A DNA stretch of 64,000 nt. It comes from an uncultured Clostridia bacterium (GTDB taxonomy: Bacteria > Bacillota > Clostridia > Oscillospirales > Ruminococcaceae). A program made the position numbers and the translations under genes. The stretch is from positions 1 through 64,000 of the forward strand of contig CANDVA010000008.1 of the NCBI GenBank assembly GCA_947389015.1, in the 5' to 3' direction. The notes under the pieces were generated by a model, which was not told the origin of the DNA, ran no database searches, and worked only from the letters and a program-made list of their open reading frames with translations. Of the stretch, positions 1 to 64,000 are shown piece by piece (position 1 is the stretch's first letter; each line of letters opens with the position of its first letter).

Positions 1-788
1 CGGCGGTTTTCCGTGAAAAAGGCGACTGTTGGAACAGCGGCTGGCACAACGGCGTGGATATCGCCTGCGCCGCGAATACGCCCATTTACGCCGCCGCAGA
101 CGGCACGGTGATCAACGCCGATACAATGACCGCAAATCAGGATAACTACGGAAACCGCGTCCTGATCAAGCACGCAGACGGTCGCGTATCTCTGTACGCG
201 CACATGATCGCGCCCGCGTCCGTCAAGGTCGGACAAGCAGTCAAGCGCGGTCAGATGATCGGCAAGGTCGGCGGCACAGGGAAAAAACAGAACAGCTACG
301 GATATCATCTGCATTTTTCACTGTTCGATAACTACGATAAAAAACCGAATATTTACTATTCTGGAGAGCCGTTAGACCCCGTCTCCGTGCTCGGCCTCGG
401 CTCGTTGAAATACGCGAATTCCGCTAAGCCGACGACTTCGACAACGAGCTTCAAGGTTGGAGATATCGTGAATTTCACGGGAACGACGCATTATACGAGC
501 TCCACGGGAACGCGCGGTACCGCCTGCAAACCCGGAAAGGCGAAGATCACGCGTATCGCTAACGGAACCGCGCACCCGATCCACCTCGTGAACGACGGCA
601 GCGGCTCTACCGTCTACGGCTGGGTCAATGCCGCCGACGTCAATTCCGCGACAAAATCCCTCGACGAGATAGCCCGAGAGGTCATCCGCGGCGACTGGGG
701 CAACGGCGACGAGCGCAAAAAGCGGCTTACCGCCGCCGGGTATGATTACAATGCGGTACAATCGCGCGTTAATCAACTTATGAGGTAA
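1..788 (+). CDS. Phage-type endolysin: M23 peptidase + Cpl-7 wall-binding domain (5' partial)
   Basis: The reading frame is open from base 3, so the gene begins before the window. The visible part opens with a lysostaphin-type M23 zinc peptidase: HNGVD supplies the first zinc ligands and HLHF lies about 80 residues later. Such enzymes cut peptide cross-links of peptidoglycan. An SH3-like segment follows (FKVGDIVNF to YGWVNAADV). The last ~42 residues (SLDEIAREVIRGDWGNG, ending near VNQLM) match the Cpl-7 (CW_7) muropeptide-binding repeat of phage lysins. A methionine-initiated start at base 54 would cut off the HNGVD motif, so it is rejected. The next genes are small phage-like proteins, so this is most likely the lysis gene of a prophage or phage remnant rather than a host cell-wall enzyme. 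Confidence 0.88.
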   Translation, partial: AVFREKGDCWNSGWHNGVDIACAANTPIYAAADGTVINADTMTANQDNYGNRVLIKHADGRVSLYAHMIAPASVKVGQAVKRGQMIGKVGGTGKKQNSYGYHLHFSLFDNYDKKPNIYYSGEPLDPVSVLGLGSLKYANSAKPTTSTTSFKVGDIVNFTGTTHYTSSTGTRGTACKPGKAKITRIANGTAHPIHLVNDGSGSTVYGWVNAADVNSATKSLDEIAREVIRGDWGNGDERKKRLTAAGYDYNAVQSRVNQLMR

Positions 789-794
789 GATATA

Positions 795-1004
795 ATGAAA
801 ATTCACGAATTGACAAAGCCCGAGTTGGATATGTTCAGGGAGTTGTGCAATTTCACTCCCGATGAGCTTTTCTATTTTAACGAACGCGCTCAGCATAAAA
901 CGCACTTGCAGATAGCAATGGCGAAGTACTGGAGCGACAGCAAGGTCAACGCGGTTTCAAAGAGCGTCAGAACGAAAATCAGCAGAATTAAAGCAAATTT
1001 TTAA
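795..1004 (+). CDS. Small phage-associated helix-turn-helix-like protein
   Basis: This 69-residue protein starts 6 bp after the endolysin stop, so it is probably co-transcribed. The sequence is mostly helical and charged. It contains TPDELFYFNERAQ and a basic C-terminal segment (VSKSVRTKISRIKANF) resembling the recognition half of a helix-turn-helix or sigma-region-4-like fold. Short proteins of this shape occur beside endolysins in gut Clostridia prophages. Function is unknown; a DNA-binding or late-regulation role is inference. Confidence 0.6.
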   Translation: MKIHELTKPELDMFRELCNFTPDELFYFNERAQHKTHLQIAMAKYWSDSKVNAVSKSVRTKISRIKANF

Positions 1005-1029
1005 CAGTTTTGACGCATAAAACAAGCAT

Positions 1030-1074
1030 AAAGCAAGAGGATTTCCCACATGTCGGGAGTCCTCTTTTTGCTTT
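1030..1074 (+). terminator. Hairpin terminator after the lysis genes
   Basis: AAGAGGA pairs with TCCTCTT, with an inner CCC/GGG pairing, and a TTTTT run follows. The outer AAAGCA/TGCTTT can also pair. A TATAAT hexamer at 1074-1079 overlaps the end and could be the -10 of a promoter for the next gene, but no good -35 is visible. Confidence 0.65.
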
Positions 1075-1122
1075 ATAATAAAATTATAAACCAACAGATA
1101 AGGACAGTTAAATGAACATATT

Positions 1123-1512
1123 ATGTCGGATCATTATTATAAAAAATTCAATATAAATCCTTGCGGAAAATCGGTTGGAGATTGCACCATAAGGGCTATT
1201 TCGCTAGCACTGGATCAGACGTGGGAAACGACTTACATAGATTTGTGCGTTCAGGGCTATAAGATGTGCGATATGCCTAGCGCGAATTCCGTGTGGGGAG
1301 CGTATCTGAAACGCAAGGGCTTCAAGAGAAATTCGTTTCCCGAGCATCTTCCCGAGGACTATTCCGTGAGCGATTTCTGCGCGGACAACCCCTGCGGAAC
1401 GTATATTCTGGCATGCTCGGGGCATGTAGTGACCGTTGTTGACGGTATATATTACGACGCGTGGAACAGCGGCAGCGAAGTGCCGATCTACTATTGGGAA
1501 CGGAGGAAATGA
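1123..1512 (+). CDS. Papain-like (C39-like) cysteine peptidase, phage-associated
   Basis: The 129-residue protein has the order of a papain-fold triad: Cys in GDCTIRA (about residue 21), His in GHVVTVVDG (about 101) and Asp in DAWNSG (about 113). It has no signal peptide. Proteins of this size with the same Cys/His/Asp spacing occur in phage and phage-like islands of Firmicutes; their substrate is unknown. The start is weak: AAGGACAG lies about 15 bases upstream and fits a short out-of-frame ATG at 1112 (14 codons) better, so re-initiation is possible. It lies 3 bp before the next gene and is probably co-transcribed with it. Confidence 0.7.
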   Translation: MSDHYYKKFNINPCGKSVGDCTIRAISLALDQTWETTYIDLCVQGYKMCDMPSANSVWGAYLKRKGFKRNSFPEHLPEDYSVSDFCADNPCGTYILACSGHVVTVVDGIYYDAWNSGSEVPIYYWERRK

Positions 1513-1515
1513 TAA

Positions 1516-2049
1516 ATGGACTATAACAACGGCTATTACAACAACGGTTATCCTCAGCCGTATTACGGCAATGCGGGCGCGGTTCCCGACAGACTGGGGC
1601 AGTACCGAGCGCCTTATCAGCAGCAGGGGCAGCCCGTGCAAATGCCCGCGCAGAACGTGCCGACGTTCGCGAATATGCCCTCTAACGCGCCGCAGAACAA
1701 CCCGATATGGGTGCAGGGCGAGGAGGGCGCTAAGGCGTATATGGTCGCGCGTAACAGCACCGTCGTGCTGTGGGACGTCGAGAACCCCGTGATATATCTT
1801 AAGTCGGCGGACGAAAGCGGTATGCCCTCTATGCGCATTTTCGATCTTAAGGAGCGCGTATCATTCCCGAAAGAGCAGCCCATGTCCGCTGTTCCGAACG
1901 TCGAGTATATCACGCGCGGCGAGTTTGACGCGCTTAAGGCAAGGCTCGACGAGCTTCTCCAACGGGAAAGCAGCCGCGAATATGAGGCTAAACCCGCAGA
2001 GAACAGAGCGAATGTGAACAAGCCAAAGGAGGACAAACGCAATGGCTAA
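1516..2049 (+). CDS. Asn/Tyr/Gly-rich phage-like protein, unknown function
   Basis: The first ~45 residues are low-complexity (repeated YNNGYP and QPYYGN), followed by a proline-rich linker. A more ordered region (about 60-120) contains VVLWDVENPVIYLKS and a C-terminal charged coiled-coil-like segment (FDALKARLDELLQRE). The start is set by GGAGG 8 bases upstream. It overlaps the next gene by 8 bp. Small proteins with this architecture recur in phage late regions of gut Clostridia, but I do not recognise a function. Confidence 0.65.
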   Translation: MDYNNGYYNNGYPQPYYGNAGAVPDRLGQYRAPYQQQGQPVQMPAQNVPTFANMPSNAPQNNPIWVQGEEGAKAYMVARNSTVVLWDVENPVIYLKSADESGMPSMRIFDLKERVSFPKEQPMSAVPNVEYITRGEFDALKARLDELLQRESSREYEAKPAENRANVNKPKEDKRNG

Positions 2050-2278
2050 TCCGTTTTTCAAGGCAATGGGCGGCAATCAAGCCGCGACAAATCCCATGGC
2101 GAATATGGCTCAGCAGTTCCAGCAGTTTATGCAGCAGATGAAGGGAAGAGATCCCAATCAAATGCTCTCGGAGCTGATTTCGAGCGGTAAGGTAAGCCAG
2201 GAACAGCTTAACCAAGCCCAACAGCAAGCTCAACAGATGTGGAGCGTTTTGGGACAGTTCGGGGGAAAGCCCCATTAA
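2042..2278 (+). CDS. Small Gln/Met-rich phage-like protein
   Basis: The 78-residue protein starts inside the end of the previous gene, suggesting translational coupling. The N-terminus (MANPFFKAMGG) is followed by glutamine- and methionine-rich helices (FQQFMQQM, NQAQQQAQQ) around a short charged helix with SELISSGKVSQEQL. No signal peptide or known domain is visible. The composition suggests a helical, perhaps oligomeric, structural or chaperone role, but this is inference. Confidence 0.6.
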   Translation: MANPFFKAMGGNQAATNPMANMAQQFQQFMQQMKGRDPNQMLSELISSGKVSQEQLNQAQQQAQQMWSVLGQFGGKPH

Positions 2279-2282
2279 TTTG

Positions 2283-2308
2283 TACATTATATCAGCGCTG
2301 ATAATGTA
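2283..2308 (+). other. Dyad element between two phage-like genes
   Basis: ATCAGCGCTGAT is a perfect 12-bp palindrome, extended by TACATTAT on the left and AATGTA on the right. It sits between a stop codon and the ribosome binding site of the next gene. There is no T-run directly after it, so it may be an operator or RNA-processing hairpin rather than a terminator. Confidence 0.4.
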
Positions 2309-2334
2309 AATAAATTTTGTAAAGGAGATTTCTT

Positions 2335-3135
2335 ATGTCACTTAATTGTGAGAACCCTATCAACCTCTCCCTCGCCCCCGCGAATAACAACTGCGGCGGT
2401 ATGGGCTGGGGCGGTGATTTCGGCTATCTCGTTCTGTTCCTGCTCCTCGGCGGTATGTACGGCTACGGCGGCTTTGGAATGGGCGGGTTTGGAGGTTTCG
2501 GCGGTTTTGGCGGCGGCTATCCTACAGAGGCTATTCTTCAGAGATCGCTTGATACTCAGACGATCATTGGCAAGCTCGACGGCTTGACTCGTGGCGAATG
2601 CGACAGCACGTTCGCTCTCAACAACACCATAACCAATGGTTTCAACAATACCAACATGGGTATGATGCAGGGCTTTAACGGCGTTGAACGCAGCTTCTGC
2701 AACCTCTCAAGCCAGCTTTCGGACTGCTGCTGCACGACTCAGCGTGCTATCGACGGTGTGAACTACAACATGGCGAAGAATACCTGCGACCTGCAGAACA
2801 CCATGAACAACAACACCCGCGATATCATCGACAATCAGAACGCGAACAGCCGCGCTATTCTCGATTATCTCTGCCAGCAGGAGATCGGCAATCTGCGCAA
2901 CGAAAATCAGGCTCTTAAGCTGGCCGCTTCGCAGTCCAACCAGAACGCTGCGCTTATGGCGGCTATGGACGCAAATAAGGCGGAGATACTCAGACGCACG
3001 GGCGCGGAGTGCCCAACTGCGGCGTATATCGTTCAGCCGCCCACTCCCGTGACCTTTCCCACAAACTGCTGCGGGACGGTCAACTTCGGCGGTAACGGCT
3101 GCGGAAACAACTCCGCGTGCGGATACTGCGCGTAA
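2335..3135 (+). CDS. Gly-rich membrane-like phage protein with coiled Asn-rich body
   Basis: The 266-residue protein starts after AAAGGAG. Residues ~25-65 are a hydrophobic then glycine-repeat stretch (YLVLFLLLGG, then GGFGG repeats). A long Asn/Gln-rich region follows with repeated helical phrases (LNNTITNGFNN, NTMNNNTRDIIDNQNANSRAILDYL), a CCC cluster and a Cys/Gly-rich tail. I recognise this layout from hypothetical proteins of gut phages and phage-like islands, where it is usually followed by two small genes, as here. A virion or cell-surface role is plausible, but no function is established from sequence. Confidence 0.68.
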   Translation: MSLNCENPINLSLAPANNNCGGMGWGGDFGYLVLFLLLGGMYGYGGFGMGGFGGFGGFGGGYPTEAILQRSLDTQTIIGKLDGLTRGECDSTFALNNTITNGFNNTNMGMMQGFNGVERSFCNLSSQLSDCCCTTQRAIDGVNYNMAKNTCDLQNTMNNNTRDIIDNQNANSRAILDYLCQQEIGNLRNENQALKLAASQSNQNAALMAAMDANKAEILRRTGAECPTAAYIVQPPTPVTFPTNCCGTVNFGGNGCGNNSACGYCA

Positions 3136-3199
3136 CTATCCGGCTTGACCGTGAACTTCGGGGCGGCAGCAGTCGCCCCTGATTACTAGGAGGAACAAA

Positions 3200-3604
3200 A
3201 TGGCATGTAAACCTGTATGCAGGCTCTGCGACAGACTGGTCATCAGTCAGTCCGTGACCTTCACGGGCGGCAACCTGGTCATCAATCTCCCCGCGGGCAG
3301 CTATAACAACGGCGAGAAGTACTGTATCGTCGTGGCGCAGGCTATTCCCGATACCGCGACGATAAACGCTCCCGTATTCGTGACTATCGGCACGGGTACG
3401 CAGCTTTATCCGCTGACAAACCGCTGCTGCGCACAGATCACCGCTTGCGGTATCCGTACTCGGACACGTTATTCGACAGTCGTTGTTACCAACGGTACGG
3501 GCGGCTCGTTTAGACTGCTGGGCAATGCTGCACCTTGCCCCGCGAACAACCTGGCGAGCATTAACGGAACGGCTCCCGCCGCTCCCGCGGCACCGACCGC
3601 TTAA
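3200..3604 (+). CDS. Cys-rich small phage-like beta protein
   Basis: The 134-residue protein is preceded by AGGAGG. It has an N-terminal cysteine cluster (CKPVCRLCDRL), alternating beta-type sequence (SVTFTGGNLVINLPAGSYNNG), further Cys pairs and an Ala/Pro-rich tail. It lies between the Gly-rich protein and a small helical protein, a trio that recurs in gut phage late regions. The even beta pattern suggests a small decoration or fibre domain; this is inference. Confidence 0.62.
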   Translation: MACKPVCRLCDRLVISQSVTFTGGNLVINLPAGSYNNGEKYCIVVAQAIPDTATINAPVFVTIGTGTQLYPLTNRCCAQITACGIRTRTRYSTVVVTNGTGGSFRLLGNAAPCPANNLASINGTAPAAPAAPTA

Positions 3605-3628
3605 TTCGCAGAAAGGAGAAAAACACAT

Positions 3629-4051
3629 ATGAATATGAATACGTTGGAAGACCTTCGCGACAGTCTCTGGACGGAACTTGAAAAAATTGCCCGTGAGAAG
3701 ACGATCAACGCGACTAATCTCGAGCACATCTATAAGCTTACCGACAGCATTAAAAACACCTACAAGATCGAAATGCTGGAAAACGGCGGTTACAGCGAGG
3801 CGGCCGAGTGGTCCGCGGGCGGAAACTACGGCAATGAGAGCAGCTACGCCAACCGCGGTCAGCACTATGTGCGCGGACATTACAGCCATGATGACGGATA
3901 TTCCGGCAGACGCGACAGCCGCAGAAGATGCAGCCGCGCTGACGGTCGCTCCGGCATGATCGAGCATCTCCGCGACATGATGGACGATGCGGACAACGAC
4001 AAGGATCGCGAGGCTATCCGCAGATGCCTTAAGCAAATCGAGGAAGGATAA
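3629..4051 (+). CDS. Small charged phage-like protein
   Basis: The 140-residue protein has an N-terminal helical hairpin (TLEDLRDSLWTELEKI to TDSIKNTYKIEML), a Gly/Ser/Tyr/Arg-rich middle with several histidines, and an acidic-basic C-terminal helix (MIEHLRDMMDDADNDKDREAIRRCL). The start is ATG 3629 after AAAGGAG; ATG 3635 is an alternative. It ends the main phage-like transcription unit, because a terminator follows 6 bp later. Function is unknown. Confidence 0.6.
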   Translation: MNMNTLEDLRDSLWTELEKIAREKTINATNLEHIYKLTDSIKNTYKIEMLENGGYSEAAEWSAGGNYGNESSYANRGQHYVRGHYSHDDGYSGRRDSRRRCSRADGRSGMIEHLRDMMDDADNDKDREAIRRCLKQIEEG

Positions 4052-4056
4052 TACAT

Positions 4057-4084
4057 AAGGGAGCGTTTCGGCGCTCCCTTTACT
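4057..4084 (+). terminator. Terminator of the phage-like operon
   Basis: AAGGGAGCG (4057-4065) pairs with CGCTCCCTT (4072-4080) around a TTTCGG loop, followed by a short T-rich stretch. Confidence 0.75.
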
Positions 4085-4086
4085 TG

Positions 4087-4115
4087 TTGACATTCTTATT
4101 TTAATATGGTATAAT
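4087..4115 (+). promoter_or_regulatory. Sigma-A-type promoter
   Basis: TTGACA (4087-4092) and TATAAT (4110-4115) are separated by 17 bp, a full consensus. It drives the small gene starting at 4147, which is therefore transcribed separately from the phage-like operon. Confidence 0.85.
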
Positions 4116-4146
4116 TAAAGAAACACAAAAACAGGAGGAAACGTAA

Positions 4147-4458
4147 ATGGCAGTTGATTTGTCAAAGCCCGGCAAAGCAAAAACGGAAGTGGTCACTCTT
4201 GAGGAGATCAACAAAAAGCTCGATATGATGTCCGAGGTTGAAAAGTCGATATTGCTCGGGATAATGGACCTTAATAATTCTTTATGCTCATCGTTTGGCA
4301 GATTAAACGGTGAAATATATCGCGGGTTCTTCTCTATTGGCGGTTATGGGGCTCAAAATGTTCGGAGCGTTTCCGATAGCATTCGAGACATGCAATACCG
4401 GGATTCTTCGGAGCTACACTATAACCACTGTAACTATCACAATATTAAATCAACATAA
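4147..4458 (+). CDS. Unknown small protein at the island edge
   Basis: The 103-residue protein has its own consensus promoter and an AGGAGG ribosome binding site. The N-terminal half is helical (EEINKKLDMMSEVEKSILLGIMDL). The C-terminal part is rich in His, Asn and Tyr and looks poorly ordered. No domain is recognised. Its stop lies only a few bases before sequence homologous to a GH18 host gene, so it marks the right end of the inserted element. A role in maintenance or lysogeny is possible but unsupported. Confidence 0.5.
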   Translation: MAVDLSKPGKAKTEVVTLEEINKKLDMMSEVEKSILLGIMDLNNSLCSSFGRLNGEIYRGFFSIGGYGAQNVRSVSDSIRDMQYRDSSELHYNHCNYHNIKST

Positions 4459-4461
4459 TCA

Positions 4462-4897
4462 TACATATCCAGATACATACAGCTCTCCCATGTCCGTTCA
4501 GCCTATTGAGGAAGTCCGCAAGGTGCTTATCTACGCGGTATCCGAGATCCCGTCCGAAAAGATACTCATGGGAATGCCGAATTACGGTTACGACTGGACG
4601 CTTCCGTACACTCGCGGCACGGCGGCGCAGAGCATAGGCTTCATAGCGGCGACCGATCTTGCAGTGCAGCATAATTCCGAGATACACTTCGACGAGAATT
4701 CACAAACGCCGTATTTCAACTATACCGAAAACGGTACTCGTCATGTCGTATGGTTTGACGATCCGCGCAGTATCGACGCGAAGCTGCGGCTTGTCGAAGA
4801 ATTTGACCTCGCCGGCGCGTCGTGGTGGACAATAAACCGCTGCTTTGTTCCGAACTGGCTTATAGTGCAAAATCAGTTTGAAGTTGTGAAGTTATAA
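4462..4897 (+). pseudogene. 3' remnant of a YaaH/SleL-like GH18 spore-cortex hydrolase
   Basis: The ~145 residues from about YPDTYSSPM to the stop at 4897 match the C-terminal third of GH18 proteins of the spore germination YaaH/SleL group. Recognisable phrases are VLIYAVSEIP, KILMGMPNYGYDWTLPY and WFDDPRSIDAKL, and the WW near the end fits the last barrel strand. The N-terminal LysM repeats and the catalytic DxxDxDxE region are absent, so it cannot be a working glycosidase. The frame is open back to 4310, but that part overlaps the previous gene and has no homology. The 5' part of the gene is presumably on the far side of the phage-like element. Confidence 0.8.
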
Positions 4898-4904
4898 CAA
4901 ATTA

Positions 4905-4934
4905 CCCTGCGGAGTAATTATCCGCAGGGAGTTT
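4905..4934. terminator. Bidirectional terminator between convergent genes
   Basis: CCCTGCGGA (4905-4913) pairs with TCCGCAGGG (4921-4929), followed by AGTTTTG. It separates the GH18 remnant from the convergent lipoprotein gene. Confidence 0.75.
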
Positions 4935-4939
4935 TGTAT

Positions 4940-6826
4940 TTAAACATTGCCGTTGGGTCCGACACCGAAATTATCAGGTGGGTTGCCGTTGGGTGGAGTT
5001 CCGCCGAAATTATCGTCGGGACGTTCTCCTCTGCCGCCGTCGGGTCTTCCTGTTCCGCCGCCGAAACCGCCGTGACCAAATCCGCCCGGACCTCCGAAGC
5101 CCGCGCCGTTAGCGCCGTTGCCCGTAACGCCTTCCTCGGCGGTGAGCGTGGAGAGCAGCTCGTTGTCCGCGTAGATACCGTATTCCTCGCCGATTATCAG
5201 CTTGTCGCTCGTGAATATCAGCGACTGGCACTGCTTGGGAGTTACCGTCGACAGCACCGCTGTGCCGTCCGACGAGCGCACCTCGACGGTGCTGCCCGCG
5301 CTTACGTTAGCGTTGATCGACAGGCAAGGCTGCGAAAGCGTACTTGGAGCCTGCGCCATACCGGACGCACCGAGAGCTATAAGCGTACCGCCGCTCACGG
5401 CGTACGACCTCTCGTAGTCTATTGCGCCGTTGCCCGAATTGGTCGGACCGTATACCACGATATACCCGCCGCTCTGAGCGATAGTGCCGTTGCTGTCGAT
5501 GCCGTCGCCGTCGGCGTTGACGGTGATATTACCGCCCGAAATGCTGATATAGTATTCGTCGCTGCTCTCACCGAAGCCGAAGAAGCTGCCGTTGTCGCCC
5601 CCTGCGGCATTCAGACCGTCGTCTGCTGCTTTAATGTCTATTTCCCCGCCGCTTATCTCAATATTTTTGCCTTCAAGTCCCTCGTAGCTTTTTATTACGG
5701 TGATCGTACCGTCCTTGACTGTAAGCGACCCGTCGGCGTGGATGCCGTCGTCGCAGGACGATAAGGTGAGCGCGCCGCCAGAAACGCTTACATTTGCGTT
5801 GGAGTGAATGCTGTCGTCGGCGGACGTTACATTTATCTCACCGCCTGTTATAGAAATATCCGTATTTGCTTTAAGTCCCTTTTGACTTTCGGTGTTGTCC
5901 GATTTGGTATCCCGATCGAACGGATTTGAGCTTGCCTTGACCTCCGCGTTCGCGTCCTCGCCGCCCGCGAAAATCGTAATGCTTCCGCCCTCGACATTAA
6001 GCTCCTTTTCCGCCTGAATACCGTCCTTTTCGGCGGTAATATTGAGCGTTCCGTCCGAAACAGTGATATATCCACGCCCCTCGTCGGTATCGTTCGTTGA
6101 CTTTATGCCGTCGCTTTGCGCGTTTATCGTGATGTCGCCGCCGATTATCTTCACATAATCCTTGCCGACTATGCCGTCGTCCGCGGCGGTTATATCAAGC
6201 CGCCCCGACTTTATCGACAATCCGTCCTTGCATTTTATCGCGTCCTTGTAATTACTCGTTACGCTGAGACTTCCGCTGCCCGTTATCACCAGATCGGCGC
6301 GCGAGAATACAGCGCCGTCCGGCTCGGTATCACCGTCGGGAAGAGTGTATTCGGCGCTGTCCGAAAGCGAATTTTCAGTGTTTTCGTTCAGATAAAGCGT
6401 GAGCGTATCGCCGCCCTCGCAGTCGATAACGCTGCCGTCGTTGCTCTTCAGCGAAACGCCGTTCAGTCGCAGCGTGACCTTGTCCTGCTTGCCGACGTCT
6501 ATTATCACCTTGGCGTTATTCGAGCTTCCCGAAAGTGAGTACACGCCGGCCTTGGATATCGTCACAACGTTGTCCTTGACAGCCGCGCCGTTTCCGTCAA
6601 CGTTGATCTTGTCCTGCGAGAACGTTATCAAACAGTCAGCGGACTGCGCCTCATCAACAACGACGGGATCGCTCGCCGCGTTTACGGAACTCTGCTGCTC
6701 GACATTGCTGTTGATAAGCGGGCTTGACGTTACGCCCGAGCTGTTGTCCGCGCTTTCGTTCGCGCAGCCCGTCATAGCGAATGACAGTGCGCAGAGCGCC
6801 GCGAGCTTTTTAAAATTCATAATCAT
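4940..6826 (-). CDS. Cthe_2159-like surface carbohydrate-binding lipoprotein
   Basis: The 628-residue protein starts with a lipoprotein signal (ALSFAMTGC), so it is anchored outside the membrane. The body is a run of repeated short strands of the form LTIKxGxITI and DGIxA, typical of the right-handed beta-helix family of Clostridium thermocellum Cthe_2159, which binds acidic polysaccharide. The last ~80 residues are a Gly/Pro/Asn/Asp-rich tail. A GGAGG lies 7 bases before ATG 6826. It is the third gene of an operon with VTC- and DUF4956-domain genes, a combination common in Clostridia whose role is unknown. A part in cell-surface polymer handling is inference. Confidence 0.85.
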   Translation of the reverse strand: MIMNFKKLAALCALSFAMTGCANESADNSSGVTSSPLINSNVEQQSSVNAASDPVVVDEAQSADCLITFSQDKINVDGNGAAVKDNVVTISKAGVYSLSGSSNNAKVIIDVGKQDKVTLRLNGVSLKSNDGSVIDCEGGDTLTLYLNENTENSLSDSAEYTLPDGDTEPDGAVFSRADLVITGSGSLSVTSNYKDAIKCKDGLSIKSGRLDITAADDGIVGKDYVKIIGGDITINAQSDGIKSTNDTDEGRGYITVSDGTLNITAEKDGIQAEKELNVEGGSITIFAGGEDANAEVKASSNPFDRDTKSDNTESQKGLKANTDISITGGEINVTSADDSIHSNANVSVSGGALTLSSCDDGIHADGSLTVKDGTITVIKSYEGLEGKNIEISGGEIDIKAADDGLNAAGGDNGSFFGFGESSDEYYISISGGNITVNADGDGIDSNGTIAQSGGYIVVYGPTNSGNGAIDYERSYAVSGGTLIALGASGMAQAPSTLSQPCLSINANVSAGSTVEVRSSDGTAVLSTVTPKQCQSLIFTSDKLIIGEEYGIYADNELLSTLTAEEGVTGNGANGAGFGGPGGFGHGGFGGGTGRPDGGRGERPDDNFGGTPPNGNPPDNFGVGPNGNV

Positions 6827-6854
6827 CTCAACACCTCCGAAACGTTCCGAACGT

Positions 6855-7529
6855 TTACATTTCCTCGTGATTGTCCGTCAAAACACTGCAAGCGACCGTA
6901 AGATTTCCGTTTCTTACGCGGATCTTGTCGAGAAATTCCTTCTCCTTTTCCGCGTTTTTCAGGATTATCTCGTATCTCAGCTCGTAAAGCGTTCCCATGC
7001 TCACCGTCTTTGACATTATCAGACGCGAGCTTGATGTATATTCGGCGAATATCTCCTTAAAGCAGGTCATATAGTCCACGTCCTCGGGGATAAGCACCCT
7101 TAAAAGCTTTGCGGTCTTGACTATGCCGAATGCGGGGATAAACCCGAGCGCCGCCAGTATAACGCCGACCGATACCGCGATGATAATCGCAAAACCGAGA
7201 TAACCCATGCCCGTCGCAAGCCCTATTCCCATTGCCAGAAAAACGTAGCACAGCTCTCTCGACGTTCCGGGCGCCGAACGAAACCTTACTAGATTGAACG
7301 CGCCCATTACCGCGATACCCGCGCCTATGGAGCCGTTCACCAGCATTATCACCGCCTGCACCAGTACGGGCAGCACCACCAGCGTCACCATAAGATTTTT
7401 TGACGCTCGCGGATTGTTCAGCCTGTAAAGAAACGCTGCCCAAAGACCAAGCGCCGCCGAGGTCAGCGTACAGAAAAGCGCGCTTTGGGCGGTAAGTCCC
7501 GTTGTTGTGTCAATTATACTCGAAAACAT
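6855..7529 (-). CDS. DUF4956 membrane protein
   Basis: The 224-residue protein has about four membrane segments in its first 150 residues (for example LFCTLTSAALGLWAAFLY and YLGFAIIIAVSVGVILAALGF). Between them is a conserved-looking loop, GAFNLVRFRSAPGTSRELCYVF. A soluble C-terminal domain of ~75 residues with a ferredoxin-like alpha/beta pattern follows. This is the DUF4956 architecture. The gene sits 37 bp after the VTC-domain gene and 28 bp before the lipoprotein gene, so the three are one operon. The biochemical role is not established. Confidence 0.85.
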   Translation of the reverse strand: MFSSIIDTTTGLTAQSALFCTLTSAALGLWAAFLYRLNNPRASKNLMVTLVVLPVLVQAVIMLVNGSIGAGIAVMGAFNLVRFRSAPGTSRELCYVFLAMGIGLATGMGYLGFAIIIAVSVGVILAALGFIPAFGIVKTAKLLRVLIPEDVDYMTCFKEIFAEYTSSSRLIMSKTVSMGTLYELRYEIILKNAEKEKEFLDKIRVRNGNLTVACSVLTDNHEEM

Positions 7530-7566
7530 CTTTTTTTACTCCCATTTACGTCTTTTTTCAGCGGGA

Positions 7567-8274
7567 TTAAACTCCCATTTTATATTTTTGTCTTATTTCG
7601 CCGGCAAATATATTGCCGTATTTTGAGAACGAGCCGTGAAATATTTTCTTCTCCGAAAGCGTCCTCGCGAGCCATATAGGGATAGCTCCCGCGGATTTTA
7701 CCTCCATTACCGTGTACGGCTGCGTGATAAGATATTCTCCGTGATCGCCCGAGCGGAGATCCAGCTCGTCGCGCCTGAATCGCACGTTTCCGTCGAACGT
7801 CAGGCGGAATTCCTTGTCGTCGTTACCGTAGTACGCCTCTCTGTCGTAGCAGATAACGATCTTCGGTTCCAGGTTCATTCGCCGTATTATGTAGTCTATC
7901 TCCTCAAAGACCTGCCCGCGCTTGTCGGGGGGAGTGCCGTCGGTTATGTAATCGTGAAGCTCCTTGTAGGTCAGCTCGAATCTTCGCTTGTAGGTTATCC
8001 CGCGGAACTTTTTCTTTATCTCCAGAAACGCTTCGGAATCGTCCTCAACGTTTCCGTAAGCCCTCAGTCTCAGCTTTTCTCTGTAAACGGGCTTTCCGAG
8101 CGAACTTCTTATAAGATCGTTATTGTGATTGTCGAGGTAGATATTCAATATCGTATGCCGCCCGAAATCGTCCTCTGTCATATGTTTTTCTATCTCGCCA
8201 CGGAGAAAGGCGTACTGCTCCTCGTTCAGAAGGAACTTCATCTCGCGCCGTTTAAAGGTGTTAGCGTATGCCAT
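7567..8274 (-). CDS. VTC-domain protein (polyphosphate polymerase-like)
   Basis: The 235-residue protein matches the VTC domain, a tunnel-fold relative of CYTH enzymes that makes polyphosphate from ATP in yeast. Visible signatures are the basic N-terminal RREMKFLL, the strand NIYLDN, the basic pair in KLRLRAYG, EIKKKFRGITYKRR and a late VMEVKSAG acidic strand. These residues line the tunnel and bind phosphate and metal in characterised members. Bacterial copies coupled to DUF4956 have not been shown to make polyphosphate. It is the first gene of the operon. A TATAAT on the minus strand (8306-8311) is a likely -10, with a weak -35. Confidence 0.85.
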   Translation of the reverse strand: MAYANTFKRREMKFLLNEEQYAFLRGEIEKHMTEDDFGRHTILNIYLDNHNNDLIRSSLGKPVYREKLRLRAYGNVEDDSEAFLEIKKKFRGITYKRRFELTYKELHDYITDGTPPDKRGQVFEEIDYIIRRMNLEPKIVICYDREAYYGNDDKEFRLTFDGNVRFRRDELDLRSGDHGEYLITQPYTVMEVKSAGAIPIWLARTLSEKKIFHGSFSKYGNIFAGEIRQKYKMGV

Positions 8275-8432
8275 CTATCTCTGTCCTTTCGTTGTTGTTG
8301 ATTGTATTATACCGCAATATTGTGATGATTTAATGATAAAAGCAAAAATATTTTCTGTAACTTTATGCAATATTTATGTTTTTTCAATGTATGATTTTTA
8401 AGCGTGTTGAATTTACATCAACAAATGCGTTA

Positions 8433-8461
8433 TTGAATTTATTTCCGCGTTTTGCTATAAT
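8433..8461 (+). promoter_or_regulatory. Promoter of the XRE-TPR regulator
   Basis: TTGAAT (8433-8438) and TATAAT (8456-8461) are 17 bp apart, and the start codon lies 33 bp downstream. Confidence 0.8.
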
Positions 8462-8493
8462 ATAGATATCATAAAAAGCAAAGGAGCAGTGCT

Positions 8494-9126
8494 ATGTTAT
8501 ATTTATCGGAAAACCTGAAAAAATACCGCGTTATGAAAAACCTTACGCAGGAGGACGTTGCGGAGTATCTCGGCGTTACGCCGCAGAGCGTGTCAAAATG
8601 GGAGCGCTGCGAGTGCTATCCCGATATTACTTTCCTGCCCGCGCTGGCGAACATATTTGAAACGAGCGTTGATCTGCTCATCGGTATGGACGATATCCGC
8701 GCGGAAAAGACCCGTTTCAATATTCACAAGACGGCGGCGGAATATCAGCGGAACGGCGATTATGCTTCGGCTGAAAAAGTCTATCGCGACGCGCTGCTTG
8801 TTTATCCCAATAAGCTCGGAATGATCTTGGGGCTGGCTGGCGCGCTGGCTTTGAAAGGAAAATCGGAGGAGGCTATCGAGCTGATCGAGAGAGGTCTGCC
8901 GTTATCCGATAGCGAAAAGCAAAAATCGACTACTCGTGCCGTGCTGTGCTTTTTGTATCTGAAATGCGGGAGAGCGGAAAAAGCTCTTCGTCTTGCTTCG
9001 GAACTGCCGCATGTGAGAGAAAGCCGCGAAGTGATACGTCCCATGATCGAACGGGGATTAAGCGAAGACGAGATCAACGAAAATATTAAAAAGCTGATCC
9101 TCGGAGACGACAAGGAGATACGGTAA
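8494..9126 (+). CDS. XRE-family regulator with TPR-like C-terminus
   Basis: The 210-residue protein has an N-terminal Cro/XRE helix-turn-helix (residues ~5-60; NLTQEDVAEYLGVTPQSVSKWE) followed by helical repeats with TPR character (~75-170; YQRNGDYASAEKVYRDALLVYP and GKSEEAIELIERGL). This layout is common in Clostridia regulators that sense peptides or protein partners. It is monocistronic, faces the VTC operon divergently across 219 bp, and may regulate it; that is inference. Confidence 0.85.
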   Translation: MLYLSENLKKYRVMKNLTQEDVAEYLGVTPQSVSKWERCECYPDITFLPALANIFETSVDLLIGMDDIRAEKTRFNIHKTAAEYQRNGDYASAEKVYRDALLVYPNKLGMILGLAGALALKGKSEEAIELIERGLPLSDSEKQKSTTRAVLCFLYLKCGRAEKALRLASELPHVRESREVIRPMIERGLSEDEINENIKKLILGDDKEIR

Positions 9127-9131
9127 ATTTT

Positions 9132-9160
9132 TAACGGGTAGGCTGAACGCCGACCCGTTA
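9132..9160. terminator. Hairpin between convergent genes
   Basis: TAACGGGT pairs with ACCCGTTA, with an inner GGC/GCC. The T-run is weak, so termination is plausible but not certain. Confidence 0.45.
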
Positions 9161-9168
9161 TGTTATAT

Positions 9169-9657
9169 TCACATAGGCGGTATCACGATAGTGCTTTTCC
9201 CGCTGCTTTTCGCGAAATTTACGGTATACTGCGTTCCGCCGCGTTTTCCGTCGTACACGGCGATAAGCATATCACACAGCTCCACGAGCGCGCGGTTTCG
9301 TTTCAGCATACAGTTCTTGACATAACGCGGCGAGATCATCATCGTCCTGTCGCACCTTTCGAGAATAGACTTGTAGCGCGCTTTGTCCGCGGGCGTCCAT
9401 CTGTCGGACTGCTCGGGGCAGGGGAGCACCGCGATAAGCTTTATCTCCGGGTGCGCTTTTTTATGCTCGAGAACAGCCTCCGCCGCCCATGTATCAACGC
9501 CGAGCGCCATTCCCGTATAGAACTCGTCCGCGCCGTCGTTTATCAGCTTGCCGATCTGCTCCGAAAGGCGCTGTTTTAAATCAATACACATTGGGTCGTC
9601 CTCGCCGAAAAACGGGAGCTTTTCGGGGCGGTAGCCCGTAAATGAAATTCTGTACAT
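9169..9657 (-). CDS. SLOG-family (DUF1273/YpsA-like) nucleotide-binding protein
   Basis: The 162-residue protein begins ISFTGYRPEKLPFF and contains FYTGMALGVDTWAAEAVL and a later VYDGKRGGT, matching the Rossmann-like SLOG fold of the DUF1273/YpsA group, which is predicted to bind nucleotide-derived ligands. It lacks any nuclease or transporter partner here, so there is no sign that this copy belongs to a defence system. It lies 10 bp downstream of a lipoprotein gene on the same strand. Confidence 0.85.
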   Translation of the reverse strand: MYRISFTGYRPEKLPFFGEDDPMCIDLKQRLSEQIGKLINDGADEFYTGMALGVDTWAAEAVLEHKKAHPEIKLIAVLPCPEQSDRWTPADKARYKSILERCDRTMMISPRYVKNCMLKRNRALVELCDMLIAVYDGKRGGTQYTVNFAKSSGKSTIVIPPM

Positions 9658-9667
9658 ATTATCCTCT

Positions 9668-10675
9668 TTACCATATTTCCGGATACCATTTCGTTCCGGG
9701 TATCTCCGTCTCCTTTAATATGACGCCTTTATCCGAAAGTACGTGAGTTTCTTTATCGTATATGTGGTCATGCCGCGCAAGACACGCCCTGAAACATTCC
9801 CCCGGCTCGCCCGTCTCCGTTGTTACTCCGTATAACGAGTAAATGAAAGCGTCGTCCGTTTCGGAGACCTCTCTGTATACGTATCCGGAACCGCCGGACA
9901 AGGACAGCATAAAGTCTCCTGCGGCTTTTACGCTTTCCAAGGACAGCTCTCCGAAATAAACGGGACCCGTGCGTTCTCCCGCGGGCGTCATCAGCTCGTT
10001 TTTCAGAAAGCATCTCCGATATGCACGCGGCGTCTCGGTCGTTACGATCTCTCCGTTGATGCGTGTTTTGTCAATGGAAGTATACCTTATGCTGTATTCA
10101 AGGCAGGCGTCGTTCTCGCCGCAGAAGATTATCTCCTCGTCCTTTGTTGTCCGTCCCGTGCCGTCGTCGCGTACAAAGTTGGCGTAGCTTATCATCTCCG
10201 CGCAATGCTCGTCCGTATAGCCTTTAAAAACGTCGTCGGGAATAGGCTCGTTTACGTTAAGCTCTTCTATCGGGATATCGGTCTGAAACATATAGGTCTC
10301 GACGCGTTCCGTGCGGGACTTTCCGTTTATATCCATTTCAAGAAGCGGAATTCCGAACAAGTCAACACCGTCGCTTATATCGGAAAAGAAATCCGAATTT
10401 GAATAGCGTCGGTCGTTGACGGCGATATAAATAATATCGTCGTTGGAGAGCGCCATAACGTCCTCTGCGGAATTGAACACGAACTGCCTTAATTCCTCGG
10501 GCTGAACGATCTCTTTCGATGAGGAAGATGAACTGTCGGGCGGGTCCGATCTCTCGGGCTGAATAATTTCTTCCGAAGAAGAACCGTCGGACAAGCCGTT
10601 TGTCAACGGAGCGGCTTGATTTGAACAACCGCAAAGCGTTATAAGCGCGAGTACCGTTATAATTGATCTTTTCAT
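9668..10675 (-). CDS. Lipoprotein of unknown function
   Basis: The 335-residue protein has a lipoprotein signal peptide (VLALITLCGC). A Ser/Glu-rich linker containing two similar phrases (EEIIQPER and KEIVQPEE, ~25 residues apart) follows, then a mixed alpha/beta domain without a match I recognise. A TRV-type ligand-binding or secreted-sensor role cannot be judged. GGAG lies 10 bases before the ATG at 10675. It is probably co-transcribed with the SLOG gene. Confidence 0.7.
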   Translation of the reverse strand: MKRSIITVLALITLCGCSNQAAPLTNGLSDGSSSEEIIQPERSDPPDSSSSSSKEIVQPEELRQFVFNSAEDVMALSNDDIIYIAVNDRRYSNSDFFSDISDGVDLFGIPLLEMDINGKSRTERVETYMFQTDIPIEELNVNEPIPDDVFKGYTDEHCAEMISYANFVRDDGTGRTTKDEEIIFCGENDACLEYSIRYTSIDKTRINGEIVTTETPRAYRRCFLKNELMTPAGERTGPVYFGELSLESVKAAGDFMLSLSGGSGYVYREVSETDDAFIYSLYGVTTETGEPGECFRACLARHDHIYDKETHVLSDKGVILKETEIPGTKWYPEIW

Positions 10676-10764
10676 ATGAAAGCTCCTTTCGGTGTGCCTT
10701 TACATATAATACCAAATGACCGTCGAAAAGGTTTCATAGATCAAAAAAATCGAATTATTACATA

Positions 10765-11193
10765 TCATTTATTGCCGCTCTGTCGTTTACGGTATTCGAG
10801 ATAGCTGTCGAGAATGACCGCTGCCGCAGCCTGATCGAGTACCTGCTTGCGCTTTTTGCCGCGCTTGTTGATCTCGTTCATGTAGTTTATCGCGGTGTTG
10901 GTGGAGGAACGCTCGTCCCACATTATCACCTCGATGTCCACGAACTCGCGGAGCAGCCGCGCGAATTCGCTGCACTTTTCGGAGCGTTCGCCGCGCGTGC
11001 CGTTCATATTTACGGGGTCGCCGACGATTATCATCGCCGCCTTTTTCTCGACCGCTATTTTCGCCACGCGTTCGACGCACCTGTCGAAGTGGTGTTCGTA
11101 TATCGTTTCAAGGGGCGACGCTAAGGTCTCCGTTTCGTCGCTCATTGCGAGACCCGTTCTGCTGTCGCCGTAGTCTACCGCCATTATCTTCAT
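10765..11193 (-). CDS. ruvX: RuvX/YqgF Holliday junction resolvase-like nuclease
   Basis: The 142-residue product begins MKIMAVDYGDSRTGLA, the RNase H-fold motif of the YqgF family. It has IIVGDPVNMNG in the middle and the acidic WDERSST followed by a late LDQAAAAVILDSYL, which supply the remaining catalytic acids. The family processes Holliday junctions or pre-16S rRNA. The start was moved from 11217 to ATG 11193 because GGAG lies 7 bases before it and the family begins at this point. It has its own unit and no ruvAB beside it. Confidence 0.92.
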   Translation of the reverse strand: MKIMAVDYGDSRTGLAMSDETETLASPLETIYEHHFDRCVERVAKIAVEKKAAMIIVGDPVNMNGTRGERSEKCSEFARLLREFVDIEVIMWDERSSTNTAINYMNEINKRGKKRKQVLDQAAAAVILDSYLEYRKRQSGNK

Positions 11194-11301
11194 TGCATTT
11201 CTCCGTTCTGAACACATTTACAGTTGATATTGTAACACATTTCCTTTCATTTGTCAATACAAAAATTGAAATTATTTAAATTTTTTTGCGGAAAACGGGG
11301 C

Positions 11302-11330
11302 TTGACAAAATCGGCATATCGTGATATAAT
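11302..11330 (+). promoter_or_regulatory. Promoter of the T-box/proS operon
   Basis: TTGACA (11302-11307) and TATAAT (11325-11330) are 17 bp apart, full consensus. The T-box leader follows directly. Confidence 0.88.
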
Positions 11331-11337
11331 AATTAAA

Positions 11338-11590
11338 GTGAATATTGCAAAGCTGTGACAAGAAACAGTAGGCGCGAAAGGTATTCAGAGAAGCGGCGGT
11401 TGGTGCGAGCCGCGGTATCCGAAGCGTTGAACCCGTCTTGGAGCGCGCCGCGAAAGCGTTGATTAAGCGGCGACGGTTATCTCCCGTTACGAGATTTGAG
11501 CTGCGTGTGTCGGCAATGCCGATCCTCGAATTCGGGTGGTAACGCGGGTGTGAGTACTCGTCCCTTAACTATTGGTTAAGGGCGTTTTTT
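11338..11590 (+). promoter_or_regulatory. T-box leader (tRNA-Pro sensing)
   Basis: The leader shows the T-box signature GGGTGGTAACGCGG (11534-11547), a variant of the usual TGGTACCGCG. Stem I carries an apical GGTGCGAGCC region. The terminator is CCCTTAAC (11562-11569) pairing with GTTAAGGG (11575-11582), then a T-run. The likely specifier is the CCC (or CCG) in TTGAACCCGTC near 11432-11435, which reads proline and agrees with proS downstream. Uncharged tRNA-Pro should stabilise the antiterminator and switch the operon on. Confidence 0.92.
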
Positions 11591-11616
11591 ATTTGTACGC
11601 AAAAGGAGAAACAGGT

Positions 11617-12003
11617 TTGAAGTGCTATACGCAGGTATACGTAAAAAACAGCCTTGAGGCGGTTGAAACATATTGCAGAGCTTTTGGAGCAGAGGTGACT
11701 TTTGAGATCAGAAACGCGGACGGCACCGCTTACGAGCATTGCGAGTTATCGGTAAACGGCGAGCCGATACTTGCCGCGGCGGAAGCGCCCGAAGATTATG
11801 ACGTAAGCGTTATTCACCGCCTGAAATGGCAGACGATGACCTTTAACGCGTTTGAATTAGGCTCGCCCGAAACGGTAAAAAATGCTCTTGACGTTCTGCG
11901 CGAGGGCGGCGTGGTAATTGAGGAGATACATGAACTTCCATGGAGCAAATGCTGTGCTACGGTAATTGATAAGTACGGGGTTTGTTGGTGGATAGCAATA
12001 TAA
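11617..12003 (+). CDS. PhnB-like VOC (glyoxalase/bleomycin-resistance fold) protein
   Basis: The 128-residue protein matches the PhnB-type vicinal-oxygen-chelate fold: TQVYVKNSLEAVETYCRAFGAEV at the N-terminus, an internal EHCELSVNGEPI strand pair and a C-terminal ATVIDKYGVCWWI ending. Substrate is unknown. The start is TTG 11617 with GGAG nine bases upstream; the longer frame back to 11572 would run through the T-box terminator and is rejected. It lies between the T-box and proS, so its expression should rise under proline-tRNA shortage, an unusual arrangement for this family. Confidence 0.82.
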   Translation: MKCYTQVYVKNSLEAVETYCRAFGAEVTFEIRNADGTAYEHCELSVNGEPILAAAEAPEDYDVSVIHRLKWQTMTFNAFELGSPETVKNALDVLREGGVVIEEIHELPWSKCCATVIDKYGVCWWIAI

Positions 12004-12034
12004 GGCTTTGCCTTTCAAATAAGGAGGACCAAAA

Positions 12035-13756
12035 ATGAAATTGGATAAGTTAATCGGCGACAGATTTAAGGAGCGCCCGTCCGACTGTCAGATCGACAGT
12101 CACGCGCTTATGGTTCGCGGAGGGTATATCAAGTATGTGGCGAACGGCATTTACTCGAATTATCCGCCGCTGAAAAGGATAACGCGCAAGATCGAGCGGA
12201 TAATCCGCGAGGAAATGGACGCGATAGACGGACAGGAGGTAATGTTTCCCGTCGTAATGCCCGCGTCTCTCTGGGAGGAGAGCGGACGCTACACGTCTAT
12301 CGGCAGCGAAATGGTGCGCTTTCATGACCGCGGAAAGCAGCCGCTCGTGCTCGGTATGACCCATGAGGAGGCGGCGGTGCAGCTTGTCCGCGAGTACGCG
12401 AATTCGTACACGAAATATCCGTTTATGATCTACCAGATACAGACGAAGTTCCGCGACGAGGCTCGTCCGCGCGGCGGTCTTATCCGCGTACGCGAGTTCA
12501 CAATGAAGGACGCATATTCGTTCCACACCTCGCAGGAGGATCTGGAGGAGTACTACAAGCGCGCTCACAGAGCTTATGAGAATATATACCGCCGCTGCGG
12601 CGCGCCGAACGTCATCTCGGTGAAATCCGACAACGGGATTTTCGGCGGCTCGGTATCGCACGAGTTTATGCTGCTCACGCCTATCGGAGAGGACAGTATC
12701 GCCATATGCAAGCACTGCGGCTACACCGCGAACGTCGAAGCCGCGCCGTCCATTATCGAGAATATGCGCGACGAGGTTTCCGAGCCGCTCAACGAGGTGA
12801 ATACTCCCGCCTGTCACACTATCGAGGAGGTGTGCGATTTCCTCAAAGCGCCTGAGGAGAAGTCGCTGAAAGCCGTTATTTACCAGAAGAACACCGACGA
12901 CAGCTTTGTTGTGCTGTTTATCCGCGGCGATCTTGACGTAAACGAAACTAAGCTCACGAACTTCCTCGGCTGCGATATCCACCCCGCCGTTATCGACGGC
13001 GAGTGCGGGTTAAAGGCGGGCTTTATCGGTCCCGTAAACCTTACCGTAAACGGAGAGCACGTCGTTTTGTTCGACGAGAGCCTGAAGAACACAAATAATC
13101 TCGTATGCGGCGCTAACAAGGTCGACTTCCACCTTACGGGTCTGGACTTGGAGCGCGACTGCCCCGATATCGAATATCACGATTTCGCTAAGGCGATAGA
13201 CGGCGGTATCTGCCCCGAATGCGGCGAGCACACGATTTCCATTTCACGCGGAATAGAGGTCGGCAACATCTTCCAGCTCGGCACGAAATACTCAAAATCC
13301 ATGGGCATGACCTTCCTCGACAAGGACGGCAGGGAACAGACCCCGATAATGGGCTGTTACGGTATCGGCGTGGGCAGACTTGCCGCGTCGGTCTGCGAGG
13401 CGTCTCACGACGACTACGGTCCGATATGGCCTATGGCAATAGCGCCGTGGCAGGTTCACCTGTGCGCGGTTCGTCCCGACGACGAGCGCGTCAAGGCTGC
13501 TGCGGATAAGCTCTACGAGGACTTGCAGAACGCGGGAGTTGAGGTGATCTACGACGACAGAAACGTCCGCGCAGGCGTGATGTTTTCCGACGCAGATCTG
13601 CTGGGAGTTCCGCTGCGCGTAGTCGTTAGCCCGAGAAATCTCGACGAGGGTGTGTTCGAGCTGTCAAGCCGCGATAAATCGCTTTCCGAGAAGCTTAAGC
13701 CCGAAAACGCCGTTGAACGCCTCAAGGCGCTTATCAATGATATGATAACAAAATAA
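12035..13756 (+). CDS. proS: Prolyl-tRNA synthetase
   Basis: The 573-residue class II enzyme charges tRNA-Pro. Motif 1 lies around residues 55-75 (MDAIDGQEVMFPVVMPASLW). Motif 2 is seen in TKFRDEARPRGGLIRVREF, and motif 3 in MGCYGIGVGRL. Between motifs 2 and 3 is the ~180-residue bacterial insertion (editing) domain that hydrolyses Ala-tRNA-Pro. The C-terminal anticodon-binding domain starts near WQVHLCAVRPDDE. The length is normal for the bacterial type. GGAGG lies 8 bases before the ATG. Confidence 0.98.
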   Translation: MKLDKLIGDRFKERPSDCQIDSHALMVRGGYIKYVANGIYSNYPPLKRITRKIERIIREEMDAIDGQEVMFPVVMPASLWEESGRYTSIGSEMVRFHDRGKQPLVLGMTHEEAAVQLVREYANSYTKYPFMIYQIQTKFRDEARPRGGLIRVREFTMKDAYSFHTSQEDLEEYYKRAHRAYENIYRRCGAPNVISVKSDNGIFGGSVSHEFMLLTPIGEDSIAICKHCGYTANVEAAPSIIENMRDEVSEPLNEVNTPACHTIEEVCDFLKAPEEKSLKAVIYQKNTDDSFVVLFIRGDLDVNETKLTNFLGCDIHPAVIDGECGLKAGFIGPVNLTVNGEHVVLFDESLKNTNNLVCGANKVDFHLTGLDLERDCPDIEYHDFAKAIDGGICPECGEHTISISRGIEVGNIFQLGTKYSKSMGMTFLDKDGREQTPIMGCYGIGVGRLAASVCEASHDDYGPIWPMAIAPWQVHLCAVRPDDERVKAAADKLYEDLQNAGVEVIYDDRNVRAGVMFSDADLLGVPLRVVVSPRNLDEGVFELSSRDKSLSEKLKPENAVERLKALINDMITK

Positions 13757-13761
13757 AAAGG

Positions 13762-13789
13762 TCGGGAGCCGTAAAGCTCCCGATTTTTT
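13762..13789 (+). terminator. Terminator of proS operon
   Basis: TCGGGAGC pairs with GCTCCCGA around CGTAAA, followed by six T. Confidence 0.9.
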
Positions 13790-13855
13790 ATTTTGACTTT
13801 ACTCATAATTGGGGGCTAACCGCAACAGCTCAAAAAAATTTTTTTCCTACACCCC

Positions 13856-13884
13856 TTGACAAAATCCGATATATATGTTATAAT
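13856..13884 (+). promoter_or_regulatory. Promoter of the SPFH/SdpI-like operon
   Basis: TTGACA (13856-13861) and TATAAT (13879-13884) are 17 bp apart. The start codon of the SPFH gene is 54 bp downstream. Confidence 0.88.
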
Positions 13885-13892
13885 CTCATTAA

Positions 13893-13911
13893 GATATCAA
13901 TTTGATATCAA
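13893..13911 (+). promoter_or_regulatory. Tandem GATATCAA boxes, putative repressor operator
   Basis: Two copies of the palindromic core GATATC lie 11 bp apart, each followed by AA (13893-13900 and 13904-13911). Together they also form the inverted repeat GATATCA-ATT-TGATATC. The element covers the likely transcription start of the operon. Arrays of small palindromes one helical turn apart suit ribbon-helix-helix repressors, and such a protein is encoded in this operon. Autoregulation is inference. Confidence 0.6.
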
Positions 13912-13937
13912 CAGAGTGATTGAAAGGGTGTGTTTTT

Positions 13938-14852
13938 ATGGAGAAGAATGCTGAAAAGACTTATACTTACGAGGAAAAGGAGATTCACCCCGTGAACGGC
14001 TGGGCGGTGCTGTTTATTACGATCTTGCTTATGGTCGGGGCGTTGGCGCTGACTATCTGGGGCGGTATCGAATCCACGGACGAGGCTCCCGCGGCGGCGC
14101 TTATTATCGGAATAGTTATTATGGCTATCGGATGGTTTCCGCTTATCGGATTGAAGATAATGCGTCCGAATGAGGCGCTTGTGCTTACATTGTTCGGCAA
14201 GTACGTCGGCACGCTGAAGAAGGAGGGCTTCTTTTTCATTAACCCGTTCTGCACGCCCGTCGGCGGAGGAAAGCTCTCGCTGAAAACCATGACCCATAAC
14301 AACGAAAAGCAGAAGATCAACGACCTCTCGGGCAACCCGATCGAGGTGGGTATCGTGGTTACATGGCGCGTTGTGAATACGGCTAAGGCGGTGTTCAACG
14401 TGCAGAATTACGGCGCGTTCCTGTCGATACAGGCGGACACCACGCTCCGCGACGTCGCGAGATGTTACCCGTATGACAGCACTGACAGCGACGAGAAAAC
14501 TCTTCGCGGTTCGTCCACCGAGGTCTCGGAGAAGCTGAAAGAGTTGCTTCAGGAGCGTGTTGAGATCGCGGGTCTGGAAATAATCGAGGCGCGTATCGCT
14601 CATCTCGCCTACGCTCAGGAGATAGCCGCCGCAATGCTGCAAAGACAGCAGGCGACTGCGATAATCGAGGCAAGACAAAAGATAGTGGACGGAGCTGTGG
14701 GAATGGTGGAAATGGCGCTCAAAAAGCTCAACGAGAGCAATATCTGCGAGCTTGACGAGGAGCGCAAGGCGCAGATGGTATCCAATCTGCTGGTAGTCCT
14801 CTGCGGAAACAAGGACGCTCAGCCTATCGTGAACAGCGGAAGTATTTATTAA
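13938..14852 (+). CDS. SPFH/band-7 domain membrane protein
   Basis: The 304-residue protein has two N-terminal membrane segments (residues ~20-42 and 48-70). An SPFH domain follows, starting [31 protein letters not shown] and including [19 protein letters not shown] helical C-terminal flotillin-like arm ([25 protein letters not shown] onward) comes next. SPFH proteins form large rings at the membrane and organise proteases or stress responses. ATG 13938 has AAAGGG seven bases upstream. It heads an operon with a membrane protease and SdpI-like proteins, which suggests a role in envelope stress. Confidence 0.88.
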
Positions 14853-14885
14853 ATGTCGGATTGACGGAATGCGGGGGGTGAAATT

Positions 14886-15677
14886 ATGTTCGGCGCGGAA
14901 GCTATTGTATCTCTGTTTGTTGGAGGACTGGCGGCGTTTATTATCCCGATAGCGGCTGCTGTAATATTTAAAGTGAAGAACCGCGAAACGTGGCTGCCGG
15001 GCGTGTTTATCGGCGCGGGAACGTTTTTTGTATTTGCAATGATACTTGAGCAGATACTTCACGCGGCAATGCTCCCGATAGTGCGCGGGAACACCGTGCT
15101 GTACTGCGTTTACGGCGCTCTCGCGGCGGGGATATTCGAGGAAACTGGCAGACTTATCGCGTATAAGACGCTGATGAAACGGCATTATTCAACGAAAAAC
15201 GCGGTTTATATGGGAATAGGTCACGGAGGCTGCGAGGCTGTATTGCTCATCGGACTGAATTTCATAACGTATGCGTTTATTGCGCTGACGGTGAACGCTG
15301 TCGGTATCAATAAGTTTATCGAAATGAGCACAGCGGGCAACTCGGATGTCGCCGATACGGTGCGGAGCCAGCTTGATTCAATTGCCGCCGTAACCGCTGT
15401 ATCCACGGTCCAGGCGCTGTTTGAGCGCGTTATCGCAATGGTGTTCCACGTGTGTATGTCGGTAGTCGTATATAAGGCGGTATCGCAGCGCGGAAAGCTG
15501 TGGCTGTATCCGCTGGCGGTATTGCTTCACGCGCTGCTGGACGTTCCCGCGGTGCTGTTTCAGACGGGAGTAATTACAGGTATTCCCGCGGTTCATGTGA
15601 TAATGACGGTGTTCGTCGCCGTGGTGGTTTTCGGTACGGCAATGCTGTCAAAGAAGCTGCCCGACGGCAAAACATGA
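14886..15677 (+). CDS. YhfC-family putative intramembrane metalloprotease
   Basis: The 263-residue polytopic protein has about seven membrane segments. It contains FEETGR (about residue 85), the GIGHGGCEA loop, a downstream ER in LFERV and a late LLHALLD. The glutamate and histidine motifs in membrane segments resemble the ABI/CAAX-like protease superfamily to which YhfC proteins are assigned. The start follows GGGGGTG. It lies 34 bp after the SPFH gene, a pairing that parallels SPFH-protease complexes, so the SPFH protein may control it; this is inference. Confidence 0.82.
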   Translation: MFGAEAIVSLFVGGLAAFIIPIAAAVIFKVKNRETWLPGVFIGAGTFFVFAMILEQILHAAMLPIVRGNTVLYCVYGALAAGIFEETGRLIAYKTLMKRHYSTKNAVYMGIGHGGCEAVLLIGLNFITYAFIALTVNAVGINKFIEMSTAGNSDVADTVRSQLDSIAAVTAVSTVQALFERVIAMVFHVCMSVVVYKAVSQRGKLWLYPLAVLLHALLDVPAVLFQTGVITGIPAVHVIMTVFVAVVVFGTAMLSKKLPDGKT

Positions 15678-15751
15678 GAGGTAAACCGTGTTTAACTTTG
15701 TGAAATACGCCAAAAGTTACGCGCAGACCTGTTTATAAGGGGTGAAAAGAT

Positions 15752-15949
15752 TTGAGCGACGAGGAAAAGAAGAATACGAAAAAGCAGATACCGCTTCGGC
15801 TTTCGTCGTCGCTGTACGCGGAGCTTATGAAGTGGGCGGAGGACGATTTCCGCTCGGTCAACGGGCAGATAGAGTATCTGCTTACGGAGTGCGTGAAGTA
15901 CCGCAAAAAGCACGGCACTGACGCTAAGGACGGTGACGGCAATGGGTGA
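15752..15949 (+). CDS. Arc-like ribbon-helix-helix protein
   Basis: The 65-residue protein (TTG start after AAGGGGTG) has the Arc/MetJ pattern: a short beta strand ([15 protein letters not shown]) and two helices ([22 protein letters not shown]). It should bind DNA as a dimer. It overlaps the next gene. The tandem palindromes over the operon's promoter are its most obvious candidate target. Confidence 0.75.
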
Positions 15950-16340
15950 ACGTATTATCTGCGCGGTTGTCAATATGTTATTGCCGCTGACATTGCTCGG
16001 GCTTGGGCTGATGATTTGGCTCACCAAGCCCGGTTACGGCGACGCGTTCGGTTATCGGACAACGTGGTCTCTTAAAAGCAAGGAGACGTGGGCGCTCGCT
16101 CAGGAGCTTTTCGGGCTGATATGCACGCGGGTCTATGCAGTGCTGTCGTTCCTCACGCTGATAAGCGGAGTGATCCCGATAATTCTGAAAGCCGACGAAA
16201 TTGCTCTAAGCATAGTTGTCATGGCGGTGAATTTGGCGGATTTTATTGCGCTTTTTGTTATAATCGGCATTGTCGACGGGAAGGTCAAGAGTCGGTTCGA
16301 CAAAGACGGAAATCGCAAGGGCGGTGAATGCAATGAGTGA
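15942..16340 (+). CDS. SdpI-like membrane protein 1
   Basis: This ~132-residue protein has three or four membrane segments. After the first lies the SdpI family signature FGYRT followed by [16 protein letters not shown]. The C-terminus carries [13 protein letters not shown], a tail shared with its neighbours. SdpI of Bacillus subtilis is the immunity protein against the SDP toxin and senses it. The ATG at 15942 is preferred over GTG 15933 for spacing to AAGGA. It overlaps genes on both sides. Confidence 0.78.
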
Positions 16341-16701
16341 TTTTCTTATTTTGGCGGCTGTGGCTGCGGTGCCGTTCGTATCGGCTGTTACGGGAATAAT
16401 ATTGCGTCGTAATCCTCCGTGTCGCAATGTCATTTTCGGTTACCGCACCAAGCTGTCAATGAGCTGCGACGAGTTGTGGAATACCGCACAAAGGCTCTGC
16501 GGACGGCTTTTAACGGCGGTTTGCGCGCCGCTGACGGTTGCGGTCACGGCGGTTTGCGCTGTATTACTTAAAAACGGCTTGGACAGTAACGGAAAATTTA
16601 TTCTTATGTGCGTATCGGTCGGCGTTGAAATTGCGGCTCTTGCAGCGGTGAATATCGCGGTGGAGCGTCTGCTGAAAAAGGCTGGTGGGCGCAGTGAATG
16701 A
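16333..16701 (+). CDS. SdpI-like membrane protein 2
   Basis: The 122-residue protein starts at ATG 16333, overlapping the previous stop by 8 bp. It has the family signature IFGYRT with MSCDELWNTAQRLCGRLL, flanked by membrane helices. Its C-terminus (VERLLKKAGGRSE) is shorter than that of its paralogues and lacks the FDxDG tail. It is a diverged tandem copy of gene 1. Confidence 0.72.
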   Translation: MSDFLILAAVAAVPFVSAVTGIILRRNPPCRNVIFGYRTKLSMSCDELWNTAQRLCGRLLTAVCAPLTVAVTAVCAVLLKNGLDSNGKFILMCVSVGVEIAALAAVNIAVERLLKKAGGRSE

Positions 16702-17080
16702 GAACACGATCAACATATTGTATCTTATCGGCGAGCTGTCGCTGCCGCTGATAATTATGGCGTTTTCGTGGTCTATGTGGAGATCTCCGCCGAAATTCGG
16801 CGAGAACGGCTACAACACCAAGCGCTCCCGAAAAAGCAACGAGGCGTGGGATTTCGCTCAGACCGCCTACGGACGTTACGCGACGATAACTTTTGCGGTA
16901 GTGTCGGCGGTAACGCTTGCGGTTGGCTTATCGGCGCTGTTTATAAAATTCGGCGAGATAGCGGGTTTTGTTACGTTTATGGCGGTCACAGGCGGACAGG
17001 TCGCCGCGCTGTTCGTCATTATAGCCGTTATCGAGCGGCAGCTTAAAGAGAAATTCGACGAGGACGGAAAGCCGAGGTAG
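16694..17080 (+). CDS. SdpI-like membrane protein 3
   Basis: The ~128-residue protein overlaps the previous gene. GTG 16694 is chosen; GTG 16685 is an alternative. The signature here is GYNTKRSRKSNEAWDFAQTAYGR, with Asn replacing the Arg of GYRT. The C-terminus KEKFDEDGKPR matches the tail of paralogue 1. Three or four membrane spans are visible. Confidence 0.74.
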   Translation: MNENTINILYLIGELSLPLIIMAFSWSMWRSPPKFGENGYNTKRSRKSNEAWDFAQTAYGRYATITFAVVSAVTLAVGLSALFIKFGEIAGFVTFMAVTGGQVAALFVIIAVIERQLKEKFDEDGKPR

Positions 17081-17083
17081 GCT

Positions 17084-17371
17084 GTGGAGGAGATATTTGA
17101 GTTTATTTTTGAGATGATCATCGAGGGCACGGTCGAGCTTGCTAAGAGCCGACACGTTCCGCTGCCGCTGAGGATACTCGCGGCGGTGCTCGTGGTCGGA
17201 TTGTACGGCGGCGTGATATTTCTTATTGTGTGGGCGGGGCTGGCGTGCTTTCATAATAACGAGATTAACGGCGGAAGAACGCTTGGAGTATTGCTGTTCA
17301 TTGCCGCCGCGGGATTAGCGGGCGGGGTGATCCGGCAGGTAGTCAAGACGGTACGCCGTCACAGCGAATGA
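17084..17371 (+). CDS. Small membrane protein, paralogue A
   Basis: This 95-residue protein (GTG start, 3 bp after the previous stop) has an acidic amphipathic N-terminus (MEEIFEFIFEMIIEG), a PLPLRI turn and two membrane segments. It resembles the next gene in this order (acidic helix, EGxV, PLxLRI, GG-containing span, second span, basic tail). No domain is recognised. Confidence 0.65.
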   Translation: MEEIFEFIFEMIIEGTVELAKSRHVPLPLRILAAVLVVGLYGGVIFLIVWAGLACFHNNEINGGRTLGVLLFIAAAGLAGGVIRQVVKTVRRHSE

Positions 17372-17387
17372 AAGGACGGGTGAGATT

Positions 17388-17675
17388 ATGGAAGACTTTT
17401 TTGGGGAGCTGCTGAGCGATTTGTTGGAGGGTGCTGTGGACGTTATCGATACCGGGTCAACGAGCACAGGGCTGCCGTTGGGCTTGAGAATTGCCTGCGC
17501 GGTATTGCTGCTTTTGTTTCTCGGCGGAGCGTTCGGCTTGATAATTTTCACGGGAGTTATGCTTATAAAGGATGACGGCTTATGGCTGCCGGGGATAATT
17601 ATGTTTGCGATAGCCGCGTTTATGCTGGGGTATCTTATATTCAAGTTCCGTAAAATTTTCAACAGCCGCAGATAA
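17388..17675 (+). CDS. Small membrane protein, paralogue B
   Basis: The 95-residue protein has the same layout as its upstream neighbour: MEDFFGELLSDLLEG, PLGLRIACAVLL, a GG-containing span, a second span and a basic tail KFRKIF. The two are probably tandem duplicates. They are embedded among SdpI-like genes, which suggests a shared membrane function. Confidence 0.66.
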   Translation: MEDFFGELLSDLLEGAVDVIDTGSTSTGLPLGLRIACAVLLLLFLGGAFGLIIFTGVMLIKDDGLWLPGIIMFAIAAFMLGYLIFKFRKIFNSRR

Positions 17676-17687
17676 GGGGGCAATTGA

Positions 17688-18047
17688 ATGAGGTGGGAAT
17701 ATTTTATTATACCCGCGATACTGATAATAACTGGCGTTATTATGCTGATGATCCCTACAAGCACGGTCTTTGCCTACAAAACGAAAACGGCGTCCGCAAA
17801 CGAGCAGACACAGGAATTCTGCAACGTGCTTTCCGCGAGGATAATGATAGCGATCGGGGTCACTTCGGCGATAGCCCTCGCGCTTACGCGGAACGCGGAG
17901 ACGGGACTTTTTGGGTTTAAAAATATGAGCGATTCCGTAACGCTCATTGCGCTTGCGGCGCTTGTGCTGACCCTGGCGATACCGAATATCTGCTGCAAGA
18001 AAAAATTTCCGGAATTGTTTGACAAGGACAAAAACGCCAAGCAATGA
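17688..18047 (+). CDS. SdpI-like membrane protein 4
   Basis: The 119-residue protein starts after AAGGGGG. The signature is degenerate (FAYKTKTASANEQTQEFCNVLSARIM), but position and spacing match the GYRT...W...A motif of the other copies. It has three or four membrane spans and a C-terminus PELFDKDKNAKQ similar to the FDxDG tail. It closes the operon. Confidence 0.7.
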   Translation: MRWEYFIIPAILIITGVIMLMIPTSTVFAYKTKTASANEQTQEFCNVLSARIMIAIGVTSAIALALTRNAETGLFGFKNMSDSVTLIALAALVLTLAIPNICCKKKFPELFDKDKNAKQ

Positions 18048-18156
18048 TTTCCAAAATTCTCCGAGAATACCGCGCGAAAAAATACCCATAATATTTTTAC
18101 AGCGATTTGCTGTACAAAAGAAATCACAATTTCTTTTACGAAAGGAAGTAATTATT

Positions 18157-18342
18157 ATGGGAACCGAATATGCAAACAAACACATCGGCTGCACTATCCA
18201 CAACTGCGAGCACCACTGCTGCTGCGAGGATTTCTGCTCGCTCGACAAGATCGAGGTGGGCACTCACGAGGCGAATCCCACTGTCGTACAGTGCACAGAC
18301 TGCCTGAGCTTCAAGGCTAAGCCCGGAGTTTCCAATAGCTAA
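18157..18342 (+). CDS. DUF1540 cysteine-rich protein
   Basis: The 61-residue protein has the DUF1540 pattern: GCTIHNCEHHCCCEDFCSLDKIEVG in the first half and a later VVQCTDCLSF. The eight or so cysteines probably bind metal. Small proteins of this family are common in spore formers. The start is ATG 18157 after AAAGGAAG. About 110 bp separates it from the SdpI-like operon, with no clear promoter seen. Confidence 0.85.
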   Translation: MGTEYANKHIGCTIHNCEHHCCCEDFCSLDKIEVGTHEANPTVVQCTDCLSFKAKPGVSNS

Positions 18343-18360
18343 ACGGCTGATATAAAGGTC

Positions 18361-18388
18361 AAAGGCGAGGTATCACCTCGCCTTTTTG
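18361..18388. terminator. Terminator between convergent genes
   Basis: AAAGGCGAGG pairs with CCTCGCCTTT around TATCA, followed by TT on the plus strand. Confidence 0.85.
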
Positions 18389-19993
18389 TTATGTTTTTAA
18401 GCGGATCTTTTGATTTTCGTGAACTCTGCCGCGCGAATATTCTTTTATCTCCGCGAAAACTTTTTTACGCAGACACAGCACGGCAATTAAATTCGGTATC
18501 GCCATAAGACCGTTGAGCATATCGGCAATTCCCCACGCGACGCTCATATTTACAGTCGCGCCGACAACCGAGAAAGCGATAAACAACGCGCAGAACGGTT
18601 TCTTCGCTCTGTCGCCGAATAGGAACGCCACAGCCTCGCCGCCGAAATAGCACCACCCGATCACCGTCGAAAACGCGAACATCACTACCAGCACCGACAA
18701 GATAGCCCCTGCGAACCTCCCGAATTTCGACGAGAACGCGTATGCCGCAAGTCCCACGCCGTTAAGCGGCTCGACTTTAGCGGCGGTGATGTGTCCGCTT
18801 TCGTCTGCGATACCCGTCACCGCTATGATATTCGAGTGCGTGATTTCGCCATTTGTTTTTACTTCAAGGAACTCGCCCTGAATAGTGTGCAGACATATCG
18901 TTTCGGGCAGCTCAATTCCGTCCGTTATCAGGCTTTCGTTATCTGTCAGGCGGCAATACTTCGTTTTTTCGTTAACGTCGATAACGGAAAATTTTTCGGA
19001 ATGACAACTACCCGTCAGCAGCACAAGCGCGGTCAGCGAGCACATAATTATCGTATCGAAAAAGATCTCGAAAACGCTCCACATTCCGCATACCACGGGG
19101 CTTTTTACGCCGCTTGAGATATGCGCGAACACAGACGTTCCAAGCCCCGCCTCATTCGAGAACACGCCGCGCTTGAAGCCCATTGATACTGCGGTCTTGA
19201 CCGCCGCGCCGGCAATTCCGCCGCCTATTTGCGTAAGCCCGAATGCAGACTTCACTATATTTCCGAGCACGGACGGCAGCTCGCTCCCGTTCGCGACTAT
19301 GATGTACAGACAGCCGATTATGTAGAACGCGCTCATAAACGGAACGAGCCGCGCCGTAAACGCGGAAATGCGCTTCACGCCGCCGAATACGATAACCGCC
19401 GCCAAAACCGCAAGAACGATCCCCGTGACGAGCGGCGGCACTCCGAAGCTTGTGCGGAGCGCCTCGGACGCGGAATTCATCTGTGCCGCATTGCCCATTC
19501 CGAAGCCTGCGAGAACGCACAGCGCCGCGAAGATGATCGAAAGCGGACGCGCGAACGGGCGCGTTTTTGGGCTTTCGGAAAGCCCGTCGCGGATATAGAA
19601 CATCGCGCCACCCTTGAATTTGCCGTTCTGCTTGCGGCGGTAAAGCGTTCCGAGGACGTTTTCGGCGAAGCCCGTCATCATGCCGAACAATGCCGACACC
19701 CACATCCAGAACACCGCGCCCGCTCCGCCGATAGCGACAGCTGTTGAAACTCCCGCTATGTTGCCTGTTCCCAGTGTAGCCGCAAGCGCCTGACACATAG
19801 CCGCGAAAGGTGAGACGCTGTCCGCGTCGCGGTTGTCGGACTTCGCGAACACGGTCGACTTCAATATTACGGGGAATTTCCGCAGCTGAAAGAACCCCGT
19901 CCGCACGGTGAACATTACGCCCGTGAACAGCATAAGACAGAGCATAGGCGCGCCCCATACTATATTGTCATTGATGAATGATATCGTATTCAT
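18389..19993 (-). CDS. Alanine/glycine:cation symporter (AGCS family) with an inserted domain
   Basis: The 534-residue membrane protein matches sodium-coupled amino-acid symporters of the AGCS family: the N-terminal RTGFFQLRKFP, ALAATLGTGNIAGVSTAVAIGGAGAVFWMW, and KRGVFSNEAGLGTS. About residues 330-408, between two late membrane helices (after ALVLLTGS and before LAAYAF), there is a polar ~80-residue stretch rich in Glu, Thr and Ile. The family normally has only a short loop there. Frame and codon use stay normal across it, so it looks like a genuine extra domain rather than a frameshift. Downstream transport helices are intact. Confidence 0.88.
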   Translation of the reverse strand: MNTISFINDNIVWGAPMLCLMLFTGVMFTVRTGFFQLRKFPVILKSTVFAKSDNRDADSVSPFAAMCQALAATLGTGNIAGVSTAVAIGGAGAVFWMWVSALFGMMTGFAENVLGTLYRRKQNGKFKGGAMFYIRDGLSESPKTRPFARPLSIIFAALCVLAGFGMGNAAQMNSASEALRTSFGVPPLVTGIVLAVLAAVIVFGGVKRISAFTARLVPFMSAFYIIGCLYIIVANGSELPSVLGNIVKSAFGLTQIGGGIAGAAVKTAVSMGFKRGVFSNEAGLGTSVFAHISSGVKSPVVCGMWSVFEIFFDTIIMCSLTALVLLTGSCHSEKFSVIDVNEKTKYCRLTDNESLITDGIELPETICLHTIQGEFLEVKTNGEITHSNIIAVTGIADESGHITAAKVEPLNGVGLAAYAFSSKFGRFAGAILSVLVVMFAFSTVIGWCYFGGEAVAFLFGDRAKKPFCALFIAFSVVGATVNMSVAWGIADMLNGLMAIPNLIAVLCLRKKVFAEIKEYSRGRVHENQKIRLKT

Positions 19994-20013
19994 TGAACCT
20001 CCAATTATTATGT

Positions 20014-20306
20014 AAATCAGAATTTATATCAATAATGTGTTGCTTAGAGCGCGGATCACTTTTTTCTGCCACTGGCAGAAAAAAGTGATTTATCGGCGAT
20101 TTTGCCTGTTGGCAAAATCACCGATTTGGGGAAAAACTCTTGTTTTTCCCCAAGCCCTTTTAGCGCTCTTTATTTTTGCCGCTACGCGGCATTTCGGGCT
20201 CCGCCCGAACCCGGCAAGGGCTCTGCCCTTGCATCCCGCCAAAGGGACCAGTCCCTTTGGAATCCCGATTTTTGGGTCATAGTGTTACTGCGCTAAATTC
20301 TGATTT
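20014..20306. repeat. Hairpin-array element with terminal inverted repeats (MITE-like)
   Basis: The 293-bp element is bounded by AAATCAGAATTTA (20014-20026) and its exact inverse TAAATTCTGATTT (20294-20306). Inside lie at least seven consecutive short hairpins. The best is a 16-bp perfect stem at 20055-20070/20074-20089. Others include TTGGGGAAAAA/TTTTTCCCCAA (20126-20136/20143-20153), GCCGC/GCGGC, CGGGC/GCCCG, GCAAGGGC/GCCCTTGC and CCAAAGGGAC/GTCCCTTTGG. It has no gene. It separates the AGCS gene from the AI-2E permease gene. Confidence 0.75.
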
Positions 20307-20334
20307 ATTTTAATATTATTTAAGAATACAAAAT

Positions 20335-20364
20335 CCCCTTGTCCATTATATTACGGACAAGGGG
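20335..20364 (-). terminator. Terminator of the AI-2E permease gene
   Basis: CCCCTTGTCC and GGACAAGGGG form a 10-bp stem. On the minus strand it is followed by ATTTTG. Confidence 0.8.
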
Positions 20365-20380
20365 AAATAATTCTATTCGA

Positions 20381-21847
20381 TTACTTTTTTTTGAAGGTGC
20401 GCGAGTACTGCTGCTTTGAATTGGGTTTTTGCGGCGGCGTTTTAGTAATATTGGGTTTCGGCGTGGGAGCGGCAGTCTCGGATGCTGGCTTAGGCAAGGA
20501 GTTTTCCGGCAGTTTGGGTATATAATCCTCGGTGAACTTGGAGATAGAACCCGTATACAGCTCGGTCTCGCTCGGAAGATTTTTCTTTTCAAGCTTGTTC
20601 GATACCAGCTCCGCAAACAGCATATAGAACACCGCGAACACTGGCGCTCCGAGCAGCATTCCCGGAATACCGAACAGACCGCCGCCGACGATAATGGATA
20701 TCAGCACCCAGATTGCGGGCAGACCCATAGTCTCGCCGAACAGGAAAGGCTTGATGACGTTTCCGTCGATCTGCTGCAATACCAGCACGAAAATGCCAAA
20801 CCAAATGACCTTGATAGGGTCGACGAGCAGTATCAGCAGACCGCACGGTATCGCCCCGATGAACGGACCGAAGAACGGGATAAGGTTGGTCACCGCGCAT
20901 ACCACCGCGATAAGCATCTGATACGGCATACCCATTGCGAACATTCCGATAGCCATAAAAACGAAGATTATCATTGCGTCCACAAGATTGGATATAATAT
21001 ATTTCTTGAAGATGTCATTGCTGCGTGCGCAGCCGTCAAAGAACATCTCGCACCTGTCCGAACGGAAGAAAGCGAATATTATCTTCTTGCACTGCGCAAG
21101 AAGACGCTCTTTGCTGTACAGCAGATAGATCGCGATGATGAAGCCCAGCAGGAAGTTTTTCAGTCCGACGAACAGCGAGCCGAGGAACTTTATCAGTCCT
21201 TCCGAGACGTTGCCGAGAAGGTCGCCTGCTATCGGCTGTATCGACTCGGCAATCTTGCTGATCAGATCCGCGAAGTTGTGCACTTCGGTCGAAATAAATT
21301 TTGCGATGTCGGGATAGTCCTCGAACATCTTGTTGACCCATACTTCGAGCTTGGAAATATACCCGGGCATCTGATCTGCGAGGTCGATAACGCTTGTCGT
21401 CACGCTTGGGAACACCGCTATTCCGATACCGACGATCAGTGCGATAATAATGATGTAGGTCGTCAAAAGTGAAAGTATACGAGCTATTTTGCGGCGCGTC
21501 CGCATTTTTTTCTCCATGGGAGCGCTGTGCTTTTCTAGAGTTCTCACTACAACGCTGTCGCCGACGGGAGAGTTGTGGAGCTTGCGCATTACGATATTCT
21601 GCTCGGGCGGCTTGCCCTCTTTGATCCTGCGGAACACCTTGTTTTCAAGGTACATCATCAGCGGATTGAGAACGTATGCGATAACGATGCCGCAGATGAT
21701 AGGCGCGGCAACTCCTCCGACCCATGAGAACGTCTTGGTAAAGTCCTCGAATTTGAACACAAACACCACGAACAAAACCGCGAGGGCAATAACAGCCAAT
21801 GCGTACACGGCGATAGTGGTATATTTTTTATTCCAGTTTACTTTCAT
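20381..21847 (-). CDS. AI-2E (TqsA/PerM) family permease
   Basis: The 488-residue protein has the eight-helix pattern of the AI-2E/PerM family: PIICGIVIAYVLNPLMMYLEN near the N-terminus, a central periplasmic helical region and AVTNLIPFFGPFIGAIPCGLL with a late LQQIDGNVIKP. A cytoplasmic Pro/Thr/Lys-rich tail ends the protein. Members export small molecules or act in sodium/proton exchange; the substrate here is unknown. GGAAAGG lies before ATG 21847. Confidence 0.9.
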   Translation of the reverse strand: MKVNWNKKYTTIAVYALAVIALAVLFVVFVFKFEDFTKTFSWVGGVAAPIICGIVIAYVLNPLMMYLENKVFRRIKEGKPPEQNIVMRKLHNSPVGDSVVVRTLEKHSAPMEKKMRTRRKIARILSLLTTYIIIIALIVGIGIAVFPSVTTSVIDLADQMPGYISKLEVWVNKMFEDYPDIAKFISTEVHNFADLISKIAESIQPIAGDLLGNVSEGLIKFLGSLFVGLKNFLLGFIIAIYLLYSKERLLAQCKKIIFAFFRSDRCEMFFDGCARSNDIFKKYIISNLVDAMIIFVFMAIGMFAMGMPYQMLIAVVCAVTNLIPFFGPFIGAIPCGLLILLVDPIKVIWFGIFVLVLQQIDGNVIKPFLFGETMGLPAIWVLISIIVGGGLFGIPGMLLGAPVFAVFYMLFAELVSNKLEKKNLPSETELYTGSISKFTEDYIPKLPENSLPKPASETAAPTPKPNITKTPPQKPNSKQQYSRTFKKK

Positions 21848-22034
21848 AATATCAGTCCTTTCCGTTTATATGTATTATAGCACAGAAAGTAAAGCTTGAG
21901 TAAAAAGAAAAGGTTAATTTTCGGTTAAGATTTTCCTGCCACATTTCCCCAAAAGATTTACTTAAATATAGTTTACCACATTTTTCCGCAAATGTCAACT
22001 TACAATTCTGTAATATTTATTATTGACAGAAAAA

Positions 22035-22060
22035 GCTCCTCCGATAAATGGCGGAGGAGC
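22035..22060 (-). terminator. Terminator of cysK
   Basis: GCTCCTCCG and CGGAGGAGC form a 9-bp stem. On the minus strand it is followed by TTTTT. Confidence 0.88.
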
Positions 22061-22067
22061 GGATCAT

Positions 22068-22994
22068 TTAAGAAAACATCGGCGTTGAAAGATAACGCTC
22101 GCCCGTGTCGGGAAGTATCACCACGATATTCTTTCCCTTATTTTCCGGGCGCTTTGCCAGCTCGAGAGCCGCCCAAAGCGCCGCGCCAGAGCTTATCCCG
22201 ACAAGTACTCCCTCGGTTCGCGCGACGAGTCTGCCCGTGACGAACGCGTCGTCGTTATCGACTTGAATCACCTCGTCGTAAATTTTCGTGTCGAGTATCT
22301 CGGGGATAAAGCCCGCGCCAATTCCCTGTATTTTATGAGCGCCCGCCGGACCTCCCGAAAGCACGGGACTGGTTTTCGGCTCGGCAGCGACTATCTTTAC
22401 GTCGGTATTTTTCGATTTGAGGTACCGTCCCGTGCCCGTTATCGTGCCGCCCGTGCCCACTCCCGCGACAAAAATGTCGACCTTGCCGTCGGTGTCCTCC
22501 CATATTTCAACGCCCGTGGTCTGCTCGTGGGCGAGAGGGTTCATGGGGTTGACGAACTGACCCGCGATAAAGCTGTTCGGTATTTCCTTAGACAGCTCCT
22601 CCGCTTTTTCGATAGCGCCTTTCATTCCCTTAGCGCCGTCGGTAAGCACAAGCTCCGCGCCGTATGCTTTCATAAGATTGCGTCGCTCCACGCTCATGGT
22701 CTCGGGCATCGTGATGATGATACGGTAGCCCTTTGCCGCTGCTATCGCAGACAGCCCGATACCCGTGTTTCCGCTCGTAGGCTCGATTATTACGCTTCCC
22801 TCTTTCAGGACGCCGCGCTTTTCCGCGTCCTCGATCATCGCGCGGGCGACCCTGTCTTTTATGCTCCCGCCCGGGTTGAACAGCTCGAGCTTTGCAAATA
22901 TTTTCGCCTCCAAGCCCTCTTTTTCTTCGATACGCGTAAGCTCCATAAGGGGAGTTTTCCCGACCAGTTCGGTCACCGATCTGTAAATATTCAT
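22068..22994 (-). CDS. cysK: Cysteine synthase A
   Basis: The 308-residue PLP enzyme makes cysteine from O-acetylserine and sulfide. The catalytic lysine lies in NPGGSIKDR (about residue 45). The phosphate-binding PTSGNTGIG (~70-78) and [15 protein letters not shown] (~175-190) are present, and the C-terminal [13 protein letters not shown] closes the fold. Length is normal. It is monocistronic, with its own consensus promoter. Its substrate would come from CysE, encoded at 35908. Confidence 0.96.
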
Positions 22995-23025
22995 AACATT
23001 TTACCTCCGTTTTATTGGTAGATTT

Positions 23026-23054
23026 ATTATAGCATATTATTCCTACAATGTCAA
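23026..23054 (-). promoter_or_regulatory. Promoter of cysK
   Basis: On the minus strand TTGACA and TATAAT are separated by 17 bp, 32 bp before the start codon. Confidence 0.88.
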
Positions 23055-23085
23055 TAGGTTTTGGCTGTTTTTTATTTCTTTGCGT

Positions 23086-23118
23086 AAAAAAATCGGCGCG
23101 TTTTGCGTGCCGATTTTT
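23086..23118. terminator. Terminator after the ANTAR regulator gene
   Basis: A-rich AAAATCGGC pairs with GCCGATTTTT around GCGTTTTGCGT. The T-run works in both directions. Confidence 0.8.
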
Positions 23119-23128
23119 GTATCTCTGT

Positions 23129-23689
23129 TTATAAAGTCGTCATTCCCGAGTACGTTCTGAGAATGTCCTCGGCTATTTCTCTTTGTGTTCTTCGCGTGTC
23201 CATTGCGAGTTTCTGTATATGTCTGTGCGCCTGACTTTCCGTGAGGTTGAGATATTCGATAAGGCAGCACTTTGCGCGGTCAATGGTTTTCACGTCGTCG
23301 AGCTGTCCGAGCAGCTCGGTTTTCTCTTGTTCTAAACGGTTGATGTTTTCTTTGGCGACGAGCGCCATCTTTATCGTCTGCGCGAGCAGACTTTTCGGGA
23401 ACGGCTTCGCGAGCACAAACGCTCCCGTAAATTTTATACGGCTCTGAACGTCCTCGGCGATATCCGCGCGAGCTAAAACGATTATCGGCGCGGAGGTCTT
23501 TTTCGAGGTCTCGGCGACGAAATTCAGCCCGAATTCGCTGCGCAGGGGAGTGGACACGATCACCGCGTCGCAGTCGGGGAGCACGGCGTTTTCGTCGGCG
23601 CATAGAACGCACTCCGCACCGAGCTCGTCAAGCGCCGCCGCGACGCTGCCGCATATCTCTTCGGTTCTGGCGTTGATAAATATTTTCAT
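23129..23689 (-). CDS. ANTAR-domain response regulator (antiterminator)
   Basis: The 186-residue protein has a receiver-like N-terminal domain (~1-115), in which DCDAVIVSTPLR occupies the phosphorylation-site strand without a clean conserved Asp pattern. A coiled linker and a C-terminal ANTAR RNA-binding domain (~125-180; IDRAKCCLIEYLNLTESQAHRHIQKLAMDTRRTQREIAEDIL) follow. ANTAR proteins bind paired RNA hairpins and prevent transcription termination, often on nitrogen-metabolism genes. It lies just downstream of the split glutamate synthase operon on the same strand and probably regulates it. Confidence 0.88.
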   Translation of the reverse strand: MKIFINARTEEICGSVAAALDELGAECVLCADENAVLPDCDAVIVSTPLRSEFGLNFVAETSKKTSAPIIVLARADIAEDVQSRIKFTGAFVLAKPFPKSLLAQTIKMALVAKENINRLEQEKTELLGQLDDVKTIDRAKCCLIEYLNLTESQAHRHIQKLAMDTRRTQREIAEDILRTYSGMTTL

Positions 23690-23737
23690 TGCTAACCTCC
23701 CCGAAAAGTTTCTAAAGTATACGATTATTCGCGGGCT

Positions 23738-23803
23738 TTAAGTCTTTGATTGTATGGAAAGCGTCCCGCACGGGTCGTCCCTATATTTTTCGATCGGGAT
23801 CAT
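23738..23803 (-). pseudogene. 21-codon stub resembling an acetyltransferase N-terminus
   Basis: Directly after the glutamate synthase stop, an ATG opens a 21-residue frame containing KYRDDPCGTLSI, which resembles the N-terminus of some Clostridia GNAT-type acetyltransferases, and then stops. There is no proper ribosome binding site. It may be a decayed gene start or a chance frame. Confidence 0.3.
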
Positions 23804-23805
23804 CT

Positions 23806-24525
23806 TCAGTTATTCACGTAAAGCTGCTTATAGGGAGAAGCCGAATTAGGCGTGAGTTTCCAGAAGCGCGACTTCAGCAGCTCGTCGGTATCGTTCCCGA
23901 AATGCTTTACATAACGCTCTATATAGCGCCTTATCGACTGCTTTTCCTCGTCAGTCGCTTCCGTGCAGCACACCTGAACGGGCAAGCCGGCGGGCGCGGT
24001 CTCGGAGCGTATAAACATCTCGCCGCCGTGCATTCCCGTTCCGCAGAACGAGCCGACGGGACAGCCCTCCGCGCCGATCCCCAGCACGATAATAATTCCG
24101 CCCGCCTGATACTCGCCGAGAAAATCCCCGACCTTGCCGCCGATAACGATTATCGGGTAAAGCTCCTTATAGCTCTTCATATGTATTCCAACGCGGTAGC
24201 CTGCGTTCTTCTCGACATATATCTCGCCCGAGCGCATTGCGTAGCCCGTGGTGTCTCCGCAGTTTCCGTGAACGATTATCGCGCCGTCGTTCATGGTATC
24301 ACCGATAGCGTCCTGAGCGTTTCCGTGAACGATGATCTTCGAGCCGTTCAGATACGCGCCGAGAGCGTTTCCGGGCGTACCGTTTATCAGAATCTCCTTG
24401 CCCGACAGCCCCGCACCGATATATCTGTGTCCGAGCACGTTTTCAAGCTCCAGTTTCTCGTCCGCGCTCTCGCGGATAAGCCTGTTAAGCTCGGTGTTTT
24501 CATATTTTGCCGCGTCAATTCTCAT
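23806..24525 (-). CDS. Glutamate synthase GXGXG (alpha C-terminal) domain protein
   Basis: The 239-residue protein is a free-standing version of the C-terminal beta-helix of GltB. Repeated Gly-rich turns are visible: GHRYIGAGLSGKEILINGTPGN, NAQDAIGDTMNDGAIIVHG, GTGMHGGEMFI. In full-length glutamate synthase this domain shapes the ammonia tunnel between glutaminase and synthase sites. The gene overlaps the upstream oxidoreductase gene by 4 bp and is the last of the five-gene split GOGAT operon. Confidence 0.92.
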   Translation of the reverse strand: MRIDAAKYENTELNRLIRESADEKLELENVLGHRYIGAGLSGKEILINGTPGNALGAYLNGSKIIVHGNAQDAIGDTMNDGAIIVHGNCGDTTGYAMRSGEIYVEKNAGYRVGIHMKSYKELYPIIVIGGKVGDFLGEYQAGGIIIVLGIGAEGCPVGSFCGTGMHGGEMFIRSETAPAGLPVQVCCTEATDEEKQSIRRYIERYVKHFGNDTDELLKSRFWKLTPNSASPYKQLYVNN

Positions 24526-25760
24526 CTGAATATACCTCCCAGCTTTTCCTCGCGCCGCGCCTTGCCGAACATCATCATCTGCGGCTTATCCTTGAGCATT
24601 TCAACGTCGACTTCGCCGAGGTCTGTCTGTTCCTTTATCATAGAGGTATAAATTCCCGCGCGGCGCACGTCGCCCATAAGAATGTAACCCTTCAGCGTAT
24701 TGTCGCGGAATACCAGCTTTTTATATGTATTCTCGGTCTCATCGACATATTCGTCTCCGTCGTAAGAGCCTGCACTGATTATATGCAGTCCGAAAAAGCC
24801 GATAGCGTTCATCGGGATAGCGTTCACATAGCGGAACTCTCTGCCCGCCATATTTTTTCCCGCGACCTCGCCCTGCATGTAGGCGTTAGGCAGCAGCGCG
24901 AGTATTTTGTCCGTGTCCGAGGACGCGTCGTGAGATACCGTGCAGTCGCCCGCCGCGTAAACGTCGTCAAGCGAGGTCTTCTGTGTAACGTCGGTGATTA
25001 TTCCGCGCTCGACGCGTCCTCCCGCGTCGGCGACAAGCTCGGTGTTCGGGCGAACTCCGACCGCGATTATCAGCATATCGAAATCCACGTTCATACCGTT
25101 CTTAAGCCTTGCCGAATGTTCCGTGAACTCGTCCGCGGACGTTCCGAGAATGAACTTTACGTCCTTGCTCTCGATATGCTTCTGCATTTTCATACCCGCG
25201 CGCACGTCGAGTATGGACGGGAGTATCCTGTCCGCCATATCCACGACGGTGATATTCGCGTTGTATTCGTGAAGCGCCTCGGCGGCTTTCAGACCGATAA
25301 GTCCCGCGCCGATTATCAGCACGTTCATTCCGTCCTTGATCTCCGAGCGTATAGCTTTTACGCTGTCGTAGCTCATAAACGTGTGATAGTGCACTTTGTC
25401 GAGCCCGTTCATGGGCGGAACAAACGGCTTTGAGCCCGTTGCTACCATTAACTTGTCATATGGCACGGCAAGACCGTCGTCGAGAATTACCGACTTGTTG
25501 GCGGTATCTATCTTAACAACCTTTTTCCCGAGAACGGTTTCCACGCCGTTCTTCTCATAGAAATCGGGATCGCGGTAGTAGATATTCTTGTCCGAGACCT
25601 TGCCCTGTAACCAGTACGAGATAAGCGGTCTTGAATAGGTGTGATACTTCTCGTCCGAGATGACGGTTATCTTTCCCGTGCTGTCGATCTCGCGTATACC
25701 CGCGATAGTGCCGACCGCCGCGGCGGAGTTTCCGATAATTACATAATTCATTCCGCTCAC
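24522..25760 (-). CDS. NAD(P)/FAD-dependent oxidoreductase of split glutamate synthase
   Basis: The 412-residue flavoprotein has an N-terminal Rossmann motif (IIGNSAAAVGTIAGIRE), a second NAD(P)-binding motif (VLIIGAGLIGLKAAEALHE at ~145) and the FAD-closing VYAAGDC (~275). It should feed electrons from NAD(P)H through the ferredoxin subunit to the synthase. The start overlaps the end of the ferredoxin gene. Related proteins include rubredoxin/NADH reductases, so the partner assignment rests on the operon. Confidence 0.9.
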   Translation of the reverse strand: MSGMNYVIIGNSAAAVGTIAGIREIDSTGKITVISDEKYHTYSRPLISYWLQGKVSDKNIYYRDPDFYEKNGVETVLGKKVVKIDTANKSVILDDGLAVPYDKLMVATGSKPFVPPMNGLDKVHYHTFMSYDSVKAIRSEIKDGMNVLIIGAGLIGLKAAEALHEYNANITVVDMADRILPSILDVRAGMKMQKHIESKDVKFILGTSADEFTEHSARLKNGMNVDFDMLIIAVGVRPNTELVADAGGRVERGIITDVTQKTSLDDVYAAGDCTVSHDASSDTDKILALLPNAYMQGEVAGKNMAGREFRYVNAIPMNAIGFFGLHIISAGSYDGDEYVDETENTYKKLVFRDNTLKGYILMGDVRRAGIYTSMIKEQTDLGEVDVEMLKDKPQMMMFGKARREEKLGGIFR

Positions 25761-26191
25761 CTCTCTTCAAATACTATCGCGTTATTCGGGCAGCCCTGTA
25801 CGCAAGCCGGGTCGCCGTCGTGATTTTTCGTACACAGATCGCACTTCTGTATTCGGTGATTTTCCTCGTCGATAACGATGCACCCGAACGGACAGCTCAG
25901 CACGCACGTTCCGCAGCCGACGCAGCGGTTCTCGTCGCACACCACCACACCGTCCACGATTGACAGTGCGCCTGTGATACAGCCCTTAACGCAGGCTTTT
26001 CCGTCGCAGTGGCGGCACTGAACCGCGAAGTTCACCTCGCTGCCCTCCTCGACCTGAATACGGGGAATAGGCTTTTTGCCGCTCTTGAACGCCTTTATCA
26101 TATTAGGCGCTCCGCTGTTTGCTGCCGCGCAGTAGTATTCGCAAAGGTGGCAAGCCAGACACCAATCCTCGTTTACATATACTTTTTTCAT
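25757..26191 (-). CDS. 4Fe-4S polyferredoxin subunit
   Basis: The 144-residue protein carries cysteine clusters typical of HycB/DMSO-reductase-type electron-transfer subunits: CLACHLCEYYC, CRHCDGKACVKGC, CVGCGTCVLSCPFGC and CDLCTKNHDGDPACVQGCP. It should hold three or four 4Fe-4S clusters. Its place between the synthase and flavoprotein genes marks it as the electron conduit of the complex. Confidence 0.92.
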   Translation of the reverse strand: MKKVYVNEDWCLACHLCEYYCAAANSGAPNMIKAFKSGKKPIPRIQVEEGSEVNFAVQCRHCDGKACVKGCITGALSIVDGVVVCDENRCVGCGTCVLSCPFGCIVIDEENHRIQKCDLCTKNHDGDPACVQGCPNNAIVFEER

Positions 26192-26205
26192 CTAGTCCGC
26201 CCCCT

Positions 26206-27708
26206 TTACTCGCCCGCGTGCTGAATACCCAGAATATCCAGCTCCTTCTGATTAAGCCCGATACCGCGCAGCATAAGTCTGTTTCCGCGCAAAGCCTCGA
26301 TCGAATTTATGCCCATGCCGCCCATAATTTCTTTTATCTCGTGATCCCAAGCGGTCACAAGATTAACAAGCCTCTTGTAGCCGATATCGGGGTTCAGGCG
26401 TTTTACCAAGTCCGCTCTTTGAGTGGCGATACCCCAGTTGCACTTACCCGTGTTGCAGGAACGGCACAGATGACAGCCAAGCGCCAGCAGCGCCGCTGAA
26501 GCGATATAGACCGCGTCCGCGCCCAATGCTATCGCCTTTACGACATCCGCCGCCGACCTCATGGAGCCGCCCGCGACGATTGAAACGTCGTTGCGGATTC
26601 CCTCGTCGCGCAACCGTTGGTCGACGCTTGCCAGCGCAAGCTCAATGGGAATACCCACGTTGTCGCGAATTCTAGTAGGCGCAGCACCCGTGCCGCCGCG
26701 GAAACCGTCTATCGCGATTATATCCGCGCCCGAGCGCGCGATGCCCGACGCGATAGCCGCGACGTTGTGTACCGCCGCGATCTTCACGATAACAGGCTTC
26801 TCCCAGCCCGTCGCTTCTTTAAGCGAGAAAACGAGCTGCCGCAAGTCCTCGATAGAGTAAATATCGTGGTGCGGAGCGGGGGAGATAGCGTCCGTGCCCT
26901 TGGGTATCATACGCGTCTTGGAAATTTCGTCGTTTATCTTCATTCCCGGAAGATGCCCGCCGATACCGGGCTTCGCGCCCTGGCCCATTTTTATCTCGAT
27001 AGCGGCGCCCGCGTCAAGATAGCCCTTGAACACACCGAAGCGTCCCGAAGCCACCTGACAGATAGTGTTCGCTCCGTACTTGTAAAAGTCCTCGTGCAGA
27101 CCGCCCTCGCCCGTGTTGTAGAACGTTCCGAGTTCCTCGGCGGCACGTGCCAGCGATTCGTGAGCGTTCTTGGATATCGAGCCGAACGACATCGCCGAGA
27201 ACATTATCGGCACGTCAAGCTCCAGATAGGGCGTTTTCTCGAAATGAGCCTTGCCGTTCCCGTCGTAGGAGATCTTCTGCGACTTCTTGCCAAGGAATGT
27301 CTTGGTTTCCATAGGCTCGCGGAGCGGGTCTATGGGTGGGTTCGTCACCTGAGAAGCGTTCAGCAGTATCTTATCCCAATAAACGGGGTAGTCCTTGGGG
27401 TTGCCCATTGCCGACAGCAGAACTCCGCCGCTGCCCGCCTGCTTGTACACCTCGTCCATAACGGTATGCGTCCAGTTTCCGTTCTCGCGGAATTGGTTCT
27501 CGTTCGGGCGTATCTTTATCGCGTGAGTGGGGCAGAGGCAAACGCACCTCTGGCAGTCCACGCAGGTCGTCTCGTCCGCGACCATTTTGTCAAGGTCGGG
27601 GTCGTATTTATGTACCTCGTTGGCGCACTGCCGCTCGCAGACGCGGCATTTTATGCACCTGTCGGGGTCTCTTATAACCTCAAAAAGAGGGTTCATATAA
27701 TTTATCAT
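26206..27708 (-). CDS. Glutamate synthase FMN-binding synthase subunit with N-terminal ferredoxin domain
   Basis: The 500-residue protein starts with a two-cluster ferredoxin (CIKCRVCERQC, CVDCQRCVCLCP). The glutamate synthase barrel follows: MSFGSISKNAHESLARAAEELGT, GQGAKPGIGGHLPG, IDGFRGGTGAAP and the late CHLCRSCNTGKC that supplies a 3Fe-4S-like cluster. It makes glutamate from 2-oxoglutarate and ammonia. It corresponds to the archaeal/thermotogal-type split GltB and needs the amidotransferase encoded upstream for glutamine use. Confidence 0.94.
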   Translation of the reverse strand: MINYMNPLFEVIRDPDRCIKCRVCERQCANEVHKYDPDLDKMVADETTCVDCQRCVCLCPTHAIKIRPNENQFRENGNWTHTVMDEVYKQAGSGGVLLSAMGNPKDYPVYWDKILLNASQVTNPPIDPLREPMETKTFLGKKSQKISYDGNGKAHFEKTPYLELDVPIMFSAMSFGSISKNAHESLARAAEELGTFYNTGEGGLHEDFYKYGANTICQVASGRFGVFKGYLDAGAAIEIKMGQGAKPGIGGHLPGMKINDEISKTRMIPKGTDAISPAPHHDIYSIEDLRQLVFSLKEATGWEKPVIVKIAAVHNVAAIASGIARSGADIIAIDGFRGGTGAAPTRIRDNVGIPIELALASVDQRLRDEGIRNDVSIVAGGSMRSAADVVKAIALGADAVYIASAALLALGCHLCRSCNTGKCNWGIATQRADLVKRLNPDIGYKRLVNLVTAWDHEIKEIMGGMGINSIEALRGNRLMLRGIGLNQKELDILGIQHAGE

Positions 27709-27721
27709 TTATCTTCCCTCC

Positions 27722-28813
27722 TTACTTATCGAGCGTGACGATAATAGGCTCGCCGCCGCGCGGGCTCCATATCCTGTCCACGTCGGGACACATTGTCCGT
27801 ATCGAGCATTCTTCGGACGAAATAAAAACAGTGTCGTCCTTTTCGGCAGCTACCATGGAGCGCAGCTTCAGTCTGTCGTTGAGCGCCATAAGCCCGTTGT
27901 TGAAGCCGAGAATTATCGAGAACGGACCCGTTATCAGCAAACTCGAGTAAACGTTCCTGAAATGACGGAATTTTTCGGTATCCTCAGGGGAGAACTTTCC
28001 GCTCTCCAGCTCACTCCAGAATGGCGACGCTATTACCTTTGCCACATCTTCAAGGGGCATTTCGAGCCGTCTGTGCAGGTAGTCTATTATATATGTAATG
28101 ACCTCGGTGTCGGTGAGCAGATTGCACTTGTAGCCGAACATCTCTATAAAGCGGCGGTTCGCGTCGTAGGACGATATCTCGCCGTTGTGGACGATAGTGT
28201 AGTCCAGCAGCGAGAACGGGTGTGCGCCGCCCCACCAGCCGGGAGTGTTCGTCGGGTAGCGTCCGTGAACTGTCCAAGCCCAGCCCGAGTATTCTTCAAG
28301 GCGGTAGAAGTCGCCTACGTCCTCGGGATAGCCGACCGCCTTGAAAACGCCCATATTTTTGCCGCTCGAGAACACATACGCGCCGTCTATCTTGTCGTTT
28401 ATCTTGATGACGCATTTCGCGACGAAAGTGCGCTCGTCAAGCTGACTGTCCTGCAATTTAGTGGGCAGGGGATTGACGAAATAGCGCCAGATAAGCGGCT
28501 CGTCGGTGATGTTCGGGTTTTTGCGGACGGGAATTCTCGACAGGTTCACTACGTCGAAATGGCGATCGAGAAACGCCTCCGCCTTGATGCGCGCCTCGCT
28601 CGAATCGTAAAAAACGTGCAGCGCGTATTGGTCCTTGTACTCGGGGTATATCCCGTACCCCGCGAAGCCGCCGCCCAAGCCGTTTGAACGCTCGTGCATA
28701 CAGCCGATCGAATTCACTATGACGCTGCCGTTCGTTCGTCTGCCGCTTCTGTTTATGAAGCCCGAGATCGCGCAGCCCGCGGGAATTCGTGTTGCTCCCT
28801 CTTTCTGTAACAT
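27722..28813 (-). CDS. Class II glutamine amidotransferase subunit of split glutamate synthase
   Basis: The 363-residue protein has the class II (Ntn) amidotransferase fold: IGCMHERSNGLGGGFAGYG near the N-terminus, HGRYPTNTPGWWGGAHPFSLLDYTIVHNGEISSY in the middle and LLTDTEVITYIIDYL. The nucleophilic Cys would be in GCMHERS after processing of a ~30-residue leader (MLQKEG to NSI). AAGGAG lies ~12 bases before ATG 28813, which is rather far. It is the first gene of the operon. The next gene follows after 13 bp. Confidence 0.9.
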   Translation of the reverse strand: MLQKEGATRIPAGCAISGFINRSGRRTNGSVIVNSIGCMHERSNGLGGGFAGYGIYPEYKDQYALHVFYDSSEARIKAEAFLDRHFDVVNLSRIPVRKNPNITDEPLIWRYFVNPLPTKLQDSQLDERTFVAKCVIKINDKIDGAYVFSSGKNMGVFKAVGYPEDVGDFYRLEEYSGWAWTVHGRYPTNTPGWWGGAHPFSLLDYTIVHNGEISSYDANRRFIEMFGYKCNLLTDTEVITYIIDYLHRRLEMPLEDVAKVIASPFWSELESGKFSPEDTEKFRHFRNVYSSLLITGPFSIILGFNNGLMALNDRLKLRSMVAAEKDDTVFISSEECSIRTMCPDVDRIWSPRGGEPIIVTLDK

Positions 28814-28997
28814 TAAAGTTCACTACTCCTTTATAGGACGGAAAACCGACCTTATTGTCTGCCTTGCGCAATTATCAGCGCGGAAAAATTTCACAACGGG
28901 CAAGCCGGAGTTTTTCCGCCGCCGCATTGTCGAAAACTCTGTTAGCTATGTTAAATAAACTAAAGACAGCGGTTTTTCAACATTTCGCAACACTGAT

Positions 28998-29026
28998 ATT
29001 ATACCACCGTTTGCAGAAAATGTCAA
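28998..29026 (-). promoter_or_regulatory. Promoter of the split glutamate synthase operon
   Basis: On the minus strand TTGACA (29021-29026) and TATAAT (28998-29003) are 17 bp apart. A leader of about 175 bases follows before the first start codon. It can fold into several hairpins, including GCGGAAAAA/TTTTTCCGC, which leaves room for ANTAR-controlled antitermination. Confidence 0.88.
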
Positions 29027-29220
29027 GCACTTTTTGCAAGTTTTTTATTTTAAACTTTCATTTATGTAAGATATTATTTACATAAAATACAAATATTGGA
29101 TATTGCCGCTTGATATTCCGCAGTCTATCAAATGTTTTAGTTGCAATTGCAAGAATATGCAAAGCAATAATGCAAAAAATTCGTTATTTTGTATAAAATG
29201 GATTTTTTGCCAATTTGCTA

Positions 29221-29249
29221 TTGAAAAAACCTGCAAAATAGGGTATAAT
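29221..29249 (+). promoter_or_regulatory. Promoter of gatCAB
   Basis: TTGAAA (29221-29226) and TATAAT (29244-29249) are 17 bp apart, 60 bp before gatC. The remaining ~170 bp between this promoter and the glutamate synthase promoter is AT-rich, and I see nothing else in it. Confidence 0.8.
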
Positions 29250-29309
29250 ATAAGATGTATGATTTTTAGCGCGGGATATGTTAAATTTTCAATATAAGGA
29301 GAAAAATTT

Positions 29310-29594
29310 ATGGCTGTGGAATTAAAGACCATTCAGCATTTGTGCGAGCTGTCCAAGCTCGACTATGACGAGGACGGCATGAAAAAGGTAATGGGAGAGA
29401 TGAGTGATATTATCGACCTTATGGACGAGATAAAGGAATTCGACCTTACGTATGACGATACCAAGGACGGCAACGAGATACGATTTGACGATACCCGCGA
29501 GGACGTTCCCGAGGAGAGCTTCCCGACGGAGAAGCTGCTGTCCAACGCCGAAAATACCGACGGGTGCTATGTAGTTCCCAAGGTCGTTGAATAA
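29310..29594 (+). CDS. gatC: Glu-tRNA(Gln) amidotransferase subunit C
   Basis: The 94-residue protein shows the GatC pattern: IQHLCELSKLDYDEDGMKKVMGEMSDIIDLMDEI at the N-terminus and an extended RFDDTREDVPEESF region that wraps GatA. The C-terminus ends CYVVPKVVE. It stabilises the GatAB enzyme that converts misacylated Glu-tRNA(Gln). AAGGAG precedes the ATG, and gatA follows after 17 bp. Confidence 0.95.
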   Translation: MAVELKTIQHLCELSKLDYDEDGMKKVMGEMSDIIDLMDEIKEFDLTYDDTKDGNEIRFDDTREDVPEESFPTEKLLSNAENTDGCYVVPKVVE

Positions 29595-29611
29595 GGGGGA
29601 TAAATCGAATT

Positions 29612-31060
29612 ATGAACTTGACAAGAGTTAAGATAAGAGAGCTACGCAAATCGCTTGACAGCAAGGAAATAGGCGCGGCGGAGCTTTGCGGGGAATATTT
29701 CAAAAGGATCGAGGCGGTCGACCCCGAGCTGCTTTCGTACATCACGGTGACAAAGGAAAAAGCGCTGAAGGACGCGGAAAATGCCCAGAAGCTCATCGAC
29801 GAGGGCAAGTCAACGGCGCTGACGGGAATTCCGCTCGCGATAAAGGACAATATCTGTATCGACGGCGTTCGGACAACGTGTGCCAGTAAAATGCTTGAGA
29901 ATTTCGTGCCGCCGTATAACGCGACGGTAATAGAAAAGCTGAATGTCGAGGGGTACGTTCTGCTCGGGCGCACATCTATGGACGAGTTCGCTATGGGCGG
30001 CTCGAACCAGACGTCCGCGTTTGCCAAGACGAAAAACCCGTATGACCTCGGACGTGTCCCGGGCGGCTCCTCGGGCGGCTCGGCGGCGGCGGTCTCGGCT
30101 TCGCTTGCTCCCGCGGCGCTCGGCAGCGATACGGGCGGTTCAATTCGTCAGCCGTCGTCGTTCTGCGGAGTTACGGGTATCAAGCCGACCTATGGACGAG
30201 TTTCGCGTTACGGTCTTGTCGCGTTCGCAAGTTCGCTCGACCAGATAGGTCCGATATGCAGCGACGCGCACGACTGCGCAATAATGCTCAACGCGATATG
30301 CGGTCACGACCGTCACGACGCGACCTCTGCGCGCGTTGACACTCCCGACTTCACCGAAAAGCTCGGTCAGCCGATAAATGGAATGAAAATAGCGCTGCCC
30401 AAGGAGTTCTACGCGGAGGGCGTTGACGACGCTGTAAAAACAGCCGTCATGGACGCGGCTCGCGAGCTTGAAAAACAGGGTGCGGTTCTCGTCGACTGCT
30501 CTATGCCCGGGCTTAAATACGCGATACCCGCATACTATCTGATAGCCTGCGCGGAGGCGGCTTCAAACCTCTCGCGCTTCGACGGAATAAAGTACGGCTT
30601 CCGCGGCGAGGGCAGAACGTTCGAGGAGCTTATCCGCGACAGCCGTTCGCGCGGCTTCGGCGAGGAGGTAAAGCGCCGCATACTTCTCGGCAACTACGCG
30701 CTCTCAAGCGGTTACTACGACGCGTATTACAAGAAAGCCCTCGCGCTTAAACAGGAGATCATCCGTCAGTACAATCAAATTTTTGAGCGCGCGGACGTTA
30801 TCTTAACGCCTACCGCGCCAACTCCCGCGTATAAAATAGGCTCGCAGGACAACGACCCCGTAAAGATGTATCAGGCGGATATCTGCACCGTCACGGTAAA
30901 TATCGCCAAGCTGCCGGGTGTTTCGACGACCTGCGGCTACACGGAGGACGGTCTGCCTGTCGGTATGTCGATAATCGGAAAGCGCTTTGACGAGCAGACA
31001 ATTCTGCAATGCGCGGACGCGTTCGAGCAGGGCTTTTCGCCCGTTGCTCCGAAGCTGTAA
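29612..31060 (+). CDS. gatA: Glu-tRNA(Gln) amidotransferase subunit A
   Basis: The 482-residue amidase releases ammonia from glutamine. The Ser-cisSer-Lys triad is visible: Lys in IPLAIKDN (~79), the Ser-rich GGSSGGSAAAVSA (~152-164) and SDTGGSIRQPSSFCG (~171-185). The C-terminal GLPVGMSIIGKRF is typical. It acts with GatB in the cytoplasm through an ammonia channel. Length is normal. Confidence 0.97.
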   Translation: MNLTRVKIRELRKSLDSKEIGAAELCGEYFKRIEAVDPELLSYITVTKEKALKDAENAQKLIDEGKSTALTGIPLAIKDNICIDGVRTTCASKMLENFVPPYNATVIEKLNVEGYVLLGRTSMDEFAMGGSNQTSAFAKTKNPYDLGRVPGGSSGGSAAAVSASLAPAALGSDTGGSIRQPSSFCGVTGIKPTYGRVSRYGLVAFASSLDQIGPICSDAHDCAIMLNAICGHDRHDATSARVDTPDFTEKLGQPINGMKIALPKEFYAEGVDDAVKTAVMDAARELEKQGAVLVDCSMPGLKYAIPAYYLIACAEAASNLSRFDGIKYGFRGEGRTFEELIRDSRSRGFGEEVKRRILLGNYALSSGYYDAYYKKALALKQEIIRQYNQIFERADVILTPTAPTPAYKIGSQDNDPVKMYQADICTVTVNIAKLPGVSTTCGYTEDGLPVGMSIIGKRFDEQTILQCADAFEQGFSPVAPKL

Positions 31061-31072
31061 GGGGGTGTACAA

Positions 31073-32506
31073 ATGAGCGCTTATTTTCCCACAATGGGTC
31101 TTGAGATCCACGCGGAATTATTGACAAGATCCAAGGTGTTCTGCACCTGCTCCGCGGAATTCGGCGGAACTCCGAATTCGCGCTGCTGCCCCGTTTGCAG
31201 CGGCTTGCCGGGAACTCTGCCCGTGCTCAACCAAAAGGCGGTCGAGTACATTATCAAGGCAGGGTACGTTATGAACTGCGATATCTCGCGGTTCACAAAA
31301 TGGGACAGAAAGAACTATTTCTACCCCGATCTTCCCAAGGCTTATCAGATATCGCAGATGCCGCGCCCCGTATGCCTTTCGGGCACTGTCAACATTAACG
31401 TCAACGGTGAAGATAAAGTTATCAGAATAAACCGTATCCACCTCGAGGAGGACGCGGGAAAGCTTGTCCATGACGACGTAAACCGCATTTCGCTCGCGGA
31501 CTACAACCGCTGCGGAGTGCCGCTTATCGAGATAGTCACCGAGCCGGATTTCCATTCGGCTGACGAAGTAATAGCGTTTATCGAGAAAATAAAGCTGCTG
31601 CTGCAATACGCGGGTATCTGCGACTGCAAAATGGAGCAGGGCTCTATCCGCTGCGACGTGAACATTTCGATAGCGCCCAAGGGCTCGGACGAGCTCGGAA
31701 CGCGCACAGAGCTTAAAAACCTCAACTCCCTGAAGGCGATAGCGAGAGCGATCGAGGTCGAGATCGAGCGGCAGGAGGAGCTTCTCGAGAGCGGCGAGCG
31801 CGTTATTCAGCAGACGCGCCGCTTCAACGAGCAGCTTGGCGAGACCACCGCTATGCGCTCCAAGGAGGACGCTCACGATTACCGTTACTTCCCCGATCCC
31901 GATATCCCGCCGATAATCTTCACCGAGGAGGAGCTTGACGAGATAAAGCGTTCCATTCCCGAGCTGCCCGAGCAGCGCGTGGCGAGATATGTCGACGAGT
32001 ACGGAATTAAGAAAGCGGACGCGGACATTATCGTTGGCGACAAGCGCGTGTGCGACTTCTTTGACGCGGCGATCGCTCAATACGACAATCCCAAGGCGAT
32101 AGCGAACTATATAATCGGCGAGCTTATGCGCCGTATCAACCTCGGCGAGGCGGATATGGACGCGCTTAAATTCGGCGGCGCGGAGTTTGCGCAGCTCGTC
32201 GAATTTATGCAGACGGACAAGATCTCGCAGGCGAACGCAAAGACCGTTCTCCGCGAGATGATCGATAAGGGCGGTTCTCCCAAGGATATCGCCGACCGCG
32301 ACGACCTCTGGATAAAGGAGGACAACGACCTGCTTGCAAAGGTGGTTGACGAGATCATCGCGAACAATCCCAAGCCCGTAGAGCAGTATAAGAGCGGCGA
32401 TCAGAAAGTATTCGGCTTCTTTATGGGTCAGGCGAACAAGGCGCTCAAGGGAGCGGCGTCGCCCAAGGCTATTCAGGAGTATATACGCAAAAAGCTCTCT
32501 GAGTGA
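31073..32506 (+). CDS. gatB: Glu-tRNA(Gln)/Asp-tRNA(Asn) amidotransferase subunit B
   Basis: The 477-residue protein has the GatB kinase-like cradle: GLEIHAELLTRSKVFCTC, a Cys cluster CCPVCSGLPGTLPVLN, FYPDLPKAYQISQ, and HLEEDAGKLVHD. The late YRYFPDPDIPP motif and the helical YqeY-like tail domain (~330-477) that holds the tRNA are also present. It activates Glu-tRNA(Gln) by phosphorylation before transamidation. Confidence 0.97.
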   Translation: MSAYFPTMGLEIHAELLTRSKVFCTCSAEFGGTPNSRCCPVCSGLPGTLPVLNQKAVEYIIKAGYVMNCDISRFTKWDRKNYFYPDLPKAYQISQMPRPVCLSGTVNINVNGEDKVIRINRIHLEEDAGKLVHDDVNRISLADYNRCGVPLIEIVTEPDFHSADEVIAFIEKIKLLLQYAGICDCKMEQGSIRCDVNISIAPKGSDELGTRTELKNLNSLKAIARAIEVEIERQEELLESGERVIQQTRRFNEQLGETTAMRSKEDAHDYRYFPDPDIPPIIFTEEELDEIKRSIPELPEQRVARYVDEYGIKKADADIIVGDKRVCDFFDAAIAQYDNPKAIANYIIGELMRRINLGEADMDALKFGGAEFAQLVEFMQTDKISQANAKTVLREMIDKGGSPKDIADRDDLWIKEDNDLLAKVVDEIIANNPKPVEQYKSGDQKVFGFFMGQANKALKGAASPKAIQEYIRKKLSE

Positions 32507-32524
32507 GAATTATTTTGATTAAGA

Positions 32525-32553
32525 GATCCCCGAGAATACCTCGGGGATCTTTG
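32525..32553 (+). terminator. Terminator of gatCAB
   Basis: GATCCCCGAG pairs with CTCGGGGATC around AATAC, then TTTG. Confidence 0.88.
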
Positions 32554-32557
32554 TGTA

Positions 32558-33127
32558 TTATAACGAAAATATTTGTTGCTTTTGACGGGCGTATTCCTCC
32601 AGAAAACGGCGTATTTTTCCCGTACAGACCTCGGAGTTCGGCTGAAGAGAAAGCTTTTCGGTGATCTCGGCGAGCAGGGAACGCGCTGCCGTTTCGTCGG
32701 TAAACTCTATCTCAAGCTCGAAATCGGTTATGCCGAAGTACTCACTCTTGTCAAGGTCGATCTCCGCGCCGTTAAATCGCTTTATCGAGCGCGTTGTTGT
32801 GAGCGCGCCGAGCCGCTTAACATCGGGAAGAGCGTCGTGACCGTCGGACTTAAGCAAATCGTCCGCCGATATTGTTTCGGGGAGCGCGCTCAGCGGCTTT
32901 TCAAGCTCCACGCGCGAATACTCCCGTGCCGCGGGGAACTTCATTTGCAGGAAGTACGACCCGTCGATTTCTCGCACTCGGCAGGTTATATGCGCGTCCG
33001 AGAGCCGCAGATCGTCTGTGTCGTAGTAATGGTTGGTCTGCACTACTGTTTTATCCCACTTATATTGTGAAAGTAATTTCTCGTATTGCTCGGAAGTGAG
33101 CATTATTTTAAATTCGTTTTCTATCAT
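32558..33127 (-). CDS. CYTH-domain (triphosphate tunnel) protein
   Basis: The 189-residue protein begins MIENEFKIML, the ExExK signature of CYTH enzymes, followed by HYYDTDDLRL, TCRVREIDGSYFLQMKFP and a late LEIEFTD acidic strand. The tunnel fold hydrolyses or cyclises triphosphates; bacterial copies are often thiamine-triphosphatases or inorganic triphosphatases. It is the last gene of an operon with a phosphoesterase and BirA, and does not lie near other nucleotide enzymes. Confidence 0.88.
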   Translation of the reverse strand: MIENEFKIMLTSEQYEKLLSQYKWDKTVVQTNHYYDTDDLRLSDAHITCRVREIDGSYFLQMKFPAAREYSRVELEKPLSALPETISADDLLKSDGHDALPDVKRLGALTTTRSIKRFNGAEIDLDKSEYFGITDFELEIEFTDETAARSLLAEITEKLSLQPNSEVCTGKIRRFLEEYARQKQQIFSL

Positions 33128-33147
33128 AATTACCTCAAAAACAGGTT

Positions 33148-33873
33148 TTAAATGTATCCGTTAAGCCCGCGGACGCTGACCTCTCCCGAGCCGACCTCGA
33201 AAAATCCGTTTTCGCCGCGGCAGATCAGATAGCCGTTCGGGGCGACGTCGACAGCCTCCGCGGCGCGTTCGCCGTCCGCACCGAGTATCTTCACGCTCCG
33301 ACCGAGGTTGACGAGCCGCCGTCTGTACTCGTCGAGACAGTCCGCGAACGGCATTGCGGCACGTTTTTTCACCTCGCGGACCACCGCTTCGAGCAACGTG
33401 TTCCTCTCGGGAGCCACACCCGTAAGCATTAGCAGCGAGCCTGCGTTGGGAAGACCGACCTCGCGGAAATAATTCTCGTCTTGTGAAATATTTATTCCGA
33501 TACCGCAAATTACAGCCGTACTTGCACCAAAACGCATACTCTCGCATAAAATACCACAGACCTTGTGTGAGGAGACTATAACGTCGTTCGGCCATTTTAT
33601 GCCGAGCTCGGGCGGTTTGTCGTACATTTCCGCGATAGCCGAGCACACAGCAAGCCCCGTACGCGCCGTCAATGTTTCACATTCGGGAGGATCTATGAGC
33701 AATACCGACAGCGGGAGCATACCGTCGTTTGTCGACCACGCGTGACCGCGCCGTCCCTTGCCTGCGGTCTGGACGCGCGCCGTGACAGCCGTACCGTCGG
33801 AAAGCTCTCCGTAGCGCGCTTTAAGGTAGTTGTTGGTAGAGTCGACCTCATCCAAGAAAATAATGCTTTCCAC
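33148..33873 (-). CDS. birA: Biotin-protein ligase, catalytic form without HTH
   Basis: The 241-residue protein starts at the catalytic domain: DEVDSTNNYLKARY, GKGRRGHAWST (biotinyl-AMP loop), LGIKWPNDVIVSSHKVCGILCES and a small C-terminal domain. It lacks the N-terminal DNA-binding domain of regulatory BirA, so it should modify proteins only. A biotin acceptor with AMKM is encoded in this window at 61158. Its stop lies close to the CYTH start, in one operon. Confidence 0.93.
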   Translation of the reverse strand: MESIIFLDEVDSTNNYLKARYGELSDGTAVTARVQTAGKGRRGHAWSTNDGMLPLSVLLIDPPECETLTARTGLAVCSAIAEMYDKPPELGIKWPNDVIVSSHKVCGILCESMRFGASTAVICGIGINISQDENYFREVGLPNAGSLLMLTGVAPERNTLLEAVVREVKKRAAMPFADCLDEYRRRLVNLGRSVKILGADGERAAEAVDVAPNGYLICRGENGFFEVGSGEVSVRGLNGYI

Positions 33874-33875
33874 CT

Positions 33876-34364
33876 TTATTTCGTCTCCATTGCGAGGATA
33901 TTCATTTTGATCTGTCCCTTTTCGTTAAGCTCGATAACGCCGAAAGTGGGCTTGTTTCTGCCCCTCGGGGAGTCGAGACTGCCCGGGTTCATCACGAACA
34001 CGCCGTCCACGACCTCGGTACGGTAGAGGTGAGTATGACCGTACAGCGCGATCCTGCAGTCGTTTTGCTTGGCAGTGTTGACGAGCAGTCCCAGACCGTC
34101 TCGTACGCCGAGCGTGTGACCGTGACAGCAGAATATCTTTATCCCGCCGCAAGCGTGGACTACATGGGTCTGCTTGTGCGTGCCGAAGTCGCAGTTGCCG
34201 CCGACGTAGACCATCGGAAGCTGCGGAAACGCGCGGTTGATATCGGCAAACTCGTGCTCTCCGTCGCCGAGATGAATAAGCATATCCGCGTCGGTGTTTT
34301 TCTTCACCGCGGTCTCAAGCACTGCATAGTTTTTATGGGTATCCGATACGACCAAAATCTTCAT
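33876..34364 (-). CDS. YfcE/MJ0936-type metallophosphoesterase
   Basis: The 162-residue enzyme shows the five metal-binding blocks of calcineurin-like phosphoesterases: SDTHKN, HLGDGEHE, GGNCDFG, CCHGHT and YGHTH, with NPGS after the last. It should be a cytosolic phosphodiesterase for nucleotide derivatives. It is the first gene of the operon, and its stop is 2 bp from the BirA start. Confidence 0.93.
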   Translation of the reverse strand: MKILVVSDTHKNYAVLETAVKKNTDADMLIHLGDGEHEFADINRAFPQLPMVYVGGNCDFGTHKQTHVVHACGGIKIFCCHGHTLGVRDGLGLLVNTAKQNDCRIALYGHTHLYRTEVVDGVFVMNPGSLDSPRGRNKPTFGVIELNEKGQIKMNILAMETK

Positions 34365-34546
34365 AATTTGACCCTTTCTGTAAAAACGAGCCTGCGCCGG
34401 AGAGAGTGCACTGACGCTCTTCAGGTACGCGGTGTAACACGGCGGCTCGTTGACGAATATAATAATATAATTATATCATATTTTTCCCAAAAATAAAAGG
34501 GGAAATAGGGATTTTTTACAAATTTTTTTAACGGGAGGAACATTTT

Positions 34547-34780
34547 ATGAACGAAAAAAATCTTGATAAGCTGATAAACGCGGCGAGCGAAAAGCTCGGA
34601 ACGTCGCCCGACAAGCTCAAAAAAACGCTTGAAAACGGCGATATAAAGGGGTTATCCGCGGGTCTGTCCAAGTCGGACAAGGAAAAGCTTCGCGAGGTGC
34701 TGGCGAATAAGGAGCTAATGGAAAAGCTGCGCCGCGCGTCGGGTCCCGACGATATAATGCGCATTTTGTGGAAAAAGTAA
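34547..34780 (+). CDS. Small helical protein, unknown
   Basis: The 77-residue protein starts after GGGAGG and is almost all helix, with charged heptad-like phrases (KLINAASEKLG, KLKKTLENGDIKGLSAGLSKSDKEKLREVL). It has no signal or membrane segment. It is the first of three small genes in the same direction with short gaps. I do not recognise a family. Confidence 0.6.
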   Translation: MNEKNLDKLINAASEKLGTSPDKLKKTLENGDIKGLSAGLSKSDKEKLREVLANKELMEKLRRASGPDDIMRILWKK

Positions 34781-34812
34781 CTCGAAAGTAACGCAGGCGA
34801 AAGGAGGGGCGC

Positions 34813-35133
34813 ATGGACAATATCGAGGACATTCTCCGTGCGCTCACGGAGGATAACGATGAGGATGAACGCGGTAACGAAGCAGACTCGCAGGGCTCGG
34901 ACGGGCAGGGCGGCGGAATATTTTCAGGACTGGACCCCGAGATGCTGCTAAAAATGCTGAGTCTGTTTGAGACGTTCAATCAGCCGAACGATAACGAGCG
35001 CTTTTTGTTGGCGCTGAAGCCTCTTCTTCGCGAGGAGAACCGTCCGAAGATCGATTCGGCGCTGCGGTTGATGAAGCTTTTTTCGCTTCTGCCCGTGTTA
35101 AGGGAAAGCGGTCTTTTTGACAAGCTGATTTAA
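34813..35133 (+). CDS. Small acidic helical protein, unknown
   Basis: The 106-residue protein begins with an acidic, Gly/Ser-rich N-terminus (~1-40) followed by helices with repeated leucines (LLKMLSLFETFNQP, RPKIDSALRLMKLFSLLPVLR). It looks like a soluble, possibly membrane-associated adaptor. AAGGAGG precedes its ATG. It belongs with the two flanking small genes; function unknown. Confidence 0.6.
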   Translation: MDNIEDILRALTEDNDEDERGNEADSQGSDGQGGGIFSGLDPEMLLKMLSLFETFNQPNDNERFLLALKPLLREENRPKIDSALRLMKLFSLLPVLRESGLFDKLI

Positions 35134-35213
35134 GGTGTTTTTTTAGATGTTTTTATAGTATTTTTCGAGTGATTTTCGGACTGTTTTTTCGGTCGTTTTC
35201 GGGGGTGTTTTTT

Positions 35214-35558
35214 ATGGTATGGAATTCAACGCAATCCGCATTGTACAGGGCAATTGACAGACATAACGGCGTCTGCCCCGAGGATGATTTTCGCCGTGAG
35301 GAAAACGTTGAAAAAAACGTCGGAAAACCGTGCGGTGATCACGAACCGAAAAACGGTGAAAATCACGTCCGAAAAGAGGCGAAAAAAAGCTGTGAAAACT
35401 GCCCGAAAAATCGTGCGCGCAGTATGCCTTCGGATCCGATATCGAGGATAATGTCGGACAAGGATATGCTGCTGATAGCGGGGCTTATCTTCATATTGAT
35501 GAAAGAAAACGCCGACAAAACGCTGATTCTGGCGCTGGTGATAGTGCTTTTAGGTTAA
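35214..35558 (+). CDS. Small protein with C-terminal membrane anchor
   Basis: The ~114-residue protein starts at ATG 35214 after GGGGGTG; the frame is open further upstream to GTG 35169. The middle is highly charged and Cys-containing (CGDHEPKNGE, KKSCENCPKN). The C-terminal ~25 residues (MLLIAGLIFILM, LILALVIVLLG) form a hydrophobic hairpin or single anchor. With its two helical neighbours it may form a membrane-tethered complex; this is inference. Confidence 0.55.
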   Translation: MVWNSTQSALYRAIDRHNGVCPEDDFRREENVEKNVGKPCGDHEPKNGENHVRKEAKKSCENCPKNRARSMPSDPISRIMSDKDMLLIAGLIFILMKENADKTLILALVIVLLG

Positions 35559-35598
35559 ATTGCACAATAATTATTTTGTGAAACGCCGTATTTTCGGC

Positions 35599-35627
35599 TT
35601 GAAATCCTAAAGGAAATGTGATATAAT
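35599..35627 (+). promoter_or_regulatory. Promoter of the cysteine T-box operon
   Basis: TTGAAA (35599-35604) and TATAAT (35622-35627) are 17 bp apart, directly before the T-box leader. Confidence 0.82.
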
Positions 35628-35647
35628 AAATATATATTATAAAAGAC

Positions 35648-35895
35648 GAAATACAGTCAGAGTAGTCGGAGCTGCGAAGCACAGAGAGCCGCGCGGCGCT
35701 GAAAGCGCGGAATTCGCTGCCGATGAAGTGCGGCTGTATGGGTGTCGCAACGGCACTCGGTCGGCGCGGGGAAACAGTAGTATCCGCGCCCGTTTTCCGC
35801 GTTAAGGAGCAACGAGGGACAATTGTGTCCGAAGCGAAGTGGGACCGCGTATATCACGCCTTCGCGCAGTACTGTTGTATTGCGCGATTTTTTAT
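35648..35895 (+). promoter_or_regulatory. T-box leader (tRNA-Cys sensing)
   Basis: AAGTGGGACCGCG (35837-35849) is a T-box antiterminator motif. The specifier is probably TGC at 35729-35731 in GATGAAGTGCGGC, encoding cysteine. The terminator is CGCGCAGTAC (35863-35872) pairing with GTATTGCGCG (35877-35886), then ATTTTTTATTTT. Specifier and downstream genes (cysE, cysS) agree. Confidence 0.9.
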
Positions 35896-35907
35896 TTTGG
35901 AGGATCA

Positions 35908-36573
35908 ATGTTTGAGCGCTTGAAAGAGGAAATAGCGTCGATAAAGGCGCGCGACCCTGCCGTCCGTTCGGCTTGGGAGGTCTTGTTCCTGTATCCGTCG
36001 TATAAGGCGGTGAGGAGCTATCGCATTGCGCATTGGTTCCACGAGCGCGGGCATTTTTTTATTGCGCGGTGGATATCGCAGCGTTCGCGGCATAAGACGG
36101 GAATTGAAATCCACCCCGGGGCTAAAATAGGCAAGGGGCTGTTTATAGATCACGGCGCGGGGGTGGTTATCGGTGAAACTACCGAGATCGGCGATAACTG
36201 TACGCTGTATCAGAATGTGACGCTCGGCGGTACGGGAAAGGACGTGGGGAAACGTCACCCGACGCTCGGCAATAACGTTATGGTGGGCGCGGGCGCGAGA
36301 GTGCTCGGACCGTTCAGAATAGGAGATAACTCGAAGATCGCCGCGAATGCCGTGGTGCTCGAGGAGGTTCCCCCGAACTGTACCGCGGTCGGCGTTCCGG
36401 CGAGGGTCGTCAAGCGCGACGGTATCAAGATCGCGAACAGCGAGCTTGATCAGATACACGTTCCCGATCCCGTTTCCGAGATACTTTGCAGTCATCTTAT
36501 GTATATCGACAGACTGACAAAGGAGGTCGACGAGCTTAAGGCGGAGCTTGACAGGGTGAAAGATAAGGAGTGA
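35908..36573 (+). CDS. cysE: Serine O-acetyltransferase
   Basis: The 221-residue enzyme makes O-acetylserine from serine and acetyl-CoA. The C-terminal left-handed beta-helix is clear (IEIHPGAKIGKGLFIDHGAGVVIGET, ITLYQNVTLGG-like repeats, GNNVMVGAGARVLGPF), with the catalytic His/Asp in DHG. The start was placed at ATG 35908, which has GGAGG; the open frame back to 35839 runs into the T-box. It precedes cysS by 4 bp. CysK at 22068 would complete the pathway. Confidence 0.95.
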   Translation: MFERLKEEIASIKARDPAVRSAWEVLFLYPSYKAVRSYRIAHWFHERGHFFIARWISQRSRHKTGIEIHPGAKIGKGLFIDHGAGVVIGETTEIGDNCTLYQNVTLGGTGKDVGKRHPTLGNNVMVGAGARVLGPFRIGDNSKIAANAVVLEEVPPNCTAVGVPARVVKRDGIKIANSELDQIHVPDPVSEILCSHLMYIDRLTKEVDELKAELDRVKDKE

Positions 36574-36577
36574 TTTT

Positions 36578-37969
36578 ATGTTCATTTATAATACAATGAC
36601 ACGAAAAAAAGAAGAGCTTGTGCCTATTGAGGAGGGCACGGTGAAAATATACTGCTGCGGACCGACGGTGTATAATCTGATACACATCGGAAACGCGCGG
36701 GCTTTGTGCGTGTTCGACACGCTGCGGCGGTATTTGGAGTTCCGCGGGTACAAGGTGCTGTATGTACAGAATTTTACCGACGTTGACGACAAGATAATCA
36801 AGAAAGCCAACGAGCTTGGAAAAACGTCGTCGGAGGTCTCCGAAAACGCGATAAAGGAGTATTTCGTTGACGCGGAGGGTCTGAATATCCGCCGCGCCGA
36901 TATCCACCCCAAGGTAACGGAGAATATGGGGATAATAATCGATATCGTCAAGACACTCGTGGACAAGGGCTACGCGTACCGTGTGGACGGCGACGTGTAT
37001 TTTGAAACGTCAAAGTTCCCCGAGTATGGAAAGCTCTCGCATCAGCCGCTGGACGATCTGAAAGCGGGCGCGCGTATCGAGGTCGGCGAGAAAAAGCGCG
37101 ATCCCATGGATTTCGCGGTATGGAAAGCTGCAAAGCCCGGCGAGCCTTATTGGGAGTCGCCGTTCGGAAAGGGCAGACCCGGCTGGCATATCGAGTGCTC
37201 GGCCATGTCGAGGCATTACATCGGCGATACGATAGATATTCACGGCGGCGGCAGCGACCTCATCTTCCCGCACCACGAGAACGAGATTGCGCAGAGCGAA
37301 TGTGCTACGGGCTCGCCGCTTGCCAAAATATGGATGCACAACGGTATGCTTAATGTTGATAACAAGAAAATGTCCAAATCGGCGGGAAATTTCTTTATGG
37401 TGCGCGATCTGTCGGCGAAGTACGGCTACGAGCCGATAAGATTTATGCTGCTGTCGGTTCATTACAGAAGTCAGCTCAATTACACGCTGGAGGTCATTGA
37501 GAGCTGCAAGGCGGCGCTCGCAAGGCTGTACACCTGCCGCGACAGCATGGAAAGAGTGCTCGGCTCGGTTGAAAACGGCGAGGCAAAGGCGGAGACCCTC
37601 GAGGACGTAAAAACGGCTCGCGACGGCTTTGTCAAGGCAATGGAGGACGACTTCAATACCGCGGACGCTATCGCCTCGGTTTTCGAGCTTGTGCGCAGGA
37701 TAAATACCGCGATGGCAAGCCCCGAGGTCACAAAGGGAGATATAAAAGCCTATCAAGATGAATTTACGGCATTGACAAACGTACTCGGTTTGTTGTATAA
37801 TAAGAAAGACGATGAAATTCCCGCGGAGATCGCGGAGCTTATAGAGGAAAGAAAAGCCGCGCGCAAGGCTAAGGATTTCGCAAGAGCGGATGCTATCCGC
37901 GATAAGATCACCGAAATGGGATATATCGTCGAAGAGACAAGACAGGGAACCGTAGTAAGAAAGGGATAA
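36578..37969 (+). CDS. cysS: Cysteinyl-tRNA synthetase
   Basis: The 463-residue class I enzyme has the zinc-coordinating CCGPTVYN (~26-33), the HIGN ATP motif (~36-39), GWHIECSAMS, HHENEIAQSE and the KMSKS loop (NKKMSKSAGN, ~265-274). The DALR and anticodon-binding regions form the C-terminus. It is controlled by the T-box with cysE, so supply and use of cysteine respond to the same tRNA signal. Confidence 0.97.
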   Translation: MFIYNTMTRKKEELVPIEEGTVKIYCCGPTVYNLIHIGNARALCVFDTLRRYLEFRGYKVLYVQNFTDVDDKIIKKANELGKTSSEVSENAIKEYFVDAEGLNIRRADIHPKVTENMGIIIDIVKTLVDKGYAYRVDGDVYFETSKFPEYGKLSHQPLDDLKAGARIEVGEKKRDPMDFAVWKAAKPGEPYWESPFGKGRPGWHIECSAMSRHYIGDTIDIHGGGSDLIFPHHENEIAQSECATGSPLAKIWMHNGMLNVDNKKMSKSAGNFFMVRDLSAKYGYEPIRFMLLSVHYRSQLNYTLEVIESCKAALARLYTCRDSMERVLGSVENGEAKAETLEDVKTARDGFVKAMEDDFNTADAIASVFELVRRINTAMASPEVTKGDIKAYQDEFTALTNVLGLLYNKKDDEIPAEIAELIEERKAARKAKDFARADAIRDKITEMGYIVEETRQGTVVRKG

Positions 37970-37973
37970 CAAA

Positions 37974-38816
37974 TTGAAGAAGATTTTTGCCGCGCTGTTG
38001 GCGGTTATTGCGGCGGTTACGCTTACGGGCTGTTCGACCGCGCCGCCAAACGGTATGATGAGCTATGACTTCAAGTCGATGAGTATGGATTTCATTCAGC
38101 TCTCGCCGCCGAAGGACGGAGATAAGATCGCGGTTTTCGATACCGATTACGGCGAGATAAGAGTGGTGCTGTACGAGGAGTACGCGCCCGTAAAGGTGAA
38201 GTCGTTCATTGAAAAGGTGGACGAGGGCGTTTACGACGATATGGAGATAAAGGGCGTGCGCAATGACACCTATTTCCTTACGGGCGGCTTTGATAACAGC
38301 AAGGGACAGTATATAGGACGGCTGGATAATACCGAGCTTCTGGCAAATGAGTACACTCCCGAGCTGTGGCCGTTCAGGGGAGCGCTTATGGGCTTTTCGG
38401 AGCGTTCGGGATTCAGCGACGCGCGCTGGTTTATGTGCTGGGACGATAAGGAAAACCTTACGGTAGACGCGGTGAACGAGTTGAAAAGCAGCGCGTCGAC
38501 TATTGAGGACGACGAGCAGCGCAGCAAAATGCTCGCGTTGTTCGATAAGTTCTACGAGGTCGGAGGAGTGTTCGGAATGGCGGGAGAATGCACCATTTTC
38601 GGACAGACCTATCTCGGCTTTGACGTGGTGGAAAAGCTGACGCATATCCCTGCGGACGATCAGGGGCAGGCTACGACAGAGGTCAAGATAAAAAGCGTGA
38701 CGATCTCGCAGTTTAAGGACGGCGATAAAGTGGACGAGTTTCCGACAGCCCACCCCGAGGGACTTCCCGAGGAGAGCACGGCGGAGGAGAGTTCTTCCGG
38801 TACGCAGTCGGAATGA
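37974..38816 (+). CDS. Cyclophilin-like lipoprotein 1 (diverged)
   Basis: The 280-residue lipoprotein (TTG start; lipobox LTGC near residue 20) is most divergent of three tandem copies. DKIAVFDTDYGEIRVVLYEEYAPVKVKSFIEKV follows the cyclophilin start, but the usual HRVIxxFMxQGG active-site block is replaced by RNDTYFLTGGFDN. The C-terminal GECTIFGQTYLGFDVVEKL matches the end of the fold. It is probably not an active prolyl isomerase. It follows cysS by 4 bp, so it may share the T-box. Confidence 0.8.
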   Translation: MKKIFAALLAVIAAVTLTGCSTAPPNGMMSYDFKSMSMDFIQLSPPKDGDKIAVFDTDYGEIRVVLYEEYAPVKVKSFIEKVDEGVYDDMEIKGVRNDTYFLTGGFDNSKGQYIGRLDNTELLANEYTPELWPFRGALMGFSERSGFSDARWFMCWDDKENLTVDAVNELKSSASTIEDDEQRSKMLALFDKFYEVGGVFGMAGECTIFGQTYLGFDVVEKLTHIPADDQGQATTEVKIKSVTISQFKDGDKVDEFPTAHPEGLPEESTAEESSSGTQSE

Positions 38817-38833
38817 TCGCAAAGAGGTGAAAT

Positions 38834-39679
38834 ATGAAGAGAATATTTATGTGCGCCGTGCTTGCGGCGGGAATGCTGCTTACGGGGTGCAATGGCGGCT
38901 CGAACAGCGATAATTCGGGAAACTCGAGCAGTACGAGCTCTGCACCGAGCGCCGACCTTACGGATTTTGCGGGCAATACAGTTGAGGTATCCCCTAAAGA
39001 GGGTGATCTGATAGCGACGTTTGAGATCGAGGGCTACGGCTCGATAAAAGCGGTGCTGTTTCCCGAGGCGGCTCCCGTGGGCGTGGAGAATTTTCAGAAG
39101 CTCTGTGAGGCGGGATATTACAAGGGCTTGAAGATACACAGAGTGATAAAAGATTTTATGCTCCAGGGCGGCTCGCTGAACGGCGACGGAACGGGCGGCG
39201 ACGCGCTTGTGAACGGCGGTTCGTTCGGCATTGAGACCAACGATAATTTGCGGCACTTTTACGGCGCGCTCTGCTATGCGAACGCCGGGGGACAGAACTC
39301 CACGCAGTTTTATATCGTCAACAATAAGGATTACGACCCCGCGGAGGACATAAAAGCGATCGAGAAAAGCCTAGCCGAGGTGCGCGAGCTGCTGAAGAAG
39401 GCGGAGAGCGATTCACAAGCCGACGCCGTGGAGTACTACAAGTCGTATGAGGATGCGTTCGTCAAGCTCCTCGGTACATTGCCGAGCTATGAGGGAAGAG
39501 GCGGATATCCGAGCCTTGACGGCAGCTACACCGTTTTCGGACAAGTCTACGATGGCTTTGACGTTATCGACAGCATTTCCGCTGTCGAGGTCGAATTGGG
39601 CAGCGACGGCAATATGTCCAAGCCCGTGCAGGATATCATCATCTCAAATGTTTATGTTTCAAATTATGTGGAGGGTTAA
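38834..39679 (+). CDS. Cyclophilin-type peptidyl-prolyl isomerase lipoprotein 2
   Basis: The 281-residue lipoprotein (LLTGC lipobox) carries a recognisable cyclophilin active site: GLKIHRVIKDFMLQGGSLNGDGTGG, then GALCYANAGGQNSTQFYIV. After this comes an inserted helical segment of ~55 residues (EDIKAIEKSLAEVREL, ending near LPSYEGR) before YTVFGQVYDGFDVID. The insertion is shared with copy 3. It should act outside the membrane in folding of exported proteins. Confidence 0.88.
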   Translation: MKRIFMCAVLAAGMLLTGCNGGSNSDNSGNSSSTSSAPSADLTDFAGNTVEVSPKEGDLIATFEIEGYGSIKAVLFPEAAPVGVENFQKLCEAGYYKGLKIHRVIKDFMLQGGSLNGDGTGGDALVNGGSFGIETNDNLRHFYGALCYANAGGQNSTQFYIVNNKDYDPAEDIKAIEKSLAEVRELLKKAESDSQADAVEYYKSYEDAFVKLLGTLPSYEGRGGYPSLDGSYTVFGQVYDGFDVIDSISAVEVELGSDGNMSKPVQDIIISNVYVSNYVEG

Positions 39680-39681
39680 GT

Positions 39682-40536
39682 ATGAAAAGATTTGCGAAAA
39701 TTCTTTTAAGCGCGGCTCTTGCGGCAGGTTGTATGCTCGGACTTACCGGCTGTAACAAAGCGCCTGCGGGCAATATCTCCAATAGTATGACTTTCACCGA
39801 GGGCGATAAGATAGCCGAGATCACCTTTGAGGATTACGGCACTATAAAAGCAAAGCTGTACCCCGATATCGCTCCGAACGCTGTGGAAAATTTTATCAAG
39901 CTTGCGGAGAGCGGCTATTACAACGGGCTGAAAATACACCGCGTGGCTAAGGATATGTGCATACAGGGCGGTTCGCTGAACGGCGACGGAACAGGCGGCA
40001 CGGCGCTTATCGGTAATGAGGACTCGTTCGATATCGAGACCAACGCGGACATGCGCAACTTTTTCGGCGCGCTCGGCTACGCCAATCAGGACGGACAGAA
40101 CACAACGCAGTTCTACATAGTTACCGCGCAGACCAAATCCGATATCACGCAGTACGATCCCTCGGCTATACGCGAAAAGGCTGCGGAGTTCACTGCGAAG
40201 AAGGAGGAAATGGAGGATTCCGATCCTTCATATGCGGGCGTTGAGTATATGGAGACATATTATACCAATCTTGCCGATATGATCGAGAAGGCCTCCGAGG
40301 AGATAGTCGAGAAGTATAAGACCGTAGGCGGATATCCGCTTTGGGACGGCGGGTACACCGTTTTCGGGCAGGTTTTCGAGAACCTTGACGTACTGAACAA
40401 GATAGCGGCGGCAGAGGTCACTACCGATGTGAACGGCGAGAAGATCAGACCCGTGCAGGATATCATCATTAGCTCCGTGAAGATAGTGGAGTTTGTTATG
40501 CCCGAGGAGAACACGGGAGAGGCTCAATCCGAATAA
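39682..40536 (+). CDS. Cyclophilin-type peptidyl-prolyl isomerase lipoprotein 3
   Basis: The 284-residue lipoprotein (LTGC lipobox) has GLKIHRVAKDMCIQGGSLNGDGTGG and GALGYANQDGQNTTQFYIV, then a helical insertion (~60 residues; SAIREKAAEFTAKKEEME onward) and YTVFGQVFENLDVLN. It is 2 bp downstream of copy 2 and clearly a duplicate of it. All three copies form one transcription unit ended by a terminator near 40612. Confidence 0.88.
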   Translation: MKRFAKILLSAALAAGCMLGLTGCNKAPAGNISNSMTFTEGDKIAEITFEDYGTIKAKLYPDIAPNAVENFIKLAESGYYNGLKIHRVAKDMCIQGGSLNGDGTGGTALIGNEDSFDIETNADMRNFFGALGYANQDGQNTTQFYIVTAQTKSDITQYDPSAIREKAAEFTAKKEEMEDSDPSYAGVEYMETYYTNLADMIEKASEEIVEKYKTVGGYPLWDGGYTVFGQVFENLDVLNKIAAAEVTTDVNGEKIRPVQDIIISSVKIVEFVMPEENTGEAQSE

Positions 40537-40611
40537 ATAAACAACAAAACCGCAGAGGAAATGGGTAATACCCTTAACGGAGAAAATCCAAAAACCAAAT
40601 AGGATGGCATA

Positions 40612-40645
40612 ACCCGCACGTCCGGCAAGGCGTGCGGGTGTTTCC
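40612..40645 (+). terminator. Terminator of the cysteine/cyclophilin operon
   Basis: ACCCGCACG pairs with CGTGCGGGT around TCCGGCAAGG, followed by GTTTCC. The rest of the 390-bp gap up to the sensor gene holds the operator and promoter listed next. Confidence 0.78.
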
Positions 40646-40744
40646 GTTGTTCGCGGTGATACATCAGTAAGAAATACATTCACCCGAGACGCAGAGATCT
40701 CAGGCAAGAATACCCGTAATTTTTAATCTAAAGAAGATCGCTTG

Positions 40745-40774
40745 CGTGAATGGTACTGTTTTGTACGTGAAATG
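40745..40774 (+). promoter_or_regulatory. LytTR-type direct-repeat operator (kinase operon)
   Basis: CGTGAATGG (40745-40753) and CGTGAAATG (40766-40774) are two copies of one half-site, 21 bp start to start. The reverse complement is CATTTCACG-N12-CCATTCACG, nearly identical to the element before the surface protein gene (43790). It ends 23 bp before the -35 of the kinase promoter. Confidence 0.7.
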
Positions 40775-40797
40775 TAATTTTTACCTGTAAAATTCGC

Positions 40798-40826
40798 TTG
40801 ACAATTCCCCCGAAAATCATTATAAT
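40798..40826 (+). promoter_or_regulatory. Promoter of the sensor kinase operon
   Basis: TTGACA (40798-40803) and TATAAT (40821-40826) are 17 bp apart. Confidence 0.88.
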
Positions 40827-40929
40827 CTAAAATGAGATGGTATTGTTTTAATGCATGCTGGGTTCGGGAACCGTGTGCCCTGCACGTTGGACATGGAAAC
40901 CGCGGCTCGTTTTGTTAAAGGAGATTTTG

Positions 40930-43002
40930 ATGTTGGATCGGGTGTCGTTTATTAGGTTTGTCGATTTGGGGGGAATTACGGAAACGATCATTTTTGTGTC
41001 GTATATTCTGGTTTGCGCGGGGTTGTTTAAAAGCAGGTTTTCGCGGTCGGCGACCGTATTCGCTTTAGGCGCGGCGGGAGCAGTTATAGCGGGAGCGAAT
41101 ATCGCGGTCATGCTGTCGGATACGCAGAACCTTGCTCTTATGCTGACGCTGTTTCCGCTGACGGCGTATCTTCCGTTTTCGGTGCTGCTTTACTTTTTAT
41201 CGGACGGCGGCGTTTTTGAGACCGCGGCGGTCTGCGTTGTCGGAACGCTTGAAGCGCTGATCTTGAAAGCGCTGCAAAAAATACTGACAAAGTTGATAGT
41301 TATGATAGTTGTGAACGCGGGAGCGTCGCACCCTGTGCCGAGCGTTGTGTGCGACGCGATCGTCGTACTTGCGGCGGCGGGGCTTGTGTTTGTCGCGTTC
41401 GGATTTATCGGCAAGCCGTTCCGTTTATGCGTTGCTGAGAGCCGACGGAGCCGAATGCTGCTTTTGGTGCCGATCGCTTTGGTATTTCTGATGATGTTCT
41501 ATTTCCTTAATAGCGCGACAAATATAACGGTTCTGCTTTTGACCATGCTGATCGCCGTTTCGATCTTTATCATTATTGCAAGGCTGCTCGGCGCGGCTGC
41601 GGAGATCATCCGAATGAAGCGCTCGGAGAAAGAAATGTCCGATCATATGGAGCTCCAGCGGTGCAGCTACGACAAGCTTGCCCGTAAAATGGAGGCGGGG
41701 CGCGCGTACCGCCACGATATGCGGCATCATCTCAGGATCATAGAGGGGCTTGCAAGGCAGGGCGACTGCGGCAGTATCATCGAATACACGGGCAAAATGA
41801 ACGGCTCGCTCGGAGAGCTTGAAAACGTCGACCGCTGTAAAAATCCCGAGATAAACGCGGTGCTTTCCGAATACATCGGCCGCGCCGAAAATTCGGGGTG
41901 CAAAATCACGGAAAGCTTTGCGTTCCCCGCGAAGCTGCCGTTCGCGGAGGACGACGTGTGCATCGTGCTGGCGAACGCCCTTGAAAACGCGATCAACGCC
42001 TGCGGCAAGCTCCCGCGGGAAGAGCGGTATATCAACATTTCCGCGGAGTGCGCCGATAATCGCAGGCTGTTCGTTTCGGTGAAAAATCCCTGCGCCGACG
42101 CGCTCGAATTTGACGAGAACGGACTGCCCGTTGTCGACGGGCGCTCGGAGGAGCACGGCGTCGGGTTGCGCTCCGTGAACAGTATCGCCGAAAAGTACAA
42201 CGGATTTTTGCGCTGCAGGCTCGAAAAAGGCGAGTTTGTGTTTCACGCGGCGCTGTTTTGCGAGGAGAGCGTTCCCGTGAAAAAGGGCGAAAAGCCGGGG
42301 AACAAGTCCAAGCGGGCTGTTTCCTCGCTGATGTGTCTCGGCTTGGGGGTTCTGCTTATGCTGAATATAATGCCCTCCGCGGCGGAAGCGGCTTCCTCGC
42401 TGCTCTCGGTGAATATCCGCACGATAAGGGATCTCTTTCTCGGCTGGGGCGACAACTCGATATCTATCGAAAAACCCGAATTTGAGGGAGACGGAGCGGA
42501 CGAGCTGAACAGCGCGGTGAAGAGCTACACCGATGAAGCGAAAGAAAAGTTTTGGTGGTACTTTAACCACAGGTATAACGGCTATGTTGCGGAGGATATG
42601 TACTATACCGTTATACGCGACGACGAGAAATATTTTATCGCGCAGTTCAAGGTTACCGTAAACGCGGGCAGTTCAATGGATTACGGGCGCTGGATCGTCT
42701 TTGATAAGAGCGCGGAAAAGGTGCTGGAGCTTGCCGATCTGTTCAAGGAGGGCAGCGATTACATCGGAGTATTAAGCGCCGAGATACTTAAACAGATGAA
42801 ATATAAAAACGAGTTCGAGGGCAGAGACTTTTTTGTCGACGGCGACGACGCTTTTACCGAAATAAGCGAAGACGCGGACTTCTACATCGACTCCCTTAAC
42901 AGGCTGGTTATCGTTTTCGACGAATACGAGGTCGCGCCCGGTCCTATGGGCAGTCCGCGGTTTTTCATTAACAGCGAAGTTATAGAAGATATTGTGAGGT
43001 GA
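40930..43002 (+). CDS. GHKL sensor histidine kinase fused to an RsiV/DUF3298-like extracytoplasmic domain
   Basis: The 690-residue protein starts at ATG 40930 after AAAGGAG. Residues ~10-220 hold six or so membrane helices. A DHp-like segment follows with YRHDMRHHLRII (His262), then a GHKL ATPase with ANALENAINAC (~348-357) and HGVGLRSVNS (~409-417). After the catalytic domain comes an extra membrane span (~463-487) and a C-terminal domain of ~175 residues. Its ADLFKEGSDY and LNRLVIVFDEYEVAPGPMGSPRFFI match the RsiV/PdaC DUF3298 fold, which in RsiV binds lysozyme. The C-terminus should therefore face outside. The LytTR regulator gene follows directly. Confidence 0.85.
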   Translation: MLDRVSFIRFVDLGGITETIIFVSYILVCAGLFKSRFSRSATVFALGAAGAVIAGANIAVMLSDTQNLALMLTLFPLTAYLPFSVLLYFLSDGGVFETAAVCVVGTLEALILKALQKILTKLIVMIVVNAGASHPVPSVVCDAIVVLAAAGLVFVAFGFIGKPFRLCVAESRRSRMLLLVPIALVFLMMFYFLNSATNITVLLLTMLIAVSIFIIIARLLGAAAEIIRMKRSEKEMSDHMELQRCSYDKLARKMEAGRAYRHDMRHHLRIIEGLARQGDCGSIIEYTGKMNGSLGELENVDRCKNPEINAVLSEYIGRAENSGCKITESFAFPAKLPFAEDDVCIVLANALENAINACGKLPREERYINISAECADNRRLFVSVKNPCADALEFDENGLPVVDGRSEEHGVGLRSVNSIAEKYNGFLRCRLEKGEFVFHAALFCEESVPVKKGEKPGNKSKRAVSSLMCLGLGVLLMLNIMPSAAEAASSLLSVNIRTIRDLFLGWGDNSISIEKPEFEGDGADELNSAVKSYTDEAKEKFWWYFNHRYNGYVAEDMYYTVIRDDEKYFIAQFKVTVNAGSSMDYGRWIVFDKSAEKVLELADLFKEGSDYIGVLSAEILKQMKYKNEFEGRDFFVDGDDAFTEISEDADFYIDSLNRLVIVFDEYEVAPGPMGSPRFFINSEVIEDIVR

Positions 43003-43007
43003 ACGGA

Positions 43008-43727
43008 TTGATAGAGATTGCGTTATGCGACGATAACGCCGAGGACGTCGAGGCGATCGGAGCCCTTGCCGCGGACTTTGCCGCGGAGCATTCGGAATTT
43101 CCGATACGGCTGAGCGCGTTCACCTCGGCGGCGGAGCTGCTTACGGCTGTTGAGGAAAGCAGCGGCTTTGATCTGTATATACTCGACGTTATGATGCCTG
43201 AAATGAACGGGATACGGCTTGCGGAGATAATACGCGGCAGGGGCGAGCAAGCGGAGATATTGTTTCTGACGATCTCGCGCGAGTACGCCGTGGAGGCTTT
43301 CGCGGTCCGCGCGTCGGGGTATCTGCTGAAGCCGGTGAGCAAGCCGAGCTTTGACGAGGAGGTGCTTCGCGCCGTTCGGAAGCTCACAAACGAGCAAAGC
43401 GCAGCGATCACCGTCAAAACCAAGGACGGAATGCGGAGGATACGGCTGCACGAGCTTGTGATGATCGAGAGCTTCAACCACACGCGGGCGCTCACCATGT
43501 CGGACGGCAGCGTGTTGGAGACCTCCGCCGCGCTCTCGGAGCTGTTTGAAGCCTTAAGCGGACACAAAAACTTCTATATGCCGCACCGCGCTTATATCGT
43601 AAATCTCGATTACTCGATGGGAATAAAGCGCTGCGAGCTGCTTATGCTCGGAAACCGCCGTATTCCGATACCGAGAAGGCAGTATACGATAATGCGGGAT
43701 CTTTTCTCGGATTACTTTTTTAAATAA
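43008..43727 (+). CDS. LytTR-family response regulator
   Basis: The 239-residue protein has a receiver domain (IALCDDNAED, phosphorylated Asp in YILDVMMPEMNG, KPVS) and a C-terminal LytTR DNA-binding domain (~135-235; IRLHELVMIESFNH, HRAYIVNLDYSMGI). TTG 43008 is preferred because GAGGTG precedes it and the family starts MxEIALCDD; the frame also opens at GTG 42999, overlapping the kinase stop. LytTR regulators bind direct repeats ~21 bp apart, as seen before both transcription units of this locus. Confidence 0.92.
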   Translation: MIEIALCDDNAEDVEAIGALAADFAAEHSEFPIRLSAFTSAAELLTAVEESSGFDLYILDVMMPEMNGIRLAEIIRGRGEQAEILFLTISREYAVEAFAVRASGYLLKPVSKPSFDEEVLRAVRKLTNEQSAAITVKTKDGMRRIRLHELVMIESFNHTRALTMSDGSVLETSAALSELFEALSGHKNFYMPHRAYIVNLDYSMGIKRCELLMLGNRRIPIPRRQYTIMRDLFSDYFFK

Positions 43728-43730
43728 CCG

Positions 43731-43772
43731 CGCCCGCGGAAATGTGCTTTCGGCATTTCCGCGGGCGTTTTT
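43731..43772 (+). terminator. Terminator after the response regulator
   Basis: CGCCCGCGGAAATG pairs with CATTTCCGCGGGCG around TGCTTTCGG, followed by five T. It isolates the kinase operon from the surface protein gene. Confidence 0.9.
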
Positions 43773-43789
43773 CGGCGGCGGGAAATTGT

Positions 43790-43819
43790 CGTTTCACGTT
43801 GAAAAACAGACCATTCACG
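43790..43819 (+). promoter_or_regulatory. LytTR-type direct-repeat operator (surface protein gene)
   Basis: CGTTTCACG (43790-43798) and CCATTCACG (43811-43819) are half-sites 21 bp apart. The second ends 9 bp before the -35, a normal place for an activator. Near-identical elements lie at 40745 (inverted) and 47680. Confidence 0.72.
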
Positions 43820-43828
43820 CAAAACGCC

Positions 43829-43857
43829 TTGATTTTCTGTCGAAAAAATGCTATAGA
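43829..43857 (+). promoter_or_regulatory. Promoter of the surface protein gene
   Basis: TTGATT (43829-43834) and TATAGA (43852-43857) are 17 bp apart. Both hexamers are imperfect, as expected for an activated promoter. The start codon is 40 bp downstream. Confidence 0.7.
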
Positions 43858-43896
43858 TTATATAAGGATAAATTTTTCGGAAACGGAGGATAAACA

Positions 43897-46800
43897 ATGA
43901 AAAATCTTTTCACAAAGGAAATGCTGAAAAAGTCGGCGATCTTCAGAAAAGCCGTCGCGGTGACCTCCGCGCTGGCTATCGTTCTGGGAATTGTGCTGAA
44001 CAGCATTACGCCGTATAACGCAAACGCGGAGGAAACCGTTACCGGCGGCGCCTGCGGCGCGGAGGGCAATGAAAACAACGTTACATGGTCGCTTGACGGC
44101 GGCGTTTTTACGATAAGCGGAACGGGGGCAATGGCAGACTGGGTCAGCGGAGACGGGGGCATCGTAAACACGCCTTGGTATAAAGAAATACATAGTATTA
44201 AAGAAATTCAAATAAGCGGAGTTACAAATATAGGCAACAATGCTTTTTGTGGCTGCAATTATGTTGAATCAGTGAGCATAGATGAAAGCGTAACTTCAAT
44301 TGGTGCCGGTGCGTTTGACTCCTGCTCAGCGCTTGCCAAAATACAATTGCCGGAGAGCATTCTGGCTATTGGCAGCAACGCATTTGAACATTGTAACAAT
44401 CTTACAGAAATAAATATTCCCGATACTGTTGGTTCCATAGGAAACATGGCGTTTTACTACTGCTCTAAACTCGAATACGCACTTTATCCCGCCGCAGCGG
44501 CAATAAGATATTATGATGTGTTTGACAGCACGACGACCAAGCTCAAATACGAAACCGAAGGCGGTAAGCGCAAGATAACTGAAATCACTCTCGGCAACGG
44601 CAAAACAAGCGTCGCTATCACGGACGAAATGAACGTTGCTTCCGTCGCGGAAAGCGCGCGGAGCAAGGTTTCGCAGGAGGGGCACACCCATGCCGAGGAT
44701 AACGGCGTTTGCCGGATATGCGGCAAGACGGCGCAGCCCGCTGCCGATGTTGCCATAGACGAAACAAACTTCCCCGACGAGAATTTCAGAAATTACGTTA
44801 GTGAAAACTGTGATACTAATAAAGACGGTACTTTACAGAGCGATGAAATAGAAGCAGTTAAAAATATCAACGTTTTCAATAAAGGAATAGACGACCTGAC
44901 GGGAATAGAGCATTTCACCGAGCTGACAACACTTTTATGCAATAATAATCGTCTCACCGCTTTAGATATTAGCAAAAACACAAAGCTGACAACGCTTAAA
45001 TGCGAGTATAATGCTCTCACCGCTTTAGATATTAGCAAAAACACAAAGCTGACAATGCTTCGATGCGAGCATAACGCTCTCACCGCTTTAGATGTAAGCC
45101 AAAATACCGCGTTGACATTTCTTACCTGCGGTCAAAATTCTCTCAACACTTTAAATGTAAGTAAAAATACTGCGCTGGAACATCTTGAGTGCTATGAAAA
45201 TGCTCTCACCGCTTTAAATGTACGCCAAAATACCGTGTTGACATTTCTTTCCTGCGATGGTAATTTTCTCAATGCTTTAGACATAAGCCTAAATACCGAA
45301 CTGACACAGCTTTACTGCTATCAAAATAATCTCGCCGCTTTAGACGTAAGCCAAAACACAAAGCTGGAATTTCTTAAGTGCGATAATAATAATCTCACCT
45401 CCTTGGATTTAAGCAAAATCACCTGCTTGAAACATACTTCTTTTGAAAACAACAAATATACCGTTTCCCGCTGTATGATCGCCGCCGACGACCTCCCCGG
45501 ATACTTTGATTTAACAAAGGCAAGCAACTGGGAAAACGCCAAAGTGACCGGCGATAATATTTACGGAACAGGCACCGCAACATATACATACGACTGCGGA
45601 AATGGGATAAAGCCAACGTTCTCTATTGAATTCGGCGAGCACAGCTATGAAAACGGCACGTGTACGGTCTGCGGTGAAGAGGAACCGAAACCGTCATACA
45701 ACTTAACTCCCTCTGCAAAAGAGATAACAATAGGCGATTACCAGATATTTACTCTTGAGGGTTATGACGGCCAAGAGCTACCCACATGGGAAATTGATGA
45801 AACTTATGTGGATATAATCACAACCGGAGTAGATGTAGATAACAACCAGTGCAAATTGATCGGTAAAGCGGCGACCGACCCTACGACCACGCTTACGGTT
45901 AAATTAAACGGCAAAATAGCAGGCACGGCAGTGATAACTGTTGTTGCCGCCGAATGTGAACATGAATGGGGTACAAAGTGGGAAAAAGATGATGATTATC
46001 ACTGGCACGTCTGCACAAAGTGCGGCGCGGCAAGCACAAAAGAAAAACATCGTGTGGGACCCAACGACGTTGGGAAGGAACCGACCTGCACGGAAAACGG
46101 CAAGGGTACCGGTTACAAATGCCTCGACAACTGCGGCTATATGGAAGAGGGCAGCGTTAAGCCCGCCTTGGGACACGACTATAAGGATGTACCGGGCAGC
46201 GGAAAAGAGCCTACCTGCGTCGAAGCGGGCAAGGAGCCCGATCAGAAGTGTTCAAGATGCGGCGACCTAACGGAGGGTGAAACCCTCCCCGCAACCGGAA
46301 CGCATACTCCCGGCGAACCCGTGCATGAAAACATATCCGGCGCGACCTGCACAACGGCGGGCTCTTACGACGAGGTCGAATACTGCACGGAATGCGGCGC
46401 GGAGATAAGCAGAACGCCCAAAACGGGCGAAAAGCTCCCTCACGATATGAAAGAGGTTCCCGGCAGCGCAAAGGCTGCCACCTGCGCGGAGGCAGGCAAG
46501 GAAGCCGACCAAAAGTGCGAAAACTGCGGCTATACCGAAACGGGAGCGGTTATCCCCGCAACGGGAGAACACCATTTTGAAAACGGGGTATGCTCGGTCT
46601 GCGGAGCGGCGGAAACCACAAGCAAACCCGATGACACAAGCAAACCCGACGACACGAGCAAGCACGACGACACGAGCAAGCCCGACGACACGAGCAACCC
46701 CGACGACACGAGCAACCCCGACGACACGAGCAACCCCGGCAACGTCGGAAATATTTCCAAGGATACGCAGAGTGGAGACAACGTTCCGAACGCAGAGATT

Positions 46801-47505
46801 GTCACTTCCACAGAAGCTCTTGCCGAAGCGGTGCTTACTACCGAAGAGCGCGAATCCGTAAAGAACGGCGAGGATATCAGGATCGTGCTTAAGCTGGAGG
46901 ACGGCACAACGATCGTTTCCGATAAGGACAAGGCGGCTGTTGAAGCGGCTCTGAACGGCTCGGAGAACCTGAAGCTCGGACAGTATCTTGAAATAAATCT
47001 GTACAAGATCGCGGGAGGAGTTGAAACAGGAATTACACGGCTCAACAAACCCATTACGATCACGATAGACGTTCCCGAAGCGCTCCGCGGCAGCGGCAGG
47101 GAGTTTGTGCTGATACGCGTTCACGACGGCGCGGCAGACGTGCTTTCGGATCTGGACAGCGATCCCGACACGGTGACGGTGCAGACCGACAAATTCTCGA
47201 CCTACGCGCTGGCTTACAGAGAAAACGTTTCGGTGAACGCGCCCGACGAAAACCCGAGCACAGGTGTAGCTCCGACGGGAACGTATCTTATAGTGACCGG
47301 TTCCGTTATGCTGCTTATAATTCTGTTTTTGACGCTGTTCACAGGCAGAAACGGAATGTCCGAGGAAAGTAAGGAGCGCGTATTTACAAGCCTTATCGCC
47401 TGGGGCAAGAGAGGCGGAAGAATTCGCGCGGCGATCGCACTCGCAGCGATATTCCTTCTGCTCAGCTTCTATTACGGAATCGGCATGAAGACCGCTGAAA
47501 AGTAA
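43897..47505 (+). CDS. Large leucine-rich-repeat cell-surface protein
   Basis: The 1202-residue protein starts after GGAGG with a long signal peptide (~1-45, ending NANA). A BspA-type LRR region (~60-210; IGNNAFCGCNYVESVSI) comes first. Then nine internalin-like 21-residue repeats (~345-515; LTALDISKNTKLTTLKC), a bacterial Ig-like segment (~610-690), several Cys-pair modules of the form CxxCG (~690-905), a KPDDTS repeat linker and an adhesin-like domain. NPSTG and two hydrophobic segments finish it (GTYLIVTGSVMLLIILFLTLF, then a last span). It should be anchored by the C-terminal spans. The central LRR part is AT-richer than neighbours. Confidence 0.85.
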   Translation: MKNLFTKEMLKKSAIFRKAVAVTSALAIVLGIVLNSITPYNANAEETVTGGACGAEGNENNVTWSLDGGVFTISGTGAMADWVSGDGGIVNTPWYKEIHSIKEIQISGVTNIGNNAFCGCNYVESVSIDESVTSIGAGAFDSCSALAKIQLPESILAIGSNAFEHCNNLTEINIPDTVGSIGNMAFYYCSKLEYALYPAAAAIRYYDVFDSTTTKLKYETEGGKRKITEITLGNGKTSVAITDEMNVASVAESARSKVSQEGHTHAEDNGVCRICGKTAQPAADVAIDETNFPDENFRNYVSENCDTNKDGTLQSDEIEAVKNINVFNKGIDDLTGIEHFTELTTLLCNNNRLTALDISKNTKLTTLKCEYNALTALDISKNTKLTMLRCEHNALTALDVSQNTALTFLTCGQNSLNTLNVSKNTALEHLECYENALTALNVRQNTVLTFLSCDGNFLNALDISLNTELTQLYCYQNNLAALDVSQNTKLEFLKCDNNNLTSLDLSKITCLKHTSFENNKYTVSRCMIAADDLPGYFDLTKASNWENAKVTGDNIYGTGTATYTYDCGNGIKPTFSIEFGEHSYENGTCTVCGEEEPKPSYNLTPSAKEITIGDYQIFTLEGYDGQELPTWEIDETYVDIITTGVDVDNNQCKLIGKAATDPTTTLTVKLNGKIAGTAVITVVAAECEHEWGTKWEKDDDYHWHVCTKCGAASTKEKHRVGPNDVGKEPTCTENGKGTGYKCLDNCGYMEEGSVKPALGHDYKDVPGSGKEPTCVEAGKEPDQKCSRCGDLTEGETLPATGTHTPGEPVHENISGATCTTAGSYDEVEYCTECGAEISRTPKTGEKLPHDMKEVPGSAKAATCAEAGKEADQKCENCGYTETGAVIPATGEHHFENGVCSVCGAAETTSKPDDTSKPDDTSKHDDTSKPDDTSNPDDTSNPDDTSNPGNVGNISKDTQSGDNVPNAEIVTSTEALAEAVLTTEERESVKNGEDIRIVLKLEDGTTIVSDKDKAAVEAALNGSENLKLGQYLEINLYKIAGGVETGITRLNKPITITIDVPEALRGSGREFVLIRVHDGAADVLSDLDSDPDTVTVQTDKFSTYALAYRENVSVNAPDENPSTGVAPTGTYLIVTGSVMLLIILFLTLFTGRNGMSEESKERVFTSLIAWGKRGGRIRAAIALAAIFLLLSFYYGIGMKTAEK
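44920..45430 (+). repeat. 63-bp tandem LRR-coding repeats
   Basis: About eight units of 63 bp encode the 21-residue leucine-rich repeats of the surface protein. Successive starts of CTGACAA fall 63 bp apart (for example 44923 and 44986). Several units share long identical stretches, which marks recent duplication. Confidence 0.85.
46624..46735 (+). repeat. 18-bp tandem repeats encoding a KPDDTS linker
   Basis: Seven units of 18 bp encode DDTSKP/DDTSNP. The later copies are nearly identical at the DNA level. Such stretches act as flexible wall-spanning linkers and change length easily by slippage. Confidence 0.85.
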
Positions 47506-47511
47506 TCAAAA

Positions 47512-47713
47512 ATGGGAATAAAGCGCCATTAACTGCTGAAGTTCGGAAACCGCTGTGTTCCGATCCAGAGAAGGCAATATTCGACAGCAGGGGCTTTTCT
47601 CGAATTACTTTTTCAAATAGTAACGCCCGCGGGAATGTGTTTCGGCATTTCCGCGGGCTTTTTTGTAGCGTGATATTGTCATTTCACGTTGAAAAAAAGA
47701 CCATTAATGTAAA
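47512..47713 (+). repeat. Degenerate duplicate of the response regulator 3' end and following operator region
   Basis: The segment aligns with 43617-43823: ATGGGAATAAAGCGC, GGAAACCG, TTCCGAT and GAGAAGGCA, the regulator stop region, the GCCCGCGG hairpin terminator (47625-47664) and the LytTR half-sites all occur in the same order. Many substitutions and small indels break the frame, so the coding part is dead. The terminator copy can still serve the surface protein gene. The two copies flank that gene as direct repeats ~3.9 kb apart. Confidence 0.88.
47680..47709 (+). promoter_or_regulatory. Third copy of the LytTR-type element
   Basis: CATTTCACG (47680-47688) and CCATTAATG (47701-47709) keep the 21-bp spacing; the second half-site is degenerate. 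No gene follows in the right direction, so it is probably a relic of the duplication. Confidence 0.5.
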
Positions 47714-47733
47714 TCCACTGCGGTTTTTCTTTC

Positions 47734-48642
47734 TTATGCCGCGCTTGAGATAAGCTTCGTAAGCGCGGATAATGCCGAGCGCTGCTCGCTTTCGGAGAGC
47801 GCTCCGCCGCTGCGCGTGCGGAATTTTGCCGAAACGCGCCAATTATTTCCCTCGGGCACGGCGCGGACGCTGTACGCTTCGCAGGTGCGCTCCTCGTCGT
47901 TGTGGAGGTAATTGAGCATGAGCTTGTCCGATTTGCCTGAGAGGATCATCAGCGCGGCGGTCTCAACGCCGCTGTAATAGCCGCTGAGCATACCGTCCTT
48001 CATATAACGCGAGCCGTTCAGTACAGCAGTTCTGCCGTCCTCGCCCGAGGTCATCCCTCTGCCGTTTTTCGTAGGCGCGAGCCTCGGGAGGAGAGAGGCT
48101 CGTCCGCCCGCGTTGTCCGCGAGCAGGTCGAGCAGCGTGGTCTTGGGGGATATTCCCATTCGGTTCGCGTTTTCAATAAGGGAAAGGGGTTTTTCGGCGG
48201 AGGTTATCCCCTCGGTGAATTGCAGATCTGTGAGGAATTCGGCGCTTTCCGCGCAGCAGACGGGCATATTCAGGCTGCACCGCATATCGAAGTACAGCGT
48301 TTCGAGAGCGTCCGCGGCGCTGACCTTTTCAAAGCCGCCGCCGAGTATCAGCAGCTTGGTCTCCGCCATATACAGCTTTTTGCCGTCGATAAGTGAGATA
48401 TTGTCTATCGCCTCGGATAATGTCTCGCCTTCGCCCGAGACCTTGATGACGTTCTCCTGCGACGCGTCTATCGTGTCGCCGCCGCTCCCTCCGCCGCTGA
48501 ACAGCAGAGCGCTCACCTGATAATTTCCGTTGAAGTCGATAGCCGCCGCCTGTATAATGGCACGATTTCCGAGCTCCGTCAGATCCGCCTCGCAGCCTGT
48601 GAGCAGCAGCGTGCCGATAATAATCAATACCAATTTCTTCAT
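47734..48642 (-). CDS. gerC: Ger(x)C germinant-receptor lipoprotein (short)
   Basis: The 302-residue lipoprotein (LLLTGC lipobox) begins LTELGNRAIIQAAAIDF, and has LIDGKKLYMAETKLLILG and a RGMTSGEDGRTAVLNGSRYMKDGMLSGYYS middle, as in the GerAC family. It is ~70-90 residues shorter than usual and lacks the last part of the C-terminal domain. Its stop is 21 bp from the duplication at 47512-47713, so it may have been truncated. It overlaps gerB by 4 bp. Confidence 0.82.
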   Translation of the reverse strand: MKKLVLIIIGTLLLTGCEADLTELGNRAIIQAAAIDFNGNYQVSALLFSGGGSGGDTIDASQENVIKVSGEGETLSEAIDNISLIDGKKLYMAETKLLILGGGFEKVSAADALETLYFDMRCSLNMPVCCAESAEFLTDLQFTEGITSAEKPLSLIENANRMGISPKTTLLDLLADNAGGRASLLPRLAPTKNGRGMTSGEDGRTAVLNGSRYMKDGMLSGYYSGVETAALMILSGKSDKLMLNYLHNDEERTCEAYSVRAVPEGNNWRVSAKFRTRSGGALSESEQRSALSALTKLISSAA

Positions 48643-49562
48643 TGCGCACCTCGCCGTACCTTATTTTCAGCTGACGTATGCCCCGCGCGGTAGACCTCCG
48701 TGACCGCGCTGCCCGCCGCGAACAGCATAACGCCGCTCCTGAACGCCGCGCAGAGCGTCCACACGGCTGCCGACGCGCCGTCAAGCCGCTTGAAGAACGC
48801 GATATCCGACAGAGACGCCGCCGCAATATGCGGATATTCGCACAGTCCGTACATATCGCGGAGCACAAGGCAGCTCGTCACCGTTATAAGCAGACCGCCC
48901 AGCAGCGAGAACACCGCGAAGAACATCGCCGTAAGCCCCGTTGAGGAGCTTTTCTTTTTGTTGACATACGGCAGCAGCGCCGCGAATATCAGATAATCTC
49001 CGCCGCGGAGCACGCGTTCGACCGTGTCGCCGAGCAGCGCTGAAAAGCTGCCGCGTGCCGCGAGACCGTCCGTATGCATATACGGGATATCCGCAAGCAT
49101 GACCGTGACCGTAATAAGCGCGGCGGCTATCAAGAATATCGCTCCCGACCTCGCAAGCGCCTCAATTCCCGTGATTGCCGCGTATACCGCAAATACCGCC
49201 GATATCGCGAAAACCATCCAGCTTATCCCACCGTTGAGCAGGTTCTTAACCGTGAACTGCGACGAGTTGAACAGCGTCCGCAGCGCCGCGCCGACAAGCA
49301 GCAGCGCCGCGAATAACGCGCCGCACCACCCGAAGAATTTGTTTTTTTTGTACACCGCACGGTGGATATTCATACCCTTGAACGAGTAGATAATAACGGG
49401 CAAGGCAAGTACGAAACGAACGGTTTCCGCAATTATAAGCGCAAGTATCGCCTCGCCAGCCGTTCCCGAGACTGTGCGCGGATAAACAACCTCCGCGCTC
49501 AGACGGCACAAAAGCAGCACACAGAACAGCTGCGAGGTGCTGATGGTGTTTTCTTTGAGCAT
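48639..49562 (-). CDS. gerB: GerAB/GerB-type germinant receptor permease
   Basis: The ~307-residue protein has about ten membrane segments and matches the endospore germination permease family (an APC-fold amino-acid transporter relative). The start is placed at 49562 (MLKENTISTSQLFCVLLLCRLSAEV) with GGGAGG just before it; the open frame extends to 49643 without a ribosome binding site. In related receptors this subunit binds the germinant. It lies between gerA and gerC in one operon. Confidence 0.85.
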   Translation of the reverse strand: MLKENTISTSQLFCVLLLCRLSAEVVYPRTVSGTAGEAILALIIAETVRFVLALPVIIYSFKGMNIHRAVYKKNKFFGWCGALFAALLLVGAALRTLFNSSQFTVKNLLNGGISWMVFAISAVFAVYAAITGIEALARSGAIFLIAAALITVTVMLADIPYMHTDGLAARGSFSALLGDTVERVLRGGDYLIFAALLPYVNKKKSSSTGLTAMFFAVFSLLGGLLITVTSCLVLRDMYGLCEYPHIAAASLSDIAFFKRLDGASAAVWTLCAAFRSGVMLFAAGSAVTEVYRAGHTSAENKVRRGAQ

Positions 49563-49563
49563 A

Positions 49564-51054
49564 TTAACCTCCCGAACTTGCACCGTTAAGGCTCTGCACG
49601 GTAACGTCGCCCTTAGCCATTTTCTTCCACCCGACCCTAACAAGCATATCGCGCATAGCCTTGGGCGAGAACGGCGAGATCGGCGCCATATAGGGGATCC
49701 CGTAGGTGTTGAGCGAGCACATCTTTATCACGACCGCGCCCGCCATTATCAGCAGACCGTACAATCCGAAAACTCCGCCCGCGATTATATACAGAAACCG
49801 CAGCACGACCGTCTTTTCGTACATCGTCGGCACTACGAAGCTGCACAGTCCCGACAGCGCAACTACAAGCACCATAGGCGCCCCGACGAGTCCCGCGCTC
49901 ACAGTGATGTCGCCGATAACGAGACCTCCGACTACTCCGATAGCGTGACCGATAGGGCGAGGCAGACGTATCCCCGCCTCGCGGAGAATTTCGTACATAA
50001 AGTGAATGAACAAACATTCCACCATCAGCGAGAACGGCGCGGTCTGCTCGGCGGCGGCAAGGTTCAGTATCAGCGCCGACGGCAGCATTTCGGGATTATA
50101 CGAGGCTATCGCCACATACGCTCCGGGCAGGAACAGCGTTATAAAATACGCGCAAAGCCGCACTATCCTTATGAAAAACGCGTAGAACGGCTTCTGAGTG
50201 TAGTCGTCGAGGGTCTGAAAGCATTCGATGAACAGATGCGGCACCACCAGCGCGAACGGCGTGCCGTCCACGAGTATGCCCACTCGCCCCTCGTACAGTT
50301 TTGCGGCAAACGTATCGGGACGCTCGCAGGTTCCGCATTCCGAGAAGAACCAGCCGCCGTCGCCCTCGAAGTACGGCTGCAGATAGCCGCTTTCGAGTAT
50401 CGTGTTCAGCTTGACCGATTTAAGCCGCCGCTTGACGTTTTTAAGCAGCTCGGGCGATACCTTGTCTGAGATGTAGCAAAGGCATACATCGGTGTTGGAG
50501 CGGTCGCCGAGAGTCTGAAGCTCGAATACCAAGGTCGGCGACTTTATGCGGCGGCGTATCATCGACATATTTGTGCGTATGACCTCCACAAATCCCTCGC
50601 GCGAGCCGCGGACGTTAAGCTCGCTCGACGGCTCGTCGATACCGCGCGATTTGTAGCCCTGTATGCCTATACCAATCGCGCGCGTACAACCGTCCACGAG
50701 AATTATCGCGAAGCCGGACTGCATTTTCAGCACTATATCGCCGAGGTTTTTTAAGTCCAGCTGCTCAGCCGCCATAAGGTACACCTCGAAAAAGCATGAC
50801 ATAAGCGTTTCGGGCGGCATAAGCTCGCGGTTCGCCAGATCGTTCAGCTTTCCGTAGATAAGCTCGGCGAGTGTGCCCGTGCCCGTCATTCCCTCGCAGG
50901 TAAGCACGGCAAGCCTGTTCCCGCATACCATTCCCGCTTTGATGATAACGTCGGACGAGTTGTCCGTGTATTTCTTGATATTTTCAAGGTTTCTGTCAAG
51001 TGAGATATCCACGGGCAGCTCGGGGGATAATTTTGTATTTACATTTTCTTCCAT
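49564..51054 (-). CDS. gerA: GerAA-type spore germination protein
   Basis: The 496-residue protein has the GerA layout: a soluble N-terminal half (LSLDRNLENIKKY to the RVGILVDGTPFALVVPHLFIECFQTLDDY motif) followed by five or six membrane helices. GRVGILVDGTPFALV, RGIDEPSSELNVRGSREGF and IRNMSMIRRRI-like stretches are typical. It is a core subunit of the inner-membrane germinant receptor that forms an ion channel. GGAG precedes ATG 51054. Its stop is 2 bp before the gerB start. Confidence 0.94.
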   Translation of the reverse strand: MEENVNTKLSPELPVDISLDRNLENIKKYTDNSSDVIIKAGMVCGNRLAVLTCEGMTGTGTLAELIYGKLNDLANRELMPPETLMSCFFEVYLMAAEQLDLKNLGDIVLKMQSGFAIILVDGCTRAIGIGIQGYKSRGIDEPSSELNVRGSREGFVEVIRTNMSMIRRRIKSPTLVFELQTLGDRSNTDVCLCYISDKVSPELLKNVKRRLKSVKLNTILESGYLQPYFEGDGGWFFSECGTCERPDTFAAKLYEGRVGILVDGTPFALVVPHLFIECFQTLDDYTQKPFYAFFIRIVRLCAYFITLFLPGAYVAIASYNPEMLPSALILNLAAAEQTAPFSLMVECLFIHFMYEILREAGIRLPRPIGHAIGVVGGLVIGDITVSAGLVGAPMVLVVALSGLCSFVVPTMYEKTVVLRFLYIIAGGVFGLYGLLIMAGAVVIKMCSLNTYGIPYMAPISPFSPKAMRDMLVRVGWKKMAKGDVTVQSLNGASSGG

Positions 51055-51119
51055 TGTATTCTCCTATCGGGTTATCGCCTGTATTTTTCCGCGATTACGG
51101 AATATTATGCGCACGATGA

Positions 51120-51497
51120 TTACAATATCTTCCAAAGGGTCGGGGCCTGCATATCGCGGAACATCTTTATTTGTGCCTGTGCGCGGTCGCATGCGGCGTA
51201 AAGCTCCTCGTTCTGCTCCTGCGCGAACGAATAGACCTCGGCTATGGAGCTGGTTATTTCAAGAGAATGACCGAGGTCGTTGACGAGTATCGCCATATTG
51301 AGGAAGCTGTTCCATTCGTTCTGAAGCTCCTCGGCGGCTTTGGAGGAGCGCTCCTTGTCCTTTTCGACAAACGCCTTTTCCACCTCGTCTATCTTTTCGC
51401 ACATCTTGTCGGTGAAGCTGTCGACATAGCCCACCGACATAAAGCAGCCCACCGACATAACGCCGAGTATCACAATGCTTACAATTATCCTGTTCAC
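51120..51497 (-). CDS. DUF4363 small protein
   Basis: The 125-residue protein (GTG start) has an N-terminal signal anchor (IIVSIVILGVMSVGCFMSVG) and a helical body (KIDEVEKAFVEKDKERSSKAAEELQNEWNSFLNMAI). It matches the DUF4363 family that often neighbours DUF421 genes in spore-forming Clostridia. It lies 5 bp after the DUF421 gene and upstream of gerA, so it is likely part of the spore germination unit. Confidence 0.8.
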   Translation of the reverse strand: MNRIIVSIVILGVMSVGCFMSVGYVDSFTDKMCEKIDEVEKAFVEKDKERSSKAAEELQNEWNSFLNMAILVNDLGHSLEITSSIAEVYSFAQEQNEELYAACDRAQAQIKMFRDMQAPTLWKIL

Positions 51498-51501
51498 TTG
51501 C

Positions 51502-52173
51502 TCACCCCGCTTTTTTGACTATGGTATGGTTTCCGTTGCTGTCGGCGGTCATAAGGAAAACGCCCTTTATGCCGACGTTGTTCTCGCGGAGTATCTTGGT
51601 AAGCCACTGCTCTCCGAGACCGAGCAGACGAAGTTGTTCTTGGTCGGTTATTCCGTCGCGGATTATTACGGACGGGGGATTGTTCGTGCTGCCGCCCGCT
51701 TGAACATCCTGCTTTTCGGCAGGCTGATAGTCCTTTTTCAGCAGGAAGTTTATCTTGCCCGTAGTCTCGACAATGGCGTAGTGGATTTGGTTGATGTCGA
51801 ATATCTGCTCTTCGCGCATTGCCTCGGTGAGGTCGTCGACCGTGTAGCGCAGACGCTTCATTTCCTTTTGGAGAATGTCGCCCTCTGAGATGATAATGCG
51901 CGGACTGCCGATCATAAGCTTGCGCACCTTTGCTGATTTGAGCATTATCCCCGACATTATAACGTCAAGACATACCAAAGTCAGAATAGGTACAATGCCC
52001 ATTATCATAGGAACGGAGCTGTCCTCGACGGGAATCGCCGCGATGTTCGAGATGAGTATGGTAACGACAAGCTCCGACGGCTGCAATTCCCCGAGCTGCC
52101 GCTTTCCCATAAGCCTTAACGAAAATGTGATGACGATGTATAAAATAACCGCTCTGATCAAAACGATTGCCAT
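51502..52173 (-). CDS. DUF421 (YetF-like) membrane protein
   Basis: The 223-residue protein has three N-terminal helices and the DUF421 signature MGKRQLGELQPSELVVTILISNIAAIP, then a cytoplasmic domain with IIISEGDILQKEMKRLRYTVDDLTEAMRE and a C-terminal extension ending HTIVKK. The start is placed at 52173 because GGAG lies 7 bases upstream; the open frame reaches 52221. The family is common near spore genes, and some members contribute to spore membrane functions. It heads the operon that ends in gerC. Confidence 0.88.
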   Translation of the reverse strand: MAIVLIRAVILYIVITFSLRLMGKRQLGELQPSELVVTILISNIAAIPVEDSSVPMIMGIVPILTLVCLDVIMSGIMLKSAKVRKLMIGSPRIIISEGDILQKEMKRLRYTVDDLTEAMREEQIFDINQIHYAIVETTGKINFLLKKDYQPAEKQDVQAGGSTNNPPSVIIRDGITDQEQLRLLGLGEQWLTKILRENNVGIKGVFLMTADSNGNHTIVKKAG

Positions 52174-52237
52174 ATAAGCACTCCTTGTCTTTTTTAAATA
52201 TTTTAAGATAGTATTTGGCAAAATGTTAAAAATATTC

Positions 52238-52266
52238 TTGATTTTTCCGTTGAAATATGTTATAAT
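52238..52266 (+). promoter_or_regulatory. Promoter of the TIM-barrel isomerase gene
   Basis: TTGATT (52238-52243) and TATAAT (52261-52266) are 17 bp apart. Confidence 0.78.
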
Positions 52267-52303
52267 TTTAACAAGAGATATTTCATACAGTGAGGATACT
52301 TTT

Positions 52304-53098
52304 ATGAAAATAAATATCGGTGTCTCAACGGCTTCATTATATCCGCTGCACGTTGAGGACGCGTTCGCGGAGATCGCGCGGCTCGGCGTGAAAAGCGCGG
52401 AGGTTTTTGCAAATTCAACATGCGAGGCGGGCGAGCCTTATATTTCGCAGATGTGCGATATCCGCGATAAGAACGGAATGACGGTAACGTCGTTTCATCC
52501 GTTCTCGTCGCCTATGGAGAGCGTGTTTCTGTTCTCGACCTACGACAGGCGCGTCGAGGAAATGATCGAAATGTACAGCGGATTTTTCGGCAGTATGAAC
52601 AAGCTCGGCGCTAAGGTGTTCGTGCTGCACGGGGCTATATTGAGCAGCAAATGTACCGTGTCGCATTATCTGAAGCAGTTCCGTATGCTGAGCGAGGTCG
52701 GCAGGGAATACGGCATAACCGTCGCGCAGGAGAACGTGCATTACTGCCTGTCGGGACGGCTGGAGTTCCTAAAGATGATGAAGCGCGAGCTGGGTGACGA
52801 CGCGAGGTTCGTGCTTGATTTGAAACAGGCGCGGCGGAGCGGAGAGAATCCTCTCGAGTACATCGACGCGCTCGGCGGCAGTATCGTGCATTGTCACCTC
52901 TCGGACGGCGACGAGAGCCGCGACTGCCTGCCCGTAGGCAGGGGGAATTTCGACTTCCCGACGTTCGCGAGGAAGATGTTCTCGCACGGCTACAACGGCG
53001 CGTTTATTGTGGAGCTGTACCGTGACAATTACGGTGAGTTTGACGAGTTGAAAAGCTCCGTAGACGTGCTGAGCGAGATAGTCGATAAGTTAAATTAA
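52304..53098 (+). CDS. Sugar-phosphate isomerase/epimerase-like TIM-barrel protein
   Basis: The 264-residue protein matches the xylose-isomerase-like AP-endonuclease-2 fold: GVSTASLYP, IARLGVKSAEVFAN, TSFHPFSSPM, KVFVLHGAI, AQENVHYCLSGR, FVLDLKQARRSGENPLEYIDALGGSIVHCHLSDGDE and GAFIVELYR. The His, Glu and Asp residues at strand ends form the metal site. Its substrate is not known, and no sugar operon is adjacent. The start is ATG 52304 after GAGGA. Confidence 0.88.
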   Translation: MKINIGVSTASLYPLHVEDAFAEIARLGVKSAEVFANSTCEAGEPYISQMCDIRDKNGMTVTSFHPFSSPMESVFLFSTYDRRVEEMIEMYSGFFGSMNKLGAKVFVLHGAILSSKCTVSHYLKQFRMLSEVGREYGITVAQENVHYCLSGRLEFLKMMKRELGDDARFVLDLKQARRSGENPLEYIDALGGSIVHCHLSDGDESRDCLPVGRGNFDFPTFARKMFSHGYNGAFIVELYRDNYGEFDELKSSVDVLSEIVDKLN

Positions 53099-53103
53099 GA
53101 GCC

Positions 53104-53138
53104 GTCCTCTCTCAAAATGCGGGAGAGGACAATTTTTT
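53104..53138 (+). terminator. Terminator of the isomerase gene
   Basis: GTCCTCTC pairs with GAGAGGAC, then AATTTTTT. Confidence 0.88.
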
Positions 53139-53159
53139 GTAAAAATTCACAAATACCCC

Positions 53160-53188
53160 TTGAAATAAATGACAAATTGAGTTATAAT
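53160..53188 (+). promoter_or_regulatory. Promoter of the M50 protease/scpAB operon
   Basis: TTGAAA (53160-53165) and TATAAT (53183-53188) are 17 bp apart. Confidence 0.82.
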
Positions 53189-53239
53189 ATATATTGTATA
53201 TCTTTGGAACTAACTACACATTATTTTTGGAGGATAAAA

Positions 53240-53995
53240 GTGAAGGGCGCTTTATTATATTTATTCGATTTTTTTGCGGGAAAATGCGATCTGCTTGAGG
53301 TCATAATCAGATTTTTCTCGGTTTTCGTAATTATTTTCCTGTGCTTTCCGATACATGAATGCGCGCACGCGCTGGTGGCGAAAATTCTCGGCGACGATAC
53401 CGCGGAGCGGCAGGGAAGAGTTACGCTGAATCCCTTGGCGCATATCGACCCCATGGGCGCGATATGTATGTGCATATGCTGCATAGGCTGGGCAAAGCCT
53501 ACACCCGTAGACCTGCGCAACTGTCGCAAGACCTCAATGCGCACCGCGAATGTGCTGGTGTCGCTGGCGGGACCTCTGTCAAATATCCTGCTCGCGCTCA
53601 TTGTTATGCTGATAGAAAAAATAGTGGTCGTTACCGTGGGCGTACCGCTTGAGGCGGCTCTTATTTCGGGCGAATTCGGCTCCGACGCAATGGTCGCGTA
53701 CAATTATGTTTTTCAGCCGACTGTGTACTATATTCTGGTCGGTCTCAGTCAGATAATTCAGATAAACATATTCCTCGGAATATTCAACCTTATCCCGATA
53801 CCTCCGTTCGATGGCTATCACATTCTGGCAAGCTTTCTGCCCGCAAAGGCGTTGTTTTTCATGGAGAAGAACGGGCAGATAATCCACTTTATCGTGTTCG
53901 TGCTGCTGATATCAAACGTTCTGGATAGACCGCTCTTGTTTCTTGAAAACGCGGTCTGGAAGTTCCTCGACCTTATCACGAGGTTCATTTGTTAA
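53240..53995 (+). CDS. Site-2-protease-like M50 family metalloprotease
   Basis: The 251-residue membrane protein has the zinc-binding HECAH (HExxH) in its first helix and the third ligand motif NLIPIPPFDGYHIL late in the sequence. Conserved NPLAHIDPMGAI and GWAKPTPVD lie between. It cleaves within the membrane in other bacteria; the target is unknown here. The start is GTG 53240 with GGAGG. It ends 3 bp before scpA, a pairing frequent in Clostridia. Confidence 0.92.
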   Translation: MKGALLYLFDFFAGKCDLLEVIIRFFSVFVIIFLCFPIHECAHALVAKILGDDTAERQGRVTLNPLAHIDPMGAICMCICCIGWAKPTPVDLRNCRKTSMRTANVLVSLAGPLSNILLALIVMLIEKIVVVTVGVPLEAALISGEFGSDAMVAYNYVFQPTVYYILVGLSQIIQINIFLGIFNLIPIPPFDGYHILASFLPAKALFFMEKNGQIIHFIVFVLLISNVLDRPLLFLENAVWKFLDLITRFIC

Positions 53996-53998
53996 GCC

Positions 53999-54769
53999 AT
54001 GACGGAACTTAATTTCAAGCTGGAGGTCTTCGAGGGTCCCCTTGATCTTATGCTTATGCTTATACAAAAGCATAAGCTGAACATTCAGGATATCGAGATA
54101 ACCGTGCTGCTCGATCAGTTTATGCTGTATCTGGAGCGTATGACCGAGGCGGATATCGAGGTCACGTCGGACTTCCTCGAAATGGCGGCTCGGTTGATAC
54201 TGATAAAGTCCGCGGCTCTGCTGCCGAAAGAGGAAGCCGAGCAGATGAAGCGCGAGCTTCAGGGCGCGCTTATTGAGCTGGCGCTCTGCAAGACCATGGC
54301 GGGGCGTTTGAAAAGGCGGTTTCAGGGCGATACTATCTTTGTACGCGAGCCCGTGAAAATAGATATCGACAATACCTATCGGCTTACTCATCAGCTCGAG
54401 GAGATACTGCTCGCGTACAGCGCGATATCGGAGCGTTCGCGGCGCAGGGCGTCGTTCAATATGCGTCCGCCCGCGCCTGTTGTCGAGAAGAGCTATGTGA
54501 CCGTGTTCACGGGTGTATTCTCGATACTGAAAAGCCTTCGCCAAAAGAACACTGTAACGCTCGGCGAGCTGTACGAGGGTCAGCCGCGTTCGCGAAAGGT
54601 CGCGACTTTTCTGGCGATGCTCGAGCTGTCGAAGGACGGCAGGATAATCATTTCGGAGGACGGCGAGAGCATACGTTTGGCGACCGCCGAGGACAGGGCG
54701 AGAGCCTTGGAGGCGCTCGAAAATAACGTAAACGATAATAACGCGGATGACGGGGAGGTCGGCGAGTGA
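53999..54769 (+). CDS. scpA: Segregation and condensation protein A
   Basis: The 256-residue kleisin begins LNFKLEVFEGPLDLMLMLIQKHKLNIQDIEI and has ADIEVTSDFLEMAARLILIKSAALLP, both clear ScpA blocks, and a C-terminal winged helix (~180-250; VTVFTGVFSILKSLRQKNTVTLGEL). It bridges SMC heads with ScpB in chromosome condensation. It overlaps scpB by 4 bp. Confidence 0.96.
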   Translation: MTELNFKLEVFEGPLDLMLMLIQKHKLNIQDIEITVLLDQFMLYLERMTEADIEVTSDFLEMAARLILIKSAALLPKEEAEQMKRELQGALIELALCKTMAGRLKRRFQGDTIFVREPVKIDIDNTYRLTHQLEEILLAYSAISERSRRRASFNMRPPAPVVEKSYVTVFTGVFSILKSLRQKNTVTLGELYEGQPRSRKVATFLAMLELSKDGRIIISEDGESIRLATAEDRARALEALENNVNDNNADDGEVGE

Positions 54770-55377
54770 AATTCAGCGAGGGAATGGCGGCTGTCGAGGC
54801 GGTGCTTTTCGCGCACGGAGAGCCTATCGAGACGGATAAGCTCGCGGCTGCCGCGGAGATCGAAAAAGAGACCGTTGAGCGCATTGTGGAGCGTCTCAAC
54901 GACCGTTACGGCGAGCAGGGCAGCGCGTTTACGATAGGTAAGCTCGGAGACAGCTATCAGATGATGACTAAGCCCGAATTCGCGCGGTATATCAAGACGG
55001 CGATGGAGACGCGCAGGCAGACTCCGCTGTCGCCCGCGGCGCTTGAAGTGCTGGCGATAGTCGCGTACAATCAGCCTGTAACGCGCGGATTTATAGATCA
55101 GGTGCGCGGAGTGGACAGCTCGGGCGTGGTGAGGAGCCTTACCGAGCGCGATCTTCTCGAGGAGCACGGCAGACTGAACGACGTGCCTGGAAGACCGATA
55201 GCGTACAGGACGACGGATACGTTTCTGAGGTGCTTCGGGCTGAACAGTCTCGAAAATCTGCCGCCGATACCCGGAAGTACGGATCAGATCGACTTCGACG
55301 AGTACGAGGAAATGACGGGCTTCGGCGAGGACAGCGAGGACGTGAGCGCCGACACCGCGGTAGATACTTCCGAGTGA
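54766..55377 (+). CDS. scpB: Segregation and condensation protein B
   Basis: The 203-residue protein has tandem winged helices: AAVEAVLFAHGEPIETDKLAAAAEI in the first and LSPAALEVLAIVAYNQPVTRGFIDQVRGVDSSGVVRSL in the second. A YRTTDTFLRCFGLNSLENLPPIP end follows. It binds the ScpA kleisin as a dimer. The acidic tail (DEYEEMTGF onward) is a little long. Confidence 0.96.
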   Translation: MKFSEGMAAVEAVLFAHGEPIETDKLAAAAEIEKETVERIVERLNDRYGEQGSAFTIGKLGDSYQMMTKPEFARYIKTAMETRRQTPLSPAALEVLAIVAYNQPVTRGFIDQVRGVDSSGVVRSLTERDLLEEHGRLNDVPGRPIAYRTTDTFLRCFGLNSLENLPPIPGSTDQIDFDEYEEMTGFGEDSEDVSADTAVDTSE

Positions 55378-55398
55378 CATTTATCCGGAGGTGATGTT

Positions 55399-56106
55399 TT
55401 GGGCTGGATAATAGCGGGGGCGGTGCTTATCGTGCTGCTGATTCTGCTTTTGTGCGATGTGACGGTTATTTTCGATTATTGCGGGGATATTTATTTAAGG
55501 ATAAGCTATCTGTTTTTCACGATAATGAAGATACCCGCGAAAAAGAAAAAGACCCGTAAAAAGGATAAGAAAGCGAAGAAAGCCGCAGAGTCCGCAGTCG
55601 AGACCGCCGAAACTGCCGAGACCGCTCGAGAAAGCGGAGAGGTCTCCGAGGAAAAATCCGACGGCAAGTCCGCGAAAACGGAGGACAAGCCCGCAAAGGA
55701 GAAAACTCTCGGCGATATTTTCGAGGTGGCAAAGCTGGTGCTGGACAGTCTTGGAAAGCCGCTGAAAAAGCTGCTAAAGCGGACGAGAATATCGCATCTC
55801 GGTCTTGAGATCGTATGCGGCGGCAGCGACGCGGCAAAGGCTGCGCTGAACTACGGAAGAATGAATATCCTCGTCGGGAACGCGCTGGGATGGATAGACA
55901 GTTTCTTTACGCTGAAGCCCGTCGACGATCTGCATATCGGTGTGGATTTTCAGAGCGAAAAGACATCCGCCGAATGTCACTGCGAGGCAAGGCTTACATT
56001 GATCGCCGCGCTGGCTTTTGTATTCACGCTGCTCGGGAGGGCGATAAGATTTTACTGCTCCCACGGCGAGGCAAAGTCGGCTGTTGATAAGTTTATTAAA
56101 AAGTAA
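55399..56106 (+). CDS. DUF2953-like membrane protein
   Basis: The 235-residue protein starts at TTG 55399 after GGAGG, with an N-terminal membrane span (IIAGAVLIVLLILLLCDVTVIFDY). A Lys/Ala/Glu-rich linker (~48-105) follows, then a domain with SHLGLEIVCGGSDAAKAALNYGRMNILVGN and VGVDFQSEKTSAE. This matches the DUF2953 family, often encoded before ytfJ in Clostridia and Bacilli and linked to sporulation. Function is unknown. Confidence 0.82.
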   Translation: MGWIIAGAVLIVLLILLLCDVTVIFDYCGDIYLRISYLFFTIMKIPAKKKKTRKKDKKAKKAAESAVETAETAETARESGEVSEEKSDGKSAKTEDKPAKEKTLGDIFEVAKLVLDSLGKPLKKLLKRTRISHLGLEIVCGGSDAAKAALNYGRMNILVGNALGWIDSFFTLKPVDDLHIGVDFQSEKTSAECHCEARLTLIAALAFVFTLLGRAIRFYCSHGEAKSAVDKFIKK

Positions 56107-56159
56107 TATATAATGTATATTTAAAAGGTATGCATTGCGGTTTTGAAAGGAGTAAATTT

Positions 56160-56543
56160 ATGGCACATCCTATTGAGGGCATTATGGGAGTTTCTATGGA
56201 GAAGATCCGCGAAATGGTGGACGTCAACACCATTATCGGCGACCCTATCAGCTCGCCGGAGGGGACTACGATAATCCCCGTTTCCAAGGTATCGTTCGGC
56301 TTCGCGTCGGGCGGCAGCGATCTGCCGACGGCTGTCGCGGAGAAGTTCGCGGGCGGCTCCGGCGCGGGCGTTACCGTAAAGCCCGTTGCGTTTATCGTTA
56401 TCAAGTCGGACGGCGACGTTCAGCTTATGGAGCTCGGCGGAAAGACTTCTCCCGTAGAGGGCATTATCGACGCTATTCCCGGGCTTATCGAAAAGCTGAA
56501 GGGTATGAAGAAATCGGATAAACCCGACGAAAATAAGGAATAA
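56160..56543 (+). CDS. ytfJ: GerW-family sporulation protein YtfJ
   Basis: The 127-residue protein begins HPIEGIMGVSMEKIREMVDVNTIIGDPI and carries TTIIPVSKVSFGFASGGSD and a Gly-rich GGSGAGVTVKPVAFIVIKSDGDVQLM, a near-full match to YtfJ. It is a sporulation protein that supports spore germination. The start is ATG 56160 after AAAGGAG. DUF2953 directly upstream is a usual neighbour. Confidence 0.95.
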   Translation: MAHPIEGIMGVSMEKIREMVDVNTIIGDPISSPEGTTIIPVSKVSFGFASGGSDLPTAVAEKFAGGSGAGVTVKPVAFIVIKSDGDVQLMELGGKTSPVEGIIDAIPGLIEKLKGMKKSDKPDENKE

Positions 56544-56598
56544 TTTGTAAAATTCGGTGCAAAATACCTGTTGAGAATATTTTCAACGGGGTGAGCTA

Positions 56599-57711
56599 AT
56601 GAAAAAAACAATCGTTTTTATTGTTACTTTGGCGATAATACTGCCGATCTTCACCGTTAACGTATCGGCTGTGAGCACGTCGGCTGTGAGCGCGGTGCTT
56701 ATTGAAGCGGAAACGGGTACGGTGCTGTACGAGAAAAACGCGGACGAGCAGCGCGCAATGGCGTCGACGACCAAGATAATGACGGCGATACTGACGATAG
56801 AGGCGGGCGACCTTGACAGCGAATTCACCGTGGACACCATGGCGATAATGGTCGAGGGCACGACTATGGGCTTGCGTGAGGGCGACCGCGTCTCGCGGCG
56901 GGATTTGCTGTACGGGATACTGTTGCCGTCGGGAAACGACGCGGCGAACGCCGCCGCAGTCTCCGTATCGGGAAGTATTTCCGCGTTCGTCAAGCTGATG
57001 AACGAAAAGGCTGCCGAGCTGGGGCTGACGAACACGCACTTCGCGACGCCGTCGGGGCTTGACGCGCAGGGGCATTATACCACCGCGCGCGAGCTCGCCA
57101 TGCTGACGGCTTACGCGATGAAAAACGAGGTGTTCCGCGAGATCGTAAAGTGCCGATCGGCGGAGGTGGAGTTCGGAAATCCGCCGTACAGGCGCACTCT
57201 TTACAACTCCAATAAAATGCTCAGACGGTACGAGGGCGCTATCGGTGTGAAAACGGGTTTTACCGACAACGCGCGGAGGTGTCTGGTCTCGGCGGCGGAG
57301 CGCGACGGCGTGACGCTTATCGCGGTAACGCTTAACGCGGGCGACGACTGGAACGATCACACGAAAATGCTTGACTACGGCTTCACGCAGGTGAGCGCGT
57401 ATCCGCTGGAGACGGGCTGCTCGGTTAAGATCGCGATAGCGGGAACGGGGCGTACCGTCGGGGTCTATGCTGACAGCGTGACGATGTCGCTCACTCCCGA
57501 ACAGCGTACTCGGCTCGAACGTCGTGTGCTTCTGCCAAGAATGGTGTATAACGACGTGCTGAAGGGCGACGTGCTCGGCAGTATCGAGTTTTTGCTGGAC
57601 GGGAAGACGGTAAGGTCGGTGCCGCTGTACGCGGATACGAACGTCTCCGCGGAGCAGGGCAAGCTGAACGCATGGCAGAAGATATTGTCGGTTTTCGGAA
57701 TTTATGTATAA
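56599..57711 (+). CDS. D-alanyl-D-alanine carboxypeptidase (DacF/DacB-type)
   Basis: The 370-residue penicillin-binding protein has a signal peptide (~1-25), the SxxK motif STTK (~56-59), the SxN motif SGN (~115) and KTG (~220). A C-terminal beta-domain follows, ending in LDGKTVRSVPLYADTNVSAE. It removes terminal D-Ala from peptidoglycan. Placement after ytfJ fits a DacF-like sporulation enzyme, but vegetative function is equally possible. Confidence 0.93.
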   Translation: MKKTIVFIVTLAIILPIFTVNVSAVSTSAVSAVLIEAETGTVLYEKNADEQRAMASTTKIMTAILTIEAGDLDSEFTVDTMAIMVEGTTMGLREGDRVSRRDLLYGILLPSGNDAANAAAVSVSGSISAFVKLMNEKAAELGLTNTHFATPSGLDAQGHYTTARELAMLTAYAMKNEVFREIVKCRSAEVEFGNPPYRRTLYNSNKMLRRYEGAIGVKTGFTDNARRCLVSAAERDGVTLIAVTLNAGDDWNDHTKMLDYGFTQVSAYPLETGCSVKIAIAGTGRTVGVYADSVTMSLTPEQRTRLERRVLLPRMVYNDVLKGDVLGSIEFLLDGKTVRSVPLYADTNVSAEQGKLNAWQKILSVFGIYV

Positions 57712-57718
57712 TGGTTTT

Positions 57719-57744
57719 GGCGGTACTGTCAAAGACGTACCGCC
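57719..57744 (+). other. Intergenic hairpin between two genes
   Basis: GGCGGTAC pairs with GTACCGCC around TGTCAAAGAC. There is no T-run, so it is a weak terminator or an mRNA-stability stem. Confidence 0.45.
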
Positions 57745-57777
57745 ATTAGCCGCGTATTGTTTTAGATAGGGGTAAAA

Positions 57778-58533
57778 ATGGAAGTTAGGATACAGAAAAT
57801 AATTGCCGAAAGCGGCTACTGCTCTCGCCGAAAGGCGGAGGAGCTGATAGCGCGGGGGGCTGTCACGGTGAACGGCAGACCCTGCTCGCTCGGCGACAAG
57901 GCGGACGCGGGGCGCGACGTGATAAAGGTGAATGGAGAGAATGTCGGCGCTGTGCCGGTTGAAAAGCGCTACATAATGCTGAATAAGCCGCGCGGCTACA
58001 TTACGACGATGAGCGACGAGCAGGGGCGCAAAACGGCGGTTGAGCTTCTTGAGGGCGTAAAGGAGCGCGTCGTGCCGGTCGGGAGACTTGACAGGAACTC
58101 CGAGGGGCTGCTGCTGTTTACGAACGACGGTATGTTTGCGAACGAGATCACTCATCCGTCAAGGCACGTGAGCAAGACATATCGGGTCACGATAGACGGC
58201 AGGGTAAACGAAGATCAGTTAATGCGGCTGTCGACGGGCGTGGAGCTGGACGACGGCGCGGTCACGCTGCCGTGTACGGTCGACGTGCTTGTCGAGGAGC
58301 CTGAGCGTACGGTATTGCGTATCGTTATCAAGCAGGGGCTGAACAGGCAGATACGCAGAATGTGTACGGCGGTCGGTCTGAACGTCGGCAGACTGCGGCG
58401 CGTGGCTATCGGCGGCGTAAAGCTCGGTATGCTCAAGCCCGGCGAGTGGCGCGACCTTACAAAGGATGAGCTGCGTATTCTCCGCGCGGCTGTCGGTAAG
58501 TCAACAAATAAATCACAAAGGGACAGACGGTGA
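57778..58533 (+). CDS. RluB/RsuA-family rRNA pseudouridine synthase
   Basis: The 251-residue enzyme has an S4 RNA-binding domain at the N-terminus (RIQKIIAESGYCSRRKAEELI) and the catalytic motif GRLDRNSEGLLLFTNDG (Asp in GRLDxxxxG). NRQIRRMC and GRLRRVAIG close the fold. It modifies 23S rRNA (RluB-type) or 16S rRNA (RsuA). The C-terminus is Lys/Arg-rich. The next gene starts 4 bp downstream. Confidence 0.94.
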   Translation: MEVRIQKIIAESGYCSRRKAEELIARGAVTVNGRPCSLGDKADAGRDVIKVNGENVGAVPVEKRYIMLNKPRGYITTMSDEQGRKTAVELLEGVKERVVPVGRLDRNSEGLLLFTNDGMFANEITHPSRHVSKTYRVTIDGRVNEDQLMRLSTGVELDDGAVTLPCTVDVLVEEPERTVLRIVIKQGLNRQIRRMCTAVGLNVGRLRRVAIGGVKLGMLKPGEWRDLTKDELRILRAAVGKSTNKSQRDRR

Positions 58534-58537
58534 GCGT

Positions 58538-58849
58538 ATGATAGAGATACTCCAGAATAAGGAAAATTCAGATAAAATTGAGTTCTGCGCGCGTGACGGA
58601 GAGGAAAATCTCGGCAGGATAGCGGGTTGGCTCGACGGCGACACGTTCGTAATAGACGAGCTTGAATGCGAGGATTTCTTCACGGACGGTCTTGTGCGCG
58701 CGATACTGAATTTAATGACGCTTCACGGTATCGACATGGCGCGATTTGATCTGCCAGAGCAAATGGGACGGTTAAAAAATCTCGGGTTCGTTAACGACGA
58801 GCCCGTAATGCATAGTATCTCGGCGTTTTTTGATAGGGGGTGCAATTAA
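58538..58849 (+). CDS. Small GNAT-like unknown protein
   Basis: The ~103-residue protein (ATG 58538) has a short alpha/beta arrangement: NLGRIAGWLDGDTFVIDELECEDFF, a long central helix (LVRAILNLMTLHGID) and MGRLKNLGFVNDE. This resembles the C-terminal half of a GNAT acetyltransferase, but the acetyl-CoA signature is missing. Function unknown. It sits between the pseudouridine synthase and methyltransferase genes in one unit. Confidence 0.6.
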   Translation: MIEILQNKENSDKIEFCARDGEENLGRIAGWLDGDTFVIDELECEDFFTDGLVRAILNLMTLHGIDMARFDLPEQMGRLKNLGFVNDEPVMHSISAFFDRGCN

Positions 58850-58853
58850 GTGT

Positions 58854-59612
58854 ATGAAGTCAATCGGAGAGGATTGGTATAAGAAAATCTGGACGCTTGA
58901 TATTATAGATCAGTCATGGGTCGAGGATACGAAGCGGCAGGTGGATTTTATAGCCGAAAAGCTTCACTTGAACGGCGGGGAAAAAATTCTCGATCTTGCG
59001 TGCGGATTCGGAAGGCATTCGATCGAACTGGCAAGGCGCGGATTTTCGGTAACGGGTGTGGACATCACCGAAGATTATGTTAATTACGCCTCGGAGCTTG
59101 CCGCAAAGGAAAAGCTTGACGCGCGCTTCATCTTATCGGATATACGCGGCGTTGATTTTGCCGAAGAATTTGATGTTGTTCTGAATATGGCTGACGGAGC
59201 TGTGGGATATCTTGAAAATGATGAAGAGAATATGAAAATATTCAATATCGTTTCAAGGGCTCTTAAGCGCGGCGGCAAGCATTTTATGGATATAATGAGC
59301 GCAGATTACGCGGACAGTCATTTCCCGTGCAAGCTTTGGGACGAGGGTGAACATGGGCTTACGCTATCCAAGTTTGAATGGAATAGTCAAACACGGATAA
59401 TGCTGTACGGACAGCTTGATTTTCAATATGGGAAAGAGCTTCGAAAGCCTTTGATAGAGTACGGAAATCCCACAAGATTGTATTCGCGGGCTGAAGTGAA
59501 AGAAATTATGGCTTCATTTGGAATGAGGGTAAATGAGGTATGGTCGGATTTCGGAGGAAAGCCTTATTCCGTAAACGATATACAGATGATGGTTTATTCC
59601 GAGAAAATTTAA
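58854..59612 (+). CDS. SAM-dependent methyltransferase
   Basis: The 252-residue protein carries the class I fold: ILDLACGFGRHSIELARRG (motif I), VTGVDITEDYVNYA (post I), FILSDIRGVDF (motif II) and VLNMADGAVGYLE. The substrate is unknown. The start is ATG 58854; AGGGGGTG lies ~14 bases upstream, and the frame also opens at TTG 58830 inside the previous gene. Confidence 0.9.
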   Translation: MKSIGEDWYKKIWTLDIIDQSWVEDTKRQVDFIAEKLHLNGGEKILDLACGFGRHSIELARRGFSVTGVDITEDYVNYASELAAKEKLDARFILSDIRGVDFAEEFDVVLNMADGAVGYLENDEENMKIFNIVSRALKRGGKHFMDIMSADYADSHFPCKLWDEGEHGLTLSKFEWNSQTRIMLYGQLDFQYGKELRKPLIEYGNPTRLYSRAEVKEIMASFGMRVNEVWSDFGGKPYSVNDIQMMVYSEKI

Positions 59613-59620
59613 TAATATGA

Positions 59621-59649
59621 AAACCTCTGAGCAAATTCGGAGGTTTTTT
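59621..59649 (+). terminator. Terminator of the methyltransferase unit
   Basis: AAACCTCTGA pairs with TTCGGAGGTTT, followed by TTT. Confidence 0.85.
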
Positions 59650-59721
59650 GTGAATAATTACTAAAAAAGCGCAAAGATTTTATTGCAAAACGTAAAAAAT
59701 AAAATTAGTTGAAAAATGCCC

Positions 59722-59750
59722 TTGTTATTTAATTCCCAAAGTAGTATAAT
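59722..59750 (+). promoter_or_regulatory. Promoter of the biotin carboxyltransferase operon
   Basis: TTGTTA (59722-59727) and TATAAT (59745-59750) are 17 bp apart. The GGAGG and ATG follow about 60 bp downstream. Confidence 0.78.
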
Positions 59751-59809
59751 TATTATGGATAAATTTTTGGCATTGTTTTGCCATACTTATGATAAATGGA
59801 GGATATACC

Positions 59810-61132
59810 ATGGCATTAATGAAATCCTTGGCTGAAATGGAACAGAGCGTTCCCGACAGCGACGCGAGAAAAAGGCTCGCGGCATTTTACGATGAGGACA
59901 GCTTTACGGAGCTGGACAAGTTCCTGTCTGCGGATGGCGAGGTAAGCTCGGTAGCCGCTGGCTGCGGAAGCGTTAACGACTTGACCGTCTACGCGTTCGC
60001 GCAGGACGTTTCCGTAAAGGGCGGCGCTGTAAACAAGGCGGCGGCGCAGAAGATCAAGAGAGTGTACGAGCTGGCTGCAAAGAATGGAGCTCCCGTTGTC
60101 GGTTTTTTTGACAGCAAGGGCGCTGATATCAACGAGGGCATGGCGGTGCTCGCCGAGTACGGCGACATCATGAAGGCTTCCGCTAAGGTATCGGGCGTTG
60201 TTCCGCAGATCGCGGTCGTAACGGGCGTTTGCGCGGGATGCGCGGCGATGATCGCCGCTATGGCGGACGTTGTTATCGCGGCGGAGAGCAGCGAGTTGTT
60301 CCTGACAGCTCCGTTCAACAACGAGGACGGCAAGCTCGAGGGCGCGGGTACGGCGGCTAACGCGTCTAAGGCGGGCGTTGTTCAAATACTCGCAAAGGAC
60401 GCCGACGAGGCTGTCGCTAAGGCGAAGATGCTCGTTTCCGTTCTTCCCGAGAACAATCTCGGCGTGGGCTATAACGACGCGGCTCCCGAGAATGACGCGG
60501 TTATTTCCGCGGCAATGAAAGGCGCGGACGTCGCGGCTGCTGTTGCTCAGAAAGGCAGTATTATCGAGTTCGGCGAGAAGTTCGGCAAGGCGGCTTATAC
60601 CGCTCTCGGTGCTGTGAACGGCAATACAGTGGCGTTCGTGGCTACGGATAAGGCGGAAAAGCTGACGAGCGCGGACTGCGCGAAGATCGCACGTTTCGTT
60701 CAGTTTGCGGACGTTTTCTCGATCCCCGTTGTGACTATCGTAAATACCGAGGGCTTCGAGGGCAGTTCGGCGGCGGAGCTTGGCGGTTCGGTTCGCGACT
60801 GCGCAAGATTGGCGCAGATCTACGCGACCGCAACAACCGTAAAGATCAACCTGATAAGCGGCAAGGCTTTCGGCGCGGCATTTGCGGCGTTTAGCAGCGC
60901 GGATATGAGCTATGCGTGGGAGGGCGCTCGGATCGCTCCGATGAACCCCGAGGCGGGCAAGGTATTTATGGGTGAGGAACTGACGACAGATCCGTTCGCG
61001 GCGGCTTCTCTGGGTATGATCGATGGCGTTATCAACCCCGACGACACCCGCGATACCGTTTCGGGCGCGTTGGCAATGTGCGGCTCCAAAAACGAGAATT
61101 TCGCGAGAAAGCGCGCGAATTATACTTTTTAA
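59810..61132 (+). CDS. Carboxyl transferase-domain protein (12S/MmdA-like, shortened)
   Basis: The 441-residue protein has two crotonase-like halves of the carboxyltransferase family. Visible signatures are ARKRLAAFYDEDSFTELD, VYAFAQDVSVKGGAVNKAAAQKI, GAPVVGFFDSKGADINEGMAVLAEYGDI, SGVVPQIAVVTGVCAGCAAMIAA and VNTEGFEGSSAAELGG. It is about 70-80 residues shorter than MmdA or the transcarboxylase 12S subunit and has several changes in normally strict residues (DSKGAD for DSGGAR). It should transfer CO2 from biotin to or from an acyl-CoA. GGAGG precedes ATG 59810. Confidence 0.87.
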   Translation: MALMKSLAEMEQSVPDSDARKRLAAFYDEDSFTELDKFLSADGEVSSVAAGCGSVNDLTVYAFAQDVSVKGGAVNKAAAQKIKRVYELAAKNGAPVVGFFDSKGADINEGMAVLAEYGDIMKASAKVSGVVPQIAVVTGVCAGCAAMIAAMADVVIAAESSELFLTAPFNNEDGKLEGAGTAANASKAGVVQILAKDADEAVAKAKMLVSVLPENNLGVGYNDAAPENDAVISAAMKGADVAAAVAQKGSIIEFGEKFGKAAYTALGAVNGNTVAFVATDKAEKLTSADCAKIARFVQFADVFSIPVVTIVNTEGFEGSSAAELGGSVRDCARLAQIYATATTVKINLISGKAFGAAFAAFSSADMSYAWEGARIAPMNPEAGKVFMGEELTTDPFAAASLGMIDGVINPDDTRDTVSGALAMCGSKNENFARKRANYTF

Positions 61133-61157
61133 AAAAATACAAGTGAGGTATTGAGAT

Positions 61158-61514
61158 ATGAAAAATTATGTTATCACCGTAAACGGAAACGCTTATGACG
61201 TTACTGTCGAAGAAGCGGGCGGCGATGTTTCCGCTCCCGCGGCGGCGCCCAAGGCCGCCGCTCCCAAAAAGACCGCTCCCGCGCCCAAGGCTGCCGCGGG
61301 CGGAACTCCGATCAACGCGCCTATGCGCGGCACTATCGTTGACGTTAAGGTAAAGGTCGGCGATAAGGTAACGAACGGCACCGTTGTCGCTGTTCTCGAG
61401 GCTATGAAGATGGAAAACGACATTGTTTCCGACAAGGACGGCGTTGTTGCGGCTGTTTGCGTAAACAAGGGCGAGTCCGTTGAGACGGGCGCTCCCGTTG
61501 TTACTCTTAACTAA
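61158..61514 (+). CDS. Biotin carboxyl carrier protein
   Basis: The 118-residue protein ends in a biotinyl domain with the modified lysine in VLEAMKMEND. A proline/alanine-rich hinge (residues ~30-55; AAAPKAAAPKKTAPAPK) precedes it, and the first 25 residues form a small beta segment. BirA encoded at 33148 should attach the biotin. It lies 26 bp after the carboxyl transferase gene and 13 bp before the third subunit. Confidence 0.93.
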   Translation: MKNYVITVNGNAYDVTVEEAGGDVSAPAAAPKAAAPKKTAPAPKAAAGGTPINAPMRGTIVDVKVKVGDKVTNGTVVAVLEAMKMENDIVSDKDGVVAAVCVNKGESVETGAPVVTLN

Positions 61515-61526
61515 AGGAGACCGGAT

Positions 61527-62930
61527 ATGGCTAAATTGAAAATAACAGAAACCGTTCTCCGTGACGCGCATCAGAGCTTGCTCGCCACGAGAATGTCTAT
61601 GGACGATATGCGTCCGATTTTGTCGACAATGGATAAGATCGGCTTTTATTCCGCGGAGTGCTGGGGCGGCGCGACGTTCGACTCCTGTATCCGTTTCCTC
61701 GACGAGGATCCGTGGGAGCGTTTGAGAATTCTCCGCAAGGAAATGCCCAACACCAAGCTGCAAATGCTGTTCAGAGGACAGAATATGCTCGGTTACCGTC
61801 ACTATGCGGACGATCTGGTAGAGTATTTCGTTCAGAAGTCTATCGCCAACGGTATCGACATTATCAGAATTTTCGACGCGCTGAACGATATCCGCAACCT
61901 CGAGACCGCTATCAAGGCTGCCAAAAAGGAGAACGGTCACGCTCAGGTCGCTATTTCGTACACAACGGGCGACGTGTTTACTCACGAGTACTATATGAAT
62001 TACGCTAAGCAGATCGAGAGCGCGGGCGCTGATTCCATCTGTATCAAGGATATGGCGGCGCTGCTCACTCCCTACGAGGCGGAGAGCCTTGTAAAGGATT
62101 TGAAGTCGGCTGTTAAGGTTCCGATACAGCTCCACACGCACTATACCTCGGGTCTTGCTTCGATGTGTATTATAAAGGCTGTCGAGGCGGGCGTTGATAT
62201 GGTCGATACGGCGATGTCGCCGCTGGCGCTCGGTACGTCTCACGCGCCCACGGAGTCAATTGTGGCTACGTTTATGGGCACCGATTACGATACGGGTATC
62301 GATCTGGCGTCGCTCGGAGAGGTTCGCGAATACTTTATGGGCTTGCGCAAGAAGTATATCGACAGCGGTCTGCTCGATCCGTCGATGCTCGCTACAAATA
62401 CAAAGGCGCTGATCTATCAGGTTCCGGGCGGAATGCTCTCCAATTTGCTCTCGCAGCTCAAGCAGGCGGGCAAGGCGGATCAGCTCGACGAGGTTCTCGC
62501 CGAAGTCCCGAGAGTGCGCAAGGACAGCGGTTTCCCGCCGCTCGTTACGCCGACCTCGCAGATCGTCGGCACTCAGGCGGTGTTCAATATCATTATGGGC
62601 GAGCGCTACAAGACCGTCACCAAGGAGTTCAAGGGTCTTGTAAAGGGCGAGTACGGTAAGACGCCCGTCGATATAGATCCCGAGTTCCGCAAGAAGATTC
62701 TCGGCGCGGAAGAGCCTATTACCTGCCGTCCCGCTGATCAGCTCGCTCCCGAGTTCGATAAGATGAAGGAAGAGGCAAAGGCTTACGTAGACGACCCGAC
62801 AGTCGAGGACATCCTCACCTACGCGATGTTCCCGAAGGTGGCTCCAGGCTTCTTCGAGAAGCAGCGCGACAAAAAGGTCGGCGTTGACGCTGTCCACGCG
62901 GACAAGGTCAATAAGGTTCACCCCGTATAA
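61527..62930 (+). CDS. Oxaloacetate decarboxylase alpha / pyruvate carboxylase B (5S-type) carboxyltransferase
   Basis: The 467-residue protein begins ITETVLRDAHQSLLATRM and shows CWGGATFDSCIRFL, MLFRGQNMLGYRHYADD, IIRIFDALNDIRNLE and the metal-binding HTHYTSG, as in OadA and the transcarboxylase 5S subunit. It lacks its own biotin domain, which is the separate protein encoded just upstream. It should move CO2 between oxaloacetate/pyruvate and biotin. No membrane OadB pump subunit is present in the operon. Confidence 0.94.
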   Translation: MAKLKITETVLRDAHQSLLATRMSMDDMRPILSTMDKIGFYSAECWGGATFDSCIRFLDEDPWERLRILRKEMPNTKLQMLFRGQNMLGYRHYADDLVEYFVQKSIANGIDIIRIFDALNDIRNLETAIKAAKKENGHAQVAISYTTGDVFTHEYYMNYAKQIESAGADSICIKDMAALLTPYEAESLVKDLKSAVKVPIQLHTHYTSGLASMCIIKAVEAGVDMVDTAMSPLALGTSHAPTESIVATFMGTDYDTGIDLASLGEVREYFMGLRKKYIDSGLLDPSMLATNTKALIYQVPGGMLSNLLSQLKQAGKADQLDEVLAEVPRVRKDSGFPPLVTPTSQIVGTQAVFNIIMGERYKTVTKEFKGLVKGEYGKTPVDIDPEFRKKILGAEEPITCRPADQLAPEFDKMKEEAKAYVDDPTVEDILTYAMFPKVAPGFFEKQRDKKVGVDAVHADKVNKVHPV

Positions 62931-62942
62931 TTATAAATGAAG

Positions 62943-62974
62943 AAATCCCCGTCTCCAACAGACGGGGATTTTTT
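62943..62974 (+). terminator. Terminator of the biotin carboxyltransferase operon
   Basis: AATCCCCGTCT pairs with AGACGGGGATT around CCAAC, then TTTT. The 480-bp gap after it is AT-rich; apart from the operator, promoter and leader hairpins listed below I see nothing. Confidence 0.9.
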
Positions 62975-63211
62975 GATGAATTTTGGTTTTTGTTATCGTT
63001 TACAAAATGGTTGAATAAAATTTTGGCACTTTGCACAAACAAAAGTTACAAAAAGGTTACAAAATTTCTTAAAGTTTTTTGATTAAAAATTAATTTTTTT
63101 AGGGGGCTGAATAAATGGCTTTATTATGCGAAAAAATACAAAATGGTTTTTGAAATAAATTTTTAGGTTATTAGGTTACGAGACTGGCAATTTAAACAAC
63201 CGTTTGAAAAT

Positions 63212-63223
63212 GAAAACGTTTTC
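63212..63223 (+). promoter_or_regulatory. LacI/CcpA-type operator
   Basis: GAAAACGTTTTC is a perfect 12-bp palindrome with the central CG of LacI-family and cre sites. It lies ~35 bp before the -35 of the solute-binding protein promoter, compatible with CcpA activation or a LacI-type regulator. Confidence 0.6.
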
Positions 63224-63258
63224 GGCGACATTTGTGAAAAAAAGTTTCAAAAAAGCAC

Positions 63259-63287
63259 TTGAAAAATTTCTTAATTTGTGATAAACT
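63259..63287 (+). promoter_or_regulatory. Promoter of the solute-binding lipoprotein gene
   Basis: TTGAAA (63259-63264) and TAAACT (63282-63287) are 17 bp apart. The -10 is imperfect. Confidence 0.55.
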
Positions 63288-63296
63288 AACAATGAA

Positions 63297-63379
63297 ATCG
63301 GGAAACGAGTTACTCGACGACCCGATCAATAAATCTTAGGCTGTTCAATATTACAGGAAACTCGCTGTGAGTCCTGTAA
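63297..63379 (+). other. Structured 5' leader with two hairpins
   Basis: ATCGGG (63297-63302) pairs with CCCGAT (63321-63326), enclosing CGAG/CTCG. TTACAGGA (63351-63358) pairs with TCCTGTAA (63372-63379), enclosing CTC/GAG. Neither is followed at once by a T-run. They lie between promoter and ribosome binding site and may stabilise the mRNA or control expression. Confidence 0.5.
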
Positions 63380-63412
63380 AGAACAGAAACCATTTTTGGG
63401 AGGAATAAACCT

Positions 63413-64000
63413 ATGAAGAAAAGAATTTTGGCAGCTTTGGTAGCTTCCGCAGCTGTTCTCTCTTTGGCAGGCTGTAACACCAACAATAACTCTAACAGCG
63501 GTGCAAACAACAGCAACAGCAACAGCAACAGTTCCAGCAGCAACACCGGAGACAGCTCCAGCAACGGTGGCGACAACAGTACGCCCGCAGGTGATGACTT
63601 TGTTGTTGACAAGAAAAAACCTCAGTTGATCGATACCGGCATCAAGCCCTCCGATTCCGAGGGAAAGGTTATTAACATCTATGCTTGGAACGATGAGTTT
63701 AAGAAGATGTTTGAAAAGTACTACAAGGTTCCGGACGGATATACCGTAAAGTGGACTATCAATCCTTCCGAGAACGGCGTTTACCAGCAGAAGTTGGATG
63801 ATGCTCTTCTTAATCAGGACAAAGCTGCCGCTGATGATAAGATCGATATCTTCCTCGCAGAGGCTGATTATATCTTGAAGTATGTTGACTCCGACTACAC
63901 CAAGAATATTGCTGACATCGGTTTCAGCAATGCTTCCACCATCTACAGCTACACCGCTGACGCTTGCACAGACAGCAACGGCGTTCAGAAGGGTATGTCT
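63413..64000 (+). CDS. Extracellular solute-binding lipoprotein (3' partial)
   Basis: The gene starts at ATG 63413 after GGGAGG and runs off the end of the window. The protein has a lipoprotein signal (SLAGC), a long Asn/Ser/Gly linker (~22-62) and then a substrate-binding fold: VINIYAWNDEFKKMFEKYY, GVYQQKLDDAL and IDIFLAEADYI. This is the start of a family-1 carbohydrate ABC-transporter binding protein. Permease genes would be expected downstream. Codon use is stronger and more biased than neighbours, which suggests high expression. Confidence 0.9.
   Translation, partial: MKKRILAALVASAAVLSLAGCNTNNNSNSGANNSNSNSNSSSSNTGDSSSNGGDNSTPAGDDFVVDKKKPQLIDTGIKPSDSEGKVINIYAWNDEFKKMFEKYYKVPDGYTVKWTINPSENGVYQQKLDDALLNQDKAAADDKIDIFLAEADYILKYVDSDYTKNIADIGFSNASTIYSYTADACTDSNGVQKGMS

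Follow-up and report, generated by a model that had tools for sequence, protein, structure and literature searches.

The window analyzed here, a 64,000-nucleotide stretch of DNA from an uncultured Clostridia bacterium, contains a compact locus in which a gene for a sensor histidine kinase is followed by genes for a LytTR-type response regulator and a large surface protein (Table 1). The kinase gene reads as one frame of 690 codons with no internal stop; the longest open reading frame starts at 40855, and an AAAGGAG ribosome site recognized by eye precedes the ATG at 40930. In this single frame the kinase carries an RsiV-type domain at its C-terminus, which confirms the central observation of the original prediction. 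The regulator gene overlaps the kinase gene by four bases and codes for a protein with Response_reg and LytTR domains (Pfam, 5.5e-16 and 2.8e-8), in keeping with the two-component setting that had been anticipated. Directly upstream, at 37974-40533, lie three tandem genes for cyclophilin-type isomerases, with PF00160 in all three.

Table 1. Features of the kinase locus and of related loci. Residue numbers refer to the kinase; coordinates preceded by an L-number are those of other loci.
Feature	Coordinates	Strand	Basis
Putative regulator operator, TTCACG-N15-TTCACG with A-rich spacer	40745..40771	-	
Promoter-like TTGACA-17-TATAAT, 12 of 12 bases, 26 bases downstream of the putative operator	40798..40826	+	
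Fused sensor kinase, 690 aa	40930..43002	+	ORF, Pfam, NCBIfam and PDB chain matches
N-terminal membrane domain, residues ~15-217	40972..41580	+	Hydropathy only
His-box RHDMRHH (H262) and GHKL ATPase domain	41632..42264	+	HATPase_c_5 at residues 341-439
Additional membrane span past the ATPase, residues ~463-481	42316..42372	+	Hydropathy, charge count
RsiV-like switch region: A485-x-A487 signal-peptidase-type box and short following stretch	42373..42438	+	
RsiV-type sensor, predicted extracellular	42439..42999	+	DUF3298 at 42733-42972
LytTR response regulator, 4-base overlap with the kinase gene	42999..43727	+	Pfam
Second putative operator copy, between regulator and surface-protein genes	43793..43819	+	
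Putative target: 1202-aa BspA-type leucine-rich-repeat surface protein	43897..47505	+	LRR_5, LRR_4
TCACTTAAT[TC]GAC repeats, a different possible operator	L003:3926-3978; L085:5025-5057		
Signal peptidase I genes	L098:4653-5834; L104:9426-10694		TIGR02228 above cut-off

The catalytic core is marked by a HATPase_c_5 match above the Pfam cut-off (4.5e-16), and five residues that we take to represent the His (H262), N (N349, N353) and G (G410, G412) boxes are invariant across 44 aligned kinase rows. The N-terminal spans, whose number is approximate as it comes from hydropathy alone, amount to four to seven in most full-length members and to five in the consensus. Past the ATPase, a further membrane span separates it from the sensor, whose DUF3298 match occupies residues 602-681. 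Across 53 fusions, the 15 residues before this last span hold on average 4.2 lysines and arginines as against 0.6 in the 15 after it, and the count is higher before than after in 52 of the 53; because this excess of positive charge precedes the last span, we predict the sensor to be extracellular. The architecture originally described, namely membrane and GHKL catalytic parts, then an extra span and a sensor placed after the ATPase, is thus borne out, and the proposed location of that sensor outside the cell agrees with these charge counts. Between ATPase and sensor, 15 of the longer members have 149-256 residues, counting the span, and this stretch appears by eye to be rich in S, T, P and E, a composition to be expected of an extracellular segment.

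The DUF3298 match of the C-terminal domain (7.6e-15; 56.1 bits against a cut-off of 24.1) upholds its earlier assignment to the DUF3298/RsiV fold and removes the concern that a profile search might find no such similarity. The NCBIfam RsiV profile matches residues 454-688 (2.2e-37, 129 bits) from its position 30 to 279 of 286, membrane span and linker included, with the equivalog cut-off of 250 bits not reached. The closest solved chain is the RsiV of the lysozyme complex (5jen; residues 507-688, 2.5e-16), and the next structure is 3cyg (8.1e-5).

A second copy of the kinase, 42% identical, is present in the same genome behind a response regulator gene of its own. In 43 genomes of the genus, DUF3298 was detected in 12, and every one of its 14 occurrences lies in a kinase frame; 13 of these frames are 680-723 aa long and one is cut by a contig end. 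Loci of relatives were then collected with the peptides RHDMRHHL and VFDEY[ET]VA, and the best 80 of 360 relatives correspond to 75 distinct loci from named genomes, of which 51 combine kinase and sensor and 24 lack the sensor, so that the domain order, for which a search in other genomes had been suggested, proves widespread. Among these sensorless loci, three (L118, L121, L128) stop at a contig end and two (L111, L124) look frame-broken by eye. Most records bear the label Oscillospiraceae, Lachnospiraceae or unclassified Clostridia, and metagenome assemblies prevail among them. Of two wider samples, one at the level of the family had DUF3298 in 51 of 396 genomes and one at the level of the class had an RsiV match in 138 of 391. 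They add no new case, because the three fused kinases among the long frames fetched from them are letter-identical to L100, L080 and L098; the four long DUF3298 frames checked (G807, G301, G307, G209) gave no kinase match. Outside the 51 stand L192, L195 and L196 (letter for letter L098, L100 and L080), the partial frames L145 and L146 (of L100 and L080), and the many members of L046-L056 that repeat loci of the peptide scan. A stand-alone DUF3298 protein with PdaC and DUF4179 matches below the cut-offs is encoded at L106:12826-13755, at a distance of about 5 kb from a fused kinase whose frame is broken.

In the published model for RsiV (PMC6066255), the cut site is kept covered by an amphipathic helix as long as no lysozyme is bound. 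We built a profile of the corresponding 49 residues (membrane span, cut site and amphipathic region, with no residue of the sensor) from 30 RsiV-type proteins and ran it on 85 frames, i.e. the window protein, 53 fused frames (the 51 loci, two of them represented twice) and 31 sensorless ones. Among the best 80 of 360 relatives, 18 of the 51 fused loci scored 17-37 bits with this switch profile and three more scored 7-11 bits, while the highest score among 1785 controls, shuffled or reversed, was 3.9 bits. It also scored 20-39 bits on eight of the 31 sensorless frames, namely L103 and seven kinases (L107, L108, L110, L112, L113, L114, L117). The NCBIfam RsiV model independently matches sensorless L107 at residues 446-484 (profile positions 45-83, E 2.1e-4). 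The majority of the seven stop within a few residues of the helix, L114 and L117 running about 10 and about 45 residues further, and no sensor remnant was found behind ten sensorless kinases searched (best E 1.4). The records of the seven are labelled Oscillibacter, Oscillospiraceae or uncultured Firmicutes. The idea of a fusion involving only the sensor is accordingly to be widened: in many relatives the sensor appears to have brought with it the membrane span and switch of RsiV, which are recognizable in the 18 of 51 loci. In the window protein A485-x-A487 is kept and the helix region is shortened; the profile missed this switch, and the miss is a point against regarding the window copy as fully equivalent to the RsiV switch. 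In its 13 nearest relatives, identity to the window protein is 77% in the switch, 72% in the sensor and 63% in the kinase core; in 30 more distant aligned rows the respective values are 22%, 44% and 46%. As for L103, the RsiV-like tail of the kinase (L103:5863-7788) by eye enters a CstA-like membrane stretch, for which Pfam made no CstA call, and this protein is perhaps a deletion fusion.

To trace the sensor we compared 52 fused sensors with 31 RsiV-type and 22 other DUF3298 proteins in a tree, from which L077, with 98 residues, was dropped. All fused sensors fall on one side of a single branch (100/99), and the nearest stand-alone protein, joined to them at 99/83, is L149, an RsiV-like protein (193.7 bits against the 250-bit cut-off) encoded directly behind a gene for an ECF-type sigma factor with Sigma70_r2/r4 domains. 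Given this single clade and the position of L149, we propose that the sensor most likely left a sigma/anti-sigma pair in a single capture event and now reports to a kinase. In the kinase tree, the switch-keeping sensorless kinases, together with others lacking the switch, group with five fused kinases in a clade of 22 rows (100/92), which joins most of the remaining fused kinases (99/92); the forks that lead to two small fused groups are poorly resolved, and L103 was assigned by hand to the fused group. As the sensorless kinases are nested among fused ones, they have probably lost the sensor secondarily, at times retaining the switch.

The regulator is a regular partner of the fusion, a LytTR-type gene lying on the same strand within 400 bases in 37 of the 51 loci with the fusion that stem from the best 80 of 360 relatives. 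The repeat TTCACG-N15-TTCACG was first spotted by eye in the window. A loose scan of the genome gave seven sites as against one for the backward control, and allowing up to two mismatches gave nine as against three, with the two copies at this locus being the only ones without a mismatch. In the window and the 75 loci, 40 matches with at most two mismatches fall in 24 of 76 sources, as against three for the control. In the 51 fused loci, 23 copies lie near kinase or regulator ends (0.275 per kb) and five elsewhere (0.009 per kb), a 30-fold difference for which the borders between near and elsewhere were set after the matches had been seen. Among the best 80 of 360 relatives, the repeat occurs near the kinase in 18 of 51 fused loci, leaving 33 with none there, and in none of the 24 sensorless ones. 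We infer that it is the operator bound by the LytTR regulator. Relatives of the second copy lack the TTCACG repeat; the sole exception, in L076, has one mismatch and lies at a distance from the kinase. The second copy goes with a different repeat, which, like the 33 fused loci with no TTCACG repeat near the kinase, speaks against the scheme proposed below: in L003 and L085 a regulator gene of the second-copy type is preceded by three and two copies, respectively, of TCACTTAAT[TC]GAC in 20-base steps, and no such copies were seen by eye in the upstream stretches of L070, L071, L073 and L076.

We then considered the genes that follow the repeat. As in the window, an LRR_5 protein lies behind it in L062; elsewhere there is a GLUG protein (L091), a CstA protein (L100) and, going by labels assigned by eye, repeat-rich secreted-looking proteins (L057, L059), lipoprotein-like proteins (L075, L106) and a chemoreceptor (L061). 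In L098 and L104 the repeat is followed by a gene for signal peptidase I and then by genes for DUF6273 proteins. Signal peptidase being the enzyme that cuts RsiV, its presence there deserves attention. Other repeat sites, e.g. those of L064, L065 and L093, have no clear surface gene behind them. With no clean repeat in front, an LRR_5 protein (L068) and a Flg_new protein (L094) adjoin the kinase-regulator pair, an MBG_3/LRR_4 protein stands beside it on the other strand (L099), and further down in L097 there is a collagen-binding match just under the cut-off. Clusters of neighbouring genes, named by eye, include ABC transporters, chemoreceptors and other kinases; five loci have a lipoprotein-like family among these neighbours, and four have surface proteins.

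Based on the domain order and its conservation, the single sensor clade, the pairing with a regulator, the repeat and the type of neighbouring gene, all read from the sequences themselves, we consider it probable that these loci encode a two-component system whose GHKL kinase carries an RsiV-type receptor on its C-terminus, by way of which a LytTR regulator and a change in surface proteins are driven. As to the ligand, the cleavage and the sign of the response, we infer the following course. The kinase core would be cytoplasmic, with a membrane tether on either side. A protein from outside the cell, be it lysozyme, another wall-active enzyme or something else, would bind the saddle of the C-terminal domain and, as in RsiV, draw the switch that follows the span away from the membrane. 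This could let signal peptidase act on the AxA box, possibly followed by a site-2 protease, and the release or movement of the C-terminal tether would alter kinase activity. The LytTR regulator would thereupon bind TTCACG-N15-TTCACG, inducing the kinase operon and the neighbouring gene for the large surface protein. In its strongest form, which we advance tentatively and hold to be somewhat more apt to fail than to stand, an extracellular protein, such as lysozyme of the host or the wall enzyme of a rival, would expose a cryptic cut at the C-terminus, and the general secretory signal peptidase would switch the kinase irreversibly through loss of the ATPase tether, with surface adhesins as output and, in some lineages, a dedicated signal peptidase feeding back on the cut. 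Such cutting calls for M50 and signal peptidase I enzymes, of which the genome has three matches and one respectively, but nearly all bacteria carry them (14/14 and 12/14 control genomes).

The alternative that comes closest to an even chance is that the ligand is sensed with no cut at all, movement of the last membrane span repositioning the ATPase as a reversible conformational switch. A kinase, unlike an anti-sigma factor, can signal without being destroyed, and the window-type switch, missed by the profile, has no IPVLG turn. Of 53 fusions, 49 have a box of the form [AVSGTLI]xA after the span, which favours a cut even though the pattern is loose; the other four have none, which does not. 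The stricter PxxAxA occurs in 32 of the 53, as against 1.6% of shuffles and eight of 30 RsiV-type proteins. A reversible switch further has to contend with the invariance of A485 and A487 in 12 aligned members of the genus and with the two lineages in which the repeat precedes a gene for signal peptidase I.

The nature of the ligand was approached through the RsiV-lysozyme contacts tabulated in PMC5014341. When the C-terminal domain is compared with RsiV, as had been proposed, only seven of 16 lysozyme contacts are identical in the window protein. There the equivalents of S169 and P259 are kept, and P occupies the position of Y261, one of three residues that the co-crystal paper ties to binding (PMC5014341). 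Over 52 fusions a mean of 5.0 of the 16 contacts are kept, as against 8.3 over 30 RsiV-type proteins. In the fusions H139 is changed to Y (50 of 53), T165 to N (52), A167 to G (53), S168 to G (49) and D225 to G (51), and the position of Y261 is Y in one of 53. Conservation over RsiV 252-258 is inflated because loci were found with the peptide VFDEY[ET]VA; with 251-258 left out, contact columns are still better conserved than other columns in the fusions (p = 0.002) but not in the RsiV-type set (p = 0.26), and the same saddle is seen in 19 fusions devoid of that search peptide. The saddle thus appears to be under strong constraint, yet is unlike that of RsiV, which suggests that its partner may be different or modified. 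That lysozyme itself is the ligand, as for B. subtilis RsiV, is accordingly possible and on balance doubtful: S169, which according to table 2 of PMC5014341 contacts the active-site residue D52 of lysozyme, is kept in all 53 fusions, as are G260 in 52, Y255 in 49 (a count inflated by its position within a search peptide) and P259 in 47, but H139, T165, S168, D225 and Y261 are changed across the family. The same source reports that Rv1980c, a DUF4163/DUF3298 protein, did not bind lysozyme. Sensing of lysozyme by this system, as first put forward, is therefore unsupported as stated, and lysozyme is better described as a possible, unproven ligand.

That RsiV inhibits lysozyme in vitro (PMC5014341) might point to a C-terminal domain shed as a protective decoy or inhibitor with no input to the kinase. 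We regard this as very improbable, as a decoy needs neither a kinase nor a conserved switch, and the seven sensorless kinases that keep the switch alone suggest that it has a role in the kinase itself.

The fusion is, moreover, found in intact frames. Among the best 80 of 360 relatives, 44 of the 51 fused loci have one intact frame, including two strain records, Faecalicatena orotica NLAE-zl-C242 (L099) and bacterium 1XD42-1 (L080), and seven are contig-cut or frame-broken (L077, L083, L087, L092, L096, L101, L106); alignment A3 leaves out L096 for its frame break, L068 for ambiguous bases and the other broken or cut loci. An assembly chimera or a frameshift joining two genes, the error to which the original prediction had acknowledged itself exposed, has only the prevalence of metagenome assemblies and those seven loci in its favour and carries next to no probability, given the second copy in the genome, the full-length frames in 13 of 14 cases in the genus and the recurrence of intact fusions across genomes.

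We next compared the fused kinase with known systems. RsiV is, to our knowledge, the best-understood bacterial lysozyme receptor, and acts through destruction of an anti-sigma factor. The RsiV proteins of B. subtilis, C. difficile and E. faecalis have in common with the fused kinase the sensor family and the preceding span with its AxA box, in addition to the switch where the profile recognizes it, which among the best 80 of 360 relatives is the case for 18 of the 51 fusions. The fused protein differs in its changed saddle, in its score of 129 bits against the 250-bit equivalog cut-off, and in its cytoplasmic output, where a GHKL kinase paired with LytTR takes the place of a sigma-binding segment: both the ECF sigma partner of the RsiV type and the sigma-binding N-terminus are absent at the locus, the kinase standing in their stead with the LytTR gene next to it. 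With AgrC-like GHKL kinases of the HATPase_c_5 family it shares the membrane N-terminus, the His box, the ATPase family and the LytTR partner, although the NCBIfam AgrC match to L099 is weak (26.5 bits against a cut-off of 500). Those kinases, so far as is known, terminate at the ATPase, whereas the fused kinase adds a membrane span and an extracellular domain beyond it. BlaR1 and MecR1, as described in PMC7593790, are membrane proteins that similarly combine a C-terminal extracellular sensor with a cytoplasmic effector; their zinc metalloprotease and class-D-beta-lactamase-like sensor are not found in the fused kinase, and a Pfam search of the window protein at E up to 1 gave no match to the metalloprotease domain. 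PMC7593790 also presents VgrS as a histidine kinase controlled by proteolysis through the protease Prc. That cut, made by a PDZ protease near the N-terminus, inhibits VgrS, which is not known to be related to the RsiV-type sensor. In a literature search that was thin on subscription journals we found no published description of a kinase with this domain order, as the original prediction had also held.

Going by the titles of the records, the bacteria with the fusion appear to come largely from animal guts. With an RsiV module on a kinase, an enzyme of the host or of a rival would be sensed through a circuit apart from that of RsiV, with surface proteins as the output, and this may let these relatives of gut Clostridia alter their surface proteins on meeting a foreign enzyme. 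It also raises the question of whether a kinase can be run from a C-terminal extracellular domain, perhaps via signal peptidase, a question that the compact locus with its readable probable operator makes testable.
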